Shown here piece by piece: positions 1 through 56,055 of a DNA stretch of 56,055 nucleotides; within the stretch, counting starts at the first letter, position 1; each line of letters opens with the position of its first letter. The position numbers were made by a program, and so were the translations under genes. The notes beneath the pieces were generated by a model, which saw nothing but the letters and a program-made list of their open reading frames with translations, ran no database searches and had not been told where the DNA came from. This DNA comes from Methanolinea sp. (lineage in GTDB: Archaea; Halobacteriota; Methanomicrobia; Methanomicrobiales; Methanospirillaceae): positions 1-56,055 of the forward strand of contig JALOPW010000008.1 in assembly GCA_025453675.1 (NCBI GenBank). Direction: 5' to 3'.

Positions 1-525
1 TGCATGTTCGGCGATTGTCCCTTTCACAAAGCTCTTTATCTGCTCATAATGCTTCAGGGCCTCTTTCTGGGGGACCACGTCAATCTTGTTCTGGACGATC
101 ACTATCTTCTTGATGCCCACCAGTTCGAGCGCCATGAGATGCTCTTTTGTCTGGGGCTGCGGGCAGGTCTCATTCGCCGCAATCACCAGCATGGCCCCGT
201 CCATGAGGGCAGACCCCGAAAGCATGGTTGCCATGAGCGTCTCGTGGCCTGGCGCATCCACGAAGGATACCGAACGGAAAGGCACAGCCTTACCTCCGCA
301 TACCGGGCACTCCGGGTGGGTTCCGAATGCCTCCGGACCAGCACAGCGTTCGCAACGGTAGAATGTGGCATCAGCATATCCCAGACGGATCGAGATTCCC
401 CTCTTTATCTCCTCGCTATGCCTGTCTGTCCAGGACTCGGTGAGGCCATACACCAGTGTCGTCTTTCCATGGTCCACATGTCCGACCACGCCGATATTCA
501 CGCTGGGAATTGTCACATCATGCAA
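1..525 (-). CDS. translation initiation factor 2 subunit gamma (aIF2 gamma), N-terminal part
   Basis: This is the GTPase subunit of the factor that delivers initiator Met-tRNA to the archaeal ribosome. The gene runs off the left edge, so only the first 175 codons are present. The P-loop GHVDHGKTT lies near residue 15. A zinc knuckle follows (CERC then CPVC), as does the G3 motif DAPGH. The G4 motif reads QNKID. The reading frame opens with TTG at 525. That start is preferred because GAGGT sits 10 bases upstream and the resulting N-terminus, [12 protein letters not shown], looks like other archaeal gamma subunits. A GTG at 516 is the alternative. The identification is secure; only the start is uncertain. 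Confidence 0.95.
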
Positions 526-547
526 TGCCGATCAAACCTCTCTGATC

Positions 548-556
548 TATATAAAA
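548..556 (-). promoter_or_regulatory. TATA box of the aIF2 gamma gene
   Basis: On the minus strand this reads TTTTATATAG. Its centre is about 27 bases before the proposed TTG start, which would give a leaderless or nearly leaderless transcript. Confidence 0.5.
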
Positions 557-671
557 ACAATCCTACTTAATACCCTGTGAGCAGGGAGTTTTCACGGAAG
601 GTGCGGTTTTTTCGAAGAGCGAGACGTTTTAAAACCCTATCCTGCTGCCCGTGTGGCAATGCCATGGGTGA

Positions 672-1562
672 TCATGAATGTTCATCTGCCTCACATGGCA
701 GGCGCACCCTGGTGTAGCAGGGTGGATAGAAGAGCACGCCATCCTCTCTGAGCGGGTCCCGGATCACCACCTCCCTGCCTTCACGGCCCGATATGGTGAA
801 GTAAGAATAATACAAGAGTCTCCGGATCTCCGGGTCCCCCGAGTGCCTGTCGAGAAATGACGGCTCGACTCCTTCATACCTTTGGTATACCGTCACGTTC
901 ATGGATCTCTTCAGAAGACTGGTGCTATACACCTGGTATGAGTCCTGAAATTCACGAATCACCAGCCATTTCAGGGGGTTGATGGTAGGGATGGTCAGCC
1001 CCCGGTGATGCGTGGCCACAATTGCCTTCATGAGTACATGTGCCAGAATGAATGCCATGCCAAAGGAGGCATAGAGAGAGAGGGCAGAAATACCGATGTA
1101 ACCAGTGAGGAACATCAGGAGGAAGCCCACACTGGTTGCGAACAACACAAGGCTTGGCCCGGGAAAGATCCCGGCGGAAAATTTTTTTGAACTGACCGGA
1201 TACAGGATGGGTATACCGGGAAATGCCAGGGCATCCAGACCGATATGCGTCAGGGCCCCGGCCCAGGAGAACCCCAGGGCAAAGACCAGCATTGGAACAC
1301 CCGCATACCCCTGATCCGAAGAATAGAGCCATGCCCAGAACCCCAGCACTATACCGGTGGCGATCACAGTGGTACCAAGAATGCTGTGGGTGAATCCTCC
1401 GTGGGTAAAGATGAAGAGCCGGGGATCACGGTCAGAAATCCATTTCAGGAATATATCGCTGTCGGGGAGAACCGCCCCCAGCACCGCGAAGAGAACCGGG
1501 CCGCCCGGGCAGAGGGTATGAGAGAGCAGTACTGCAACCAGTCCATGGGTGATACTATCCAC
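672..1562 (-). CDS. membrane-bound metal-dependent hydrolase, DUF457/YdjM-like family
   Basis: The protein has 296 residues and starts with MDSITHGLVAVLL, the typical N-terminus of the DUF457 family of integral membrane proteins. This family carries an early His pair and an HGGxTHS motif (here HGGFTHSIL, about residue 54). Several hydrophobic segments follow to about residue 190. The C-terminal 100 residues are hydrophilic and probably cytoplasmic. The start is GTG at 1562, preceded by GGAGAGG at a normal distance. The family is annotated as hydrolase by similarity, and the actual substrate is unknown. The phosphatase gene upstream is on the same strand, 74 bases away. Confidence 0.75.
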   Translation of the reverse strand: MDSITHGLVAVLLSHTLCPGGPVLFAVLGAVLPDSDIFLKWISDRDPRLFIFTHGGFTHSILGTTVIATGIVLGFWAWLYSSDQGYAGVPMLVFALGFSWAGALTHIGLDALAFPGIPILYPVSSKKFSAGIFPGPSLVLFATSVGFLLMFLTGYIGISALSLYASFGMAFILAHVLMKAIVATHHRGLTIPTINPLKWLVIREFQDSYQVYSTSLLKRSMNVTVYQRYEGVEPSFLDRHSGDPEIRRLLYYSYFTISGREGREVVIRDPLREDGVLFYPPCYTRVRLPCEADEHS

Positions 1563-1636
1563 AATTTCCTCTCCTGTGCACAGGGAAGGAGAACCGGATG
1601 ATCATGCCCTTCACCACACTCCGGGAAGAATACTGT

Positions 1637-2296
1637 TCATGGACCCGGCTGCCTTACCAGCACCACGGTGAGGTTGTCATCGCTCCCGTTCTGGAACGAT
1701 TCGTATACCATCTTCCGGCAGGCACCCTCCAGGTCATCACCCCTCTCACTGATGATCTCCCGGATGCGGGCGTTTTCCAGGAAATCCCCGATACCATCCG
1801 AACAGAGGACCAGAAACCCTGGCGGAAGAGCCGCCTCGTGCATCCCGGCCCCGGGATCATAGAGGTCAAAACTCCGTGAGTCTTCCGTTGACTCCATACC
1901 ATTCCTTTGAACAGGGTCCCGGGGCATAAAAAATACTTTCCGATGACCCGGACTGCTCACCACACACTCCCCCCCCGGCCGCACCACCGCAAGTGTCATT
2001 GCCACTGCCGGGGGATCACTCCCTGGATTTGACTGCTGAGAGATGAAGAGGGCCTCATCTGCCTGTATCAGGAAAGCCTCCACTATTTCCGCGAGGGTTC
2101 CGCTGCACTCAATTCCCTCAACGCACAGTGCGTGAATGGCCACTTCGGCTGCACTTGGTCCCTCCACCGGCCCACCCAGCCCTTCCGCCACTGCGAAGAG
2201 GTAAATGCCACACACCTCCCTGGCAAGGCAGGCATCCTCGTTCCTCTCCCGGAGACCTTTCTCAGTAAATGCACAATACTCAAATGGGGACATCAC
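1637..2296 (-). CDS. PP2C-family serine/threonine phosphatase, divergent
   Basis: The 219-residue protein follows the PP2C (PPM) fold order. GLRERNEDA is near residue 14, VAEGLGG near residue 36, CSDGIGD near residue 160 and SDDNLTVVLV near residue 204. These sites hold the acidic residues that bind the two catalytic metals in this family. Two motifs differ from the consensus. The usual VADGxGG has Glu in place of Asp, and the usual GDSR is replaced by GHRK. The enzyme may therefore be weakly active or use a changed metal site. GTG at 2296 and ATG at 2293 are adjacent possible starts. A TATA box (2324-2334) lies about 32 bases before them. Confidence 0.8.
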   Translation of the reverse strand: MMSPFEYCAFTEKGLRERNEDACLAREVCGIYLFAVAEGLGGPVEGPSAAEVAIHALCVEGIECSGTLAEIVEAFLIQADEALFISQQSNPGSDPPAVAMTLAVVRPGGECVVSSPGHRKVFFMPRDPVQRNGMESTEDSRSFDLYDPGAGMHEAALPPGFLVLCSDGIGDFLENARIREIISERGDDLEGACRKMVYESFQNGSDDNLTVVLVRQPGP

Positions 2297-2323
2297 GTGT
2301 ATTCCACAGGATAGGTGTGGGTG

Positions 2324-2334
2324 CCTATAAAATT
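2324..2334 (-). promoter_or_regulatory. TATA box of the PP2C-like gene
   Basis: On the minus strand this reads AATTTTATAGG, about 32-35 bases before the GTG/ATG start pair. A nearly leaderless transcript is expected. Confidence 0.45.
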
Positions 2335-2434
2335 ACTGAAAGAACCCACTGACTGCGTATTCATGAGGGAGGGTAAGAGGTTCTGGTAGCACTATGTATC
2401 ACTATATCCGGATAATTTTCCGAAGTTTTAATTA

Positions 2435-2444
2435 CTTATATATA
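2435..2444 (+). promoter_or_regulatory. TATA box of nikR
   Basis: The sequence CTTATATATA precedes the regulator gene. It contains the most upstream in-frame ATG (2444), so that ATG cannot lie within the transcript. The expected transcription start is near 2465, which favours the ATG at 2474. Confidence 0.5.
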
Positions 2445-2473
2445 TGAGATACCAGATGAGTAGGATACAGACC

Positions 2474-2896
2474 ATGACTATTGATACCGAACTCTCCAGG
2501 ATAGGAATCTCACTTCCCAAAAATCTCCTCGACAAATTCGACGAAATCATCAACTATCGAGGGTATTCATCGCGATCAGAGGGTATCCGGGATGCTATCC
2601 GCAACTACATCACGTATTATAAATGGATGTCCGATGTGAAAGGGGAACGCCAGGGCGTGATAACCATGATCTATGACCACGAACAGCGGAACCTCCTGGC
2701 CACGCTCACCGATATCCAGCACGAATTCATGGGTATCATTCAGGCCTCGCTCCACTCTCACGTGACTCACGACAGGTGCCTGGAAGTGGTGCTGGTGAGG
2801 GGAGACGGATCAGAACTCAAGACCCTGGCCGAGCGCCTCATGTCCCAAAAAGGGGTTGAATCGGTGAAACTCACCACCATCCCTGTGACAGATTAA
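2474..2896 (+). CDS. nikR: nickel-responsive transcriptional regulator NikR
   Basis: This is a ribbon-helix-helix regulator of 140 residues with a C-terminal ACT-like nickel-binding domain. It senses Ni(II) and controls nickel uptake or use, which matters in methanogens for coenzyme F430 and hydrogenases. The N-terminal strand and helices read ELSRIGISLPKNLLDKFDE. The C-terminal half carries the nickel ligand region with HSHVTHDRCLE (about residues 88-98), which matches the family's His, His and Cys ligands. In-frame ATGs also exist at 2444 and 2456, but the TATA box position argues for 2474, and the length then fits the family. The last 4 bases overlap the end of the convergent DUF2098 gene. 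Confidence 0.9.
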   Translation: MTIDTELSRIGISLPKNLLDKFDEIINYRGYSSRSEGIRDAIRNYITYYKWMSDVKGERQGVITMIYDHEQRNLLATLTDIQHEFMGIIQASLHSHVTHDRCLEVVLVRGDGSELKTLAERLMSQKGVESVKLTTIPVTD

Positions 2897-3186
2897 CCTC
2901 CGCCCTCGCAGCTCTGGTCTGTATGGGATATAGCCTCCTGAAATCCCGTCCCTGATAAGAACTCTCGTTCTTTTTTCAACTGATCCATGCGGTCATCCCT
3001 GGCAGCCCTGGACCTTTCACCCAAATCCCCAGCCGGGACCAGTTGATCGACGCGATAGAAGAGGTGAGTGGAGTCCAGTTCCGCAAATGACTCCCCCTTT
3101 TCCGTCTTTTTGGCGACCACGCGCCCTGTAGTCCCGGTCCGGGGATAACGAACCCGCATCCCTACCTCCACATTTTCAGCCTGCAT
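2893..3186 (-). CDS. DUF2098 family protein
   Basis: This 97-residue protein starts with MQAENVEVGMRVRYPRTGTTGRVV, which fits DUF2098, a small family found in methanogens. The first 55 residues look like a small beta-barrel. The rest is charged and probably helical. No function is known. The gene converges on nikR with a 4-base overlap of the 3' ends. Confidence 0.75.
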   Translation of the reverse strand: MQAENVEVGMRVRYPRTGTTGRVVAKKTEKGESFAELDSTHLFYRVDQLVPAGDLGERSRAARDDRMDQLKKEREFLSGTGFQEAISHTDQSCEGGG

Positions 3187-3209
3187 ACACCAACTCCCGC
3201 GCTTGGAAA

Positions 3210-3217
3210 CTATAAAA
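3210..3217 (+). promoter_or_regulatory. TATA box of the ycaO gene
   Basis: CTATAAAAG is centred about 28 bases before the ATG at 3242, so a leaderless transcript is expected. A short inverted repeat, CCCGG-CTTA-CCGGG, lies between the box and the start codon. Confidence 0.55.
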
Positions 3218-3241
3218 GTGTTCCCGGCTTACCGGGTATAG

Positions 3242-4417
3242 ATGGACAGCGAACTGAACCGGGTGGAGAAGCGCTTTTTTTATGGGACTCACCGCATATG
3301 TGCACCGAAAGAGACCGCAAAGAGAGCCCGGCCCCTGATGAAATCCATCGGGGCCGGCCCGGTCAGGGAGATCACCGGGAACGACCGGGTTGGAATTCCC
3401 TGCTGCACTACCTCGCGATCCCGGACCCCCCGGGGAGGGTCAAAGGTTCACCCGGGGATGGGGCTGGATCTCCCCCTGGCCAGGGTCTCTGCCATGATGG
3501 CCGCCATAGAACGATACTCGGGTGAATATCATGAGGACCACATGGAATTTGCCGGGTACGAAGATTTGGGTGTTGCCAGGGCAATTGACCCGGAGACCCT
3601 GATTCTTCCGCGGCCGCTTGAAAGGGGCGAAAAGTTGCACTGGACCCCGGGGGTGGACATCATGAACAAAGAACAGGTCATGGTCCCGAGCAATGCGGTC
3701 TTTTTTCCTTACGATACCCTCGGGATGACCATGCCCCTCTTTCAGAGTGATCCGGCAGGACTGGCCAGCGGGAATGTGCGTGAAGAGGCCATCCTTCATG
3801 GCCTCCTGGAACTGCTGGAGCGTGATGCAATGAGTCGGGCAGAACGCCAGAAGGATATGGGAAGGAGACTGGTGATAGATACTGATGGGCCTGCACGAGC
3901 ACTCCTGGATCAGTTCACCTCTGCCGGAGTGGCCATCCATCTCTGGCTCCTGCGGGGACGAAGCAGGATCCCGGTGATCGCTGCTGCCGCTGATGACCAG
4001 GTCACCAGGGACCCTGCACTCCTGATGATGGGTTCAGGGTGCCATCCGGACCCGGATATTGCCGCGGTCCGTGCACTCACCGAGTTGGCATTCAACCGGG
4101 CCGCATATCTCAGGGACGGCATCTCTTCCGCCAGCCGGGAGATGCTCCTCTCCAGGGCTGGATATGAGCGCATGAAGCGCATCAACCGTGAATGGTTCGT
4201 CGAGGCCCCGGAGATACCGCTGTCAGGGCTTGACGACGTGAGCGCCCCGTGGATAGACGAAGACATCTTCCTCATAGTCGACGAATTGAGCGCTACCGTG
4301 GAGAGGGTGTGCGTAGTTGACCTTTCCCGCACAACGGTCCCGGTTGTCCGGGTAATCGTCCCTGGCCTCGAGGTCTCTCACCTCCACAAAAACCGGAGGG
4401 CAAGAAAAGCCGAGTGA
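3242..4417 (+). CDS. ycaO: YcaO-family protein, methanogenesis marker 1 (probable McrA thioglycine-forming cyclodehydratase component)
   Basis: The 391-residue protein matches the methanogen YcaO group. Motifs include GMGLDLPLARVSAMMAAIERYSGE near residue 73 and EAILHGLLELLERDA near residue 180, where the acidic residues bind Mg-ATP in YcaO enzymes. The C-terminus reads VPVVRVIVPGLE. In methanogens this protein, usually with TfuA, is known to thioamidate a glycine in the alpha subunit of methyl-coenzyme M reductase. No TfuA gene is visible nearby, so the partner must be encoded elsewhere or be absent. The gene stands alone on its strand, divergent from DUF2098 and convergent with the HDAC-like gene. 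Confidence 0.88.
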   Translation: MDSELNRVEKRFFYGTHRICAPKETAKRARPLMKSIGAGPVREITGNDRVGIPCCTTSRSRTPRGGSKVHPGMGLDLPLARVSAMMAAIERYSGEYHEDHMEFAGYEDLGVARAIDPETLILPRPLERGEKLHWTPGVDIMNKEQVMVPSNAVFFPYDTLGMTMPLFQSDPAGLASGNVREEAILHGLLELLERDAMSRAERQKDMGRRLVIDTDGPARALLDQFTSAGVAIHLWLLRGRSRIPVIAAAADDQVTRDPALLMMGSGCHPDPDIAAVRALTELAFNRAAYLRDGISSASREMLLSRAGYERMKRINREWFVEAPEIPLSGLDDVSAPWIDEDIFLIVDELSATVERVCVVDLSRTTVPVVRVIVPGLEVSHLHKNRRARKAE

Positions 4418-4443
4418 TGCTGCGCAGACCGTCCGACGCCTGT

Positions 4444-5424
4444 TCATATCATCACTCTCTTGAGGAGCCGGGCAATTCTGCGGGTGCTTTCCCTCGCCTG
4501 CACCTCCGGTAGCACCGGGGATCTCTCCTCCTTCAGTGCTTCCAGGATATGAGCGATTGCAATACCCAGTGAGGGGCCGTACCCCCCCTCCAGGACCAGT
4601 GCCAGGGGCCCGGGGCTTGCGTCCCTGATGATCGCGGTCAGTAATCCGAAATCTTCCGGAGAGAGTCTCATCCCCCCCTTGGGATCATCATCCAGCGGAT
4701 CCTGCCCTGCTGATATGATCACCACATCGGGATGGAAATGCGACAGGGCTTCTGCGAACACCTCCCTGAAGATAAGGGCATAATCGCCTGCCCCTGCACC
4801 GGCCGGGAGCGGGGCGTTCAGGTTGAACCCTCTCCCCCGCCCCTCACCGATCTCGTCGACCCACCCACTCCAGGGGAATACATTCTGCTGGTGAATGGAG
4901 CAGAAAAGGACCCTGTCGCTCTCGTAAAATATCTTCTGGGTGCCATTTCCATGGTGGAGGTCCCAGTCCACGATGGCGACCCGGTCAACGCGCTCAAGTG
5001 CCCATGCCGCTGCCACTGCTGCATTGTTGAAGAGGCAGAATCCCATGGCCTTGTCAGGCTCGGCATGGTGGCCGGGGGGGCGGATCAGGGCAAAACAGTG
5101 CTCCCCTTCGAGCGCCAGGCGGGTTGCTGCAATCGATGAACCGGCAGCGAGAAGTGCCACCTGGTAAGAATCCTCGGTGATGTAAGTATCCATGTCCAGG
5201 TAACGCCTGCCACCATACCCGCACAACTCTTCGATCATCCGGATATGCCGTGGGTGGTGCACCCGTGCCAGGTCATCGAAGGTGGCCTCCTCCACGGGTC
5301 TTGTGGGGTAGTCCGGCGGGATGCATTCGAGTGCCCGGGTCAGGCGCCGGCTGTTCTCATCGTGCCAGCCCAGGTCATGACGGGTGAATTCCTCTCCAAA
5401 AATGACAGAGCACCTGGGTGCCAT
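4444..5424 (-). CDS. histone deacetylase superfamily protein (AcuC/acetylpolyamine amidohydrolase-like)
   Basis: This 326-residue arginase-fold deacylase has the family signatures in order: RPPGHHAEPD (general-base His pair, about residue 114), the zinc-ligand motif DWDLHHGNGT (about 152), SAGQDPLDDDP in the position of the usual GFDAH..DP (about 240), and EGGYG near the C-terminus holding the catalytic Tyr. Zinc ligands and catalytic residues therefore appear intact. The substrate cannot be read from the sequence; family members remove acetyl groups from lysine, polyamines or other small amides. Its ATG directly follows the TGA of aglB with no gap, so translation is probably coupled to the oligosaccharyltransferase gene. 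Confidence 0.88.
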   Translation of the reverse strand: MAPRCSVIFGEEFTRHDLGWHDENSRRLTRALECIPPDYPTRPVEEATFDDLARVHHPRHIRMIEELCGYGGRRYLDMDTYITEDSYQVALLAAGSSIAATRLALEGEHCFALIRPPGHHAEPDKAMGFCLFNNAAVAAAWALERVDRVAIVDWDLHHGNGTQKIFYESDRVLFCSIHQQNVFPWSGWVDEIGEGRGRGFNLNAPLPAGAGAGDYALIFREVFAEALSHFHPDVVIISAGQDPLDDDPKGGMRLSPEDFGLLTAIIRDASPGPLALVLEGGYGPSLGIAIAHILEALKEERSPVLPEVQARESTRRIARLLKRVMI

Positions 5425-7998
5425 TCACCCGACCTGCAATCCCTGCATGACCGCCTCCTCGGAGACGTCGAACTCCTGGCCAGTCCCCTCGATGCGGTAT
5501 CTGCCTATAGCCTTCACTTCAGAAGATGAGCCGGTGGTAGCATAGGGCACGATGAATTCCCCGCCTGTGCTGGCCTGCCGGTACGTGAATATTCTCCCGG
5601 TATTGGTGACCACGTCCAGTGCAATGACCCCCGTCCCCCGAATCCTTGCTCCCGGCACATATTCAAAGACCTTCACATACTTGATGTCAGGGGGAGACTG
5701 GGGCATGACGTTCGTGGGGGATTCGTGGACAAGGCGGTAATGCCTGAGCGCAGGTATGGGGTCCAGGGGGATGAGGAGGCCGGGGGAGAGTACCAGCGCC
5801 CGGGTCCCTGGCATGGCCTTCTGGTTGTAGGCCTCAGCCGCCGCCCTTGCCTCCGGGACATTCATGACCTGTGCCATGGTCGCCACCGGGAGTGAAGACC
5901 TCCGCTCATCGACCTCTATGTAATAGGCCTGGCCCGGCTCAGCCATGGAGCCGTCAAAGTTGTGGAACCTGGATATCATGGTCCGGAAATACGGTGCATC
6001 ATACAGGGTGACGGCGCCATACGTCTCAGGCTGGTTTGTTTCAGGGGCCAGTATGGTCTTCACATACGGTGCCTGCCCTGCACTGGAGTTGTACCAGGTG
6101 GCCATGGCCCAGAACTTCCCGGTATCCATCTCGATATCCGTCATCACGTACCTGACCCCGAGGGTGTCTGCTATCGCGGTGTTCCTCTCCTCGGTCTCGG
6201 CCAGGAAGAACGTGGCAGCCCCGTTCTCGCCCGCCACCCCAGACTGGAAGGGGTTGGCATTCGGGATCCGCTTAGAGATGTAGGTGATCATGTGGCCGTA
6301 GTCCCACCATGACATCACCCCGTAGGACTGTTCAGGGTACTGAAATGCCCCGCCATCATAAATCCGGTAATAGTCAATCCCGGGGTCGGGCGTGTGGGTA
6401 CCCAGCCAGTCCAGGGACTCCCGCCAGTCCTGGTTCATGCGGATACCCCCTGATGAGGACACCTGGTATTCGTAGGAGACCTGTAAGTACGCGAAGGCCA
6501 CAGCCAGGATCAGTACCAGGACCACCGCTCCCAGGTGGAGGGGGTTCACTTTTTTTCCTGAAGATACCACTTTCTGCGGCTTTTTTTCCTTCTGCTTCCC
6601 CTTTGGGGGGGCAGCAACCCCTGCGGCATCTCCCTTCCCCCTACCACCGGAGAGCACGCCGAAGAGATCCCTTCCGCCCCATTCGAGGACCACTCCCACG
6701 AAGAGGCCTGAGAGCAGTGCCAGGGGCACGGCAAAGTAATACTCGTAGCGGATGTGTTGCCAGGTAGAATAGACTACCAGAAGGACCCATATCAGGACAA
6801 AGAGGTGCTCTTCCCTCTTCTGCCTCCACAGGGTGTAGCAGAGGGCGGCACCCCCCACTGCCATCAGAATAAGCCCGATGCTGAAGTTATTCCATGCCTC
6901 GGCCACCGTCCAGGAGCGGGCCTCCTGGATGGTGAGATAGAGTGGGTTCTGGCCGAAAAATTGGGAGATACTGGCCGTGAAAGTGGAAAAAACATCCGGG
7001 ATTGTCACTGCAAAAGCTGCCATGAGGATCACGACCAGTCCTGCCAGGGCCCCCGCGTACTGGATTGGTCCCCTCTTCTCAAAAACCCTGGAGAACAGGA
7101 AGAGGATTGCAGTGGCCGCGATGATGAAGAGATATGCAAGGGGATGGCCCAGGGTATAATAATCGAACTGGAGCCCCTCCTTGTGCACGCCAAAGAGAAG
7201 GAAGCTTGCAGCCGCTATCCCGAATGTCACGGTGTTGATGAGGAAGAGTGAATCATCCTTTATTCCCCGGAGAAAATGCCAGATGCACTGGAAGAAAGTG
7301 AAGATCGCCACTACCAGGGCGAAGAGGACCATGGTAGGCATCACCAGGAGACCCAGCACATAGGTGACCCCGCAGGCCACGGAGATGAGGAGCGGGGTCT
7401 GCAGCGTCTCCATGCGGGAGAGATCCACCGGGTGCTCCCTCGTGTACACAAGGGCCCATACGTAGCAGAGACCAAAGACCGTGCTGAAGAGCACTTCTGC
7501 GATATGGTGATCCAGGTATCCGTATAAGGAACGGAAGAAGAACTGCCCGCCAATGGCCGCGATGAAGAAGGCAGAGAAGAGGCCGGTAGTGGTGTCCGAG
7601 ATCTTTTTCCCCAGGAGATACATCACCGGGACCATCAGCGCAGCCATGATCGGGGGGATGAGAAGGGCAAGGGAGATGATCTCCGGCCTGGTGGTGGCCC
7701 CGGTGAGAAGACAGAGCCCGGAGATGATCCAGATGAAGAGCGGCCCCCAGTGGATAATCTGCCCAAAGGGATACAGGGTCATGGCCTCGAACCAGTTGTA
7801 GTTCGGGAAATTCACATTCATCTGCTCGATCTGCCGCAGATTATAGAGGGGATCATCACTTCCCACAAGGTTCAGGATATCTGTGGATCCGAGGGTTGCT
7901 GCAGGGAGCATCCGTATCCATATCATGAAAAGGGCGATTACGGCCAGAAAAATGATGATCAGGTACTTTTTGTAGTGCATAAAACCGGGCGCTTCCAT
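5425..7998 (-). CDS. aglB: oligosaccharyltransferase AglB (STT3 family)
   Basis: This 857-residue integral membrane enzyme transfers lipid-linked glycan to Asn in secreted proteins. After the first membrane segment comes the external acidic motif region GSDDPLYNLRQIEQ (about residue 45), which contributes to metal and sugar binding. LDHHIAEVLFST, about residue 165, is the second acidic loop. Around a dozen hydrophobic segments run to about residue 440. A Lys-rich cytoplasmic stretch (KGKQKEKKPQK) and one more membrane segment precede the soluble domain, which carries the hallmark WWDYG followed by HMITYISKR. The start may be 7998 or the ATG at 7980 (MHYKKYL). It is the membrane end point of the amino-sugar and glycosyltransferase genes upstream. 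Confidence 0.95.
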   Translation of the reverse strand: MEAPGFMHYKKYLIIIFLAVIALFMIWIRMLPAATLGSTDILNLVGSDDPLYNLRQIEQMNVNFPNYNWFEAMTLYPFGQIIHWGPLFIWIISGLCLLTGATTRPEIISLALLIPPIMAALMVPVMYLLGKKISDTTTGLFSAFFIAAIGGQFFFRSLYGYLDHHIAEVLFSTVFGLCYVWALVYTREHPVDLSRMETLQTPLLISVACGVTYVLGLLVMPTMVLFALVVAIFTFFQCIWHFLRGIKDDSLFLINTVTFGIAAASFLLFGVHKEGLQFDYYTLGHPLAYLFIIAATAILFLFSRVFEKRGPIQYAGALAGLVVILMAAFAVTIPDVFSTFTASISQFFGQNPLYLTIQEARSWTVAEAWNNFSIGLILMAVGGAALCYTLWRQKREEHLFVLIWVLLVVYSTWQHIRYEYYFAVPLALLSGLFVGVVLEWGGRDLFGVLSGGRGKGDAAGVAAPPKGKQKEKKPQKVVSSGKKVNPLHLGAVVLVLILAVAFAYLQVSYEYQVSSSGGIRMNQDWRESLDWLGTHTPDPGIDYYRIYDGGAFQYPEQSYGVMSWWDYGHMITYISKRIPNANPFQSGVAGENGAATFFLAETEERNTAIADTLGVRYVMTDIEMDTGKFWAMATWYNSSAGQAPYVKTILAPETNQPETYGAVTLYDAPYFRTMISRFHNFDGSMAEPGQAYYIEVDERRSSLPVATMAQVMNVPEARAAAEAYNQKAMPGTRALVLSPGLLIPLDPIPALRHYRLVHESPTNVMPQSPPDIKYVKVFEYVPGARIRGTGVIALDVVTNTGRIFTYRQASTGGEFIVPYATTGSSSEVKAIGRYRIEGTGQEFDVSEEAVMQGLQVG

Positions 7999-8101
7999 AG
8001 TCTAGGGTTCCCTTCCTCTTTAGCACATGTTGGAACCCTTCTATTTTAATTCTTTGGGATTCTTCAAAATCCAGGCATTTTAGGGATATTTGGCCCGGAG
8101 A

Positions 8102-8119
8102 GAAGGATTTTTATCCTTC
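8102..8119. repeat. inverted repeat between glycosyltransferase and aglB
   Basis: GAAGGAT and ATCCTTC flank a TTTT loop, giving a perfect 7-bp stem. It sits in the 231-base gap between the end of the GT4 gene and the aglB start. It could be a terminator or processing site for the upstream genes; the rest of the gap is AT-rich and may hold an aglB promoter (TTAAAATA-like on the minus strand near 8045). Confidence 0.35.
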
Positions 8120-8229
8120 ACCCCCGGAGCATACCAGGAGATCTTACCTGGAGGGCAATACTCTCCCTTTTGCTGCCAGGATCCCCGCAGTGTTCTCTTA
8201 TGAAGGACCCGTGGAGATCCCGGGCTGGG

Positions 8230-9300
8230 TTACTCTTGATAATCCCAAACCATACTGCGGGCTTCATCTGCGAATGTGGAGAAATCAAACAGTGCAGCCC
8301 TCCTCTGGCATACCTCGCGGAATGCATCCGAATGCCTGCCTGTCTCGAGGACCGCTCTCTTTATGTCATCCGGATCCGGAGCCACCAGCCTGCCGCATAC
8401 ACCGTCCACCACGGTCTCCTGGTACCCCCCTTCCCGGACTGCTACCACTGGCTTTCCGCTGGCCATGGCCTCAACAGGGGTGATCCCAAAGTCCTCGTCA
8501 ATGGCCGTGGTGATGAATCCCTCGCAGCGGGAGAAGTGGTTTCGCATCTCCTCCTCGCCCTGGACATGGCGGAAGATCACGTTTGGCGGGGCATTTCTGG
8601 CCAGGTCTTCATATCCGGGATAAACCTGGCCCACCACCACCAGCGTCTTTTCGGGCATCCGGGAGAAGGCCTCCACCTGCAGATGTACCCGCTTCCACTT
8701 GTCCACCCTTCCCACGGAGAGCCAGTATCCCTCTGACGGCCGCCAGGTGAAGCGGTCCGTGTGCACCGGGGGATAGAGTACCCTGGCATCACGCAGGTAA
8801 ATCTTCTGGATCCGTGTCCGGACGGTATGGGAGATGCAGGCAAGGTTCTTCACGTGCCTTTGCACAAACCGCCGGTCCGCAGCACGGGCAAGTGCCAGCG
8901 CCGGGGTATAGAGTATCCGTGAGAGCGGGCTCTTCTGCTCGAGGAACTGGTAGTACATGTCATACATGGCCCTCCTTGGGGTGAGCATGTAGTAGAGATG
9001 GGGCACGCGGTTACTCAGGTACCTGACCGCCATATCGTCGATGCAGATATAGAAGTCGTAATCGAGGGTTGCCTTCCTGAAAAGGCGCATGCCGGCAATC
9101 TGGCGGGTCGGCTCATCCGGGAGCGGGTGCCCGAGGGACCGGATTTGGATCTCCCTCCCGGGATCATAATGTGATACTATTGCCTCATTGAAGTGCGGGA
9201 CCACCACTTCAGCGTCGAGAACCCGGGCAAGGTCCAGGATCAGGCGCTCTGCACCACCAAGCACCGAGAACTCATAGCCGGTGAGGATGGCCACCCTCAT
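8230..9300 (-). CDS. glycosyltransferase family 4
   Basis: This 356-residue GT-B fold enzyme begins MRVAILTGYEFSVLGGAERLI, with the Gly-rich loop of retaining GT4 enzymes. The second Rossmann domain starts with YWLSVGRVDKWKRVHLQVEAF (about residue 193). The nucleotide-sugar motif reads DFGITPVEAMASGKPVVA (about 271), the EX7E-type region. It most likely adds a sugar to the dolichol-linked glycan used by AglB. The donor sugar is not predictable. It is 40 bases downstream of a second GT4 gene. Confidence 0.88.
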   Translation of the reverse strand: MRVAILTGYEFSVLGGAERLILDLARVLDAEVVVPHFNEAIVSHYDPGREIQIRSLGHPLPDEPTRQIAGMRLFRKATLDYDFYICIDDMAVRYLSNRVPHLYYMLTPRRAMYDMYYQFLEQKSPLSRILYTPALALARAADRRFVQRHVKNLACISHTVRTRIQKIYLRDARVLYPPVHTDRFTWRPSEGYWLSVGRVDKWKRVHLQVEAFSRMPEKTLVVVGQVYPGYEDLARNAPPNVIFRHVQGEEEMRNHFSRCEGFITTAIDEDFGITPVEAMASGKPVVAVREGGYQETVVDGVCGRLVAPDPDDIKRAVLETGRHSDAFREVCQRRAALFDFSTFADEARSMVWDYQE

Positions 9301-9340
9301 GGAACCAACCCCCTCTCCTCATTTCTGTGGACCATCGAAC

Positions 9341-10528
9341 TCATCCCGTCTTCTCCATCCCCTGGTGGAGATATGCATTCCATTGCAGTGCAATCCGCTC
9401 CCACCTCAATGCCTCGGGAACAGGATACCTCTTCTCCCGTTCATGAAATATCCTCTCGAGAGCATCACTGATCGCGGCGGGGTCACCGGGAGGAACGAAC
9501 CACACCCCTGCATAGGATCCCAGGCTCTCGATGATCCCGCCGGTATGCGATGCCACGACGGGAAGACCATAAGACATCGCAATATGGCATACCGCACAGG
9601 GGTCATGCGATTCCCGGGTATAAGGCCCGGCAAATACGTCTGCTGCAGAGTAATAGAGCGCCACCTCCTCGTCGCTTACGTACCGGTCAACCATGGAGAT
9701 CTTCTCCCTGTCAGGGGAGGTTCTGGCTCTTTCAACCGATTCCTGATCCTCCCATGCCTCCCCCACAATGCAGAGCCGGGAGTGTTGTTTGAGGTGATCG
9801 GGAAGCATTTCAAAGCCCTCGATGAGGTACCGCACACCCTTGAATTTCCGCAGCAGCCCGAAGAAGAGGATAACGTATTCCTCCTCTATCCCCAGTATCG
9901 CCCTGGCTCTCCCGGGATCGATGTGCGGATACTGGTCATACAGCCCATGGGGGATGATGTGGATCTCGCCGGCCGGAATATGATAACGCTGTACAATCAG
10001 GTCCCGGTCGTACCTGGTGTGGGTGACATATCCCCCGGCCAGGGTGCGCACCAGCCATCCCGTCACCCGGGCATAGACGCGGAGCGGCAGGCTTGCATCC
10101 TCAAGTGGGTCGACGGGCTCATGGAACTCGATCACCACGAACCTTCTCTTCCAGTTCAGCACCTGGATAAAGAGATACATGTGGGCCACGCTTGAGGTCC
10201 ACCAGGGGATTATCAGCACATCGGATCTCCTCGCCCTCGCGTACGCCTTCATCCAGGTGACCGGGTTATACCAGTCCATCACCTCGTGCACATTCACCCG
10301 TGCATCAAAACGCTCGCTGGTAAGGGCTTTTCCCACCCGCTTCCAGCCAGGGAACAGTCTCCTCGGGAGCATGTGCCGGAAGAGGAGGGCATTCACCTCG
10401 CAAAGAGCGGTCAGGGCGTTCGCCATCCGGATGGTGAAGTAGGTAATACCTGAAAGGAACCTCGTTGAAGGCCCGAAGAGGGAGATATTCAGCCTGTTTT
10501 TCTCACCCCCTTCACCGTTTTTCTGCAT
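9341..10528 (-). CDS. glycosyltransferase family 4
   Basis: This 395-residue protein is a second GT-B enzyme. The N-terminal domain has FGPSTRFLSGITYFT, the acceptor-side Gly-containing loop. The C-terminal domain has FFGLLRKFKGVRYLIEGFEML (about residue 222) and AYGLPVVASHTGGI-like SYGLPVVASHTGG (about 334). An E-rich segment, RESHDPCAVCHIAMSYG, occupies the EX7E position although the first Glu is shifted. The gene lies 29 bases after glmS and before the other GT4 gene, so both probably act on the same UDP-amino-sugar-derived glycan. Confidence 0.85.
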   Translation of the reverse strand: MQKNGEGGEKNRLNISLFGPSTRFLSGITYFTIRMANALTALCEVNALLFRHMLPRRLFPGWKRVGKALTSERFDARVNVHEVMDWYNPVTWMKAYARARRSDVLIIPWWTSSVAHMYLFIQVLNWKRRFVVIEFHEPVDPLEDASLPLRVYARVTGWLVRTLAGGYVTHTRYDRDLIVQRYHIPAGEIHIIPHGLYDQYPHIDPGRARAILGIEEEYVILFFGLLRKFKGVRYLIEGFEMLPDHLKQHSRLCIVGEAWEDQESVERARTSPDREKISMVDRYVSDEEVALYYSAADVFAGPYTRESHDPCAVCHIAMSYGLPVVASHTGGIIESLGSYAGVWFVPPGDPAAISDALERIFHEREKRYPVPEALRWERIALQWNAYLHQGMEKTG

Positions 10529-10557
10529 TCAGGATGACTCCCTCAAATTCAGGCACA

Positions 10558-12297
10558 TTATTCTACTGTCACGCTCTTGGCCAGGTTCCGTGGCTGATCG
10601 ACGTCCCGCCCCAGGGCAACCGCCGTGTGGTAGGCGAGTAGTTGCACCAGTGCTGCGGATGCCAGGATGTGGGAAATGATCCCCCCATCCGGGAGCGGGA
10701 TGAACACATCAGAGATTTCTTCCAGATCCTGGGTTCCCTGTACTCCCAATACGATCATGGGAGTACCCCGGGCCTTCATCTCCTTGATGTTGGAGAACAT
10801 CACCGGGAATGCATGGCCCGGGGGGCAGAGGGCGACCACGGGGGTCTCTGGAGAGAGCAGGGCGAAGGGCCCGTGCTTGATCTCCCCGGCCGCGTATCCT
10901 TCGGCATGAATGTAGGTGATCTCCTTCATTTTAAGGGCGCCCTCAAGTGCCAGAGGGTAGAACGGGCCTCTGCCCACAAAAAACATGGATTGGGCATTCC
11001 TGCACAGGTCTACCGCTTGGGAGAGGTCCTGGAGCAATGCCTCACCAATAGCCAGGTGACCTCTTCCCAGGGAGTGTTCAAGGGCCCCCCCTGCCAATCG
11101 GTCAACCAGGTGAAAGAAGACCGCCAGTTCGGCGATGAAGGATTTGGTGGCCGCGACACTGATCTCAGGGCCAGCCCGCATGAAGAGCGTGTGGTCTGCA
11201 AGCCTGGTGATGGTACTCCCAAGTACGTTTGTCACCGCCAGGGTGGGGTGACTGAACATGCGGGCCTTCTGCATGGCCGCGAGGGTGTCCGCGGTCTCAC
11301 CAGACTGGCTCACCCCCACCACCAGGTCTCCTCCCGGAGAGGTGAAATATTTGAACTCTGATGCCAGTTCCACCCGGGCAGGAATGCCGCAATGCTCCTC
11401 GATGAGGTAGCGGCACAGCAGTGCAGCATGGTATGAGGTCCCGCAGGCCACAAGGGTTACCCCCCCGGTATCCTGCAGGATATCAGGGATCTCCTCCTCC
11501 TTCAGGGCCCGCATGGTGGAGGAGAACACCTCCGGCTGTTCATAGATCTCCTTGAGCATGTAGTGCGCAAAGCCCCCCTTCTTCACCTCCGCAAGAGACC
11601 AGTCGATCTTCTGGACAGGCCTCTTTACACGTGTTCCCTGGTGCCGTATCTCAATTCCGCCGGTCGAGAGGGAGGCAATATCCCCATCTTCCAGGTATAT
11701 GACCCGTTCAGTATGCTCGAGGAGGGGGGTGACATCTGATGCGGCAAGGCAGGCCCTGTCTCCAATGCCTATCACCAGCGGGCTTCTCTTACGGGCAGCA
11801 ACCATCTCCCCGCACCCGGTTGCGATGACCAGGAGGGCATAGCTCCCCTCCAGGCGGGGGAGGACTGCACTCACTGCCGCTGCGAGGTCTCCCTTGAACT
11901 CCTCCTCAATGAGGTGGGGGATGACTTCCGTGTCGGTCTCTGAGCGGAACCCATGCCCCCGGGCCTGGAGCTCCCGCTTCAGGCCTGCGTAATTCTCAAT
12001 AATGCCATTGTGGACCACCGCTATAGAGTCGTGGCAATCAAGGTGAGGATGTGCATTCTGGTTATTCGGCTCCCCGTGAGTGGCCCACCTGGTATGGCCG
12101 ATCCCCATCTTCCCCTTCACCCTGGAGAGATCCGATGCCCCGAGAGAGATCTTTCCCTGCTTCTTCCTTACCGTGATGCCCTGATCCATCACCGCGATAC
12201 CAAAAGAGTCATATCCCCGGTATTCAAGGCGTTTTAACCCCTCTATGATGATGGGTGCGGCTCTCCGCTGCCCGCAGTAGCCGAAGATGCCGCACAC
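10558..12297 (-). CDS. glmS: glutamine--fructose-6-phosphate aminotransferase (isomerizing)
   Basis: This enzyme makes glucosamine-6-phosphate, the first step to UDP-GlcNAc. Cys2 (MCGIFGYCG) is the N-terminal nucleophile of the glutaminase domain, so the start is fixed. Further glutaminase motifs are HTRWATHGEP and HNGIIENY. Two SIS domains follow: the first has the CGTSYHAAL and SQSGETADT loops (about residue 290-335), the second has GRGPFYPLALEGALKMKE. The C-terminus is the usual PRNLAKSVTVE. Length is 579, slightly short for the family but complete. The start is only 2 bases after the stop of the upstream nucleotidyltransferase gene. Confidence 0.96.
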   Translation of the reverse strand: MCGIFGYCGQRRAAPIIIEGLKRLEYRGYDSFGIAVMDQGITVRKKQGKISLGASDLSRVKGKMGIGHTRWATHGEPNNQNAHPHLDCHDSIAVVHNGIIENYAGLKRELQARGHGFRSETDTEVIPHLIEEEFKGDLAAAVSAVLPRLEGSYALLVIATGCGEMVAARKRSPLVIGIGDRACLAASDVTPLLEHTERVIYLEDGDIASLSTGGIEIRHQGTRVKRPVQKIDWSLAEVKKGGFAHYMLKEIYEQPEVFSSTMRALKEEEIPDILQDTGGVTLVACGTSYHAALLCRYLIEEHCGIPARVELASEFKYFTSPGGDLVVGVSQSGETADTLAAMQKARMFSHPTLAVTNVLGSTITRLADHTLFMRAGPEISVAATKSFIAELAVFFHLVDRLAGGALEHSLGRGHLAIGEALLQDLSQAVDLCRNAQSMFFVGRGPFYPLALEGALKMKEITYIHAEGYAAGEIKHGPFALLSPETPVVALCPPGHAFPVMFSNIKEMKARGTPMIVLGVQGTQDLEEISDVFIPLPDGGIISHILASAALVQLLAYHTAVALGRDVDQPRNLAKSVTVE

Positions 12298-12299
12298 GT

Positions 12300-13457
12300 C
12301 TATACCACCAGGACCCCGTCCCCGTAGGCCATGGTGGACTGGATGCGGGACCCCCCGCGTATGGTCACATTGTTGCCCACGATGGCTCCTTCCAGGATGG
12401 TGAAGGGCCCGGCCCGTACTTTCTCGCCGAGTATTGCACCAAATCTCCCTTTGATCTGCTCACCCTGGATCTCCATCAGAGGGGATGCGGTGACCGTGCT
12501 CACATGGTCCTCGATATGAGCCCCCTCCCCGATGACTGTGTCCTTTATCCTGGAGTGGGACCCGACCTGCGTGTCGTCCATCACTATGGCATTCTGCACC
12601 AGTGTATAGGGTTCGACCCTTACCCTGGCCCCGATGCTTGAGAACGGCATGATGCAGGCATGGGGCCCGATCTCGCACTCCGGGCCGATCACCACGGGGC
12701 CGAGTATGATGGTCCCCGGGCCTATCCTGGTCCCCTTTCCGATCCGTACATGGCCCTGGATCATGCAGTTTCCCGATACCTCGCCGGCCTTCTCCGGCGG
12801 CGCGGAATGAATGAGTTTCTGGTTCATCTGCAACAGGTCCCACGGGTAAATGGCATCCTGCCAGTCATCTGCGGGAACCGCCCGGAGCTTCTTCCCTGAT
12901 TTTATGAATGCTCCCACCGCATCGGTCAGGTCATTTCCCTGGATACAGGAGAAGAAGTCCAGGTCAAGGGAGAATATCCCGGTAGAGATGGTGAAACTCG
13001 GTGACTGTGCCGGCTTTTCCACGATGCTGGTCACGTATCCCCTCCGTGTCACCACCACCCCGAAGTTGGACGGGTAGGGGTGCTCCTTCACAAGCACCGC
13101 ATTCCGTTCCTCCTTGATCCGGGCAATGGAGGCACTATTGATGAAATTATCCCCGGGAAGAACGAGGAACCGATCCGTGAGGAGGTCTTTTGCCTGCAAA
13201 AGGGCATGGGCCGTTCCCAGGGGCTTCTCCTGCACCACCACCTCCACCCGGGCATCAAGGGTGTTCAGGTGGCGGATCACCTGCTCCTTCCGGTACCCGA
13301 CCACCACGATGATATCCCTTATCCCGCAGGTCTGGAGAGCGTTGATGACGTAATCCATGACCGGCGTATTTCCCACAGGTATGAGGGCTTTCGGCCTGCT
13401 CCTGGTGAGGGGCCGGAGCCTCTTGCCTTCACCGGCCGCAAGTATTACTGCCTGCAT
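12300..13457 (-). CDS. bifunctional sugar-1-phosphate nucleotidylyltransferase/acyltransferase (GlmU-like, paralogue 1)
   Basis: The N-terminal Rossmann domain has LAAGEGKRLRPLT, the nucleotide-binding loop, and PGDNF as the metal-binding Asp motif. From about residue 235 a left-handed beta-helix of hexapeptides follows (IGKGTRIGPGTIILGPVVIG and similar), as in acetyltransferases. Together with its neighbour it probably converts GlcN-1-P to UDP-GlcNAc, or supplies another activated sugar such as dTDP- or UDP-glucose. I place the start at ATG 13457, because AGGTG precedes it by 7 bases; a GTG at 13466 directly after the previous stop is the alternative. It sits between glmU and glmS. Confidence 0.85.
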   Translation of the reverse strand: MQAVILAAGEGKRLRPLTRSRPKALIPVGNTPVMDYVINALQTCGIRDIIVVVGYRKEQVIRHLNTLDARVEVVVQEKPLGTAHALLQAKDLLTDRFLVLPGDNFINSASIARIKEERNAVLVKEHPYPSNFGVVVTRRGYVTSIVEKPAQSPSFTISTGIFSLDLDFFSCIQGNDLTDAVGAFIKSGKKLRAVPADDWQDAIYPWDLLQMNQKLIHSAPPEKAGEVSGNCMIQGHVRIGKGTRIGPGTIILGPVVIGPECEIGPHACIMPFSSIGARVRVEPYTLVQNAIVMDDTQVGSHSRIKDTVIGEGAHIEDHVSTVTASPLMEIQGEQIKGRFGAILGEKVRAGPFTILEGAIVGNNVTIRGGSRIQSTMAYGDGVLVV

Positions 13458-13466
13458 CTCGCACAC

Positions 13467-14666
13467 CTACCGTATCTTCGCTCCTGCAGCGATATATCCA
13501 TCCACCAGTGCATGGGGGCCTATCTGCGCCCCGCACCCTATTACCGCCCCAACATTCACCGAGCAATTGATCCCAAACTGCACCCGATCACCCACGATTG
13601 CACCCAGTTTTTTCCTCTTGGTAGGGATCCCCATAACCTTCACCTCTGCACGGTCATGACGCAGGTTGGCGACCTTTGTCCCGGCCCCGAAATTGCACCC
13701 GCTTCCTACCACCGAATCTCCCAGGTAATTGAAATGCGGGAGGTTCGTGCCAGGGAGGATAATGGAGTTCTTCACCTCGGTGGCATGCCCGATATGGCAG
13801 CGGTCCCCTACGGTGGTCGACCCGCGAAGGTACGCGTGGGGGCCGATGCGGCAGTTCTTTCCGATACAGCAGGGCCCCTCGATACAGGTACCGGGCCTGA
13901 TCACCGATCCTTCCCCCACCGAAACCGGGCCCTTCAGCACCACTCCCTCCCCGATGAATCCTTCCATTTGGGGTTCCAGGTCACTCAACATTCGCTCGTT
14001 TGCCGAGAGGAGGTCCCACGGGTAGCCCACGTCGATCCATGATTCCAGCCGGAGTGCGTTCAGGTGCCCTTCCTGGATCAACATGGCCAGGGCATCGGTG
14101 AGTTCGAGCTCTCCCCTGGGTGAGAGCACTATCCTGTCCAGGAGGGGGATGATATCCGGGCTGAAGTGGTATAATCCCGCATTGACCAGGTTTCCCCTTG
14201 GACTGGGCGATTTTTCCTGGAGGCCGGTCACCACACTTCCATCCACCTGGACTGCCCCATAATCTGCCGGGTGATCCGAGGGAGCGACTGCCATGCAGTG
14301 CGGTCCTGCCGAGAGGATCCTTATTATATCGGCACCGGAGACCACCATATCGCCGTTCATCAGGAGAAAATCACCCGTGATCCATTCCCGGGCCTGCAGC
14401 AGCGCGTCAGCGGTTCCCCGCTGGTGACGCTGGACCGCGTACTCAATACCGACTCCGAATGCGCTCCCGTCCCCAAAATAATTCCGGATCTCTCCTTCCA
14501 TGTACCCCGTGACCAGGAGGATCTCCGGTATCCCCGCATCCCGGGTTGCCAGTACCAGGTGTTCCAGCATGGGACGGTTTTTGAGCGGGAGCATGACCTT
14601 TGGCCGGGTGGCGGTGAGCGGCCGCATCCTCTTCCCCTCCCCTGCAGCCAGGATGACGCATTGCAT
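13467..14666 (-). CDS. glmU: bifunctional GlcN-1-P acetyltransferase/GlcNAc-1-P uridylyltransferase (paralogue 2)
   Basis: The 399-residue protein begins MQCVILAAGEGKRMRPLT and has NGDMVVS as the metal site. Its C-terminal beta-helix is richer than in paralogue 1 and includes LPHFNYLGDSVVGSGCNFGAG and GTKVANLRHD. Bacterial GlmU carries equivalent Asn-Tyr acetyl-CoA and GlcN-1-P binding residues there. This makes it the better candidate for the true GlmU that acetylates and then uridylylates glucosamine-1-phosphate. The stop codon is followed immediately by the next gene, and glmM ends 13 bases upstream. Confidence 0.88.
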   Translation of the reverse strand: MQCVILAAGEGKRMRPLTATRPKVMLPLKNRPMLEHLVLATRDAGIPEILLVTGYMEGEIRNYFGDGSAFGVGIEYAVQRHQRGTADALLQAREWITGDFLLMNGDMVVSGADIIRILSAGPHCMAVAPSDHPADYGAVQVDGSVVTGLQEKSPSPRGNLVNAGLYHFSPDIIPLLDRIVLSPRGELELTDALAMLIQEGHLNALRLESWIDVGYPWDLLSANERMLSDLEPQMEGFIGEGVVLKGPVSVGEGSVIRPGTCIEGPCCIGKNCRIGPHAYLRGSTTVGDRCHIGHATEVKNSIILPGTNLPHFNYLGDSVVGSGCNFGAGTKVANLRHDRAEVKVMGIPTKRKKLGAIVGDRVQFGINCSVNVGAVIGCGAQIGPHALVDGYIAAGAKIR

Positions 14667-14679
14667 ACAGAATATCCTC

Positions 14680-15957
14680 TCACTGCCGCTTTATTTCCTT
14701 TTTCCACTCCCTGGCTGCAGCAAGGCCTTTCCCGAGGAGTGCTTCTGCCGCTGCAGGGGTCCTGCCCTCCGCGGTGACCCGTATCTTCGGCTCAGTCCCG
14801 GATGCCCGCACCAGGTACCACCCGTCCTCCTCTTCGACACGTATGCCGTCAGTGGGGACAGGCGCGCCAAGCGCCTTCATCACCTCATGTGCCCTCTGGC
14901 ATGGAATGGAGCGACGCAGGAGCGGGTAGTGGGGAATGGTGTCGATTTCTGCCGCAATATCCCACTCCGAAGCCATCTGGCAGAAGAGGGCCGCGGCATA
15001 CGGCCCGTCCGGGCAGAGGGAGTGCCAGGGAAAGATCCAGGCCCCGGACGGTTCGCCTCCCAGGTCTCCCCATTGCACCAGTTCTTCTGAGACGTGACTG
15101 TCACCAACCGGGGTGCGCCGTACCTCTGCCCAGTCCTCAATGGCCATGCTGGTGTCGGTGGTGGTCACTACCCGCCTGGCTCCCAGGTACCTGGAGAAGA
15201 GTACGAGCAGTATGTCACCGGATATGTAGCGCCCCCGGGAATCGAAGGCCATCATCCGGTCGGCGTCCCCGTCATGGATGACTGCCCCATCCGCCTCCCA
15301 CCTCCTCACCAGGGTACGTAGATACCCGAGATACTCCTCGAGCGGTTCTGATGGGCGGGGAAAATAGCCGGACGGCGAGCAGTTGATGCACCGTGTGTCC
15401 ATGCCAAGCCCTTTGAGTATACCGGGGCTGGCCACGCTCCCGGCACCATTCCCGCAGTCCAGCACCATTTTCCTGGTGCACTCGCAGTGCACCTCCCCGA
15501 GTATACCCTGCATGTAGGATTCGAGTATCCCGGCAGAGAGCACCGATCCGTAGGTATCCCAGGGTATCGGAGCGGTCTGTCCACAGCTCTCCGTTTCCAA
15601 AAGCCCCTCCATCTCCTCCTGCTGGGCTTTCAGGAGTGACGAGCCTCCGGGATTGAAGACCTTGAGCCCGTTATACTCCTCCGGGTTATGGGACGCGGTG
15701 ACCATGCAGCCTGCCCCGTGTTCCGGGACCGCACCCGCTACCGCAGGGGTGGGAACCAGGCCCGCGGAATGGACGGTTCCCCCACCTGAGAGGACGCCGG
15801 CAGTGAAGGCATTCGCGATGGTCCGGGACGTGGTGCGGGTGTCCCACCCCATCACCACCTTCCGGTGCCTCATGCCGAGGACCTGTCCCAGGGCGAGCGC
15901 GGTGGACAGAAGCTCGCTGCCGTAAAGGGAACGAATGCCGGAGGAGCCAAAACGCAT
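14680..15957 (-). CDS. glmM: phosphoglucosamine mutase
   Basis: This 425-residue alpha-D-phosphohexomutase interconverts glucosamine-6-phosphate and glucosamine-1-phosphate. The N-terminus MRFGSSGIRSLYG is typical. TASHNPEEYNGLK (about residue 87) contains the catalytic phosphoserine. HDGDADRMMAF (about 229) is the Mg-binding loop. EPSGAW (about 305) recognises the sugar and RASGTEPKIRV (about 388) binds phosphate. It directly precedes the two GlmU-like genes and glmS, completing a full UDP-GlcNAc pathway in one run of genes. Confidence 0.93.
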   Translation of the reverse strand: MRFGSSGIRSLYGSELLSTALALGQVLGMRHRKVVMGWDTRTTSRTIANAFTAGVLSGGGTVHSAGLVPTPAVAGAVPEHGAGCMVTASHNPEEYNGLKVFNPGGSSLLKAQQEEMEGLLETESCGQTAPIPWDTYGSVLSAGILESYMQGILGEVHCECTRKMVLDCGNGAGSVASPGILKGLGMDTRCINCSPSGYFPRPSEPLEEYLGYLRTLVRRWEADGAVIHDGDADRMMAFDSRGRYISGDILLVLFSRYLGARRVVTTTDTSMAIEDWAEVRRTPVGDSHVSEELVQWGDLGGEPSGAWIFPWHSLCPDGPYAAALFCQMASEWDIAAEIDTIPHYPLLRRSIPCQRAHEVMKALGAPVPTDGIRVEEEDGWYLVRASGTEPKIRVTAEGRTPAAAEALLGKGLAAAREWKKEIKRQ

Positions 15958-15987
15958 AAATATGAATCGTAGAGGGGAAAAATAGAG

Positions 15988-16590
15988 TTATCCTTTCCCG
16001 TAGGGACACCAGTGACGCAGATTCTCCAGGCTCGCGACACCAGCCGTTGACGGGCCAACAAGGAGTACCCGGTCTTTTACCGGACCATCCATGAGGGTAC
16101 ATCCTGCTTGGGAGATAAGACCCTCGCTGGAGACCAGGATCACCTCGCAATCCCCCGTGCCGGTGGTGCGATAGGGGAAGGATTCCAGGGCGGGGGCCGG
16201 GATCTTTAGTCCACCCACCCGGCGCTCCCCGATCTCCCTCAGGAGGTCCGCCCTGCATGCGGCATGGCACTCCCGCGGGCAGGACCTTCGCACCCGGGAT
16301 ATGCACAAGAACCCGGCTATCACGTTGATGATGGCGCACGCCGCTGCCCGGTGCGCAGGCTTCAGAAGGTCTGCATCGAAGAGAAAGGCAAGCCTCGTGG
16401 TGGCCCTGGTGGGCTCAAAGGTGACGAATTCTGCCACCCTCCCTCCAAAAGCCGCTTCCATGCACGCGCCCCGTTCAAACTGGCATACGGTCCGGTCAGG
16501 GTTCACCTGCAGGACAATGTTCCCGTCTTCGCATCCAGTATGCAGCGATAATTCCTGCAGTTTTTTTACCGCACGTTTGATAGAATCCAT
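15988..16590 (-). CDS. conserved Cys-rich protein of unknown function
   Basis: I do not recognise this 200-residue protein. It has no membrane segment. A cluster CPRECHAACRADLL lies at about residues 105-118, and a CxxY-type ending WCPYGKG closes the chain. Further Cys residues at about 19, 36 and 43 could add ligands. The end segment VLLVGPSTAGVASLENL resembles a small Rossmann-like loop, but this is a weak impression. It starts 5 bases after the cyclase gene and ends 30 bases before glmM, so it is co-transcribed with them. The Cys pattern suggests a metal or Fe-S site. Confidence 0.6.
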   Translation of the reverse strand: MDSIKRAVKKLQELSLHTGCEDGNIVLQVNPDRTVCQFERGACMEAAFGGRVAEFVTFEPTRATTRLAFLFDADLLKPAHRAAACAIINVIAGFLCISRVRRSCPRECHAACRADLLREIGERRVGGLKIPAPALESFPYRTTGTGDCEVILVSSEGLISQAGCTLMDGPVKDRVLLVGPSTAGVASLENLRHWCPYGKG

Positions 16591-16595
16591 TTATC

Positions 16596-17207
16596 TCACC
16601 AGGGCTCTTTGTCTCTGAGGAACACGCGGCAGGGTGAACCGTCCAGCCCTTCCAGCCGCAGGGGAAGCGCCACCATCCAGAAAGTCCCCTCCCTGACCAT
16701 CCCGAGGTCAAGGAGCTCGATGATCACCACTCCACGGGAGAGGAGTGTCCGGTGCACGCTGCCGTCCCCGGAATAGGGCTCGATGGAGGGCGAGTCGATT
16801 CCCACGCACCCGATGCCAGCCCTGACGATTGCCTCGGCCGCGTCGGGGGAGAGCCCAGGGTAATCCTCATTGAATTCCGTCTCCCGGGAGAACCTGGTTT
16901 TTATCAGGATTTTTCGTACCCCCCCCAGTGATGGCTCCAGCAATCCTGCTCCTATCACCTGTTCTTTCCCCGGGATCTCGATGACTCTGCACTCCCCCAT
17001 GAGCTGCCCGGGAGGGATGGCATCGACAGATGCTCCGCCGGGAATATAGTGAGAAGGTGCGTCAATATGCGTACCGGAATGTGTAGAGAGGTGAAGGCTG
17101 GAGAGGAGATACCGGCCCCTGTCCTCCTGGACCATTGAGGGCACATGATCCCCGGGGTACACCACCACGCTGCCGGTGAGGGGACGGGTCACGTCATACC
17201 AGGACAT
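16596..17207 (-). CDS. cyclase family protein (kynurenine formamidase-like)
   Basis: The protein has the metal-binding signature HSGTHIDAPSHY near residue 45 and VGIDSPSIEP near 130, as in the cyclase/arylformamidase superfamily (PF04199). Such enzymes hydrolyse amides or esters with a divalent metal; the substrate here is unknown. A longer frame opens at 17264 but would overlap pcm by 53 bases. The start at 17207 (MSWYDVTRPL) is chosen because GGAGGT lies 8 bases before it and it then begins 5 bases after the pcm stop. Length is 203 residues. Confidence 0.8.
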   Translation of the reverse strand: MSWYDVTRPLTGSVVVYPGDHVPSMVQEDRGRYLLSSLHLSTHSGTHIDAPSHYIPGGASVDAIPPGQLMGECRVIEIPGKEQVIGAGLLEPSLGGVRKILIKTRFSRETEFNEDYPGLSPDAAEAIVRAGIGCVGIDSPSIEPYSGDGSVHRTLLSRGVVIIELLDLGMVREGTFWMVALPLRLEGLDGSPCRVFLRDKEPW

Positions 17208-17211
17208 CTCC

Positions 17212-17862
17212 TCATACCTCCCATCCATAGTGACCCAGGAGTGGCACAAATACCACGCCACCAAAGGAGGTGCTGGTGATGTCCTCTCCTCTCTTCTCCA
17301 GCCGGATCAGCTCCTGGATGTCGCGGGCTCCCACCGGGGCCACCAGGCGGCCCCCCTCGGCCATCTGGGAGATCAGGGGTCCGGGAACCCGTGGTGTTGC
17401 CGCGGTGACGAGGATGGCCTGGTAGGGAGCCCCGGGGGGATATCCCTCCGTTCCATCCCCCACCACCACGCGCACATGGGAGATCCCGGCCTTCTCCAGG
17501 TTCTCTTCCGCCATCCTGGCAACCTCCGGTATCCGTTCGACGGTGATGACATCTGCACCCAGAACTGCAAGAATCGCTGCCTGGTAGCCACTGCCCGTAC
17601 CGATCTCGAGCACCCTGTCGCCCGGGGAGATCTCCAGAAGCTCGGTCATGAGGCCGACGATGAAGGGCTGGGAGATGGTCTGTCCCTGTCCAATGGGCAG
17701 GGGACTGTCCCTGTAGGCTGCACCCTGGTATTCGGCAGTGATAAAGAGATGCCGGGGAACCTTGCGCATGGCCTCGAGGACCCGGGGGTTTCTGACCCCC
17801 CTGGCTGCGATCTGGGTATCCACCATGGCACTCCTCTCTCCGGCCCGGGGATCTGCAGGCAT
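17212..17862 (-). CDS. pcm: protein-L-isoaspartate O-methyltransferase
   Basis: This 216-residue SAM-dependent enzyme repairs isoaspartyl residues in damaged proteins. It has the family motif GQGQTISQPFIVGLM, the SAM loop VLEIGTGSGYQAAIL (about residue 85), and VTAATPRVP (about 160). AAAGGAG lies 7 bases before the ATG at 17862, which fixes the start. It follows sufB by 27 bases and precedes the cyclase gene. Confidence 0.95.
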   Translation of the reverse strand: MPADPRAGERSAMVDTQIAARGVRNPRVLEAMRKVPRHLFITAEYQGAAYRDSPLPIGQGQTISQPFIVGLMTELLEISPGDRVLEIGTGSGYQAAILAVLGADVITVERIPEVARMAEENLEKAGISHVRVVVGDGTEGYPPGAPYQAILVTAATPRVPGPLISQMAEGGRLVAPVGARDIQELIRLEKRGEDITSTSFGGVVFVPLLGHYGWEV

Positions 17863-17889
17863 CTCTCTTCTCCTTTGCGCTTCCTCTGT

Positions 17890-19005
17890 TCAGAACCCGC
17901 TCTTCTCCGCGGAATCTATGGCCGCGTCGATCTGGTTCTGGAGAGACTCCGGCAGGCCGGCTATCTTCACATCAAGAAATCCCCTGATGATGGTTGCGGT
18001 GGCCACATCCTCGTCAAGGCCGCGGGACATCAGGTACTCGATCTCGTCCCTGGCGATCTTGCCCACCGCGGCCTCGTGGGAGAGCTCCGTATCCACCACG
18101 TCTCCCTTGATCTCGGGGATGGCATGGATGGTCCCGTCCTTGAGGATGAGTCCCCTGCACTCGATATGCCCCTTGGTGTGCCTGGTCGCCCCCTCGATCA
18201 TCCCCCGGGAGATGATGGTACCTCCGGTGGTAATGGCACGGGTCAGGAGCTCGGCTGTCGCCCCTTCTGCGGAGAGCCGTACGATTGATCCAAGATCCAT
18301 ATACGAACCAGGGGTGCATACCACAATGCTGCTGAACCTGGCAATCGAATTTTTTCCTGCAAGCTCTGCGAAGGGTGACATCTGGATCTTCCGCACCGGC
18401 TGCATGCAGACATAATTGGAGAGGAAGATCCCGTTCTCTTCTATTCTCGCCGCACTCCGCGGGAATACGCTGATTTCGTCCCCCCAGTTGTGGATCATGG
18501 TCGAGGTGATGCGTGCATCCTTTCCCACATAGAACTCGCTTACCCCTATGTGGGAGCCGGTCTTTGTGTAGGAGGCGCTTGCGCACCCTGATATGAGGTG
18601 CAGTTCCGCACCCTCCTCGGCTATGATGATATTATGCACGTGCTGGACGGGTGTTTTTGCCAGGAACAGGCATGTCTGGAGAGGAAATACGGTCTTGCTC
18701 CCTTTCCTGGCGATGATCACAAAACCCCTGGGATCGGGCTGGTCTGCGACATACCGGGTGTACTGGTCCTTGTCCTTCTTCACCAGTTTCCAGGAGTATT
18801 CGTTGAGCCAGTCATACTTCGCGAGCGCCTCGTGGATGGAGAGGACCTCTATCCCCTTCTCGAGCGCCGCCACCTGCTTGATCTCCTGGTCGACCTGGAA
18901 GAAGCTTCCCGAGCGGTTCTTCATGTCGACCTCCAGGCCCGTCTGGGTCAGCCGGTCCCGGTCCGTGGTGGAGAGGTCTGCCATCTGCTCTATATCTTCT
19001 GGCAT
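17890..19005 (-). CDS. sufB: SufB/SufD-family Fe-S scaffold protein (minimal SufBC system)
   Basis: With SufC this forms an ATP-driven Fe-S cluster assembly complex in the cytoplasm. The protein is 371 residues from the ATG at 19005. It has a beta-helix core with HNIIIAEEGAELHLISGC (about residue 120), and the conserved C-terminal region GHIECRGLILKDGT then DTELSHEAAVGKI, the family's SufC-contact and Glu/His region. A longer frame reaches 19089, but AAGGAG sits 8 bases before the ATG at 19005, which overlaps the sufC end by 16 bases. Only two genes are present, as in the simple methanogen SUF-like (SMS) system. Confidence 0.92.
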   Translation of the reverse strand: MPEDIEQMADLSTTDRDRLTQTGLEVDMKNRSGSFFQVDQEIKQVAALEKGIEVLSIHEALAKYDWLNEYSWKLVKKDKDQYTRYVADQPDPRGFVIIARKGSKTVFPLQTCLFLAKTPVQHVHNIIIAEEGAELHLISGCASASYTKTGSHIGVSEFYVGKDARITSTMIHNWGDEISVFPRSAARIEENGIFLSNYVCMQPVRKIQMSPFAELAGKNSIARFSSIVVCTPGSYMDLGSIVRLSAEGATAELLTRAITTGGTIISRGMIEGATRHTKGHIECRGLILKDGTIHAIPEIKGDVVDTELSHEAAVGKIARDEIEYLMSRGLDEDVATATIIRGFLDVKIAGLPESLQNQIDAAIDSAEKSGF

Positions 19006-19721
19006 GCCAGGCACTCCTTGTATCCTGATGTCTTGATCACCCGGAGGATCTCCCGGGGGTTTCCATGGCAGCGGAAGACGCCATCGCACATCACGTGCCC
19101 GAAGTCCGCGTCCAGGTAGTCAAGTATGTAACCGGTATGGGTGATCACGAGGCCACTTTTCTTCCGGTTCACGATATGTACATCCTTTTCAAGCAGCCTG
19201 GCAATGGCATTCCCGATGAGGCTGATGTTCTCGAGATCCACTCCGCTCTCCGGTTCGTCGAGCATCACGAAATCAGGCTGCTGGACCATCAGCTGCAGGA
19301 CTTCGCTCCTCTTGATCTCTCCGCCCGAGAATCCCAGGTTGATGGCCCGGTCCATGAAATTATCCATGTGCAGGTACCGGGTGTATTCGCTGACCATCCC
19401 GACACGGTCTCCGGAAGTGACTGCAAGCAGCTTCCCAAGCTTGAGCCCGGCGATGGTGGGGGGCCTCTGGAAGAGCAGCCCCATGCCAAGCTTTGCCCGC
19501 TCGTGGATGGGCATCCTTGTCACATCCCTCCCCTTGAACACTATACTCCCGCTGGTCACGTCCAGCCCTGCAAATCCCATTAATGCTCTGAGCAGGGTGG
19601 TTTTGCCTGACCCGTTGGGGCCCATAAGGACATGGGTCTCCCCTTCCTTGATGTGAAGATTGATATCATGGAGCACCTCCCGCTCCCCTATCTTCACATG
19701 CAGATCCTCGATATCCAGCAT
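18990..19721 (-). CDS. sufC: Fe-S cluster assembly ATPase SufC
   Basis: This 243-residue soluble ABC ATPase powers the SufB scaffold. Walker A is GPNGSGKTT (about residue 34), the signature is FSGGEIKRSE (about 131), and Walker B is FVMLDEPESGVD (about 153). GGAGAG precedes the ATG. A GATATAGG element on the minus strand near 19752 may be its TATA box. It appears to head the long minus-strand gene run that continues to the HDAC-like gene. Confidence 0.94.
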   Translation of the reverse strand: MLDIEDLHVKIGEREVLHDINLHIKEGETHVLMGPNGSGKTTLLRALMGFAGLDVTSGSIVFKGRDVTRMPIHERAKLGMGLLFQRPPTIAGLKLGKLLAVTSGDRVGMVSEYTRYLHMDNFMDRAINLGFSGGEIKRSEVLQLMVQQPDFVMLDEPESGVDLENISLIGNAIARLLEKDVHIVNRKKSGLVITHTGYILDYLDADFGHVMCDGVFRCHGNPREILRVIKTSGYKECLACQKI

Positions 19722-19907
19722 TGTGTCTCTCCAGACCTCTGGTTACACCTATATCTCGGGGCATAAGGATTAAACGGTTGTGACCTTCACATACTGCATC
19801 TGATAACCCCGGTGAATGCGATGATTCCTCGTAAAGAGGGAGATGTATTCTGTGCGGGTTTTCGGCTATGTTCTACCGGGAACTGCCACGAAGGGTTTTT
19901 CTGTGCT

Positions 19908-21032
19908 TCACATGCCGGGAAGAGCAGCGAGCCAGGCATAGGTCCCTTTGCGGTCGTACTGGTGGGTGATGAGATAGTTGTGGACGCCGGCCAGCCGGTT
20001 GAACCGGTTCACCACTTCCAGGAGATCGGCCCGTAACCTGTTATACTCCTGCACCTGGGCGTTGTATCCGGGAATCCTCATATTATACCCGCCCGTGTCA
20101 CCGCGTGAAAGCATCTGCTCCATGGACGCCTTCTGGGAGTCGAGCCTGTCTTTCATCCCCTGCAGAATGCTCTCCCAATTCCGGATATCCGTCTCCAGGA
20201 GGGCAAGTTCACGCTCGGTCTCTTTCACCGACTGCCAGAGTTCAGCCGTCTCACGGCAGCGGGTATAGTTGAGAGTCCCGTCTCCCACCGGGATAACCGT
20301 GGGTAGGGATGTGAGCCGGATCCCGCCGGCGAGTTCTCTGGGAGGGATCCCTACAAGGCTCACGTTGGTGGTCTCGATATAGGCATACCCGGTTCCCTGG
20401 TAGCCGGGTTCATCACAGCCAATCCCCACTGCCATGTGCCTCTCCTGGTCGAAATAGAGGAGCGCTGTCCTGTATCCTTCACGGCTGAGAAGGCCCGCCA
20501 GGAGCAGGCTCTTGTCATCGCAGTCACCCAGACCGTCCACATAGGTCTCCACCGGGAAGCGAGGGCTGGTGAGGTTCTGGCTCTCGTAGGGAATGGACTG
20601 GACAAAAACCGCCAGGAGTTCTGCATACTCGTCCTGGTCCAGGCTGCGGGTGTTCCGCTCCACCCGGAAGAGGGAGAGCAGCCTGGAATAGAACCCATCC
20701 TGGCCTGTATCCCCGATAAGGGCCTGGTAAATACCCGCCCTCCACACCTCCTCCGCGATGGAGTGGTCATACACGCGGGCACTCTTCTCGGCTACCCTGG
20801 CCCCGGCGTACACTGCGGCGTCCACCGGGGTGTCGACCACCACGTTCCGGTCCTGGAACGGGAAAGTGTAGACCGCCGGGGGGGGCATGGCCCCCCCTTC
20901 AACAGGGACGATTCTCGGGTAGACAACCGGCGACCCGAACCAGGGAAGGGCTTCCAGGCACCCCGATGCGAACAGGGCAGAGAGGAACACACTCATGAGC
21001 ATGATGCTGGACAACATTCGCACGGATATCAC
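19908..21032 (-). CDS. secreted lipoprotein with transglutaminase-like domain
   Basis: The 374-residue protein starts with a hydrophobic signal ending in the lipobox FASGC (Cys about residue 25), so it is probably anchored outside the membrane. The transglutaminase-like core has YVDGLGDCDDKSLLLAGLL (catalytic Cys about 170) and HMAVGIG (His about 200), with a downstream acidic residue. From about residue 265 to 350 the chain is Glu/Leu-rich and predicted coiled coil. The GTG at 21032 directly follows the stop of the HAD gene; an ATG at 21017 is the other possible start. It may be a cell-surface peptidase or crosslinker. Confidence 0.78.
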   Translation of the reverse strand: MISVRMLSSIMLMSVFLSALFASGCLEALPWFGSPVVYPRIVPVEGGAMPPPAVYTFPFQDRNVVVDTPVDAAVYAGARVAEKSARVYDHSIAEEVWRAGIYQALIGDTGQDGFYSRLLSLFRVERNTRSLDQDEYAELLAVFVQSIPYESQNLTSPRFPVETYVDGLGDCDDKSLLLAGLLSREGYRTALLYFDQERHMAVGIGCDEPGYQGTGYAYIETTNVSLVGIPPRELAGGIRLTSLPTVIPVGDGTLNYTRCRETAELWQSVKETERELALLETDIRNWESILQGMKDRLDSQKASMEQMLSRGDTGGYNMRIPGYNAQVQEYNRLRADLLEVVNRFNRLAGVHNYLITHQYDRKGTYAWLAALPGM

Positions 21033-21815
21033 TCATTGGCTGGATTTTTGCAGGTAGTCCGGCAGGGCTGCGATGGAGGAGAGCACCGCGGTGGGAGGCC
21101 TGGCGATGAGGGGGGGCGCCTCCGGCCGGAACTTCCCTGTCTTCACCAGGAATCCGGCCATGCCCGAATCCATGGCTCCCTGCACATCACTGACCGCATC
21201 ATCCCCGATCATGGCGCACTCTCCGGGAGAGAGCCCCATGGAGTCCAGTGCCATCCGGAAGAATGATCCGGATGGTTTACCTACCAGCTCGGCACTTCTG
21301 CCGGTTGCATACTCGAGTGCGGCGACAAATGGACCCGCCGAGAGGGAGAGCCCTCCCTCATCCATCCAGTAGCGGTCCCTCTCCAGGGCCATGAAGGGAA
21401 CATCCTCCAGGATGAGGCGGAATGCACGGTTCATGGCCTGGTAAGTGAAATTGTCCCCGGCATCGCCCACGATTACCACCTCCGCATCATGCAGGGACTG
21501 CTGCAGGCCGGCCTCCTCAAAGTCATGGTGCACATCGCCGGTTGAGAGGAGGGATATCCTGGATCCCCCTCTCTGCCGGACCAGTGCCGCAGCGGCGGCT
21601 GCAGGGGTAAAGATGATCTCTGAGGGGATATCCAGGTTCATCGCCGAGAGCCGCAGGGAGATGCTCTTCCTGGATCTCCGGGTGGTATTGGAGATGAACC
21701 GGAACGGGTATCCCTCATGGCGAAGCCACGATATGGTTTCCATGGCCCCGGGGACCTGCACTCCACCGGTGTAGATCACCCCGTCAAGATCGATAAGGAA
21801 CCCCCGGAGGCTCAT
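21033..21815 (-). CDS. HAD superfamily (subfamily IIA) phosphatase
   Basis: The 260-residue protein has the nucleophile motif FLIDLDGVIYTGG at the N-terminus, FISNTTRRS as motif II, VGKPSGSFF with the motif III Lys, and MIGDDAVSDVQGA as motif IV. The cap is of the C2A type found in NagD/LHPP-like phosphatases. Substrates in the family range from sugar phosphates to phosphohistidine, so the target cannot be named. It overlaps the amidotransferase gene by 4 bases (ATGA) and abuts the lipoprotein gene. Confidence 0.85.
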   Translation of the reverse strand: MSLRGFLIDLDGVIYTGGVQVPGAMETISWLRHEGYPFRFISNTTRRSRKSISLRLSAMNLDIPSEIIFTPAAAAAALVRQRGGSRISLLSTGDVHHDFEEAGLQQSLHDAEVVIVGDAGDNFTYQAMNRAFRLILEDVPFMALERDRYWMDEGGLSLSAGPFVAALEYATGRSAELVGKPSGSFFRMALDSMGLSPGECAMIGDDAVSDVQGAMDSGMAGFLVKTGKFRPEAPPLIARPPTAVLSSIAALPDYLQKSSQ

Positions 21816-22471
21816 GATCCTGACCCCCGGGCGAGGAAGGCTCCGGTGATCTCTCCGCAGATATCACGGCTCTTCTCAATGAACAGATCTGTCTCCCGCA
21901 TGAGAATATCCTGCACCTCGGCCGGAAGGGTGCCTGACCAGCGTTGTACAAGGGAAGGTGTGATCTCCATGTGGAACTGAACCCCTGTCCCGGACCCGCA
22001 GGTGAAGAACTGATTCTCCACCCTGTCCCCACGGCACACCAGCCGTGCACCTTCCGGGAGATCAAATGTCTCCTGGTGCCACTGGAAGACAGGGAACTGC
22101 CAGGGAAGCGTGAAAGGGATCGAACCGCCAGCCCGGGAGACCATGCACCACCCCACCTCCCGGGCCCCGGGATAGACCCGTGACCCGAGTGCGGCAGCAA
22201 TCAGCTGTGCTCCGAGGCATATTCCCAGCACAGGAGACCTCCTGGCTATCAGAAGGCGTATCTGCTCTTTTTCCGCGTGAAGAAACGGATATTCCTCCTC
22301 ATCATTCACGCTCATCGACCCGCCGAGGAGTATGGTATGACTCCTCTCACCGGCAGGGATCTCGTTGGTCTCGTGGAGGGGGTGTACTCTGAAGGAAACA
22401 CCTTTCTCGTTGAGAATCTCTTCCAGGCATCCTGCAGATTCCTCATCTCCATGCTGGCAGATGGCGATCAT
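21812..22471 (-). CDS. class I glutamine amidotransferase-like protein
   Basis: The 219-residue protein has the nucleophile elbow GICLGAQLIAAALG (Cys about residue 83) and VQFHMEIT with the catalytic His and Glu. FQWHQETFDLPEGA is the typical stretch of stand-alone GMP-synthase-like amidotransferases, some of which release glutamate from gamma-glutamyl compounds. A longer frame extends to 22849 but would run antisense through the mrfB-like gene. GGAG just before the ATG at 22471 supports the shorter start. It shares a 111-base divergent upstream region with the exonuclease gene. Confidence 0.85.
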   Translation of the reverse strand: MIAICQHGDEESAGCLEEILNEKGVSFRVHPLHETNEIPAGERSHTILLGGSMSVNDEEEYPFLHAEKEQIRLLIARRSPVLGICLGAQLIAAALGSRVYPGAREVGWCMVSRAGGSIPFTLPWQFPVFQWHQETFDLPEGARLVCRGDRVENQFFTCGSGTGVQFHMEITPSLVQRWSGTLPAEVQDILMRETDLFIEKSRDICGEITGAFLARGSGS

Positions 22472-22582
22472 CACTCCTTTTCGGTTGACGCAAAAAGGGA
22501 TAAGCAGTGGGGTCGCTCCACTTTCACGGTGCACAGTGAAGCCTGAAATGCAACTCCCCCCATAATCCCTCCAGAAGACTCC

Positions 22583-23653
22583 ATGACCCTGCCACTGGCC
22601 TTTGAATCTGCCAGCAGACTCTGGCGGGAGCGCATTGTCAGGGCACCCGATTACACTGTGATCAGGAATGATCGCCTGTTCATGGCCAGCGTCTCCGGTG
22701 CGCCTATCCTTGAATCTGAATACCATGAGGTCCTGCGCCTGAAGTACTCCCTCCTGCAGAGGTACGAAGGTATCCCCCTCGAGGAGGTGTTCCCCGGCCG
22801 CGTTCTCGAGACCGCGGAAGGTGCGGTCTATTGTATCACCCGGCGCCACGGGCTCCGTCTTCCCGGGAGGGCCCCGGGGGAGGTCCGCCAGCAGCTCGAA
22901 TCAGATCTCACCCTGGTGTACGGTATAGGGAAACGGAAGGAGAGCGAACTGAGGCGGAGGGGTTACCGCACCATTCCCGACCTCCTTCAGCACCGCCGGT
23001 TCAGGGATTCGGCCCGCGAATGCCTTCGGGTGCTGAGGGAGGGCAGTCCCGCGGATGTGCGTGCCATGGTATCCCGCTGGCACCCCGTCTCCCATCCCCA
23101 CTGCCTCAGCACCGCCGGGCTCTACCGGTGTGAGCAGTTCCTCTTCCTCGACCTGGAGACGCTCGGCATCTACCAGCGCCCGGTGATTCTGGCCGGCCTG
23201 GCCTTCATGGATGGTGATACACTCGTCACCTGCCAGTATCTCGTCCGGAGCATGGAAGAGGAACTCCCCGCTCTCCTTGCAACCAGGGAGCACCTCTCCG
23301 GGGAGACGGTTCTCGTCACCTATAATGGCCGGACGTTTGATGTGCCATATCTGATGGAGCGGTATGCCATGTATGGAGAGGCCTGCGAGATCCACAATCC
23401 CCATTACGACCTCCTCCACCCCTCGCGGAGGCGATGGCGTGACGAGTTCCCCGACTGCCGCCTGATGACCCTGGAAGAGCGGCTCTTTTCCATTCACAGG
23501 GATCAGGATGTCCCCTCCATGATGGTACCCGAGTTTTACGAGGCTTTCCTCACTTCGCAGAATCCAGGGCCGCTGGTCCCCGTGGTGGAGCACAACTGCC
23601 AGGACCTGATCTCCCTGGCCCGCCTCTTCTGCCTCTTCCGGGAGGGGTGGTGA
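22583..23653 (+). CDS. RNase H-like exonuclease, MrfB/YprB family
   Basis: The 356-residue protein carries a DnaQ-like exonuclease fold in its C-terminal half: FLFLDLETLG (motif I with Asp and Glu, about residue 192), VTYNGRTFDVPYL (motif II, about 247) and EHNCQDLISLARL (motif III, about 338). The middle has a helix-hairpin-helix-like DNA-binding segment, LVYGIGKRKESELRRRG. In Bacillus subtilis the homologous YprB (MrfB) works with the YprA helicase in repair of mitomycin damage. Here the helicase gene follows with a 1-base overlap, which supports the same partnership. Confidence 0.85.
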   Translation: MTLPLAFESASRLWRERIVRAPDYTVIRNDRLFMASVSGAPILESEYHEVLRLKYSLLQRYEGIPLEEVFPGRVLETAEGAVYCITRRHGLRLPGRAPGEVRQQLESDLTLVYGIGKRKESELRRRGYRTIPDLLQHRRFRDSARECLRVLREGSPADVRAMVSRWHPVSHPHCLSTAGLYRCEQFLFLDLETLGIYQRPVILAGLAFMDGDTLVTCQYLVRSMEEELPALLATREHLSGETVLVTYNGRTFDVPYLMERYAMYGEACEIHNPHYDLLHPSRRRWRDEFPDCRLMTLEERLFSIHRDQDVPSMMVPEFYEAFLTSQNPGPLVPVVEHNCQDLISLARLFCLFREGW

Positions 23654-25923
23654 TGGGTGTCGCACACCTCCTCCAATCTCTCTCTGCCGATCCCGGGCTG
23701 GCGCCGGGGTTCGTGCACACCGAAGAGATCCCTGCACGCGACGCGGAGTATGGCACGCTGGGCCGGGATCTCCCCCTCCCAATCCGGCAGTACCTTGATT
23801 CCCGGCACATCACGCTCTACTCCCACCAGTGCGAGGCAATCGAGGCGTTCCGGGCCGGGGAGAGCGTTATCCTCACTACCTCCACTGCATCAGGAAAGAC
23901 ACTTGCCTATGCCCTCCCTGTCTTCGAAGGGATATTCGAGCACCCGGAATCTTCTTTCCTCCTTCTCTATCCCACGAAAGCCCTCACCCATGACCAGCTA
24001 CGCACATTCCTGTCCCTTGAGGAGCAGGTGGGGATCACCGCTTCCACCGCAGTGTACGACGGGGACACAGAGACCGGTCGGCGACCGCGCATTCGCCAGT
24101 CGGTCCGGATCCTTCTTTCGAACCCGCACGAACTCCACCATATTCTCTCCTGGCACCACCAGTGGAGCCGGTTCTTCTCAGGCCTTGGGGGGGTGGTCAT
24201 CGACGAGGCGCACCGTTACCGGGGAGTGTTCGGCTCGCACGTGGCCCTCCTGTTGAGGCGCCTTCGCAGGATCTCCAGGCATTATGGGTCTGATCCCCGG
24301 TTCTTCCTCTCCACCGCCACCCTGGCCAATCCCTCGCAGTTTGCATCGAGACTCTGTGGTATTCCCTGCAGGGAGATCGGAAGGGATGGCTCTCCGCACG
24401 GCCCCCGGACATGTGTGTTCTACAATCCTTACCAGGCCTGGCCTCTGGCGCGCTCTGTGCACCGGGACACCTCGATCCTGCTGGCAAAGTGCATGGACCA
24501 TGGCCTGCAGACCATCTGTTTTACCGGATCCAGGAAGACTGCGGAGTTGGTGGCGCTTCGGGCAGGGGATATGTCTTCCAGGGGAAAAAGGGATGCTGCA
24601 CCCGGGATCGCAGCCTACCGGGCCGGGTACCTGCCTGAGGAACGGAGGCAAATAGAGGAGGGACTCCGGACCGGAACCCTGCGGGGTGTGGTCTCCACGA
24701 ACGCCCTTGAGGTAGGGATCGATATAGGCTCCCTGGAGGGAGTGATCCTCTCCGGGTTTCCCGGCACCATGATGGCCGCCTGGCAGCAGGTCGGCCGGGC
24801 TGGCCGTTCCTCCAGGGAATCGCTCGCCCTGATGGTGGCATACGCAAATCCCCTTGACCAGTATTTCATGCACCACCCGGCATCGTTCTTCGGGGCCTCC
24901 CACGAACACGCCATCATCGACCTGGAGAACCCCTACATCCTCTCTGGCCAGATCCTCTGTGCCGGGGCCGAGCTCCCCCTTGATTGTGACCGGGACAGCG
25001 AATATTTCGGTCCGTCCCTCCCAACAGTCATCGCTGCCCATGCACGCGAATCACTGCTCGGGAAGACCAGGAGGGGGTGGATCTATTCGGGGAGCAGGCG
25101 AGCCTCTGACCTGGTGGGGATGGACGGCATCTCCCGCGAAACCTTCAGGGTCCTCTCTCAGGGAAGGGTGATCGAGACCATGGACCGGTCCCAGGCATTC
25201 CGCGAGGCGCATCATGGGGCGATTCTCCTCCACCAGGGGGAGCAGTACCGGGTGGACTCGTGCGACCTCGAGGGAAAGACCATCCACGTGACCCCGGTAG
25301 ACGTCGAGTATTACACCCGCCCCTTGAAATCCGTGCATATCACGATCAAGGGGATCCGGGATCAGCGCCCTTTGCCAGGGGCACACCTCTCTTATGGGGA
25401 CGTGGAGGTAACTGAGCAGTATACAGGCTATAAGCTCCTCAAATCCGAGACAATCATCGGGATTGAACCCCTGGACCTCCCTCCCATGCAGTTCGCCACC
25501 CGGGCGCTCTGGATTGGCGTCCCTCCCCCCGTGGCAGAGGTGGTCAACCTGCGGGGGGGGGATCTCGCAGGGGGCCTGCACGGGATGGAGCACGCCATGA
25601 TCGCAGTGATGCCCTTTCATGTCCTCTGTGATCGCTGGGACATCGGTGGCCTTTCGGTCCCCTGCGGCGGGGATCAGGGGGATCCGACCGTGTTTGTTTA
25701 CGACGGGTACGAGGGGGGTATTGGCCTTGCCGAGAAGGGGTATGAGATCTGTGAAGACCTCCTTGGGACGGCACGAACTCTTGTGGGAGAATGCGAATGC
25801 GAGGCGGGATGTCCCTCCTGTGTCCTCTCACCAAAGTGCGGAAATGACAACCAGCCCATGGACAAGGATGCGGCCCTGCAGCTGATCTCTCTCGTTTCAG
25901 GGGCAGAAACGGTAAAAAAATGA
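23653..25923 (+). CDS. DEAH-box helicase with C-terminal zinc domain, MrfA/YprA family
   Basis: The helicase is about 756 residues. Walker A is STASGKTLAY (about residue 79), motif II is VIDEAHRYRG, and motif VI reads QVGRAGRSSRE (about 377). The C-terminal DUF1998-type region ends in a four-Cys cluster, CECEAGCPSCVLSPKCGN, which binds zinc in MrfA. Its length matches B. subtilis MrfA. ATG at 23653 overlaps the TGA of the exonuclease gene; GTG codons at 23647 and 23650 are alternatives. It ends 9 bases from the convergent encapsulin gene. Confidence 0.88.
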   Translation: MGVAHLLQSLSADPGLAPGFVHTEEIPARDAEYGTLGRDLPLPIRQYLDSRHITLYSHQCEAIEAFRAGESVILTTSTASGKTLAYALPVFEGIFEHPESSFLLLYPTKALTHDQLRTFLSLEEQVGITASTAVYDGDTETGRRPRIRQSVRILLSNPHELHHILSWHHQWSRFFSGLGGVVIDEAHRYRGVFGSHVALLLRRLRRISRHYGSDPRFFLSTATLANPSQFASRLCGIPCREIGRDGSPHGPRTCVFYNPYQAWPLARSVHRDTSILLAKCMDHGLQTICFTGSRKTAELVALRAGDMSSRGKRDAAPGIAAYRAGYLPEERRQIEEGLRTGTLRGVVSTNALEVGIDIGSLEGVILSGFPGTMMAAWQQVGRAGRSSRESLALMVAYANPLDQYFMHHPASFFGASHEHAIIDLENPYILSGQILCAGAELPLDCDRDSEYFGPSLPTVIAAHARESLLGKTRRGWIYSGSRRASDLVGMDGISRETFRVLSQGRVIETMDRSQAFREAHHGAILLHQGEQYRVDSCDLEGKTIHVTPVDVEYYTRPLKSVHITIKGIRDQRPLPGAHLSYGDVEVTEQYTGYKLLKSETIIGIEPLDLPPMQFATRALWIGVPPPVAEVVNLRGGDLAGGLHGMEHAMIAVMPFHVLCDRWDIGGLSVPCGGDQGDPTVFVYDGYEGGIGLAEKGYEICEDLLGTARTLVGECECEAGCPSCVLSPKCGNDNQPMDKDAALQLISLVSGAETVKK

Positions 25924-25932
25924 ATGGAATAC

Positions 25933-26730
25933 CTATTCCTTGTCTTTCAGGACGCAGATGGACGCCGGTTCCTTTACCAGGAGAGCCAGGCTCTCGGTGA
26001 TGGAGAACTCCAGGCTGTCCCCGATGGGACCCACGAATCCAACGGTCATGTCCTGTCCGAGCACGATTGACGCATAGCGCTTCCCGGATGCCAGCAGGAC
26101 ACCCCCGCTCTTGAGGGCAGGTGCCTTGTACACGCCGTCCGAGACGATGGTCCGGATGTGCTCAAGCTCAGTGCTCTGTCCCTGCAGGTAGCGGCGGAAG
26201 AGGAGGTTGTATCGCGATGGAGCCAGGGCCAGGCTGTAGGGTCCGTGGTACCCGGCTTCATCGAGGAGGATCATGGCCTGGATGATATCATCGGCGGCCT
26301 TTCCAACCGTGTTCCACGACGAGAGCTTGAGCGTATTGGTGTCTTCCATGGTGAGAAGGCCTGGATTCCCCATGCCTCCCTCGAAGATGAGGGTATCCTC
26401 GTTCCGGGCGCACTCGATGGCTGCCTCTCCGGCAGCGGCTGCAGAGAAGGGAAGGCCGTTCTGTTCAAATGACAGCAGGTCCCTGATCCCCACAGTGAAA
26501 GTGGTGCTGATCATGTGCACCGGCACAAACTGGCTCACGGCCATGCACTCGCTGACCTGGCAGTCCTCAAGTGGGACTGCCTTGAGCCCCAGTCCATAGG
26601 GCCCCTCGATGTGCAGGAGCCGCCTTCCCGCGAGGATGCTCTTTGCGGCGTCGGCCATGGTCCCGTCAAGCAGGCTCCATGTTTCAGGCTGTATAGGGGC
26701 ATCCTCCCTCCCCAGATAACGGTTGGTCAT
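25933..26730 (-). CDS. encapsulin shell protein
   Basis: This 265-residue HK97-fold protein self-assembles into a protein nanocompartment. Typical family 1 features are the N-terminal NRYLGREDAPIQPETWSLLD, RRLLHIEGPYGLGLKAV (about residue 37), FEGGMGNPGLL (about 116), GPYSLALAPSRYNLLFRRY, and the ending ESLALLVKEPASICVL. It lies 9 bases downstream of a ferritin-like gene whose product ends with a cargo-loading peptide, so the two form a shell-and-cargo operon for iron storage or oxidative protection. Confidence 0.93.
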   Translation of the reverse strand: MTNRYLGREDAPIQPETWSLLDGTMADAAKSILAGRRLLHIEGPYGLGLKAVPLEDCQVSECMAVSQFVPVHMISTTFTVGIRDLLSFEQNGLPFSAAAAGEAAIECARNEDTLIFEGGMGNPGLLTMEDTNTLKLSSWNTVGKAADDIIQAMILLDEAGYHGPYSLALAPSRYNLLFRRYLQGQSTELEHIRTIVSDGVYKAPALKSGGVLLASGKRYASIVLGQDMTVGFVGPIGDSLEFSITESLALLVKEPASICVLKDKE

Positions 26731-26739
26731 AGCTCTTTT

Positions 26740-27111
26740 TCACTCCTTCAATGAACCGATAGTGGTCGCTTCTCCCTTCTTGCCTTCCGTGTTCTGGGAT
26801 GCGTTCCGGGTTGAGAACTTGGCAATCTCGGCCTCGACCTCCGCTGCTCCCTGGGAATAGAAGTCAGCCTCGTCTGGTGCCAGTTCCTGGAGCAACCTGA
26901 GAAATTCTCCGGCATGCACCCGTTCTTCATCCGCGATATCCAGAAGCACCTCTCGTGCCAGCTCGTGTTCGATAGATTCCGCGAGCTGGGTGTAGACCTG
27001 GATTGCTTCATACTCATCAGCGATCATCAGCCGAATGGCCCGGACAAGCTCGCTGTGTGTCAGCTTCCGGTCACTGTTCAATCCAGAAAATGCAGTGGCA
27101 AATTCAGGCAT
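26740..27111 (-). CDS. encapsulated ferritin-like cargo protein
   Basis: The 123-residue protein is a helical ferritin-like unit. DEYEAIQVYTQL (about residue 32) and DIADEERVHAGEFLRLL (about 57) carry the Glu and ExxH iron ligands. After about residue 95 the chain becomes a flexible Ser/Thr/Lys-rich linker that ends TTIGSLKE. This matches the family 1 encapsulin targeting peptide, whose core is usually (T/G)(V/I)GSL(K/R). It is expected to oxidise and store iron inside the capsid encoded by the next gene. Confidence 0.92.
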   Translation of the reverse strand: MPEFATAFSGLNSDRKLTHSELVRAIRLMIADEYEAIQVYTQLAESIEHELAREVLLDIADEERVHAGEFLRLLQELAPDEADFYSQGAAEVEAEIAKFSTRNASQNTEGKKGEATTIGSLKE

Positions 27112-27177
27112 ACCTCATCCATCCTCAAGTACGGGGTCCTGTGTAAAGAAACCCTACTGTAGCCTTATTTCATCTTT

Positions 27178-27189
27178 CATATTAATATG
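27178..27189. promoter_or_regulatory. 12-bp palindrome upstream of the encapsulin operon
   Basis: CATATTAATATG is a perfect palindrome about 70 bases before the cargo gene start. It is AT-rich in a GC-rich genome, so it could be the TATA region or an operator for an iron or redox regulator. A second weak TATA-like element (GAAATAAGG on the minus strand) lies near 27165. Confidence 0.4.
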
Positions 27190-27237
27190 GTTCCTCTCCT
27201 GAACCGGCAGTCCAGGAAGTTCAGACCGGTTTCCCGA

Positions 27238-27307
27238 ATGAAAATGGCTTCGCCATTTTCATAATTTATGTCCGAAATCCTGGAAGGAGTTCATAGTGTA
27301 TTGGTAT
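27238..27307 (+). repeat. dispersed hairpin element, type A, copy 1
   Basis: A perfect 11-bp stem (ATGAAAATGGC / GCCATTTTCAT, loop TTC) is followed by a conserved tail running from TATGTCCGAAATCC through GGAGTTCATAGTG. The last 17 bases overlap the 3' end of ribL, so the repeat encodes that protein's last residues and its stop codon. Two further copies lie at 38003-38140. Confidence 0.85.
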
Positions 27308-27779
27308 CTTCAGGCGATGACTGCGTGGCTCCCTTGTCCTCCGCAGAGGCAGCCGGTTCACACTGGTAACGGGCAAGGATCTGTCTGACGATCCTCCTCG
27401 AACTGCAGTAACGGTCCCCCTCGTAACTCCCGATCCGGACCAGCTCCACGGAGAGACCCCTCTTCTCAAGTTCCGACCGTATCTTCTCCTCGTTGAAGTG
27501 CTGATTGAAGCCGAATGTGATCACTGCCGGCCTCAGCTCCTCGATTGGCCTGAACATATCGTGGAGATCCCCGAGTACTGCGTGGTCAACCGGCTTTAAG
27601 GAGGCGACCATATTCACCCTCTGCTCTTCGGGAAGCACAGGACGTGGCTTGTGGCGGACATTCCTGTCCCTTGCCACGATGACATAGAGCTCATCGCCGA
27701 GCATGCGGGACTGCTCCAGGTAATAGAGGTGCCCGGGATGAAGTATGTCGAAAGTGCCGGTCGCTACCACACGCCTCAC
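27291..27779 (-). CDS. ribL: archaeal FAD synthase (FMN adenylyltransferase) RibL
   Basis: This cytidylyltransferase-like enzyme makes FAD from FMN and ATP. It has TGTFDILHPGHLYYLEQ with the HxGH nucleotide site near residue 15, ARDRNVRHKPRPVLPEEQR (about 35-50), and a C-terminal CSSRRIVRQIL in place of the usual ISSTRIR motif, as in RibL. The frame opens further upstream, but GTG at 27779 gives MRRVVATGTF and overlaps the stop of the JAMM gene as GTGA. The final residues NTL and the stop lie inside a dispersed repeat. The C-terminal 20 residues after the core are variable. Confidence 0.87.
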   Translation of the reverse strand: MRRVVATGTFDILHPGHLYYLEQSRMLGDELYVIVARDRNVRHKPRPVLPEEQRVNMVASLKPVDHAVLGDLHDMFRPIEELRPAVITFGFNQHFNEEKIRSELEKRGLSVELVRIGSYEGDRYCSSRRIVRQILARYQCEPAASAEDKGATQSSPEDTNTL

Positions 27780-28159
27780 GCGATCACCTCGAGCGATACC
27801 GGTTCCCCATCCGCACGGAAGCACCGCCAGTCCTCTCTGGTGTACGGATATCCCACGATGAGGTGGTAGCGTCCGACCCTGGGAAAGAAAGAGAGATCGG
27901 CATTTGAGGGGGAGAGGACCCCGTTGGGATGGCTGTGGGCACTCCCGGCAACATGGGTGTCGAGTGGCATCATGTCAATAAAAAGGCTTGCGCTCTCCTC
28001 GCCACTCACGGTCCCTGGGAGCAGGAAGAGCTCGTGCAGCACTCCGTCCTCTTCTCTGATGACTCCTGCGAATTCGTAAGGGTGGCGGTCTTTTCCAATC
28101 TCCAGCAGGAGGTCAAGGAGATCCATGCTGATACCCCGTATCTGCATATGCCTCCCCAT
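27776..28159 (-). CDS. JAMM/MPN+ metalloprotease, archaeal JAMM1-like
   Basis: The 127-residue protein has the complete zinc motif: Glu in YEFAGVI (about residue 29), then HSHPNGVLSPSNAD (about 75-88), matching HxHx7Sx2D. Haloferax JAMM1 of this type removes ubiquitin-like SAMP proteins from targets, so desampylation is a reasonable guess. The ATG at 28159 is used here; ATG at 28147 (after GGGGAGG) and 28126 are alternatives that would shorten the N-terminus. It is translationally coupled to ribL through a 4-base overlap. Confidence 0.83.
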   Translation of the reverse strand: MGRHMQIRGISMDLLDLLLEIGKDRHPYEFAGVIREEDGVLHELFLLPGTVSGEESASLFIDMMPLDTHVAGSAHSHPNGVLSPSNADLSFFPRVGRYHLIVGYPYTREDWRCFRADGEPVSLEVIA

Positions 28160-28238
28160 ATTTGGTGAGTGACGGCATTAAACCATGGTGCGCGGAGAGT
28201 CCCGGTCACGGGGGCCTGTCCCTTTCTTTTTCGCATCT

Positions 28239-29651
28239 TCAGAATGGCCCGTCCTGCTCGAAACTCCGGCCGAAATGGATGGCCATCTCTGCCTTGTAGA
28301 GTTCTTTCCCGAGGTATGCAGCATGGTCAAGGAGGGAGACCTCCCCGGCTGCCAGGACAGTGGAGAAAAGATCTGCCCATGAGGTGCCCCTGTATGCCCT
28401 GTCCCCGATGACAGCAACGATCTCCCTCCCCTCGATCCCTATGCGGAAGTTACCGCGAGGATCATACTCGATATCGGCCGGAGCCGGGCGGGCCTGCACA
28501 TTGTGTGAATACTCCAGTGGTGGCTCCCTCCTCCTTCGCTTCTCCTTGATCACCAGGAGATCGAGGCCCAAATCCTTGGGATACGGCCGGCCGCGGGCAA
28601 GTACCATCATCTCGGTGGCCCTTCGCATCTCGCACACGGATCCCCGCGTCTTGTCACTGTGCTCGCTGGAGAAGATGACCGCAGCCTCCACCTCTGCGGC
28701 TATCGCGGCCAGAAGGGCATTTGCGCCCACGGAATCGGCGTCCAGGAGCTCCACTACGTTGCCTGCGCCAAAGAAGATCGGGATATCGCAGCCTGAAAAC
28801 CGGCCCAGGGATTCCACCAGGCCTGAACCCGCCGGGAGTAGCAGGGGGTCTGCCAGGAGGCACTCGATCCCTGATTCCCTGGCCTGGCGCACGTTTTCCA
28901 TAAGTCCCGCCCTGCCCGGGACCACCACGGCTCCCGCTCCTGCCCTGGCGATCAGGGAGCCCACCAGGGGGATGTTCTCCTCCTGCAGGGAGAGGACCAG
29001 GTCAGCCCTCGAAAGAGATGCCGCGATGAGTGCAGGGTCCTGGGTGTCCACGGAGAGGGGCCCGTCGAGGTCATCGAGGTCAGAAAATACGGATCTTACC
29101 TGGCCGGGCGTGGCATCGAACCCAAACCCAAGGTCTACGATGTCCGCTCCCCTCGAGAAGAGATCCTCCACCCTCTCCCTGAGATCCGGGACCCGGTGTG
29201 CATCCGTGATCTCTGCCAGGACTTTCATGCGTGATCCGCCCCCGATTTTTACACCCCTGATACGGTAGAGGAAGTCGGCCCTGTGTTCAGCGCTTGCAAT
29301 GCGGGATTTTGCCTCTTTGCGCCTTTTTTCTGCCAGAAAATCATCTGCGGGGATGGTTCTCGAGAGTTGCACTTCTGGCAGGAGCGGGAGGACGAGACCG
29401 AGATCTGCAGCATGCCTGGGGCCCAGGTAGACCGGGACCCCGCATGCCGCTTCCACCGAAGAGAACGAAGCGGTGCACATCCCGGAGACGATTGCCAGGT
29501 CATACCTCTCCTCAGCAAGGAGTGCAGTCAGCTGGGCGGGCGAGAGGAAGGATGCGATCTCCCCGGTGACAACTACCCGGGCATCGATCCCCGCTGCTGC
29601 CTCTTTCACCAACTCGTATGTGGCTCTTCCGGTGGGGAGGAGGATGCGCAT
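28239..29651 (-). CDS. dihydropteroate synthase-related protein
   Basis: The 470-residue protein has an N-terminal 130-residue domain beginning MRILLPTGRATYELV, followed by a TIM-barrel that resembles dihydropteroate synthase: GADIVDLGFGFDATPG (about 175), LSVDTQDPALIAA (about 200) and FFGAGNVVELLDAD (about 300). It belongs to the archaeal family often called DHPS-related (TIGR00284). It may act in methanopterin synthesis but this is not proven. The open frame extends to 30026, but that part is antisense to the PHP gene; ATG 29651 starts at the recognisable N-terminus and leaves a 42-base divergent spacer. Confidence 0.82.
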   Translation of the reverse strand: MRILLPTGRATYELVKEAAAGIDARVVVTGEIASFLSPAQLTALLAEERYDLAIVSGMCTASFSSVEAACGVPVYLGPRHAADLGLVLPLLPEVQLSRTIPADDFLAEKRRKEAKSRIASAEHRADFLYRIRGVKIGGGSRMKVLAEITDAHRVPDLRERVEDLFSRGADIVDLGFGFDATPGQVRSVFSDLDDLDGPLSVDTQDPALIAASLSRADLVLSLQEENIPLVGSLIARAGAGAVVVPGRAGLMENVRQARESGIECLLADPLLLPAGSGLVESLGRFSGCDIPIFFGAGNVVELLDADSVGANALLAAIAAEVEAAVIFSSEHSDKTRGSVCEMRRATEMMVLARGRPYPKDLGLDLLVIKEKRRRREPPLEYSHNVQARPAPADIEYDPRGNFRIGIEGREIVAVIGDRAYRGTSWADLFSTVLAAGEVSLLDHAAYLGKELYKAEMAIHFGRSFEQDGPF

Positions 29652-29693
29652 AAATCTTCTTAATATCACGGAGGACAAAAAAGGTATGATCAG

Positions 29694-30362
29694 ATGCTGA
29701 ACTGCGATCTGCACATTCACACCAGTTTTTCCCGGGACGGGGAGAGCAGCGTGGAAGAGATTGTCAGGAGGGCGGAGCTGGTGGGTCTCGATGCGATTGC
29801 CATTACCGACCACGATACTGTGGAGGGCGCCCTCCATGCGCTGACAATCCCGACGAGGCTGGTCATCATCCCCGGGATTGAGGTCTCCACCCTCCAGGGG
29901 CACCTCCTGGTGCTCGGCGTCACCACGCCCATCCCCCGCGGGCTGGAGGTGAACGAGACCATCAGGCGGGCCAGAGATCTGGGGGGCCTCGTGATCCTGC
30001 CGCATCCCTACCACATATGGCGCCACGGGGTAGCCAGGCGGAAGCGATCCCCCCTTTCGGAGGTGGATGCAATTGAGGTCTTCAACAGCAGGTATATCGT
30101 GGGGTCAGCAAACCGAAAAGCTGCACGAATCGCCCGAAGACTGGGTAAACCCTGCGTGGGCGGATCTGATGCCCATAACGCCAGGTTCGTGGGGTACGGG
30201 AGGACCCTTGTCGATGCCTCCCCGGATCCCGCATCCATCCTCAATGCCATACGGGCGGGCAGGACAGTCGCCACCGGGAAAATGACCCCGCTTCGCACCT
30301 ATACCCGCCAGTCTCTCCGAAACACATGGAAGAAGTTCACCCGCGGGATGTACCCCCGGTAA
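29694..30362 (+). CDS. PHP-domain metal-dependent phosphoesterase
   Basis: The 222-residue protein has the PHP motifs in order: DLHIHTSFSRDGESS near residue 5, AITDHDTVEG (about 36), IPGIEVST (about 62), LPHPYH (about 103) and GGSDAHNARFVG (about 155). These His and Asp residues bind three metals. Family members hydrolyse nucleotides or phosphoesters; the substrate is unknown. It is divergent from the DHPS-related gene and its 3' end overlaps truA by 37 bases. Confidence 0.88.
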   Translation: MLNCDLHIHTSFSRDGESSVEEIVRRAELVGLDAIAITDHDTVEGALHALTIPTRLVIIPGIEVSTLQGHLLVLGVTTPIPRGLEVNETIRRARDLGGLVILPHPYHIWRHGVARRKRSPLSEVDAIEVFNSRYIVGSANRKAARIARRLGKPCVGGSDAHNARFVGYGRTLVDASPDPASILNAIRAGRTVATGKMTPLRTYTRQSLRNTWKKFTRGMYPR

Positions 30363-31210
30363 GGCTGGCGCTGCGTTGCGGATACCTGGGAGATCGTTTC
30401 TACGGATCCCAGATGCAGCCTGGGGTAAGGACCGTGGAAGGCGAGTTCGTGGCCTCATGCCTCCGGACGGGCCTCTTTTCCAGCCACCGCGAGGGCCGTT
30501 TCCAGGCTGCGGGGCGAACGGACCGCGGCGTGCATGCAAGGGCACAGGTCTTCTCCTTCTCCACTCCTTTTCACGAAAGGGCTCTTGCCGCTCTGAACTG
30601 GCAGCTCCCGGCGGATATATGGATCACAGGATACGCAGTGACGGAACCCGGGTTCAATCCCCGCCACCAGGCCATCAGCCGAACCTATCGCTACTATTTC
30701 GGGGAGATGGGCCTTGATACTCCGGCCATGGACCGGGCGGCACGCTGCTTCGTGGGGACATTCGACTTCTCCCAATTTGCCCGTGTTGAAGGAAAAGATC
30801 CGGTACGGCAAGTGTTGTCCTCCAGGGTGTTCCAGGATAAAGACCTCTGCGTCTTCGAGGTCCGTGCAGGGAGCTTCCTGTGGCACATGGTTCGATATAT
30901 GGCTTCTGCACTCCTCCGGATAGGATCGGGGACTGAAGGAGAGGATCTCATCCTTTCCCGTCTGGAGGGGGACGCGAGCACCAGGCTCTCCCCTGCACCC
31001 CCGGAAGGCCTGGTCCTCTGGGATGTCGAGTACGACTTCCCGTTCCTCCCCATCACGCTCGACAGGAGGACGAGGAATTTTTTAGAGACGCGCTGGGTGT
31101 ATCACCGGGAGATGACGCAGGTGCTCGACACATTGCGGGATTCGGCCGACGTCAGAGATGGTCATCCTGCATCCCGATTGTGTGGTTACGATGATGGGCA
31201 CAGGGGATGA
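30326..31210 (+). CDS. truA: tRNA pseudouridine(38-40) synthase TruA
   Basis: This enzyme converts uridines 38-40 in the anticodon arm to pseudouridine. The catalytic Asp lies in AAGRTDRGVHARAQ (about residue 64). RTYRYYF (about 117) and GSFLWHMVRYMASALLRIG (about 193) are further TruA motifs. The protein is 294 residues, with a C-terminal extension of about 40 residues. The ATG at 30326 lies inside the 3' end of the PHP gene, which suggests coupled translation. Confidence 0.93.
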   Translation: MEEVHPRDVPPVRLALRCGYLGDRFYGSQMQPGVRTVEGEFVASCLRTGLFSSHREGRFQAAGRTDRGVHARAQVFSFSTPFHERALAALNWQLPADIWITGYAVTEPGFNPRHQAISRTYRYYFGEMGLDTPAMDRAARCFVGTFDFSQFARVEGKDPVRQVLSSRVFQDKDLCVFEVRAGSFLWHMVRYMASALLRIGSGTEGEDLILSRLEGDASTRLSPAPPEGLVLWDVEYDFPFLPITLDRRTRNFLETRWVYHREMTQVLDTLRDSADVRDGHPASRLCGYDDGHRG

Positions 31211-31373
31211 TGCCTATCCGTCCCGGCCATTTCCACTCGTAGGTAGAAGATCTCCCCGGCGCAGATCTATATCTTCATGTCCACAATGTATACCATGAAG
31301 AAGTACCCCGGGGGCAGGGTTACCTGCACTCGCGTCCCCACCCCCGTGGATGCTTGAGAGAGGAATACCACCC

Positions 31374-31865
31374 ATGGCTGAATTTCCATGTACCCGGTGT
31401 GGAAAGTGCTGTATCAGCCTGGGCCGCCACATGGTCCTGGTGAAGAGTGTATCCCAATTCTCCCATACCCTTCAGGTCAGGGTGAGCGGGGAGACCCTTC
31501 CTGTCCAGGTCAGTCCCCGCGACCGTGACCTCTTCCTCTCGCGGACCCCTCCTGCATACGAACCGGGTTGGTGTCCCTTTCTCAGGAGGGAGGAAACGGG
31601 GGCCTTTGTCTGTACTATCCACTCCTCCCGTCCACGGATCTGTCGCACCTTCCAGTGCTGTACTATGCGCATATTCGATCAGGAGGGATCAGAAGTGGGA
31701 ATGGTGAAAGGGCGCCGTTCTCTCTCCACGGAGGATCCCCGGGTCCGTCGAATCTGGGACGATGAGATTGTTCCCTTCTCCACTCTGTCCGAAGATCGTT
31801 TCCTGAACCATTGCCGCTCAGTCCTCGCCGTCAATGGATACGGGTGTGAGATATATGATTCCTGA
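31374..31865 (+). CDS. YkgJ-family cysteine cluster protein
   Basis: The 163-residue protein starts MAEFPCTRCGKCCISLG, a CxxCxxxCC cluster, with a second set in WCPFLRR and FVCTIHSSRPRICRTFQCC. This is the zinc- or Fe-S-binding family that includes YkgJ and FliB-like proteins. No specific role is known. ATG at 31350 is a possible earlier start, but the shorter form begins at the usual family N-terminus and has a GAGAGGA element upstream. It stands alone, with 163 bases of spacer after truA that show no gene. Confidence 0.8.
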   Translation: MAEFPCTRCGKCCISLGRHMVLVKSVSQFSHTLQVRVSGETLPVQVSPRDRDLFLSRTPPAYEPGWCPFLRREETGAFVCTIHSSRPRICRTFQCCTMRIFDQEGSEVGMVKGRRSLSTEDPRVRRIWDDEIVPFSTLSEDRFLNHCRSVLAVNGYGCEIYDS

Positions 31866-31995
31866 GACGTGGCGAGATGCAGTGGCTGACACTATTCTGC
31901 GCAAGATGTGTGCCGCTCTCAGGCCCATTTCCATGAAGAGACCGCGTAAGAATCACCTGGTGGAGTGTTGCCCCCAACAACACCTTCATGTATTT

Positions 31996-32011
31996 TTACT
32001 CATATGAGTAA
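31996..32011. promoter_or_regulatory. 16-bp palindrome, candidate operator before the DUF5320 gene
   Basis: TTACTCATATGAGTAA is a perfect palindrome 36 bases before the ATG of the DUF5320 gene, where the core promoter should be. Its 10-bp centre, CTCATATGAG, recurs at 33232 upstream of atwA. Confidence 0.55.
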
Positions 32012-32046
32012 TTAAGGGCGAGAGGCCCACAGGCAGGTTGAGAAGA

Positions 32047-32325
32047 ATGCCAGGATTTGATGGAACAGGCCCCGTTGGCCGGGGCCCCATGACAGGGTGG
32101 GGGCGGGGCCGATGCAGGGCATATGGGATTCCCTTGGCCTCGCAGGGCCAGGCACCTCCGGCAGGTGCGCAGGAACCCGTGGCACAGGTACCAGCACAGG
32201 GCAGCACGGCGCACGTCCAGCAAACCTACAATCCCCCGGTTCTCTGCGGGTTGGGCAGGGGAGGCATCCCCTGGGGCTGTGGAAGGGGTTTTGGCGGCGG
32301 GCGGCGCAGACGCTGTCTCTGGTGA
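32047..32325 (+). CDS. DUF5320 family protein
   Basis: The 92-residue protein starts MPGFDGTGPVGRGPMTGWGRG, the highly typical DUF5320 N-terminus. The middle is Gln/Ala/Pro-rich and the C-terminus is Gly/Arg-rich (CGRGFGGGRRRRCLW). No function is established for the family; such genes often sit near DUF134 regulators, and one lies about 400 bases downstream here. A TTG 9 bases upstream is a less likely start. Confidence 0.75.
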   Translation: MPGFDGTGPVGRGPMTGWGRGRCRAYGIPLASQGQAPPAGAQEPVAQVPAQGSTAHVQQTYNPPVLCGLGRGGIPWGCGRGFGGGRRRRCLW

Positions 32326-32385
32326 CACTGATTTCAGTATATCCATGAGGACTGAAACAGAGCGTGTGCCTCAGGGGTCGCCTGT

Positions 32386-32619
32386 ATGACAGAACACCCA
32401 GAGAACAATCAGGGAATCCCCCTTGGACACTCGTCATCATCCCAATGCGCTCGTACTCCCGATGCGGGATCCCAGGTTACATCCATACCATTAAGGACTG
32501 CGCTTCGCATTGCAAGGGAGCAGCAGAGGTCAAAATCCTCGCGGAGAAAGATATTCAGGGAGGAGCCGGAGCGGTACCTGGATATCGTGAACCTGATGAA
32601 AGATCCGGGTTCCGAGTAG
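32386..32619 (+). CDS. small hypothetical protein
   Basis: This 77-residue frame lies on the same strand between DUF5320 and DUF134. I recognise no family. The C-terminal half is charged and probably helical (ALRIAREQQRSKSSRRK, then EPERYLDIVNLM). No strong ribosome-binding site is visible. A longer overlapping frame in another phase belongs to the DUF134 region, so this could be a chance ORF. Confidence 0.4.
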   Translation: MTEHPENNQGIPLGHSSSSQCARTPDAGSQVTSIPLRTALRIAREQQRSKSSRRKIFREEPERYLDIVNLMKDPGSE

Positions 32620-32741
32620 CCATCCTCTGCAAATTACAGGATACAGAAGAACCCACTGTAACTTTTTTCGTGTCGCGGGTGTCTGCGTGCGTATGCATGA
32701 GAATGCCTAATTACACCCGGGACGATAGTTACGGTGATACC

Positions 32742-33116
32742 ATGGAAGATGACACCCTGGTACCTGTCACCCATCGACGAAGGGGCAGGCCCAGGACCCC
32801 AAGGATGATCGATGACACGGTCTCATCCCGCTGTTACTCGCCCCAGTGCTGGCCAAACGAGGAGGGGATAACCATCACTCTCCTTCCGGATGAGGTGGAA
32901 CTGCTTCGTCTCGTCGACCTCGAGGGGATGGAACAGGAAGAGGCAGCCGAGGCACTCGGTGTCTCCCGGAGGACTGTATGGAGGGATCTCCATACAGCCC
33001 GGAAAAAAGTCGCAGATGCACTCACCACGGGGAAGAGTATTCAGATAGGTGGGTGCCCGCGGGCATCCAGGAGCGCCTGCCCCAGGAGATGTCCCCGCTT
33101 TACCGGGAACCGTTGA
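32742..33116 (+). CDS. DUF134 family DNA-binding protein
   Basis: From the ATG at 32742 the protein is 124 residues. It starts with a basic segment HRRRGRPRTPRM, then has a sigma-70-region-4-like helix-turn-helix, LVDLEGMEQEEAAEALGVSRRTVWRDLHTARKKVADALTTGK, given here only as its place (about residues 57-98) and key residues. This matches DUF134. GGTGAT three bases before the ATG supports this start; ATG 32703 is an alternative. It may regulate the two genes or operons marked by the CTCATATGAG palindromes. Confidence 0.78.
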   Translation: MEDDTLVPVTHRRRGRPRTPRMIDDTVSSRCYSPQCWPNEEGITITLLPDEVELLRLVDLEGMEQEEAAEALGVSRRTVWRDLHTARKKVADALTTGKSIQIGGCPRASRSACPRRCPRFTGNR

Positions 33117-33231
33117 GAACCACTCCATTTTCCCATTTTCGCATGTCTTCCCGTCCACCTGTCTCTTTTCCGATATATTCTCAAGACCCACAGCCTGCAG
33201 ATGACAATTACATTATCTTTATTTCTTTCTA

Positions 33232-33241
33232 CTCATATGAG
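33232..33241. promoter_or_regulatory. 10-bp palindrome upstream of atwA
   Basis: CTCATATGAG matches the centre of the 16-bp palindrome at 31996. It lies 105 bases before the atwA ATG and next to AT-rich DNA (ATTATCTTTATTTC, 33212-33225) that may hold the promoter. Confidence 0.45.
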
Positions 33242-33345
33242 AAATAATAGATGACACCGCACGGAGAGATCAGGGGTTCTTGAACCCTCTGCCGTCTCCC
33301 GGGGTCAGTTCCTGCAGTAGCAGAGTATGCAAGTGTGAGGATGAT

Positions 33346-34974
33346 ATGAAACACCCCTTTATTTCAGTCCAGAATCTCTCAATGTCATTTTCAGGAAAAA
33401 AAGTCCTGGATAACCTCTCTTTCGATATTCCTGAAGGTGAAATCATTGGGATCATCGGGAGGAGCGGAGCGGGAAAGAGCGTACTGATGCATCTTCTTCG
33501 TGGCGTGGATGAACCACCAACCGCGGGGTCCATCGTGTATCACCTCTCCAGGTGTCCTCAGTGCCCATATCTTGGCCTGCGCGGCGAGGAGAAAAAACCC
33601 TGCCCGCGTTGTGGTGAGGTCCTGAAAGCGATTGATGTGGACTTCTGGAAACCAGAGAATGAACAGGTGAAGAGCCTCATCATGCGGCGCACGGCCATCA
33701 TGTTCCAGAGGACGTTTGCGCTCTACGGCGATGACAGGGTTATTGAGAATGTACTGCGGGCCCTCGACGACATAGGGTATTCACAGGATGGTGCGGTCAA
33801 CCGGGCCGCCGATCTCCTTGACCAGGTCCGTCTCTCCCACAGGATGATGCATATCGCCAGGGACCTCTCTGGCGGGGAGAAACAGAGGGTGGTGCTGGCC
33901 AGACAGCTTGCAAAGGAGCCCTGCCTCCTCTTTGCTGATGAACCAACCGGCACCCTGGACCCCGATACCGCCCGCGTGGTCCATCAGATGCTCCTTTCTG
34001 CTGCAGAGACCACACACATGGGCATTGTCGTCACCTCCCATTTTTCCCGGGTGATCCAGGATATTGCCGCGAGGGCCATTCTCCTGGAAGAAGGGAAGAT
34101 CGAGAAGATCGGGGCGCCTGACGAGGTGATCTCCCACTTTCTGCGTGACTTCCACGAAGATGACGATGCCGCGACGGTGGAGCTCGGGGAGGAGATACTG
34201 GTGGCTCGTGATGTGGCCAAGCGCTATATGTCTCCGGATCGCGGCCTTATCAGAGCTGTGAACGGGGTAACCTTCAAAATTAACCGCGGGGAGATCTTTG
34301 GGCTTATCGGGAAAAGCGGCGCGGGCAAGACGACCCTCTCCCGTATTATCGCGGGGATCATCGAGCCCACCGCGGGAGAGATGAACTTTCTCGTCGGTGA
34401 TGACTGGGTAGATATGACCAAACCAGGAATCGACCAGCGGGGCCGTGCCAAGAGCTATATCGGACTCCTTCACCAGGAGTACGATTTATACCCCCACAGG
34501 ACGGTGCTTGACAATCTTACCGATGCGATCGGGCTCGAGTTCCCCAAGGAACTGGCCATGAGAAAGGCCCACATCACCCTCTCAATGGCCGGGTTCCCGT
34601 CCCAGAAGAGCGCTGATATCCTCACTCAATACCCTGATCAGCTCTCTGAGGGTGAGCGCCACAGGGTGGCGCTCGCACAGGTGCTGATTCGTGAACCAAG
34701 CCTGGTGATTCTGGACGAGCCGACCGGGACTATGGACCCCATCACCAAGAGGGATGTGAAGCATTCAATCCTCCATGCCCGCCAGGAGATGGACCAGACG
34801 TTCATTCTTGTCTCCCATGACATTGAGTTCGTAAATGAGGTCTGTGACAGGGTGGCCTGGATGAAGGGGGGGAAAGTGGTCGCCATGGGCAGCACCGATG
34901 AGGTCCTTGAATCGATGCCTGCAGAGGACAGGGGAATGCAGGGCCTCCCCGGCGAATCTACCCCTGCACTGTAA
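33346..34974 (+). CDS. atwA: methyl-coenzyme M reductase activation ATPase, component A2
   Basis: This 542-residue protein has two ABC ATPase domains in one chain and no membrane segment. Domain 1 has GRSGAGKSV (about residue 36), LSGGEKQRV and LLFADEPTGTLD. Between Walker A and the signature it carries a four-Cys insert, CPQCPYLG...CPRCG (about 67-88), typical of AtwA. Domain 2 has GKSGAGKTT (about 322), LSEGERHRV and VILDEPTGTMD. AtwA is known to activate MCR with ATP. GAGG precedes the ATG. The leader holds a hairpin, GGGTTC-TT-GAACCC, at 33274-33287. Confidence 0.93.
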   Translation: MKHPFISVQNLSMSFSGKKVLDNLSFDIPEGEIIGIIGRSGAGKSVLMHLLRGVDEPPTAGSIVYHLSRCPQCPYLGLRGEEKKPCPRCGEVLKAIDVDFWKPENEQVKSLIMRRTAIMFQRTFALYGDDRVIENVLRALDDIGYSQDGAVNRAADLLDQVRLSHRMMHIARDLSGGEKQRVVLARQLAKEPCLLFADEPTGTLDPDTARVVHQMLLSAAETTHMGIVVTSHFSRVIQDIAARAILLEEGKIEKIGAPDEVISHFLRDFHEDDDAATVELGEEILVARDVAKRYMSPDRGLIRAVNGVTFKINRGEIFGLIGKSGAGKTTLSRIIAGIIEPTAGEMNFLVGDDWVDMTKPGIDQRGRAKSYIGLLHQEYDLYPHRTVLDNLTDAIGLEFPKELAMRKAHITLSMAGFPSQKSADILTQYPDQLSEGERHRVALAQVLIREPSLVILDEPTGTMDPITKRDVKHSILHARQEMDQTFILVSHDIEFVNEVCDRVAWMKGGKVVAMGSTDEVLESMPAEDRGMQGLPGESTPAL

Positions 34975-35146
34975 CTCCCGGGGAGAGGTTGCTCCCCCTG
35001 CAATCACTTCATATTCCACGTATCCTCTCCTTTCTGGCAGGCGTATGCCGCCCTCCATGGACTTTCCGGAAAAACACCCGATTACAGGCTATTTATGGAA
35101 AAATACCCTTATTACAGATGGAAGACAACGTTTTTAGCTGAGTTTG

Positions 35147-36028
35147 ATGACGGAAATTCCCAGGGAAGAATACATTCTGAAATGCACCTCGGCATGTGCG
35201 GGGTGCAGCGACTCGCTCACCCTCCGGTACGTGCTGAAAGCGGCGGGACCGGAGACGGTGCTGGTGGTCCCTGCCTGCTGCACCAGCGTGATCCAGGGCA
35301 TCTATCCCCATACGGCCATGAATATTCCCGTGTACAACGTTGCATTCGCCGCGGCTGCCGCATGCGCCTCGGGAATGAGTGCGGCATTCCAGGCCGCAGG
35401 GAAGAAGGCCAACGTCATCGTCTACGCCGGTGACGGGGGAACGGTCGACATAGGGATCCAGGCCCTTTCCGGTGCATTCGAACGCGGCACGGACTTCCTC
35501 TACATATGTTACGACAACGAGGCCTATGGAAATACCGGAATGCAACGCTCCGGGGCTACCCCTGTGGGGGCGCGGACCACCACCACCCCCAGTGGTAAGA
35601 TCCAGGTCAAGAAAGACCTGGATGGCATAGTCGCCGCACACAATCCACCTTACATGGCCACCGCCTGTGCTGCATACCCGAAGGACCTTTTTTCAAAGGT
35701 GCAGAAGGCCCTGTCCATAAGGGGCCCGAAATTCATCCACGTGCTGGCCCCCTGCCCCCCCGGGTGGCGCTTCTCTTCTGAGAAGAGCGTGGAGATGGGG
35801 AAGCTGGCGGTGAGGTCCGGGATGTGGATCCTCTACGAGCGGGAGTTCGGGAAGGTCACCATCAACGGCCCTTCGAAAGCAGCCATGATCAAGCCCATAC
35901 CGCTCGAAGAATACCTGGAACCGCAGGGACGGTTCAAGGGGATCAGCAGCGAGGCAGTGGCCATGCTGAGATCACAGGCTGAACGGAATGCCATGCGCTT
36001 GAAGAAGGAGGAGGAAGGAATATGCTGA
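35147..36028 (+). CDS. porB: pyruvate:ferredoxin oxidoreductase subunit beta
   Basis: The 293-residue subunit holds the thiamine diphosphate site: VYAGDGGTVDIGIQALSGA (GDG motif, about residue 93) and DNEAYGNTGMQRSG. CACAGC (CTSACAGCSDS, about 14-19) plus later Cys residues bind an Fe-S cluster. The enzyme makes pyruvate from acetyl-CoA and CO2 in autotrophic methanogens. TTG at 35144 is a possible alternative start. A TATA-like ATTTATGG lies near 35090. It leads a four-gene operon with overlaps. Confidence 0.92.
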   Translation: MTEIPREEYILKCTSACAGCSDSLTLRYVLKAAGPETVLVVPACCTSVIQGIYPHTAMNIPVYNVAFAAAAACASGMSAAFQAAGKKANVIVYAGDGGTVDIGIQALSGAFERGTDFLYICYDNEAYGNTGMQRSGATPVGARTTTTPSGKIQVKKDLDGIVAAHNPPYMATACAAYPKDLFSKVQKALSIRGPKFIHVLAPCPPGWRFSSEKSVEMGKLAVRSGMWILYEREFGKVTINGPSKAAMIKPIPLEEYLEPQGRFKGISSEAVAMLRSQAERNAMRLKKEEEGIC

Positions 36029-37134
36029 CTGTCGCAACCGGGAACAAGGCCGTGGCGGCGGCGGTGAAGCAGGCCTGCCCGTCTGTCGTCGCAGCCTACC
36101 CCATCACCCCCCAGACTGAAATCGTGGAGCAGATCGCGGAGTACGTCACATCAGGGGAGCTGAAGAGCCAGTACATCCCCGTCGAGAGCGAGCATTCGGC
36201 CATGGCTGCCTGCATAGGGGCTGGCGTGACCGGGGTGCGGACCTTTACCGCGACAAGCTCCCACGGCCTCCACTACATGCACGAGATGGTCAACTGGGCG
36301 GCAGGGGCGAGGCTTCCCATCGTCATGGCCAACGTGAACCGGGCGCTCGGGCCCGGGTGGAATATCTGGGCAGAGCATACCGACGCATTCCAGGAGAGGG
36401 ATACCGGGTGGCTCCAGGTGTACGTGGCATCTGTCCAGGAGGCCTATGACGCCACCCTGATGGCGTTTCGCATCGCCGAGCATGAGTCGGTCCTCCTCCC
36501 GGTGATGGTCAATCTGGATGGCTTTCTCCTCTCCCACAGCATGCAGCCCCTGCAGAGCGTGGATATCGGGGATTTCATCCCCCCCATCCACCTCCCGCAT
36601 GCGATTGATATTTCAGATCCCACGAGTTATGGCACCCTGACCGGACCAAACGACTACTTCCGCCTCCGCTGGGACATCGAGCGGTCCATGCGGGATTCCG
36701 TTCCTGTTATCCGGGAGACACAGGAAGAGTTCGCCAGGAGATTCGGCAGAAAGTACGACTTTGTGGAGGAGTATCGCTGCGACGATGCGGAGGTGGTGGT
36801 GATCGCCATGGGGACGCTTGGAAAGGAGGCCGAGGTGGCCGTGGATCTCCTCCGGAGGGAGGGTCTGAAGGCCGGGAGCATGCGTATCAGGTGGCTCCGC
36901 CCGTTCCCGCGCATCGACCTCTCCGGGAAAGAGGTGGTGGTCATCGATCGCGATTACTCGTTTGGATTTGGAGGGGTGATCGCGCGCAGCCTGGCAGCGA
37001 CCGAGGGCGTGACCCCCTTCTCGGTGATCGCAGGCCTGGGCGGCCAGGAAGTCACCTACGATGATATCGCAGGGTTTGTGCGGGGGAGAAGACCGGGAGA
37101 GGAACTCTGGTTCGGGGTGAACGGCCATGTTTGA
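36022..37134 (+). CDS. porA: pyruvate:ferredoxin oxidoreductase subunit alpha
   Basis: The 370-residue subunit begins MLTVATGNKAVAAAVKQACP, followed by AAYPITPQTEIVEQIAEYV and VESEHSAMAACIGA, which form the pyrimidine side of the cofactor site. RTFTATSSHGLHYMHEM (about residue 72) and the C-terminal domain (ASMG-like VVIAMGTLGKEAEVAVDLL) complete the family pattern. It overlaps porB by 7 bases and porG by 8 bases. Size and sequence favour pyruvate over 2-oxoisovalerate oxidoreductase. Confidence 0.92.
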   Translation: MLTVATGNKAVAAAVKQACPSVVAAYPITPQTEIVEQIAEYVTSGELKSQYIPVESEHSAMAACIGAGVTGVRTFTATSSHGLHYMHEMVNWAAGARLPIVMANVNRALGPGWNIWAEHTDAFQERDTGWLQVYVASVQEAYDATLMAFRIAEHESVLLPVMVNLDGFLLSHSMQPLQSVDIGDFIPPIHLPHAIDISDPTSYGTLTGPNDYFRLRWDIERSMRDSVPVIRETQEEFARRFGRKYDFVEEYRCDDAEVVVIAMGTLGKEAEVAVDLLRREGLKAGSMRIRWLRPFPRIDLSGKEVVVIDRDYSFGFGGVIARSLAATEGVTPFSVIAGLGGQEVTYDDIAGFVRGRRPGEELWFGVNGHV

Positions 37135-37654
37135 AGTCCGCATCCACTCCAGGGGCGGCCAGGGCGGGGTCACCGCAGCCCGGCTCCTGGCTCTTGCGGC
37201 CATACGAGACGGGAAGTATGCCACTGCCTGCCCATTCTACGGGGCTGAGCGCAGGGGAGCCGCAGTGGTCTCCTACGTGCGCATCGATGACCGCCCCATA
37301 CGGGTGTACAGCCAGATCCGGCACCCCGACCTGGTCCTGGTCCTGGATCCGAGCGTGATGGAGGTCGTGGACGTGCTGCAGGGGATGAAAGAGGGCGGGC
37401 GCGTGCTCATGAACGGGAGTGAGCCCCGCGAAATGAAGGGCATCCCAACCTTTGCCGTCGATCTCACCGGCATCGCCCTCCGGGAACGCCTGGTGGTGGC
37501 GGGAAGCCCCATCCTGAATACCCCGGTTCTGGGGGCGCTCGCAAAGATGGGGATCATCACCATGGAGTCTGCAAAAATGGCCATCAAAGAGATGTTTTCA
37601 GATCAGAGGAATGTGACTGCTGCAGAAGCAGCCTACGCGGAGCTGATCGCATGA
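37127..37654 (+). CDS. porG: pyruvate:ferredoxin oxidoreductase subunit gamma
   Basis: The 175-residue subunit has RIHSRGGQGGVTAARLLA at the N-terminus, the hallmark of the gamma domain, then FYGAERRGAAVVSYVRID and NTPVLGALAKMG. It binds coenzyme A-related elements and links to the delta ferredoxin. It overlaps porD by 4 bases (ATGA). Confidence 0.93.
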   Translation: MFEVRIHSRGGQGGVTAARLLALAAIRDGKYATACPFYGAERRGAAVVSYVRIDDRPIRVYSQIRHPDLVLVLDPSVMEVVDVLQGMKEGGRVLMNGSEPREMKGIPTFAVDLTGIALRERLVVAGSPILNTPVLGALAKMGIITMESAKMAIKEMFSDQRNVTAAEAAYAELIA

Positions 37655-37902
37655 CCACCAGGGCCCGCCTGGCCATCAGCAGGCCCACCTCCGGTGCCTG
37701 CGGAAAGACAGGCTCGTGGAGGGTGTTCCGGCCCGTCATTGATCGGGAGAAGTGCAACTCCTGCGGAATCTGCGCCATGTTCTGCCCGGACGGGGTGATC
37801 TCTGAAGATATACAGATCGACCTCGACTTCTGCAAGGGGTGCGGAATCTGCGCCAACGAATGCCCCAAGAAGGCCATCAGCATGGAGAGGGAGGAGAAAT
37901 AG
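37651..37902 (+). CDS. porD: pyruvate:ferredoxin oxidoreductase subunit delta (2[4Fe-4S] ferredoxin)
   Basis: The 83-residue subunit carries two ferredoxin motifs, CNSCGICAMFCP (about residue 35) and CKGCGICANECP (about 61), each binding a [4Fe-4S] cluster. It passes electrons between the catalytic subunits and soluble ferredoxin. The operon order is B-A-G-D. Confidence 0.93.
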   Translation: MTTRARLAISRPTSGACGKTGSWRVFRPVIDREKCNSCGICAMFCPDGVISEDIQIDLDFCKGCGICANECPKKAISMEREEK

Positions 37903-38002
37903 GAAGTCCCTGCCCGGCACATTCCCCCTCTTTTCTGCACTCCGCGGCATCCTCTTCCCATCCCTCTATAGCCATTCCCGCACTATATCCGGCATTTTTC
38001 GA

Positions 38003-38070
38003 ATGTAAATGGCTTCGCCATTTTCATGATGTATGTCCGAAATCCTGAAAGGAGTTCATAGTGTGTCCTA
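38003..38070 (+). repeat. dispersed hairpin element, type A, copy 2
   Basis: The element reads ATGTAAATGGC-TTC-GCCATTTTCAT (one stem mismatch), then the type A tail through GGAGTTCATAGTGTG. It is in direct tandem with copy 3 at a 68-base period, downstream of porD. The stretch 37903-38002 before it has no recognisable gene. Confidence 0.85.
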
Positions 38071-38140
38071 ATGAAAATGGCTTCGCCATTTTCATGATGT
38101 ATGTCCAAAATCCTGAAAGGAGTTCATAGTGTGTTGGTAT
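38071..38140 (+). repeat. dispersed hairpin element, type A, copy 3
   Basis: It has a perfect 11-bp stem, the same TTC loop and the same tail as copies 1 and 2, with only a few base changes. Its TTGGTAT end matches copy 1 and runs directly into a type B element. Confidence 0.85.
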
Positions 38141-38205
38141 GAAAACCGCATCCGCATTTTTCATCAGGGGGGCATGTGACCCTGCAGTCTCATGTGAGTT
38201 TTGAG
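38139..38205 (+). repeat. dispersed hairpin element, type B, copy 1
   Basis: An imperfect hairpin (ATGAAAACCGC / GCATTTTTCAT) is followed by the type B tail CAGGGGGGCATGTGACCC, then AGTCTCATGTG and a T-run. The tail matches those at 44940-44977 (opposite strand) and 55146-55187. It ends 20 bases from the stop of the convergent zinc-ribbon gene. Confidence 0.8.
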
Positions 38206-38224
38206 AGAGGTGAGAGCGCGGCCT

Positions 38225-38593
38225 CTACTCTTCCTGCTCTATGGGGCACTGTGCGATATATTCGAGGTTGAACTTGTAGAAGTGCGTAAACCCGCAGTTC
38301 CTGCACCGGACCGTGAAATGGTTGCACCCGATAGCCAGGTCGTGGGGCCCGTGTACCTTGCAGTTCCTGCAGGTTGCTTCTGTGAGCAGGTTCCACAGGT
38401 CATAGCAGCCGATCCTGGTGAAGCTTCCCGGTTTGTTCACGTCCTGAATCCTGGGAACAAAGATCCGGGTGGCGCCACATTGGCTGCAGGAGACCTGTGC
38501 CTGGTAGGGTACGGCCTTGATGACCTGGTCCGCTTCCTTTCCGCAGTGATAGCAGGTAGTCCTGTAGGTGGTGAAAATGAACCGGTCGTGCAT
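38225..38593 (-). CDS. multi zinc-ribbon protein of unknown function
   Basis: This 122-residue protein has four CxxC pairs: CYHC (about residue 14), CSQC (about 35), CRNC (about 75) and CRNC (about 97). They could form two zinc ribbons. The rest is rich in aromatic residues. I do not recognise a named family. A TATA-like TCTTTTATCC on the minus strand at 38617-38626 is about 28 bases before the ATG, implying a leaderless mRNA. Confidence 0.7.
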   Translation of the reverse strand: MHDRFIFTTYRTTCYHCGKEADQVIKAVPYQAQVSCSQCGATRIFVPRIQDVNKPGSFTRIGCYDLWNLLTEATCRNCKVHGPHDLAIGCNHFTVRCRNCGFTHFYKFNLEYIAQCPIEQEE

Positions 38594-38692
38594 GTATCAA
38601 GTGTCAACGCGGCTGGATAAAAGATTCCCTCCCGGGTGGGGAGGGATGTTTCCGGATATGGTCTCTGAAAAAATGTTGTGTGGGCCGGGGGA

Positions 38693-40351
38693 TCAGTAGT
38701 CTCCCATGCCGCCCATGTCGCCCATGCCGCCCATGCCGCCCATGCCTCCGCCCGGAGGCATACCCTGGGGAGCTGCAGACTTGGATGCAGCGATCACGTC
38801 GTCAATGCGGAGGATCATGGTGGCTGCCTCTGCGGCGCTCGCAACCGCCTGGGTCTTTACACGGAGGGGCTCCACGACACCGGACTTCAGCATGTCCTCG
38901 GCTTTGCCCTCGAAGACATTGAGACCGTAGGTCTTCTTACCCTTCTCGTGGGCTGCCCGGAGCTCCACCAGCATGTCAATGGGGTCGAGACCGGCGTTCT
39001 CGGCGAGGGTGCGGGGGATGATCTCGAGCGCGCTCGCAAAGGCCTCGATGGCCAGTTGCGCACGTCCGCCCACGCTTGCCGCGTACTCGCGGAGGCGCAG
39101 CGAGAGCTCGATCTCGGGTGCTCCACCGCCGGCGACCAGTTTCTTGTCCTCGAAGACCACGGAGACGACCCGCAGTGCATCCTCGATGGCACGCTCGAGC
39201 TCGTCTACGACGTGCTCGGTACCTCCCCTTACCATGATGGAGACGGCTTTCGGGTTCTTACACTCTTCGACAAAGATCATCTCCTCGCCGGAGATCTTGC
39301 GCTCCTCGACGGTGCCGGCAAACCCAAGCTCCTCCTTGCTGATGGCATCGATGCTCGAGACCATGCTGCCGCCGGTCGCCCGGGCCAGTTTCTCCATGTC
39401 ACTCTTCTTGACCCTGCGGATGGAGAAGATGCCAGCCTTTGCAAGGTAGTGCTGGGCGATGTCATCGATACCCTTCTGGCAGAAGAGGACGTTTGCACCG
39501 GAGGCAACGATCTTGTCCACAATGCCCTTGATCATCCGCTCCTCCTCGTCCAGGAACGCCTGGAGCTGGTCGGGGCTGGTGATGTTGATTTCGGCATCCA
39601 CCTCGGTCTTCTTGAACTCCACCGCGGCGTTCAGCAGGAGGATTCTGGCACTCTTCACCTTGCGGGGCATCCCGGGGTGCACGCGCTCCTTGTCGATGAG
39701 TACGCCCTCGATGATCTCGCAGTCATCGATGGACCCGCCCACCTTCTTCTCCACCTTGATGTAGTCCTTGTCCACAGTGCCATCCTCATCTGCGACCATG
39801 GTCACTGCCTTGACTACCAGGTCACAGATCTTCTCCCTTGACCCCTCCGCGCCCTTTCCGGTCATGGCGGTCTCGGCGATCTTCTTCAGCATGGCGGTGT
39901 CTTTTGGCTTGATCGTCACCGCGATGCTCTTCAGGATCTCCTGGGCCTTCTCTGCAGCCATGCGATACCCGTGAGCGATCACGGTGGGGTGGACGTCCTG
40001 CTCCAGGAGGTCCTCGGCCTTCTTCAGGAGCTCTCCCGCGATGACCACCGCGGTGGTGGTCCCGTCGCCGACCTCGTCATCCTGGGTCTTGGCGATCTCC
40101 ACCATCATCTTGGCGGCAGGGTGCTCGATGTCCATCTCTTTTAAGATGGTGACCCCGTCGTTGGTGATGACCACATCGCCGATGGTGTCTACGAGCATTT
40201 TGTCCATGCCCTTCGGACCGAGAGTGGTCCGGACTGCGCTCGCCACAGCCTTGGCTGCGGTGATGTTCATGCCCTGTGCGTCACGTCCACGGGTACGTGA
40301 ACTTCCTTCTTTCAGGATGAGAATCGGTTGTCCTCCAAGTTGCTGCGACAT
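38693..40351 (-). CDS. thermosome subunit (group II chaperonin)
   Basis: The 552-residue chaperonin folds proteins in a double ring in the cytoplasm. It has [13 protein letters not shown] (about residue 42), [34 protein letters not shown] with the catalytic Asp (about 96), and [17 protein letters not shown] (about 404). It ends in the Gly/Met-rich tail [19 protein letters not shown]. Its TATA box overlaps the stop codon of the upstream COG1395 gene, so it has its own promoter and a short leader of about 20 bases with GGTGA before the ATG. Confidence 0.97.
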
Positions 40352-40391
40352 TGCTATTCACCACGTGTAGCGATAAAATTGGTTATTGGTT

Positions 40392-40403
40392 CTATATAAA
40401 AAT
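40392..40403 (-). promoter_or_regulatory. TATA box of the thermosome gene
   Basis: On the minus strand this reads ATTTTTATATAG. Its centre is about 46 bases before the ATG, leaving a leader of about 20 bases. Its 3'-most base on the plus strand touches the TAA of the upstream gene. Confidence 0.6.
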
Positions 40404-41320
40404 TATGATTTGCTGATGAGCTGAATCAGCTCTTCCCCGTCTTCCAGGGCTAAAAGGCGCTGTTCCCCGATGACCAGGGTTTTCCCAATCTTCTTCTGTT
40501 TGGCATAATCCGTGAGGACACACATGGCATGCATGCCAGCGACCTGGGAGATGTTCCCAATGAGTGCAGCGCGTTTCACCACTTTCTGGGAAGAGCCGTA
40601 CCCGGTGAGGATGGCGTGATCAGAGATCTCGATCAATGCCTGGAACGGAGCCCTGTGCATCGCGTGAAGTGTCACCCCGATTCGCTGCAGGAATCCCATG
40701 GGTGCCGCCTCCTCCTGGTGTTCAGGCCCCTCCTCGAAGGCGGAACGGTACTCGAGAAGGTCGATACTCTTCACGAGGGGCGCGTCGAAGATCTCTTCGA
40801 TCTTCTGTGCCACCTCGAGCGTGGTCCCCATGCCGCTCTCGTACTTGCTGATGGCCCTCCTGGATACCCCCAGGAGGTTGCCCATATCCCCGAGCGAGAA
40901 GTTCATCTTCTCCCGGAGTTCCCGGAGCACCTCTCCGTTGATGTTCACGTAGAGGCCGCCCGGCGAGGCATATACGAGGGGAGGAGTCCCTTCCACGAAT
41001 GCGTCATACAGGGTAGCGGCACTGATTGCAAAGATGCCGTACCTGACGTAGACCGCTCCGCGCTCCAGTTCGGCATCCCGGGCCCGGTCACCGATGATAA
41101 GGGGTGCCCCTTTGAGGTACCTGGCAATGTGGTCCAGGTCCCGGGCCACCTCCTCGCTGACGCTGTCGATATGGGAGACCACCTTGATCACCAGGATCAT
41201 GTCCCGGTGGCTGGCGATGAGGTCGAAACTCCGGGGCCTCATGCTGAACCGTTCCGATACCCGGAACCCCGCCATCAGTAATACGCTCGTCACGGTGGAG
41301 AGAAGGCGTTCCTGTGTCAT
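40403..41320 (-). CDS. archaeal HTH-type transcriptional regulator, COG1395-like
   Basis: The 305-residue protein has an N-terminal domain with FDLIASHRDMILVIKVVSHIDSV, reminiscent of a nuclease-like fold used for ligand or protein contacts. A central XRE-type helix-turn-helix follows (MNFSLGDMGNLLGVSRRAISKYESG, about residues 137-161). The C-terminal 130 residues are unassigned. The frame opens at 41419 but overlaps tiaS; ATG 41320 (MTQERLL) is the family-like start and is placed 36 bases from a TATA box. The thermosome gene next to it may be a target, which is only a guess from position. Confidence 0.8.
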   Translation of the reverse strand: MTQERLLSTVTSVLLMAGFRVSERFSMRPRSFDLIASHRDMILVIKVVSHIDSVSEEVARDLDHIARYLKGAPLIIGDRARDAELERGAVYVRYGIFAISAATLYDAFVEGTPPLVYASPGGLYVNINGEVLRELREKMNFSLGDMGNLLGVSRRAISKYESGMGTTLEVAQKIEEIFDAPLVKSIDLLEYRSAFEEGPEHQEEAAPMGFLQRIGVTLHAMHRAPFQALIEISDHAILTGYGSSQKVVKRAALIGNISQVAGMHAMCVLTDYAKQKKIGKTLVIGEQRLLALEDGEELIQLISKS

Positions 41321-41350
41321 CCCACTACGAATGGATTTAGCCTGACCTGA

Positions 41351-41360
41351 TATATATAAT
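41351..41360 (-). promoter_or_regulatory. TATA box between the COG1395 gene and tiaS
   Basis: TATATATAAT (minus strand ATTATATATA) sits 36 bases before the regulator's ATG, giving a leader of about 10 bases. It is only about 14 bases before the tiaS ATG, too close to serve that gene in the normal way. Confidence 0.5.
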
Positions 41361-41369
41361 AGGCTGAAC

Positions 41370-42617
41370 ATGCGCATCGGCATCGACGATACTGACTCCC
41401 CTCGGGGGATGTGCACCACCTACCTTGGGGCGGTGTTGATCAGGAGGCTGTCCCGGGCAGGGATCGCGGTCCGGCAGGCAAGGCTGGTGCGTCTGAACCC
41501 GAATGTCCCATGGAAGACCAGGGGAAATGCAGCCGTCTGCATCGAGGCTGCCGGGTCCCCCCGCGAGGCGTTCCGCCTGGCCTGCAGTACCGTGGAGGAG
41601 TATGCGGACCTCGCCCATGAACACACCCATCCGGGGGTGGTGGTATCAGATGAGGAACTACCCTCCGGGTTTTACCAGAGAGCGGTGCAGGGGTTCTGCA
41701 CCCTCCCTGAAGCACTGGAGATCATCGGGAATGCCGGAGCGCTCTCCAAGGGTTATAAGAAGAAGATGGGCCTGATCGGTGCCACTGCTGCGGTGAGCAG
41801 TTATTTTGATGATGCCACGTACGAGATCCTGGCCTATCGCGACCGCTCCTGCTGGGGCACCCCGCGGTTGGTGGAGAGAGAGAGCCTCTTTGCCGCTGAT
41901 CTGCACACGTATCCTCATACCTGGGACACGGTCGACCGGGAGAACGGCGTGGTGGTCTGTGTCCCCCACACCCCCGACCCTGTCCTCTTCGGTATCAGGG
42001 GGGAGCGTCCGGGGTGGGTGGCACTGGCAAGGGAGGAGGTGATCTCTGAGAGACCATCCCTTGAGCAGGTCTGGATCACCAACCAGGGGACAGATGCCCA
42101 CCTGATACCGGGGATATCACCCGAGCTCCAGGAAGGGTGCTCGTACCTGCTGGCCGGGACCGTGGCATCGGTCCCCCGGACCTTCAAGGGGGGCCACGTC
42201 TCCGTACTCATGACCTGGGGGAATCAATCGCTCACCTGCATGGCCTACGAGCCCACCAAGGGTTTCCGCGAGGTGGTGAGGGCGTTGCTCCCGGGAGACC
42301 GGTTGAGGGTGGCAGGGAGCTACAAGAAGGGGAGCATCAACCTGGAGAAGCTCCAGGTCCTCTCTGCACCAGAAGGGGCGGTGTGCATGCCGCCGGTGTG
42401 CGAACGCTGCGGAAAGAGAATGACCAGTGCAGGGACGATGAAAGGCTACAAGTGCCGCCGGTGCGGGGGGAGGGGCCGGGAACCGGAGACCGTGATGATT
42501 CCCCGCACCATAACACCCGGGTGGTACGAGGTCCCGCCGACCGCCCGACGGCACCTTGCCCGCCCGCTGTGCAGGGGTGTCAGGGAAGACCTCCTCTCCC
42601 TGGTGCCTGCCCCCTGA
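41370..42617 (+). CDS. tiaS: tRNA(Ile2) 2-agmatinylcytidine synthetase
   Basis: TiaS attaches agmatine to C34 of tRNA-Ile(CAU) so that it reads AUA. The 415-residue protein starts MRIGIDDTDSPRGMCTTYLG, the typical ATP-binding kinase-like N-terminus. It has LVRLNPNVPWKTRGNAA (about residue 40), HEHTHPGVVV, an OB-fold region (VASVPRTFKGGHVSV, about 268) and a C-terminal zinc ribbon, CERCGKRM with YKCRRCGGRG (about 347-370). It precedes a deoxyhypusine synthase gene by 43 bases. Confidence 0.95.
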   Translation: MRIGIDDTDSPRGMCTTYLGAVLIRRLSRAGIAVRQARLVRLNPNVPWKTRGNAAVCIEAAGSPREAFRLACSTVEEYADLAHEHTHPGVVVSDEELPSGFYQRAVQGFCTLPEALEIIGNAGALSKGYKKKMGLIGATAAVSSYFDDATYEILAYRDRSCWGTPRLVERESLFAADLHTYPHTWDTVDRENGVVVCVPHTPDPVLFGIRGERPGWVALAREEVISERPSLEQVWITNQGTDAHLIPGISPELQEGCSYLLAGTVASVPRTFKGGHVSVLMTWGNQSLTCMAYEPTKGFREVVRALLPGDRLRVAGSYKKGSINLEKLQVLSAPEGAVCMPPVCERCGKRMTSAGTMKGYKCRRCGGRGREPETVMIPRTITPGWYEVPPTARRHLARPLCRGVREDLLSLVPAP

Positions 42618-42660
42618 AGGGAACGAAGGACTATCTCTTCTCCATTCCATACCCTGATCC

Positions 42661-43590
42661 ATGCAATGCGGGGAGCCGGTTGAGCAGGTCGCACTCCGCC
42701 CTGGGATGACTGTCGGTGAGCTGGTCTCTGCCCTGGGACGTGCGGGAGCCTACAACGGGGGTGCGCTTGCCCGGGCGGCAGGGGTCTACGAGGCCATGCT
42801 CCGGGATGACCAGGTGGTGAAGTTCATGGGGCTTGCGGGGGCCATGGTCCCGGCCGGGATGGGCAGGATCGTCAGCGACCTTATAGACCGGGGGCACGTG
42901 GACGTGCTGGTCTCCACCGGGGCCAATCTCACCCATGATATCATCGAGGCCCTGGGCTGCAGGCATTACCACGGGTCGTCCTGCTGCTCGGACGTCGAGC
43001 TCCGCCAGGAGGAGATCAACCGGATCTACGACGTGTTCCTCCCAAACAATGCGTTCGTGCAGTTCGAGGAGTTCATGCAGGGGGTCTTCTCTGATCTCTC
43101 TCCCGGTGCTCCCCTCACCATCCGCGATCTCCTTGCCACCCTTGGCCGTGCCCTCCCCTCAGGGATCCTGGCTTCCGCGGCGAGGAATGAAGTCCCGGTC
43201 TACTGTCCCGCACTTGCCGATTCGATGATAGGACTCCAGTACTGGCTCTTCTCACAGACCCACCGTATCACCGTGGACGCATTCCTTGACATGCAGCCTC
43301 TCCTTTCCACCTGCTTTGATGCCCAAAAAGCAGGGGCGCTTCTCATCGGAGGGGGGGTTCCCAAGAACTTCATCCTCCAGAGCATGCTGATGACGCCGAG
43401 AGGATTCGATTACGCGGTGCAGCTGACTGGTGACCGCCCCGATCTCGGTGGGCTCTCGGGGGCCACACTCGATGAAGCCCGCTCCTGGGGCAAGATCACC
43501 GAGGCCGCCAGTGCGGTCACCGTGTACGGGGATGCCACCATCACCTTCCCCCTGCTCGTGGCGGCGGTGATGGAGAGGATAGACGTATGA
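42661..43590 (+). CDS. dys: deoxyhypusine synthase
   Basis: The enzyme transfers a butylamine group from spermidine to a lysine of initiation factor aIF5A. The 309-residue protein has VSTGANLTHDIIEALG (NAD and substrate site, about residue 84), GGGVPKNFILQ (about 232) and SGATLDEARSWGKI (about 271-284), whose Lys aligns with the lysine that carries the intermediate. Its 3' end overlaps pyrF by 4 bases. Together with TiaS it forms a pair of translation-related enzymes that consume agmatine or an agmatine-derived polyamine. Confidence 0.92.
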   Translation: MQCGEPVEQVALRPGMTVGELVSALGRAGAYNGGALARAAGVYEAMLRDDQVVKFMGLAGAMVPAGMGRIVSDLIDRGHVDVLVSTGANLTHDIIEALGCRHYHGSSCCSDVELRQEEINRIYDVFLPNNAFVQFEEFMQGVFSDLSPGAPLTIRDLLATLGRALPSGILASAARNEVPVYCPALADSMIGLQYWLFSQTHRITVDAFLDMQPLLSTCFDAQKAGALLIGGGVPKNFILQSMLMTPRGFDYAVQLTGDRPDLGGLSGATLDEARSWGKITEAASAVTVYGDATITFPLLVAAVMERIDV

Positions 43591-44222
43591 CCAGCCTGAT
43601 ACTGGCTCTTGACGTGGTGGAAAGGGAAAAAGCGCTCGCTATCGCGAGGGAATGTGCTCCCCACCTGGATGGGATCAAGATCGGGTATCCGCTGGTGCTC
43701 TCGGCAGGGTTGTCCATTGCCCGGGACCTGGAGGACCTGGATATCCCCCTGACCGCTGATTTCAAGGTAGCCGATATCCCCAACACCAACCGCCTGATCG
43801 CGGAACAGGTCTTCTCAGCCGGTTTCCGGGCCCTCATCTGCCAGGGATTCACGGGAGTGGACGCAGTCACTGCCTGCGTCGAGACTGCCCGCTCCATGGG
43901 GGGTATGTGCATGGTGGTGGCGGAGATGAGTCACCCCGGGGCCCTGGAGTTCTTCGGCCAGGGGGTGGCAGAGCGCATCGCCCGCATGGCTGTAGACTGC
44001 GGTGCGGATGGCATCATCGCCCCTGCCACCCGGCCTGAAAGGGTCCGGGTGCTGCGCGGAATCGTCGGTGACCGGCTGATCTGGTCCCCGGGGGTTGGTG
44101 CCCAGGGAGGCGATCCCCTGTCGATTGCTTCCCTGGTGGATGCAATTATCGTAGGAAGGCAGATATACGAGGCGAAAAATCCCGGAAAAGAGGCATCCGG
44201 TCTGGCCTACCTTCGCCGATGA
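43587..44222 (+). CDS. pyrF: orotidine 5'-phosphate decarboxylase
   Basis: This 211-residue TIM barrel makes UMP from OMP. It has LILALDVVERE at the N-terminus, ADFKVADIPNTN (about residue 57) with the catalytic Lys and Asp pair, AEMSHPGA, and the phosphate-binding end SPGVGAQGGDP...DAIIVGRQIYEA. It is translationally coupled to the deoxyhypusine synthase gene. Confidence 0.94.
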   Translation: MTSLILALDVVEREKALAIARECAPHLDGIKIGYPLVLSAGLSIARDLEDLDIPLTADFKVADIPNTNRLIAEQVFSAGFRALICQGFTGVDAVTACVETARSMGGMCMVVAEMSHPGALEFFGQGVAERIARMAVDCGADGIIAPATRPERVRVLRGIVGDRLIWSPGVGAQGGDPLSIASLVDAIIVGRQIYEAKNPGKEASGLAYLRR

Positions 44223-44302
44223 TGAGAACACTGTGAGACTGAGGGCATCCCGGTGATGACCCCTATGAGTGGACTGAGGCGAAATCTGAACCGAACTAAA
44301 GG

Positions 44303-44309
44303 TTTAAAT
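44303..44309 (+). promoter_or_regulatory. TATA-like box of the stand-alone NrdD-domain gene
   Basis: TTTAAAT overlaps the first in-frame ATG (44308), which makes that ATG an unlikely start. A transcript from about 44332 would include the ATG at 44359. Confidence 0.4.
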
Positions 44310-44358
44310 GGAAAAATATCCATGGTATTGTATGCATTGGAGTGAAGAACAGCTTACC

Positions 44359-44694
44359 ATGGCCAGATCCGTGCGCCGCCTCGAAGATATCCCCCTGTCC
44401 GAGCGGAAGTACAAGTGTTACACCTGCCACCTGATCGTGGAAGAGACCCCCTGCCCGAACTGTGGGGATGAGCACCTTCAGGTCATGTGCCCCCTGGACC
44501 ATTGCCACTGTTCTCACGAGATCATCTCCAGCATTGAATATTGTCCCCTCTGCGGCGCGCCCGTCTGCCCTGAATGCGGGAGCCATGACGTGGTCCAGAT
44601 CAGCAGGGTAACCGGGTACCTCCAGGAGGTCTCGGGCTGGAATGCCGGGAAGCAGCAGGAGCTGAAAGACAGGGTCCGCTATACCGTGGCATGA
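44359..44694 (+). CDS. stand-alone NrdD C-terminal (zinc and glycyl-radical) domain protein
   Basis: The 111-residue protein matches the last part of class III anaerobic ribonucleotide reductase. It has CPLCGAPVCPECGSHD, the zinc site, followed by RVTGYLQEVSGWNAGKQQE, where E. coli NrdD has RVCGYL with the radical Gly681 and NAGKQEE. The N-terminal part adds more possible zinc ligands (CYTC, CPNC). The catalytic barrel of NrdD is absent, so it cannot reduce ribonucleotides alone. The earlier ATG at 44308 lies in a TATA-like box, so 44359 is preferred. Confidence 0.8.
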   Translation: MARSVRRLEDIPLSERKYKCYTCHLIVEETPCPNCGDEHLQVMCPLDHCHCSHEIISSIEYCPLCGAPVCPECGSHDVVQISRVTGYLQEVSGWNAGKQQELKDRVRYTVA

Positions 44695-45073
44695 AGGCCG
44701 GCTCCATCTCCAGAACAGCAGAGAACCTCTCTTCTTTGAATGCAGGGTATTCACCCCCCTCCCGGTGACGAATCCCCCATGATCTCCCTCCATCCTCCCC
44801 CGGAGGTGAAGGATGGTTGCCGGATTATCCCCATGAAACGCATATGTGACCCATGGTCACATACCCCGCATATGAACACACGAATGATGCATCTCGCAAC
44901 AGGCCCGACGCATGAAAATGCCGGAGGCATTTTCATAGGAAACGCACATGAGACTGTCGGGTCACATGCCCCCCCTGATGAAAACCGCGAATGCGGTTTT
45001 CATACCAGAATCGTATGCACAATTTCCTTGGATTCTGTCTCTTTCCCGGAAACGGGTAATATATAAGGTTGAT
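44695..45073. other. 379-base intergenic region rich in hairpins
   Basis: No gene is seen here. The first 115 bases show nothing distinctive. Then come a 9-bp stem TATGTGACC-CAT-GGTCACATA (44843-44863), a perfect 11-bp stem ATGAAAATGCC-GGA-GGCATTTTCAT (44912-44936), and a type B repeat on the minus strand (44940-45003). A TATA-like TAATATATAAGG (45057-45067) is only about 12 bases before the thiC ATG. No TPP riboswitch sequence was found. Confidence 0.6.
44940..45003 (-). repeat. dispersed hairpin element, type B, copy 2
   Basis: Read on the minus strand, a perfect 11-bp stem ATGAAAACCGC / GCGGTTTTCAT (loop ATTC) is followed by the tail CAGGGGGGGCATGTGACCC and then GACAGTCTCATGTGCGTTT. It is the best preserved type B copy, and lies upstream of thiC in the opposite orientation. 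Confidence 0.85.
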
Positions 45074-46315
45074 ATGATACTCCATTCCCACTCTGATACG
45101 GACCAGGCGCCGGACGCCATCCACGCGGTTGCCGTTGCCGAGCACACCGACCCTGAAGAGCTCTTCCATAATGTCACCAGCGGGAGCACCGTCATCATGC
45201 GGAGGGAAGACCGCTTCGTTGGCATCGGGAAAGGGTTGCGGATCAAAGTGAATGTGAATATCGGGACCTCGAATGTCCATTCATTCCCCGAAGAAGAGGT
45301 GAAAAAGGCGGTCATTGCCGAACGATCCGGTGCAGATACCCTCTCGGATCTCTCGATGGGTGAGCGCGTGGGGGAGATTCGGCGCCTCATTTTTGAGCAT
45401 ACATCAATTCCGATAACCACCGTCCCTGTCTACCAGACCGCTGCCGAAAAGGGGATCGAGGAGATGACTGCCAGGGACATCCTCACCACGGTCCGGGATC
45501 AGGCCCGCGAGGGGGTGAGTTCAATGGTGATGCACAGCATCACCCCCGGTATCCTGGAACTCTGCAGGGAGACAAAAAGAACCATGGGGATTGTCTCCAA
45601 AGGAGGGTCGATCACTGCAGCATTCATGCTGCAAAACGACTGCCAGAACCCGTTCCTCGAATATTTCGATGAGATCCTGCTGATCATGAAGGAGCACGGC
45701 GTGGTGCTCTCCCTCGGGAACGCGACTCGAAGCGGGTGCATAGGGGATGCGTGGGATGCTGCCCAGCGGGAGGAGTTGCGGACGAATATCGCGCTTGCCG
45801 AGAAGGCACACCGGGCCGGAGTCCAGGTGATCATCGAAGGTGCGGGCGGGCACATCCGGTATGACCGGATCGCTCCCTGTATCCGGCATTATAAGGAGTC
45901 GTCCCGTTTTCCCCTCTTTGTGGCCGGCCCCCTCCCGACGGACATAGCCCTTGGATTCGATCATATTGCCGGATGCGTCGGCGCGAGCGCCGCAGGAGCC
46001 GCAGGGGCGGATTATCTCTGCTGCATCACTCCTGCCGAGCACCTGGGACTCCCCACCCCCGAACAGGTCAGGGAAGGGCTGATTGCCTGGAGAATCGCCG
46101 CCCATATCGGAGACCTGGCCAGGTACGGTATGGATATACCAGACAGTAAAATGGCCCGGAGAAGGGCGCTTATGGACCGGAGAGGGCAGCTGGCGCTCGC
46201 CATGGACCCGGATATCGCCAGGGAAAACGGGGGAGACGGGGATATGTGCACCATGTGCGGGGATTTCTGTGCATTGCGGCTGATGAGGCATTACCTGAAG
46301 AACCCCCGGCCATGA
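45074..46315 (+). CDS. thiC: phosphomethylpyrimidine synthase ThiC
   Basis: This radical-SAM enzyme makes the thiamine pyrimidine precursor from AIR. The 413-residue protein has KVNVNIGTSN (about residue 57), STIPVYQ-like ITTVPVYQTAAE, MHSITPGIL, LGNATRSGCIGDAWD (about 215) and GPLPTDIALGFDHI (about 286). The C-terminal CTMCGDFC is the unusual CxxCxxxxC cluster site of ThiC. The open frame extends upstream to 44948, but that part overlaps the repeats; ATG 45074 follows GGTTGAT. The N-terminus is short, as in archaeal ThiC. Confidence 0.94.
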   Translation: MILHSHSDTDQAPDAIHAVAVAEHTDPEELFHNVTSGSTVIMRREDRFVGIGKGLRIKVNVNIGTSNVHSFPEEEVKKAVIAERSGADTLSDLSMGERVGEIRRLIFEHTSIPITTVPVYQTAAEKGIEEMTARDILTTVRDQAREGVSSMVMHSITPGILELCRETKRTMGIVSKGGSITAAFMLQNDCQNPFLEYFDEILLIMKEHGVVLSLGNATRSGCIGDAWDAAQREELRTNIALAEKAHRAGVQVIIEGAGGHIRYDRIAPCIRHYKESSRFPLFVAGPLPTDIALGFDHIAGCVGASAAGAAGADYLCCITPAEHLGLPTPEQVREGLIAWRIAAHIGDLARYGMDIPDSKMARRRALMDRRGQLALAMDPDIARENGGDGDMCTMCGDFCALRLMRHYLKNPRP

Positions 46316-46515
46316 TGCGCAGAATGCCCGGCTATGCCCTGTTCATGGCGCAAATATCGGCCAATCACAAAGGTATTTCAGGAAAGGATTGAAATATCAT
46401 GCAGTCTGATGGGAAGAATCGCTTTATTCCCTGTATTTGGCGTGCAGGCATTCGAGAGAGCGCCCCTTTTCTCCAAGGGTGAACCGCACCATCCCGCTTC
46501 TGGTCTCTTCCAGGC

Positions 46516-47397
46516 ATGAGGTATTTCTTCCGCAATCGGATGCTCATTCTCCGCGGCAGGTTCCGTGCTGCCAGCACATCTGTCGCCGGTGGGCTGGGGC
46601 AGGTCTCAACCATTCTCGCCCATACCCTCGGACAGCAGGGGGACATGTCCGATCCGCTCCATGGACTGGAGAGGGTCCTCCACAGGGAAGGCCTTCCACC
46701 CGATTTTTTCGGCCTTTGTGCCAGGGTGCAGATGGCGGACCTCTGCGTCCTCCAGTATGATGGTATCACCGTATTCGTCACTGCCGGTGCATCCGAAGGA
46801 GATGCAGACGCCCACGTGAGCGTCAGCCTGATCATCTACAGCCGGGAGGGTATGACCGACGCCGCTCTCCTGGAGACCATCATGACCGGGACCGCGGCCA
46901 GGGTGGAAGCCCTTTACGCCCTGGGCAGACCGTCTACCGGAACCCCCTCCGATGCCGTGATCGTGGCCTGCGAGGGGGAGGTGCAGCACCGGAATGCCGG
47001 AACCCTTACGGAGATCGGATCAAAAGTCCGTTCGGCAGTCCTGTTCGGGATACCTGAGGCCCTTGGCAGGAACGAGGGGCGAATCCTGAGGCAGCGTCCC
47101 TCGTTCTTCATATTCAGCCGCTACCAGGGGGACCACTGGGTTGAGTGGCTCCCTCGAGAATGCCCCTATTATCCCTGCCACTTCCCGGGGCAGAGGTGCG
47201 ACTTCTGTTACTGCCCCTTCTACCCCTGCGGGGACGAGAGCCTGGGGCAATGGGTGAAGAGCGCATCGAAGAACGGCATGGTGTGGAACTGCAGCGGGTG
47301 CACCCTTCTGCACGAGCCCCTGATGGCAGACTACCTCCTCGCCCATCCGGAAGCTCCGCTTGCTGAACTGAAGCGAAAAAGGACAGGACAGGAATAA
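46516..47397 (+). CDS. cbiZ: adenosylcobinamide amidohydrolase CbiZ fused to a cysteine-rich small domain
   Basis: CbiZ cuts the side chain of incomplete corrinoids so they can be salvaged for cobamide synthesis, which methanogens need. The CbiZ part has AASTSVAGGLGQVSTIL (about residue 18), VFVTAGASEGDAD (about 84), and SDAVIVACEGEVQHRNAG then EIGSKVRSAV (about 145-175). From about residue 213 a Cys-rich domain follows, ECPYYPCHFPGQRCDFCYCP and WNCSGCTLLHEP, of the PF04071 type. The 200-base spacer upstream shows no gene. Confidence 0.87.
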   Translation: MRYFFRNRMLILRGRFRAASTSVAGGLGQVSTILAHTLGQQGDMSDPLHGLERVLHREGLPPDFFGLCARVQMADLCVLQYDGITVFVTAGASEGDADAHVSVSLIIYSREGMTDAALLETIMTGTAARVEALYALGRPSTGTPSDAVIVACEGEVQHRNAGTLTEIGSKVRSAVLFGIPEALGRNEGRILRQRPSFFIFSRYQGDHWVEWLPRECPYYPCHFPGQRCDFCYCPFYPCGDESLGQWVKSASKNGMVWNCSGCTLLHEPLMADYLLAHPEAPLAELKRKRTGQE

Positions 47398-47400
47398 GGG

Positions 47401-47595
47401 TTATTCCTGCCCGATTCCGAGCGCGGAGACGAGCTCTTCCAGGGGGATCCCGTGGGCCATGGCGGCCTCCTTGATGGTCTCTCCCCGGGCGATGGCACAC
47501 CCCACGCAACCCATGCCAAACTTGAACAAAACCTCTGCAGATTCGGGTTTTGCTTTCAGAAGGTCGTAAATAGTGCTGTCTGCAGTGATTGCCAT
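47401..47595 (-). CDS. DUF1858 redox-disulfide domain protein
   Basis: The 64-residue protein starts MAITADSTIYDLL and has FGMGCVGCAIARGETIKEAAMAHG. This is the DUF1858 domain, sometimes found near hybrid-cluster proteins, with a CxxC pair that may cycle as a disulfide. A TATA box (TTTATATGC on the minus strand, 47621-47629) lies about 30 bases before the ATG, so the mRNA is probably leaderless. It converges on cbiZ with 3 bases between stops. Confidence 0.8.
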   Translation of the reverse strand: MAITADSTIYDLLKAKPESAEVLFKFGMGCVGCAIARGETIKEAAMAHGIPLEELVSALGIGQE

Positions 47596-47727
47596 ATGCT
47601 GAGTATGGTTATGGGTATTTGCATATAAACCTGCAGCACCCGGTACCGGGCCACTCCCAGTTTCACCACCCACCCGCATTCTTTAAGTACCCAGTGCCAT
47701 ATGACTACTCTCCTGGAGATGTAAAGA

Positions 47728-48954
47728 ATGGATTTTTCCGACACTGCTGAAAGAATCTCCCAGAAAATCACCTCCCGCGGGCATACCGTGGAGAAGAGCG
47801 GCATCGAGACCAAACTCAGGCGCCTCGTGGATGAATTCGGGGTTCCCCCGGCCGAGGCCGAGAGGACCGTGCTGAATGAACTGGCCAGGGAGTTCTCCCT
47901 CACCGGGTTCCAGAGCGGGGGCGCAGGGGAGCAGAAGACCCTGAACCAGCTCATGAACGGGGAATGGGTGACCGTGGAATGCAAGGTAGTGGCACTCACT
48001 GCCGCGCCCTCGCCCTCGATCGCCCAGACCGGGATAATGGCGGATGTGTCTGCAGCCATGCGGTTCGTGGTCTGGTCCAGGGCCAATGCGCCGGTACTCG
48101 AGGCCGGAAAGTGGTACCGCCTGGAATCCGCCGTGGTCGACCAGTACAAGGGGATGCTGAACCTCAAGATTCATTCCGGGACCACGGTCAGGGAGGTGCC
48201 CCATGAAGGTTCCCTCAAGCCTGATATCACCCCCATCAGGGATCTTTCGCCAGGGGTGGCGAGTGTGCGGGGGAAGGTGGTCCAGGAATGGGAAGCCACC
48301 CACGACCGTATCCTGCAGTCAGGACTGATCGCCGATGAGACCGGGAGCGTCAGGTTCGTGCTGTGGAAGGAGGAGGGGAAGGAGCGCCTGAACCCCGGGG
48401 GCGTCTATACCCTCTATTACGCCACGGTGGATGACTTCAACGGCCGCCTCTCCATCACCCTGAATACCGCCACCACGGTCCCTGAAGAGGGAGATATCCA
48501 GGTCAATACCGGGAGCTCCTCGTTCCAGGGGGCATTTGTACACCTGGCCCCGGGGTCAGGTCTGATCAAGCGCTGCCCGGTGGAAGGATGTAACCGGGTC
48601 CTTTCCCGGCAGAACTACTGCCCGGTACACGAGATCCAGCCCCAGTTCCAGTATGACCTGCGGATAAAGGGCTGGCTCGACAATGGAGAGGAGACGAGGG
48701 AGATCCTCATACAGCGCGGTGAGTCCGAGCACCTGGTGGGGATGAACCTCGACCAGGCACGCGAGCTCGCGGAGAACAACCCGCTCGGGATGGACGAGGT
48801 CTTCCTGCGCTTCCGGGAGGCGCTGCTCGGGAGGTACCTCTCCTGCAGGGGGCGGGAGATAGAGAACCGCCTCCTGGTATCGGGGTGCGAGCTCCTCCAC
48901 TACGAGCCCGAACAACTGGCCAATCTCCTCAACCGGGCGGGTGGTTCACTGTGA
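47728..48954 (+). CDS. replication protein A (OB-fold single-stranded DNA-binding protein)
   Basis: The 408-residue protein has an N-terminal helical region and at least two OB folds: GEWVTVECKVVAL...FVVWSRANAP (about 77-115) and ASVRGKVVQEWE...VRFVLWKEEGKERL (about 178-220). A zinc finger, CPVEGCNRVLSRQNYCPVH (about residues 288-306), is followed by a C-terminal domain. This layout matches archaeal RPA, which coats single-stranded DNA in replication and repair. GGAGATG lies before the start. The partner gene follows with a 1-base overlap. Confidence 0.9.
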   Translation: MDFSDTAERISQKITSRGHTVEKSGIETKLRRLVDEFGVPPAEAERTVLNELAREFSLTGFQSGGAGEQKTLNQLMNGEWVTVECKVVALTAAPSPSIAQTGIMADVSAAMRFVVWSRANAPVLEAGKWYRLESAVVDQYKGMLNLKIHSGTTVREVPHEGSLKPDITPIRDLSPGVASVRGKVVQEWEATHDRILQSGLIADETGSVRFVLWKEEGKERLNPGGVYTLYYATVDDFNGRLSITLNTATTVPEEGDIQVNTGSSSFQGAFVHLAPGSGLIKRCPVEGCNRVLSRQNYCPVHEIQPQFQYDLRIKGWLDNGEETREILIQRGESEHLVGMNLDQARELAENNPLGMDEVFLRFREALLGRYLSCRGREIENRLLVSGCELLHYEPEQLANLLNRAGGSL

Positions 48955-49547
48955 TGAATAATACGGGGAGAGCCCCGGCCGGGAGGAGGGAGGGTGTGTT
49001 TGAGCGGGAGCCGGCCCGCAGGGTCTTTGCTGCGGAACTCAAGGAGAGCCGGGTGCATTTCAAGGAGGGGCAGGATGAGAAAAGCCCGACCTACGTCCTC
49101 CTCCCCACCGGGGCCCGGTGCAACCGGGTGTTCCTTGCCGGCACACTCACCGAGAAGAAGAAGCAGGGGGAGCAGAACATGTTTTACCGCGCCAGGATAG
49201 TGGACCCTACCGGCACCTTCTTCGTGATGGCCGGGAGCTACCAGCCCGAAGCCATGCAGCAGATCGCGAGGCTTGAGCCCCCCTCCTTCGTCGCAGTGGT
49301 GGGAAAACCAAACGTGTACCAGACCCCGGACGGTGCCGTGCTCATCTCGATTCGCTGCGAGTCCATCACACAGGTGGACAAGGACATCCGGGACCAGTGG
49401 GTGCTCGATACCGCGAGGGCAACTCTTGACCGGATTGATACATCTGCCCAGACACCGGACGGTGAGCGGGCCAGGAGTGAGTACAATATCGATCCCGGGC
49501 TCTTCAGGAAGATGGTGTTCGAAGCCCTCGCCCAGTTGAAGATCTGA
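48954..49547 (+). CDS. RPA-associated protein, COG3390-like
   Basis: This 197-residue protein is the usual partner encoded after archaeal RPA. It has FAAELKESRVHFKEG, then an OB-fold-like FLAGTLTEKKKQGEQNMFYRARIVDPTGTFFVMAG, described here by position (about residues 60-95), and ends MVFEALAQLKI. It is believed to join the RPA complex. ATG 48954 overlaps the RPA stop; GTG 48951 is an alternative. Confidence 0.85.
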   Translation: MNNTGRAPAGRREGVFEREPARRVFAAELKESRVHFKEGQDEKSPTYVLLPTGARCNRVFLAGTLTEKKKQGEQNMFYRARIVDPTGTFFVMAGSYQPEAMQQIARLEPPSFVAVVGKPNVYQTPDGAVLISIRCESITQVDKDIRDQWVLDTARATLDRIDTSAQTPDGERARSEYNIDPGLFRKMVFEALAQLKI

Positions 49548-49614
49548 AATAAGGATCCCACGGGATCAATAACCTTTATCTTCTGGGTGCAAGGGTAGAT
49601 CTCTCTGATGATCT

Positions 49615-49776
49615 ATGAAGGATGAAGATCTCCAGGAGATGGTGAAACATCTCGACCTCAAAACCCTCAAGGAGGCCGCAAAGCTGGCCGGTATCAAACC
49701 CGGTCGCTGCCCCACCAAGACCTCCATCGCAAAGATGCTCCCCGAAGCCACGCTCCGCCAGCTTGCGGGGAAGTAA
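49615..49776 (+). CDS. small SAP/Rho-N-like helical protein, 53 residues
   Basis: A short frame starts at ATG 49615 and encodes [21 protein letters not shown], continuing [20 protein letters not shown] and ending [12 protein letters not shown]. The spacing of hydrophobic residues and the pattern LxxLKEAAKxxGI look like the SAP or Rho N-terminal helix-extension-helix DNA-binding fold. It follows the RPA pair by 67 bases, with a TATA-like CTTTATC near 49577 and a GATGATC element before the ATG. It may belong to the nucleic-acid-binding group, but the family call is tentative. Confidence 0.65.
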
Positions 49777-50077
49777 CGCCCTGTTTTTTCCTGTTGATCC
49801 CTGGCGCAGGGTATTGCCAGGTGACTCTGTGGATGCCGGTCTTGGTTTCCGTCCACCCTCGCCCCGGTGGGCGACCTCCGGTCTCCGATGTAGACTTCAT
49901 GATTGAGGGAGGAACACGGAGGGCCCAATCCAAAGAATAAGAGTGGCTGTCCAGTCACTCAGCATACCAGGTATGCGGACGCCGCGCTCCAGTGTATCGA
50001 TAGAAAACAGCGAGAAGAATGAGAGTAGATGCCCCGGAGGCTGTCCTGTCCCGGGTGCGAGAGGCCCAGGCCAGGGG
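49777..50077. other. intergenic region with no recognised gene
   Basis: 301 bases separate the small SAP-like gene from the convergent ribB end. No tRNA, SRP or RNase P RNA motif is seen. A 156-residue minus-strand frame runs through it but looks non-coding (it is mostly antisense to ribB). Confidence 0.5.
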
Positions 50078-50773
50078 TTATACCGGGCCGTTGTGCGTTC
50101 CTTCCGACACGAACGCATCCCAGGCTTCCAGCACCTCGGCCCCTCCGACAAACATGAGCCCGTGCTTTCTGGCATAGATCTGTGCATCCGCCTTTGAAAG
50201 GGCATAGCCGCTCTCATCGTCCAGCATCTCGCAAATGGTGACTGCGGGCGTGATACCTGCCATCTCCGCCATCGCGATCGAGAGCTCGGTCTGGCCCTTC
50301 CGCACCTTGAGGAGCCCGTCCGCTGCCCTGAGAAGCGCCATGTGACCCGGGGTACGAAACACTTCATGGAATCTCACTCCTCCGCCGTTGAGCGCACACT
50401 TCACCTGCTCTGCGATCGCATTTACGGTCAGCGCCCGGTCCCGGTCGGTGATCCCCGTGAAGGTGTCACGGTGGTTCACCCAGAGCGAGAAGGAGGAGTG
50501 GTTCTTCCGGTCGTACGGGATATCCCCTTCCCGCTCTGCAACCGCGATTGCGCGGAGCGCGTCGCTCGCGAACGGGAGCCCGAGACGCTGAGCGGCGACA
50601 GGGTGGACGGCCGTACAGATCAGCCCGCCCCCGTCCTTTCGCATCTGCAGGATGTGGCGGGGCGTCACTGCATCAGAGCGGATCGCAAAATCCGTTTCAC
50701 CTTCCCGGTCTTCAAAATCGAAGAGCAGGATGAATTTACCGTCGCGCAGCGCCGCCAGCGCGTTCGTGATCAA
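50078..50773 (-). CDS. ribB: 3,4-dihydroxy-2-butanone-4-phosphate synthase
   Basis: RibB supplies the four-carbon unit for riboflavin. The 231-residue protein has FDFEDREGETDFAI (about residue 19) with the acidic metal loop, RKDGGGLICTAV, HRDTFTGITDRDRALT, FRTPGHMALLRA, and TICEMLDDESGYALSKADA (about 183). It starts with TTG at 50773, overlapping the rbkR stop as TTGA, so it is coupled to the regulator. Confidence 0.93.
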   Translation of the reverse strand: MITNALAALRDGKFILLFDFEDREGETDFAIRSDAVTPRHILQMRKDGGGLICTAVHPVAAQRLGLPFASDALRAIAVAEREGDIPYDRKNHSSFSLWVNHRDTFTGITDRDRALTVNAIAEQVKCALNGGGVRFHEVFRTPGHMALLRAADGLLKVRKGQTELSIAMAEMAGITPAVTICEMLDDESGYALSKADAQIYARKHGLMFVGGAEVLEAWDAFVSEGTHNGPV

Positions 50774-51435
50774 GGCCCCACCTCAACGGTGACGGTATCG
50801 CTGTCCTCCACCCCAAGTTTCCGGCGGAGCGCGATCGGTGCGATCACTTCGATGATGTCCTCGGGGTAATGCGTCCTGCCGGGCACTACGATGCTGCAGG
50901 AGATGTCCCCTATCCGACACGGGATACACCGGGCATCACCAAACGTCCTTCCATCCGTGGAAAACCCCTTGACCCGGATCCAGTCAAGGGCTTCTATCTT
51001 TTTTCGCACCGGGATGCTTGAAGGGGAGAGCCGGATGTTGAGCGTACCCGGGTACGGCTCAAACCCGAGATACCTGTTGAACTGCTCCCTGTAGGGAGCA
51101 AGGCTCATGTAATACTTACCCTCCCCTATCCCGCTGACCACGACACCGGTCAGCACATATCCCTTGTTGTGGTCGGAGAAGATCCGGCTGTATTCCTGGT
51201 ATTCTTTTCGGAGTTCCCCTTCACCCAGGGGAGTCACCACGATATCCTGGCCTTCGGGGGTGATGGTACGGTTCACCAGCCTCTGGCGCTCGAGCGACTG
51301 GAGCCGGCGCGAGGCAGTCTGTGGACTGGTCCCGAGCGTTGCACCCAGGGACTGCGAGGAGACCCTGACCGGTCCCCTGCACCCCCCCAGCATGGCGATC
51401 GCTTTCAGGCACTGGAGCTCTTCAGGCGGTATCAT
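50770..51435 (-). CDS. rbkR: bifunctional riboflavin kinase and transcriptional regulator RbkR
   Basis: The 221-residue protein has an N-terminal winged helix-turn-helix (SLGATLGTSPQTASRRLQSLER, about residues 28-49) and a C-terminal CTP-dependent riboflavin kinase. The kinase part has VVVSGIGEGKYYMSL (about 97), FEPYPGTLNIRL (about 123) and GVEDSDTVTVEV. Archaeal RbkR is known both to phosphorylate riboflavin and to repress riboflavin genes. A TATA-overlapping inverted repeat lies just upstream, and ribB is next in the operon. Confidence 0.92.
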   Translation of the reverse strand: MIPPEELQCLKAIAMLGGCRGPVRVSSQSLGATLGTSPQTASRRLQSLERQRLVNRTITPEGQDIVVTPLGEGELRKEYQEYSRIFSDHNKGYVLTGVVVSGIGEGKYYMSLAPYREQFNRYLGFEPYPGTLNIRLSPSSIPVRKKIEALDWIRVKGFSTDGRTFGDARCIPCRIGDISCSIVVPGRTHYPEDIIEVIAPIALRRKLGVEDSDTVTVEVGP

Positions 51436-51455
51436 TATATCAGAATTGAGATGCT

Positions 51456-51470
51456 TACTATTTATGAGTA
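51456..51470. promoter_or_regulatory. candidate RbkR operator overlapping its TATA box
   Basis: TACT and AGTA form an inverted repeat around an AT-rich centre; on the plus strand it reads TACTATTTATGAGTA. On the minus strand the centre ATAAATA is 24 bases before the rbkR ATG and looks like its TATA box. A repressor bound here would block transcription, which fits autoregulation. The arms are short. Confidence 0.4.
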
Positions 51471-51571
51471 TCCTGCCAAGTGATCCTGCCTGCTGCAGCG
51501 GTAATTGGCTTTCGTGAAATGTCGAATCCTCATTCGTTAATTATATTACAGGGAAGCCCTCATAATGAGCC

Positions 51572-52282
51572 ATGAAATCTGATTTGCGGAATCGCCTGGC
51601 CGAAAAGATGGCCGGGGAGATTACGCTTTCAGACTCGCCCGGCAAAGCACTGAAGAAATGGAGGATGAGTTTCAACATCCCCCAGGCAGTGCTCTCCGAG
51701 CATCTGGAGGTATCCCCTTCTGTGATCAGTGACTACGAGAGCGGAAGGCGTAAGAGCCCCGGGACTGCCGTGGTGGGGAAGATCGTGGACTCCATCCTCT
51801 CCATTGATGAGGCCAGCGGGGGGAAGTTTATCAAGAAATTTGCAAAGATCCTCTATTCTGACGTTGATGACGATGTCATCTACGATATCCATGATTACCC
51901 GTCACCGGTTCCGCTGGCCCGTTTTGCCGAGTTGATACAATGCCAGACGGTCTGCGGGTCGCTCTCGCAGTCCATCTATGGCTACACTGTGATCAACAGC
52001 CTGAACGCCATAACCCAGCTCTCTTCGAACGAGTTCAACCGTATCTACGGGTGGAGCACGGAGAGAGCGCTGATCTTCACTGATGTCACTTCAGGGAAAT
52101 CCCCGATGGTGGCGATTCGGGTCACCCCTTTCAAGCCGCGAGTGGTGGTGCTGCAGGGTATAGAACCCGCCCTGGTGCACCCGCTGGTGCCGAAGATGGC
52201 CGAGAAGGACCGGATCACGGTGCTCTGCACAGGGATGGAAGTGGACAAGGTTATACAGGTGCTGAGGGGAGAGCAATGGTAG
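51572..52282 (+). CDS. XRE-type HTH transcriptional regulator, COG1709-like
   Basis: The 236-residue protein has an XRE helix-turn-helix at about residues 25-60, [20 protein letters not shown] then [15 protein letters not shown]. The C-terminal region has [20 protein letters not shown] and ends [13 protein letters not shown]. Similar regulators sit next to HMG-CoA synthase genes in archaea, and here its stop overlaps the start of mvaS by 7 bases, so it probably controls isoprenoid precursor synthesis. Targets are unproven. Confidence 0.82.
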
Positions 52283-53328
52283 GAATCATCACGTACGGTG
52301 TGTATATACCGAGATTTCGCATCAGGGTGGAGGAGATCGCCCGGGTATGGGGGGCGAATGCCGATGATATCAGCGGGGGGCTCGGGGTCTACTCCAAGTC
52401 CGTCCCTGACCTTGACGAGGATACCGCCACCATCGCGGTGGAGGCGGCAAGGAACGCCCTGAAGAGAAGGGACATCGATCCCCGGGAGATTGGGGCGGTC
52501 TACGTGGGCAGCGAGTCCCACCCCTACGCGGTCAAGCCCACCGCCTGCACCGTGGGAGAGGCCATCGGGGCCACCCCGGAAATGACTGCGGCGGACTACG
52601 AGTTCGCCTGCAAGGCGGGAACTGCCGGCATCCAGACCTGTATGGGCCTCGTCGCAAGCAACATGGTGAAGTACGGGCTCGCGATCGGCTCGGACGTGGC
52701 CCAGGGCGCTCCGAGCGACGCGCTCGAGTACACCGCGGCCGCCGGTGGTGCCGCCTACCTGATCGGGAACCGTGACCCCATCGCGGTGATTCACCGGACC
52801 TGTTCGTTCACCACCGATACTCCTGATTTCTGGAGGAGAGAGGGGCAGGATTATCCCCGCCACGGCGGCAGGTTCACCGGGGATCCCGGCTACTTCCGTC
52901 ATATTGAGGGAGCCGTCCGGCTGATCTTCGAGCAGACAGGGAAGAATCCGAAGGACTACACCTACGCGGTATTCCACCAGCCGAACGCAAAGTTCCCCCA
53001 GAGGATTGCAAAGATACTCGGCTTCTCCCCTGAACAGATCAAACCAGGGCTGGTGGTGCCACGCCTCGGGAATACTTACAGCGGATCCTCTATGATCGGG
53101 CTTGCAGCCACCCTGGACTGCGCCCGTCCCGGCGACCGCATCTTCGTTGCCTCGTTCGGTTCGGGGGCGGGCAGCGATGCCTTCGATATCGAGGTCACCG
53201 ATGCCATCGAGTCGGGGGATTTCCACCGGGACGCGGCTCCCTCGGTCGAGAAACTCCTGGAAAACCCCATCTACGTGACGTATGCACAGTATGCCAGACA
53301 CAAGGGGAAGATCGTGATGCAGAAATGA
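52276..53328 (+). CDS. mvaS: hydroxymethylglutaryl-CoA synthase
   Basis: This thiolase-fold enzyme condenses acetoacetyl-CoA and acetyl-CoA to HMG-CoA. The 350-residue protein has [17 protein letters not shown] (catalytic Glu region, about residue 75-90), [15 protein letters not shown] with the nucleophilic Cys (about residue 115), [10 protein letters not shown] with the catalytic His (about 235) and [13 protein letters not shown]. It overlaps thiolase by 4 bases. In archaea these two enzymes and DUF35 form one complex that passes the intermediate along. Confidence 0.95.
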
Positions 53329-54488
53329 GAGACGTTGCAGTGATTGGAGTGGGGTGCACCACCTTCGGGGAGAAATGGAATACTTCCTTCCGGGATCTCT
53401 TCGTGGAGGCGGGTGCTCTGGCACTCGAAGACGCCGGCGTGTCCGGTGAACAGATCGGGGCCATGTACGTGGGCAACATGAGCGCGGGTCGTTTTGTCGA
53501 ACAGGAGCACATCGGGGCTCTTATTGCGGACTACGCCGGCCTTGCCACCACCCACATCCCCTCTACAAGGGTGGAGGCCGCATGTGCCTCTGGCGGGCTC
53601 TCCTTCCGGCAGGCCTTCATCTCGGTCGCTTCAGGTATCGAAGACATCGTGGTGGCTGCTGGCGTGGAGAAGATGACTGACGTGGCCTCGGGGACCAGCG
53701 TGGAAGCCCTTGCCGGCGCCGCGGACCGGGAGTGGGAAGGATTCGTCGGCGCCACGTTCCCGGGCCTCTATGCCATGATCGCTCACGATTACATGAACCG
53801 GTACCCCCTCACCAGGGATCAGCTGGCGCAGGTGGCGGTGAAGAACCACTTCAATGGCGCCAGGAATCCCATCGCCCAGTTCAGGCAGGAGATCACCCTT
53901 GATACGGTGCTGCGGTCATCGCTTGTCGCTGATCCGCTGAGGCTCTTTGACTGCTCTCCCATCACCGACGGTGCGGCGGCCGTAATCCTGGCACCCCTCG
54001 ATATGGCCAGGGACTTTACGGATACTCCCGTGAAGGTTCTTGCCAGTGCGCAGGCCAGCGACACCATCGCCCTCCATGACCGCCGGGATATCAGCACCCT
54101 CGATGCCTCTGTCGCCGCCGGGAAGAGGGCTTTTGCCATGGCAGGCCTTACTACGAGGGATATCGATCTCGTGGAGGTGCATGACTGCTTCACCATCGCC
54201 GAGATATGCGCCATCGAGGACCTCGGGTTCTGCGGGAAAGGTGAAGCCGGGCGGCTCACGGAAGAGGGCGCAACCGCGCTCAACGGGGACCTCCCGGTCA
54301 ATACCAGCGGCGGGCTGAAGGCCTGCGGCCACCCGGTGGGCGCCACCGGGATCAAGCAGGTCTGCGAAGTGGTCATGCAGCTCCGGGGAGAGGCAGCGAA
54401 GCGGCAGATTGACGGTGCACGTATCGGGATGACCCACAACGTGGGCGGGACTGGTGCCACCGTGGCCGTGCACATCCTGGGGGTGTGA
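53325..54488 (+). CDS. acetoacetyl-CoA thiolase (acetyl-CoA C-acetyltransferase)
   Basis: The 387-residue protein makes acetoacetyl-CoA from two acetyl-CoA. [16 protein letters not shown] contains the nucleophilic Cys (about residue 87). [27 protein letters not shown] and [17 protein letters not shown] (about 327) follow, with the catalytic His in the last. It is of the archaeal thiolase type that acts with HMG-CoA synthase. Confidence 0.94.
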
Positions 54489-54489
54489 G

Positions 54490-54885
54490 ATGTCCTCTGT
54501 CGCACGGTTCTGGAGGAAGATCCCCCAGCGTTACAACCTGATCGGCACCCGGTGCAGCACCTGCGGGAGGTACTTCTTCCCTCCCCGCTCTCTCTGCCCT
54601 GACTGCCGCCGCGCCGGCAAGATCGTGGAGCACAAGTTTGCGGGGACGGGGAGCGTGGTCACCTACACCATCATCCGCACCGCGAGCGAGCAGTTCGAGC
54701 AGATGACCCCTTATGTACTCGCCATCGTCAAACTGGACGAGGGGCCGCGTTTCACCGCGCAGCTGGTGTGCACCCCCGAAGAGGCAAGGATTGGAATGCG
54801 GGTCAGCCCGGTCTTCCGCCGCATTGCTGCCGACGGGGAATCGGGCGTCATCCATTACGGGACGAAGTATATCCCCGCGGATTAA
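54490..54885 (+). CDS. Zn-ribbon OB-fold (DUF35) protein of the thiolase/HMG-CoA synthase complex
   Basis: The 131-residue protein has a rubredoxin-like zinc ribbon, GTRCSTCGRYFFPPRSLCPDC (about residues 19-39), and a C-terminal OB fold with GTGSVVTYTIIRTA. In archaea the DUF35 protein holds thiolase and HMG-CoA synthase together and shares the CoA-binding site. ATG 54490 comes 1 base after the thiolase stop; a frame opening at 54454 is longer but overlaps. Confidence 0.93.
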   Translation: MSSVARFWRKIPQRYNLIGTRCSTCGRYFFPPRSLCPDCRRAGKIVEHKFAGTGSVVTYTIIRTASEQFEQMTPYVLAIVKLDEGPRFTAQLVCTPEEARIGMRVSPVFRRIAADGESGVIHYGTKYIPAD

Positions 54886-55197
54886 CTTTTTTGCCTCCTC
54901 GCTGTTTTGTGTGGGGAAACTGAATCGAGGTTGTTATTTGCATACAAATTCGGTCACCGAACCGCCGCCGGGGCGTCCTTCGGGGGCGGCGGCGTGCATC
55001 GCATATGGGGGTGTGGGGGCGGACAGCCCCCACAAAATGTATCCGGTTTATCAATCCTACCCACACCCGATAGCGAAGAGCCACTTTTTTACTATGAAAA
55101 TCGCATCCGCGATTTTGATACGAAAACCGCATACGCGGTTTTCATCAGGGGGGGCATGTGACCCGATAGTCTCATGTGCGTTTTTAAAAAAAATGGG
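54886..55197. other. 312-base intergenic region with GC-rich stems and repeats
   Basis: No gene is seen. The region holds a GC-rich stem (CCGCCGCC at 54962-54969 with GGCGGCGG at 54985-54992), then a 9-bp stem TGTGGGGGC-GGACA-GCCCCCACA (55012-55034), then the hairpin at 55094-55119 and a type B repeat. The 9-bp stem may end transcription of the mevalonate operon. Confidence 0.55.
55094..55187 (+). repeat. hairpin plus dispersed element type B, copy 3
   Basis: A first hairpin, ATGAAAATCGC / GCGATTTTGAT (55094-55119, one mismatch), is followed at once by ACGAAAACCGC / GCGGTTTTCAT (55120-55145, one mismatch). The type B tail CAGGGGGGGCATGTGACCC and AGTCTCATGTGCGTTTTT then follows. It ends 10 bases before the stop of the convergent lipoprotein gene, near a run of A's. 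Confidence 0.82.
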
Positions 55198-55833
55198 TTA
55201 TCCTTCTTTCACCCTTTGTGCCGGTTTTCCTCCGCCACCACCGAGAGCGGGAATTATCCAATATTCTGATATGTGGTTCCTCTCATCTGTTGCAGGAACA
55301 ATGACAATATCCATATACGGCGGTTCCGTTTCACCATAGGGAACATTGGTTCTCACCAGTTTGTAGTTCCCTTCATTCCAGGAACACTTCACATAGTCAG
55401 GCAGACCATAACACCCGGTTCCATTCACATATGCACAGAAATATTGTCCGGGAGGGGAACAGGTGCCTGCACAGCATCTCCCCACATCGCAGAGTGTTGT
55501 GTCACAACACGTCTGTCGTTTCGGATCGTAACATCGTTCAGTTCCGGATACATTACAGCAGGAACCCTGGCAGGGTTTCCCACTGCAACAGGTGTTTACC
55601 GCAGGGTCAATACAAAATCCATTGCAACATTCTTCTGTTGCCTTACATGTGCTCATTCCACATGGTATGGATTCAGAGGTTGATGCCAAGGTGTCTTCCG
55701 GTTCAGGTATAGCGGTAGTGAATGCGGTATTTCCCGATTTTGGAGAATTTCCTTCATTGGTGGAGGTACATCCAGATATTACGATTCCTGCCACAATAAA
55801 TCCGAATACAAAGAAATTAGGCGATAATTTCAT
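55198..55833 (-). CDS. secreted Cys-rich lipoprotein of unknown function
   Basis: The 211-residue protein has a signal peptide with lipobox VISGC (Cys about residue 22), then a Ser/Thr-rich linker. Residues 58-142 contain about 20 Cys in a pattern like small secreted disulfide domains (CGMSTCKATEECCNGFC, CCSGKPCQGSCC, CCDTTLCDVGRCC). A C-terminal 60-residue segment follows. I recognise no named family. Its base composition is more AT-rich than its neighbours, which may hint at different origin. No clear ribosome-binding site is visible. Confidence 0.75.
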   Translation of the reverse strand: MKLSPNFFVFGFIVAGIVISGCTSTNEGNSPKSGNTAFTTAIPEPEDTLASTSESIPCGMSTCKATEECCNGFCIDPAVNTCCSGKPCQGSCCNVSGTERCYDPKRQTCCDTTLCDVGRCCAGTCSPPGQYFCAYVNGTGCYGLPDYVKCSWNEGNYKLVRTNVPYGETEPPYMDIVIVPATDERNHISEYWIIPALGGGGGKPAQRVKEG

Positions 55834-55920
55834 GGATGAGGATTGTTGGGGATATGTGTAATAATTACATTTGTTTTTGCTCTGGAGGATTCATCAACAG
55901 TATTCAACGGTGGTGGCCAC

Positions 55921-56055
55921 ACTCATTCCCTGGCATCCGGCACATCCCGAATGCATATGCCTCCGGCTTCCCTTTCTCTCTCCTGCCTCACTTATTCCCT
56001 GGCATCCGGCTCGTCGCGAATGCACATGCCTCCGGCTTCCCTTTCTCTCTCCTGC
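55921..56055. repeat. 69-bp tandem repeat, about two copies, reaching the window edge
   Basis: Copy 1 is 55921-55989 and copy 2 starts at 55990, cut by the edge. They share ATTCCCTGGCATCCGGC, then GAATGC and ATGCCTCCGGCTTCCC and TTTCTCTCTCCTGC, with a few changes in between. The period is a multiple of 3, and one minus-strand frame stays open through both copies, ending at a stop near 55884. I cannot say whether it is coding. Confidence 0.7.

Follow-up and report, generated by a model that had tools for sequence, protein, structure and literature searches.

PATEs (palindrome-associated transposable elements) and the small mobile repeats SMR-A are known from Haloquadratum walsbyi (PMC3119063), and the GTAG and CGTC families of repetitive palindromes have been listed for bacterial phyla (PMC3733652). 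In archaea, the IS200-like subclass of TnpA alone has been found (PMC6006769). Elements of the IS200/IS605 group, which carry hairpins, transpose as single strands; a short target lies 5' of the inserted element, the orientation of which is fixed, and no duplication is evident (PMC7290912). Among these systems, PATEs and SMR-A are closest in behaviour, and bacterial REP/BIME closest in layout, to a family of hairpins from Methanolinea, of which a literature search on Methanolinea repeats and palindromes, judged by title or abstract, gave no description.

This hairpin family consists of interchangeable modules of about 66-72 bp, each having its own inner stem and its own tail. It is characterized by modular anatomy, high copy number, T-tract context, nested insertions, lineage-specific distribution and sharing across genera, and we consider it likely to be a mobile, T-tract-targeted, non-coding and non-autonomous family of DNA repeats. 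All eight hairpins reported by a first-pass annotation of the window (the whole stretch of 56,055 nucleotides that was analysed) are present where that annotation placed them (Table 1). Their layout comprises a single A module (27235), an A-A-B array (38000-38202), a B-F-E mosaic on the minus strand (45006-44833) and a cut hairpin followed by B (55094-55184). The GGTAT right after the first A module is perhaps a remnant of a B module. The cut hairpin is among the candidates for nested insertion, but its flanks do not rejoin.

Table 1. Hairpins and modules of the window, with the module types of the family
Feature	Position in window	Strand	Description
Hairpin	27238-27262		
Hairpin	38003-38027		one mismatch, ATGTAAA
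Hairpin	38071-38095		
Hairpin	38139-38164		right arm decayed, CCGC/GCAT
Hairpin	44912-44936		
Hairpin	44978-45003		
Hairpin	55094-55119		
Hairpin	55120-55145		
A module	27235-27302	+	hairpin 27238-27262, inner stem TGGC/GCCA, loop TTC; tail TATGTCC..GGAGTTCATAGTGT
A module	38000-38067	+	first unit of head-to-tail array; TTTTTCGA directly before
A module	38068-38135	+	second array unit, 68-bp period
B module	38136-38202	+	third array unit; hairpin 38139-38164, decayed right arm; tail CAGGGGGGCATGTGACCC..CTCATGTGAGTTTT
B module	44940-45006	-	hairpin 44978-45003
F module	44876-44939	-	directly after B; hairpin 44912-44936, inner stem TGCC/GGCA; tail GCGTCGGGCCTGTTGCG..
E-type tail GGGGTATGTGACCATGGGTCACATATGCGTTTCAT	44833-44875	-	after F; boundaries approximate
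Hairpin cut short	55094-55116	+	inner stem TCGC/GCGA; after TTTTTTT-ACT; next module begins past TTTT
B module	55117-55184	+	hairpin 55120-55145
Type A			hairpin TGGC-TTC-GCCA
Type B			hairpin CCGC-ATCC-GCGG
Type C			inner stem TCGC
Type D			TGGC-TGC-GCCA here, TCGC or TGCC too in relatives; tail with TCTCGAAGAGA and final T-run
Type E			module type of this genome
Type F			hairpin TGCC-TCC-GGCA
Type G			hairpin TCAC-TTC-GTGA
Type H			seen in a relative (G006)

Each module begins with three type-specific bases; then comes the hairpin and last a tail, again type-specific, whose end is GTT(T) or a T-run. The hairpin has a near-perfect 11-bp stem, the outer part of which (ATGAAAA/TTTTCAT) is constant and the inner part type-specific. 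Two tail types had been proposed earlier; this number has to be raised to at least seven in the genome (A-G), and a relative adds an eighth, H. As a rule, each tail type goes together with one particular inner stem. Modules occur alone, in head-to-tail arrays or in inverted mosaics. The bases preceding the hairpin are CTA or CGA in A, GGT or GGC in B, and ACT, AAT or TAT in D; a second hairpin could be formed in the A tail, is weak in B and is absent from the D consensus. The left end (NNN-ATGAAAA) differs from the right end (GTT(T) or a T-run). A terminal inverted repeat TTTTTCGAATGAAA..TTTCATTCGAAAAA of A-B composites was considered and rejected, its right-hand half being present at some sites only. 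About eight type-H units form a 68-bp tandem array in the relative G006 (L066:4682-5218).

Exact ATGAAAA..TTTTCAT hairpins number 138 in the Methanolinea genome (a draft of 1.84 Mb, 94% complete), compared with 0 for the reversed pattern. A relaxed scan of the 796 kb read directly as stretches, some 43% of the genome, gave 122 hairpins versus 0 in the reversed sequence; counts for the whole genome were obtained by searching. By these reversed controls, a chance origin of the hairpins is excluded. BLAST with the window repeat, using a query that included the A unit 38068-38135, returned 58 places. A search by covariance model, proposed in the first-pass annotation as a check, found many copies rather than just a few, and the finding of a dispersed family stands. 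It had also been claimed that all copies lie between genes. None of the 74 clusters in the 796-kb sample, 79% of which is coding, lies wholly inside a predicted gene by crude gene calls, but the copy at 27238 shares 12 bases of its tail with the end of an ORF that stops at 27291.

The modules are found behind T-tracts. Across eleven genomes, four or more T in a row occur within the ten bases before 53 of the 68 D units standing first in an array (78%), while such a run is met at 4.8% of random intergenic positions. First D units lie at a median distance of about 20 nt from the upstream gene. The association is looser for the other abundant types, at least four T preceding 15 of 30 first units of A and 14 of 25 of B. 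Two orthologous unoccupied sites already carry the T-run, while the other compared sites do not. That the run could be a part of the unit is disfavoured by these two sites; the right-hand run of D may still belong to it. Archaeal terminators are U-tracts (PMC8716108), and for this reason many insertions fall at gene ends.

Mobility is indicated most directly by nested insertions. Among the 64 B candidates, which include a few misplaced windows, 15 lie inside the hairpin of another module, and when B is left out the recipient closes up again at TTTT|CAT; a single mismatch to the arm consensus is seen in six of the 15 hairpins restored in this way. Since the recipients are of four types (A, D, F and G), at least four insertion events have taken place. 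Several nested loci form related composites about 210 bp long, so that the independent insertions are fewer than 15. The nested B units are flanked by TTTT on the left and mostly by TTT on the right, which leaves room for a duplication of up to three T. In 14 of the 15 cases B is opposite in orientation to its recipient (e.g., L166:8557-8622), yet the recipient palindrome offers TTTT|CAT on both strands; the spread of composites explains this excess in part at most.

Comparison of species gives a similar picture. The gap that holds the window array contains none of these hairpins in seven relatives, where the flanking genes are syntenic and 73-82% identical, the intergenic DNA itself having diverged; a decayed B fragment is possible in the gap of L171. 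Covariance models placed B in 15 of 108 Methanoregulaceae genomes (at least 48 copies here, 16 in G231) and D in 35 of 108 (at least 46 here, 44 in G005 and 31 in G220), and some congeners have only 0-3 copies. Between this genome and UBA10516, which belongs to another genus, the identity of B units goes up to 97-99%, whereas longer gene matches reach only 67-79%; contamination of the MAG assembly may be the source of this likeness. The earlier suggestion of a miniature repeat family is thus borne out by copy number, modular arrays, nested insertions, unoccupied orthologous sites and sharing across genera. Hairpins in scattered bacteria were taken as chance, a plasmid search gave no match, and viral contigs contained one hairpin in an unrelated context. 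Dense arrays are located upstream of xerA in this genome (L165:5937-6873), and one Methanoregula has a single divergent palindrome at its xerA locus (L194). XerA recombinase was considered as a partner and rejected, the family hairpins not being found at the xerA loci of relatives, some of which have short flanks.

Other explanations of these observations have to be weighed against transposition. Mobile or duplicated transcription terminators, above all of type D, could be kept for ending the transcription of the upstream gene, and the position of D agrees with this: 80 of 101 D units (21 do not) lie in sense downstream of a gene, which reads into them often at 25 nt or less from its stop codon. 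D also ends in a T-run, as would suit archaeal termination via U-tracts (PMC8716108), and array density roughly doubles in convergent gaps according to crude gene calls. The T-run, however, stands before the unit already, and two orthologous sites lacking the unit have it too. A and B units are not clearly oriented with respect to genes, compensation within types is rare, and only 3 of 18 D sites are common to this genome and other species, so that the terminator explanation appears improbable. Operon-end signals, one of the functions put forward in the first-pass annotation, agree with D modules lying in sense just after genes but not with sites that are mostly unshared between species, a pattern which reads as terminator targeting rather than as a kept signal. 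The same sense position and final T-run of D, together with near-perfect stems, could also be expected of a structured RNA family, the copies of which would encode a small RNA or a regulatory 3'-UTR element with its fold under selection. Covariation beyond chance does appear in the larger alignment: the score is 0.181 versus 0.057 in shuffled and at most 0.050 in slid alignments, for 86 matches (82 distinct) that had been fitted to the D model before scoring, though it comes mainly from two pairs, that is, from a handful of type-level changes. Both sides of the stem do change together between module types, as had been noticed at first, but rarely within them: among 1299 pairs of types A, B and D of this genome, one-sided changes affect 59 and compensated ones 8, and several of these 8 are whole hairpins borrowed from another type. 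These 8 still exceed the expectation for independent substitutions, for which module exchange or some selection on pairing is a possible cause; type B has 0 compensated pairs in 46 copies. G.U and A.C pairs are found 22 and 18 times within A, B and D, which favours neither strand, and 20 and 15 times in 47 distinct D hairpins. Substitution is slower in the stem (0.024-0.040) than in the loop and tail (0.064-0.14), in a search which itself favours intact stems. One-sided decay within types and the lack of strand bias argue for a mobile repeat at the DNA level rather than a conserved RNA. With no gathering-level Rfam match within the window, no G.U excess on either strand, mostly unshared sites and no clear strand preference of A and B relative to genes, the small structured RNAs of the earlier proposal are very unlikely, and we prefer the reading that the structure is kept in spreading lineages and not site by site.

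The repeats could also be old and ancestral, differentially lost and kept alike by gene conversion, with no recent transposition. When D sites of other Methanolinea were mapped to this genome, 3 of 18 had D, as shared ancestry would allow, and several of the 15 orthologous gaps without D hold other module types, which suggests long-lived hot spots. Against such an origin stand the nested insertions, the removal of which restores the recipient hairpin, copy numbers that differ among congeners (from 0-1 to at least 48), the near identity of B units in different genera, and the 68-bp tandem array in one relative. We regard it as the least probable of the explanations considered.

Under the preferred reading of a mobile family, each unit would enter immediately 3' of a T-tract and always in the same orientation. 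Many of the target tracts would be U-tract terminators behind genes; others could be the TTTT of a hairpin or the T-ending tail of an earlier unit. Since a new unit brings T-tracts of its own, further insertions would build head-to-tail arrays and inverted mosaics. Composites of A-B or A-D seem to spread as blocks, and settled copies would decay. The reaction could be performed by a trans-acting enzyme reading the folded single-stranded hairpin and cutting at T-tracts. An HUH-type mechanism for this step, such as that of IS200/IS605 enzymes on PATE and REP elements, is suggested tentatively and by analogy. Alternatively, the family could be a transposase-less archaeal one, mobilised by an enzyme outside the known classes of mobile element, or by host proteins, with recognition of the hairpin and the terminator T-tract and with gene ends as landing sites; this appears rather unlikely.

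The mover may be missing from the assembly, may have been lost or may be of another kind. No match to Y1_Tnp (PF01797), and thus no cognate RAYT gene, was found in this draft genome (94% complete) or in the other 12 Methanolinea, and seven g27 genomes, likewise drafts, had no Y1_Tnp match. G191, a Methanoregula carrier of the family, has two Y1_Tnp. Each Methanolinea genome gives one weak match to PF07282, a Zn-ribbon model; in this genome the protein reads as TFIIB from its sequence, and no IS605-type TnpB was found there. Reverse transcriptase (PF00078) had no match in 12 genomes including this one. Near five IS200-like transposase loci elsewhere in the order, no hairpins resembling the modules were seen.

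Several further repeats were noticed. A second repeat of about 300 bp, MITE-like and with imperfect terminal inverted repeats CCTCCTCGCTGTTTTGTGTGGGG, occurs at L135:8302-8600 and in L140, L139 and L156; a shorter copy occupies window positions 54890-55082, and the start of this repeat lies beside a B unit in UBA10516 (L093). Two tandem 69-bp copies, 91% identical, are located at the contig end (window 55916-56053). Two similar 36-bp stretches with TACTCATATGAG (window 31977-32012 and 33210-33245) lie in a gap of more than 2 kb where a crude gene caller placed no gene.

The family extends REP/BIME-like and PATE-like repeats to Methanoregulaceae, and its context, a T-tract behind genes or inside the hairpins of other units, is new with respect to the repeat literature cited here. 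An enzyme, if found, would reveal how palindromes lacking a transposase spread, and the effects of a hairpin at a terminator on archaeal gene ends would have natural tests in the species-specific arrays. Covariation between subfamilies of a mobile palindrome can mimic a conserved RNA, which calls for caution.

Compared with known systems, the modules resemble MITEs in being small, non-coding, dispersed and intergenic, but are without clear terminal inverted repeats or target duplications. With IS200/IS605 elements (e.g., IS608) they share a fixed orientation, a hairpin at the left end and a unit end (GTTT) that resembles the target; this likeness is one of sequence layout, and neither tnpA nor tnpB was found in the Methanolinea genome. 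Bacterial REP/BIME are likewise short extragenic palindromes present in more than 100 copies per genome, arranged in mosaic arrays with varied segments between palindromes and divided into stem subfamilies with complementary changes (PMC2817692, PMC3733652). They carry a GTAG or CGTC tag, GTAG being accompanied by RAYT, whereas the modules have neither tag at the hairpin foot. PATEs have ends similar to those of IS605-type transposons in their own host (PMC3119063), while in the Methanolinea genome neither TnpA nor TnpB was found. SMR-A differ from the modules by inverted terminal repeats and a length of about 110 bp (PMC3119063), and the modules differ from both PATEs and SMR-A by units of 66-72 bp, by their location behind T-tracts and by mosaics of at least seven types. 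As in PATEs, a palindrome stands near the end, the hairpin of the modules beginning 3 nt from the left end, and the 66-72 bp units are too short to encode a transposase. Like PATEs and SMR-A, the modules are short, non-coding elements of high copy number in an archaeal host, with palindromes near their ends. A target duplication, which PATEs lack, is not evident in the modules, but one of up to three T could be hidden within the T-tracts. Finally, the near-terminal palindromes of PATEs and of IS605-type elements are insertion sites for SMR-A (PMC3119063), much as the hairpins of other modules are for B modules.
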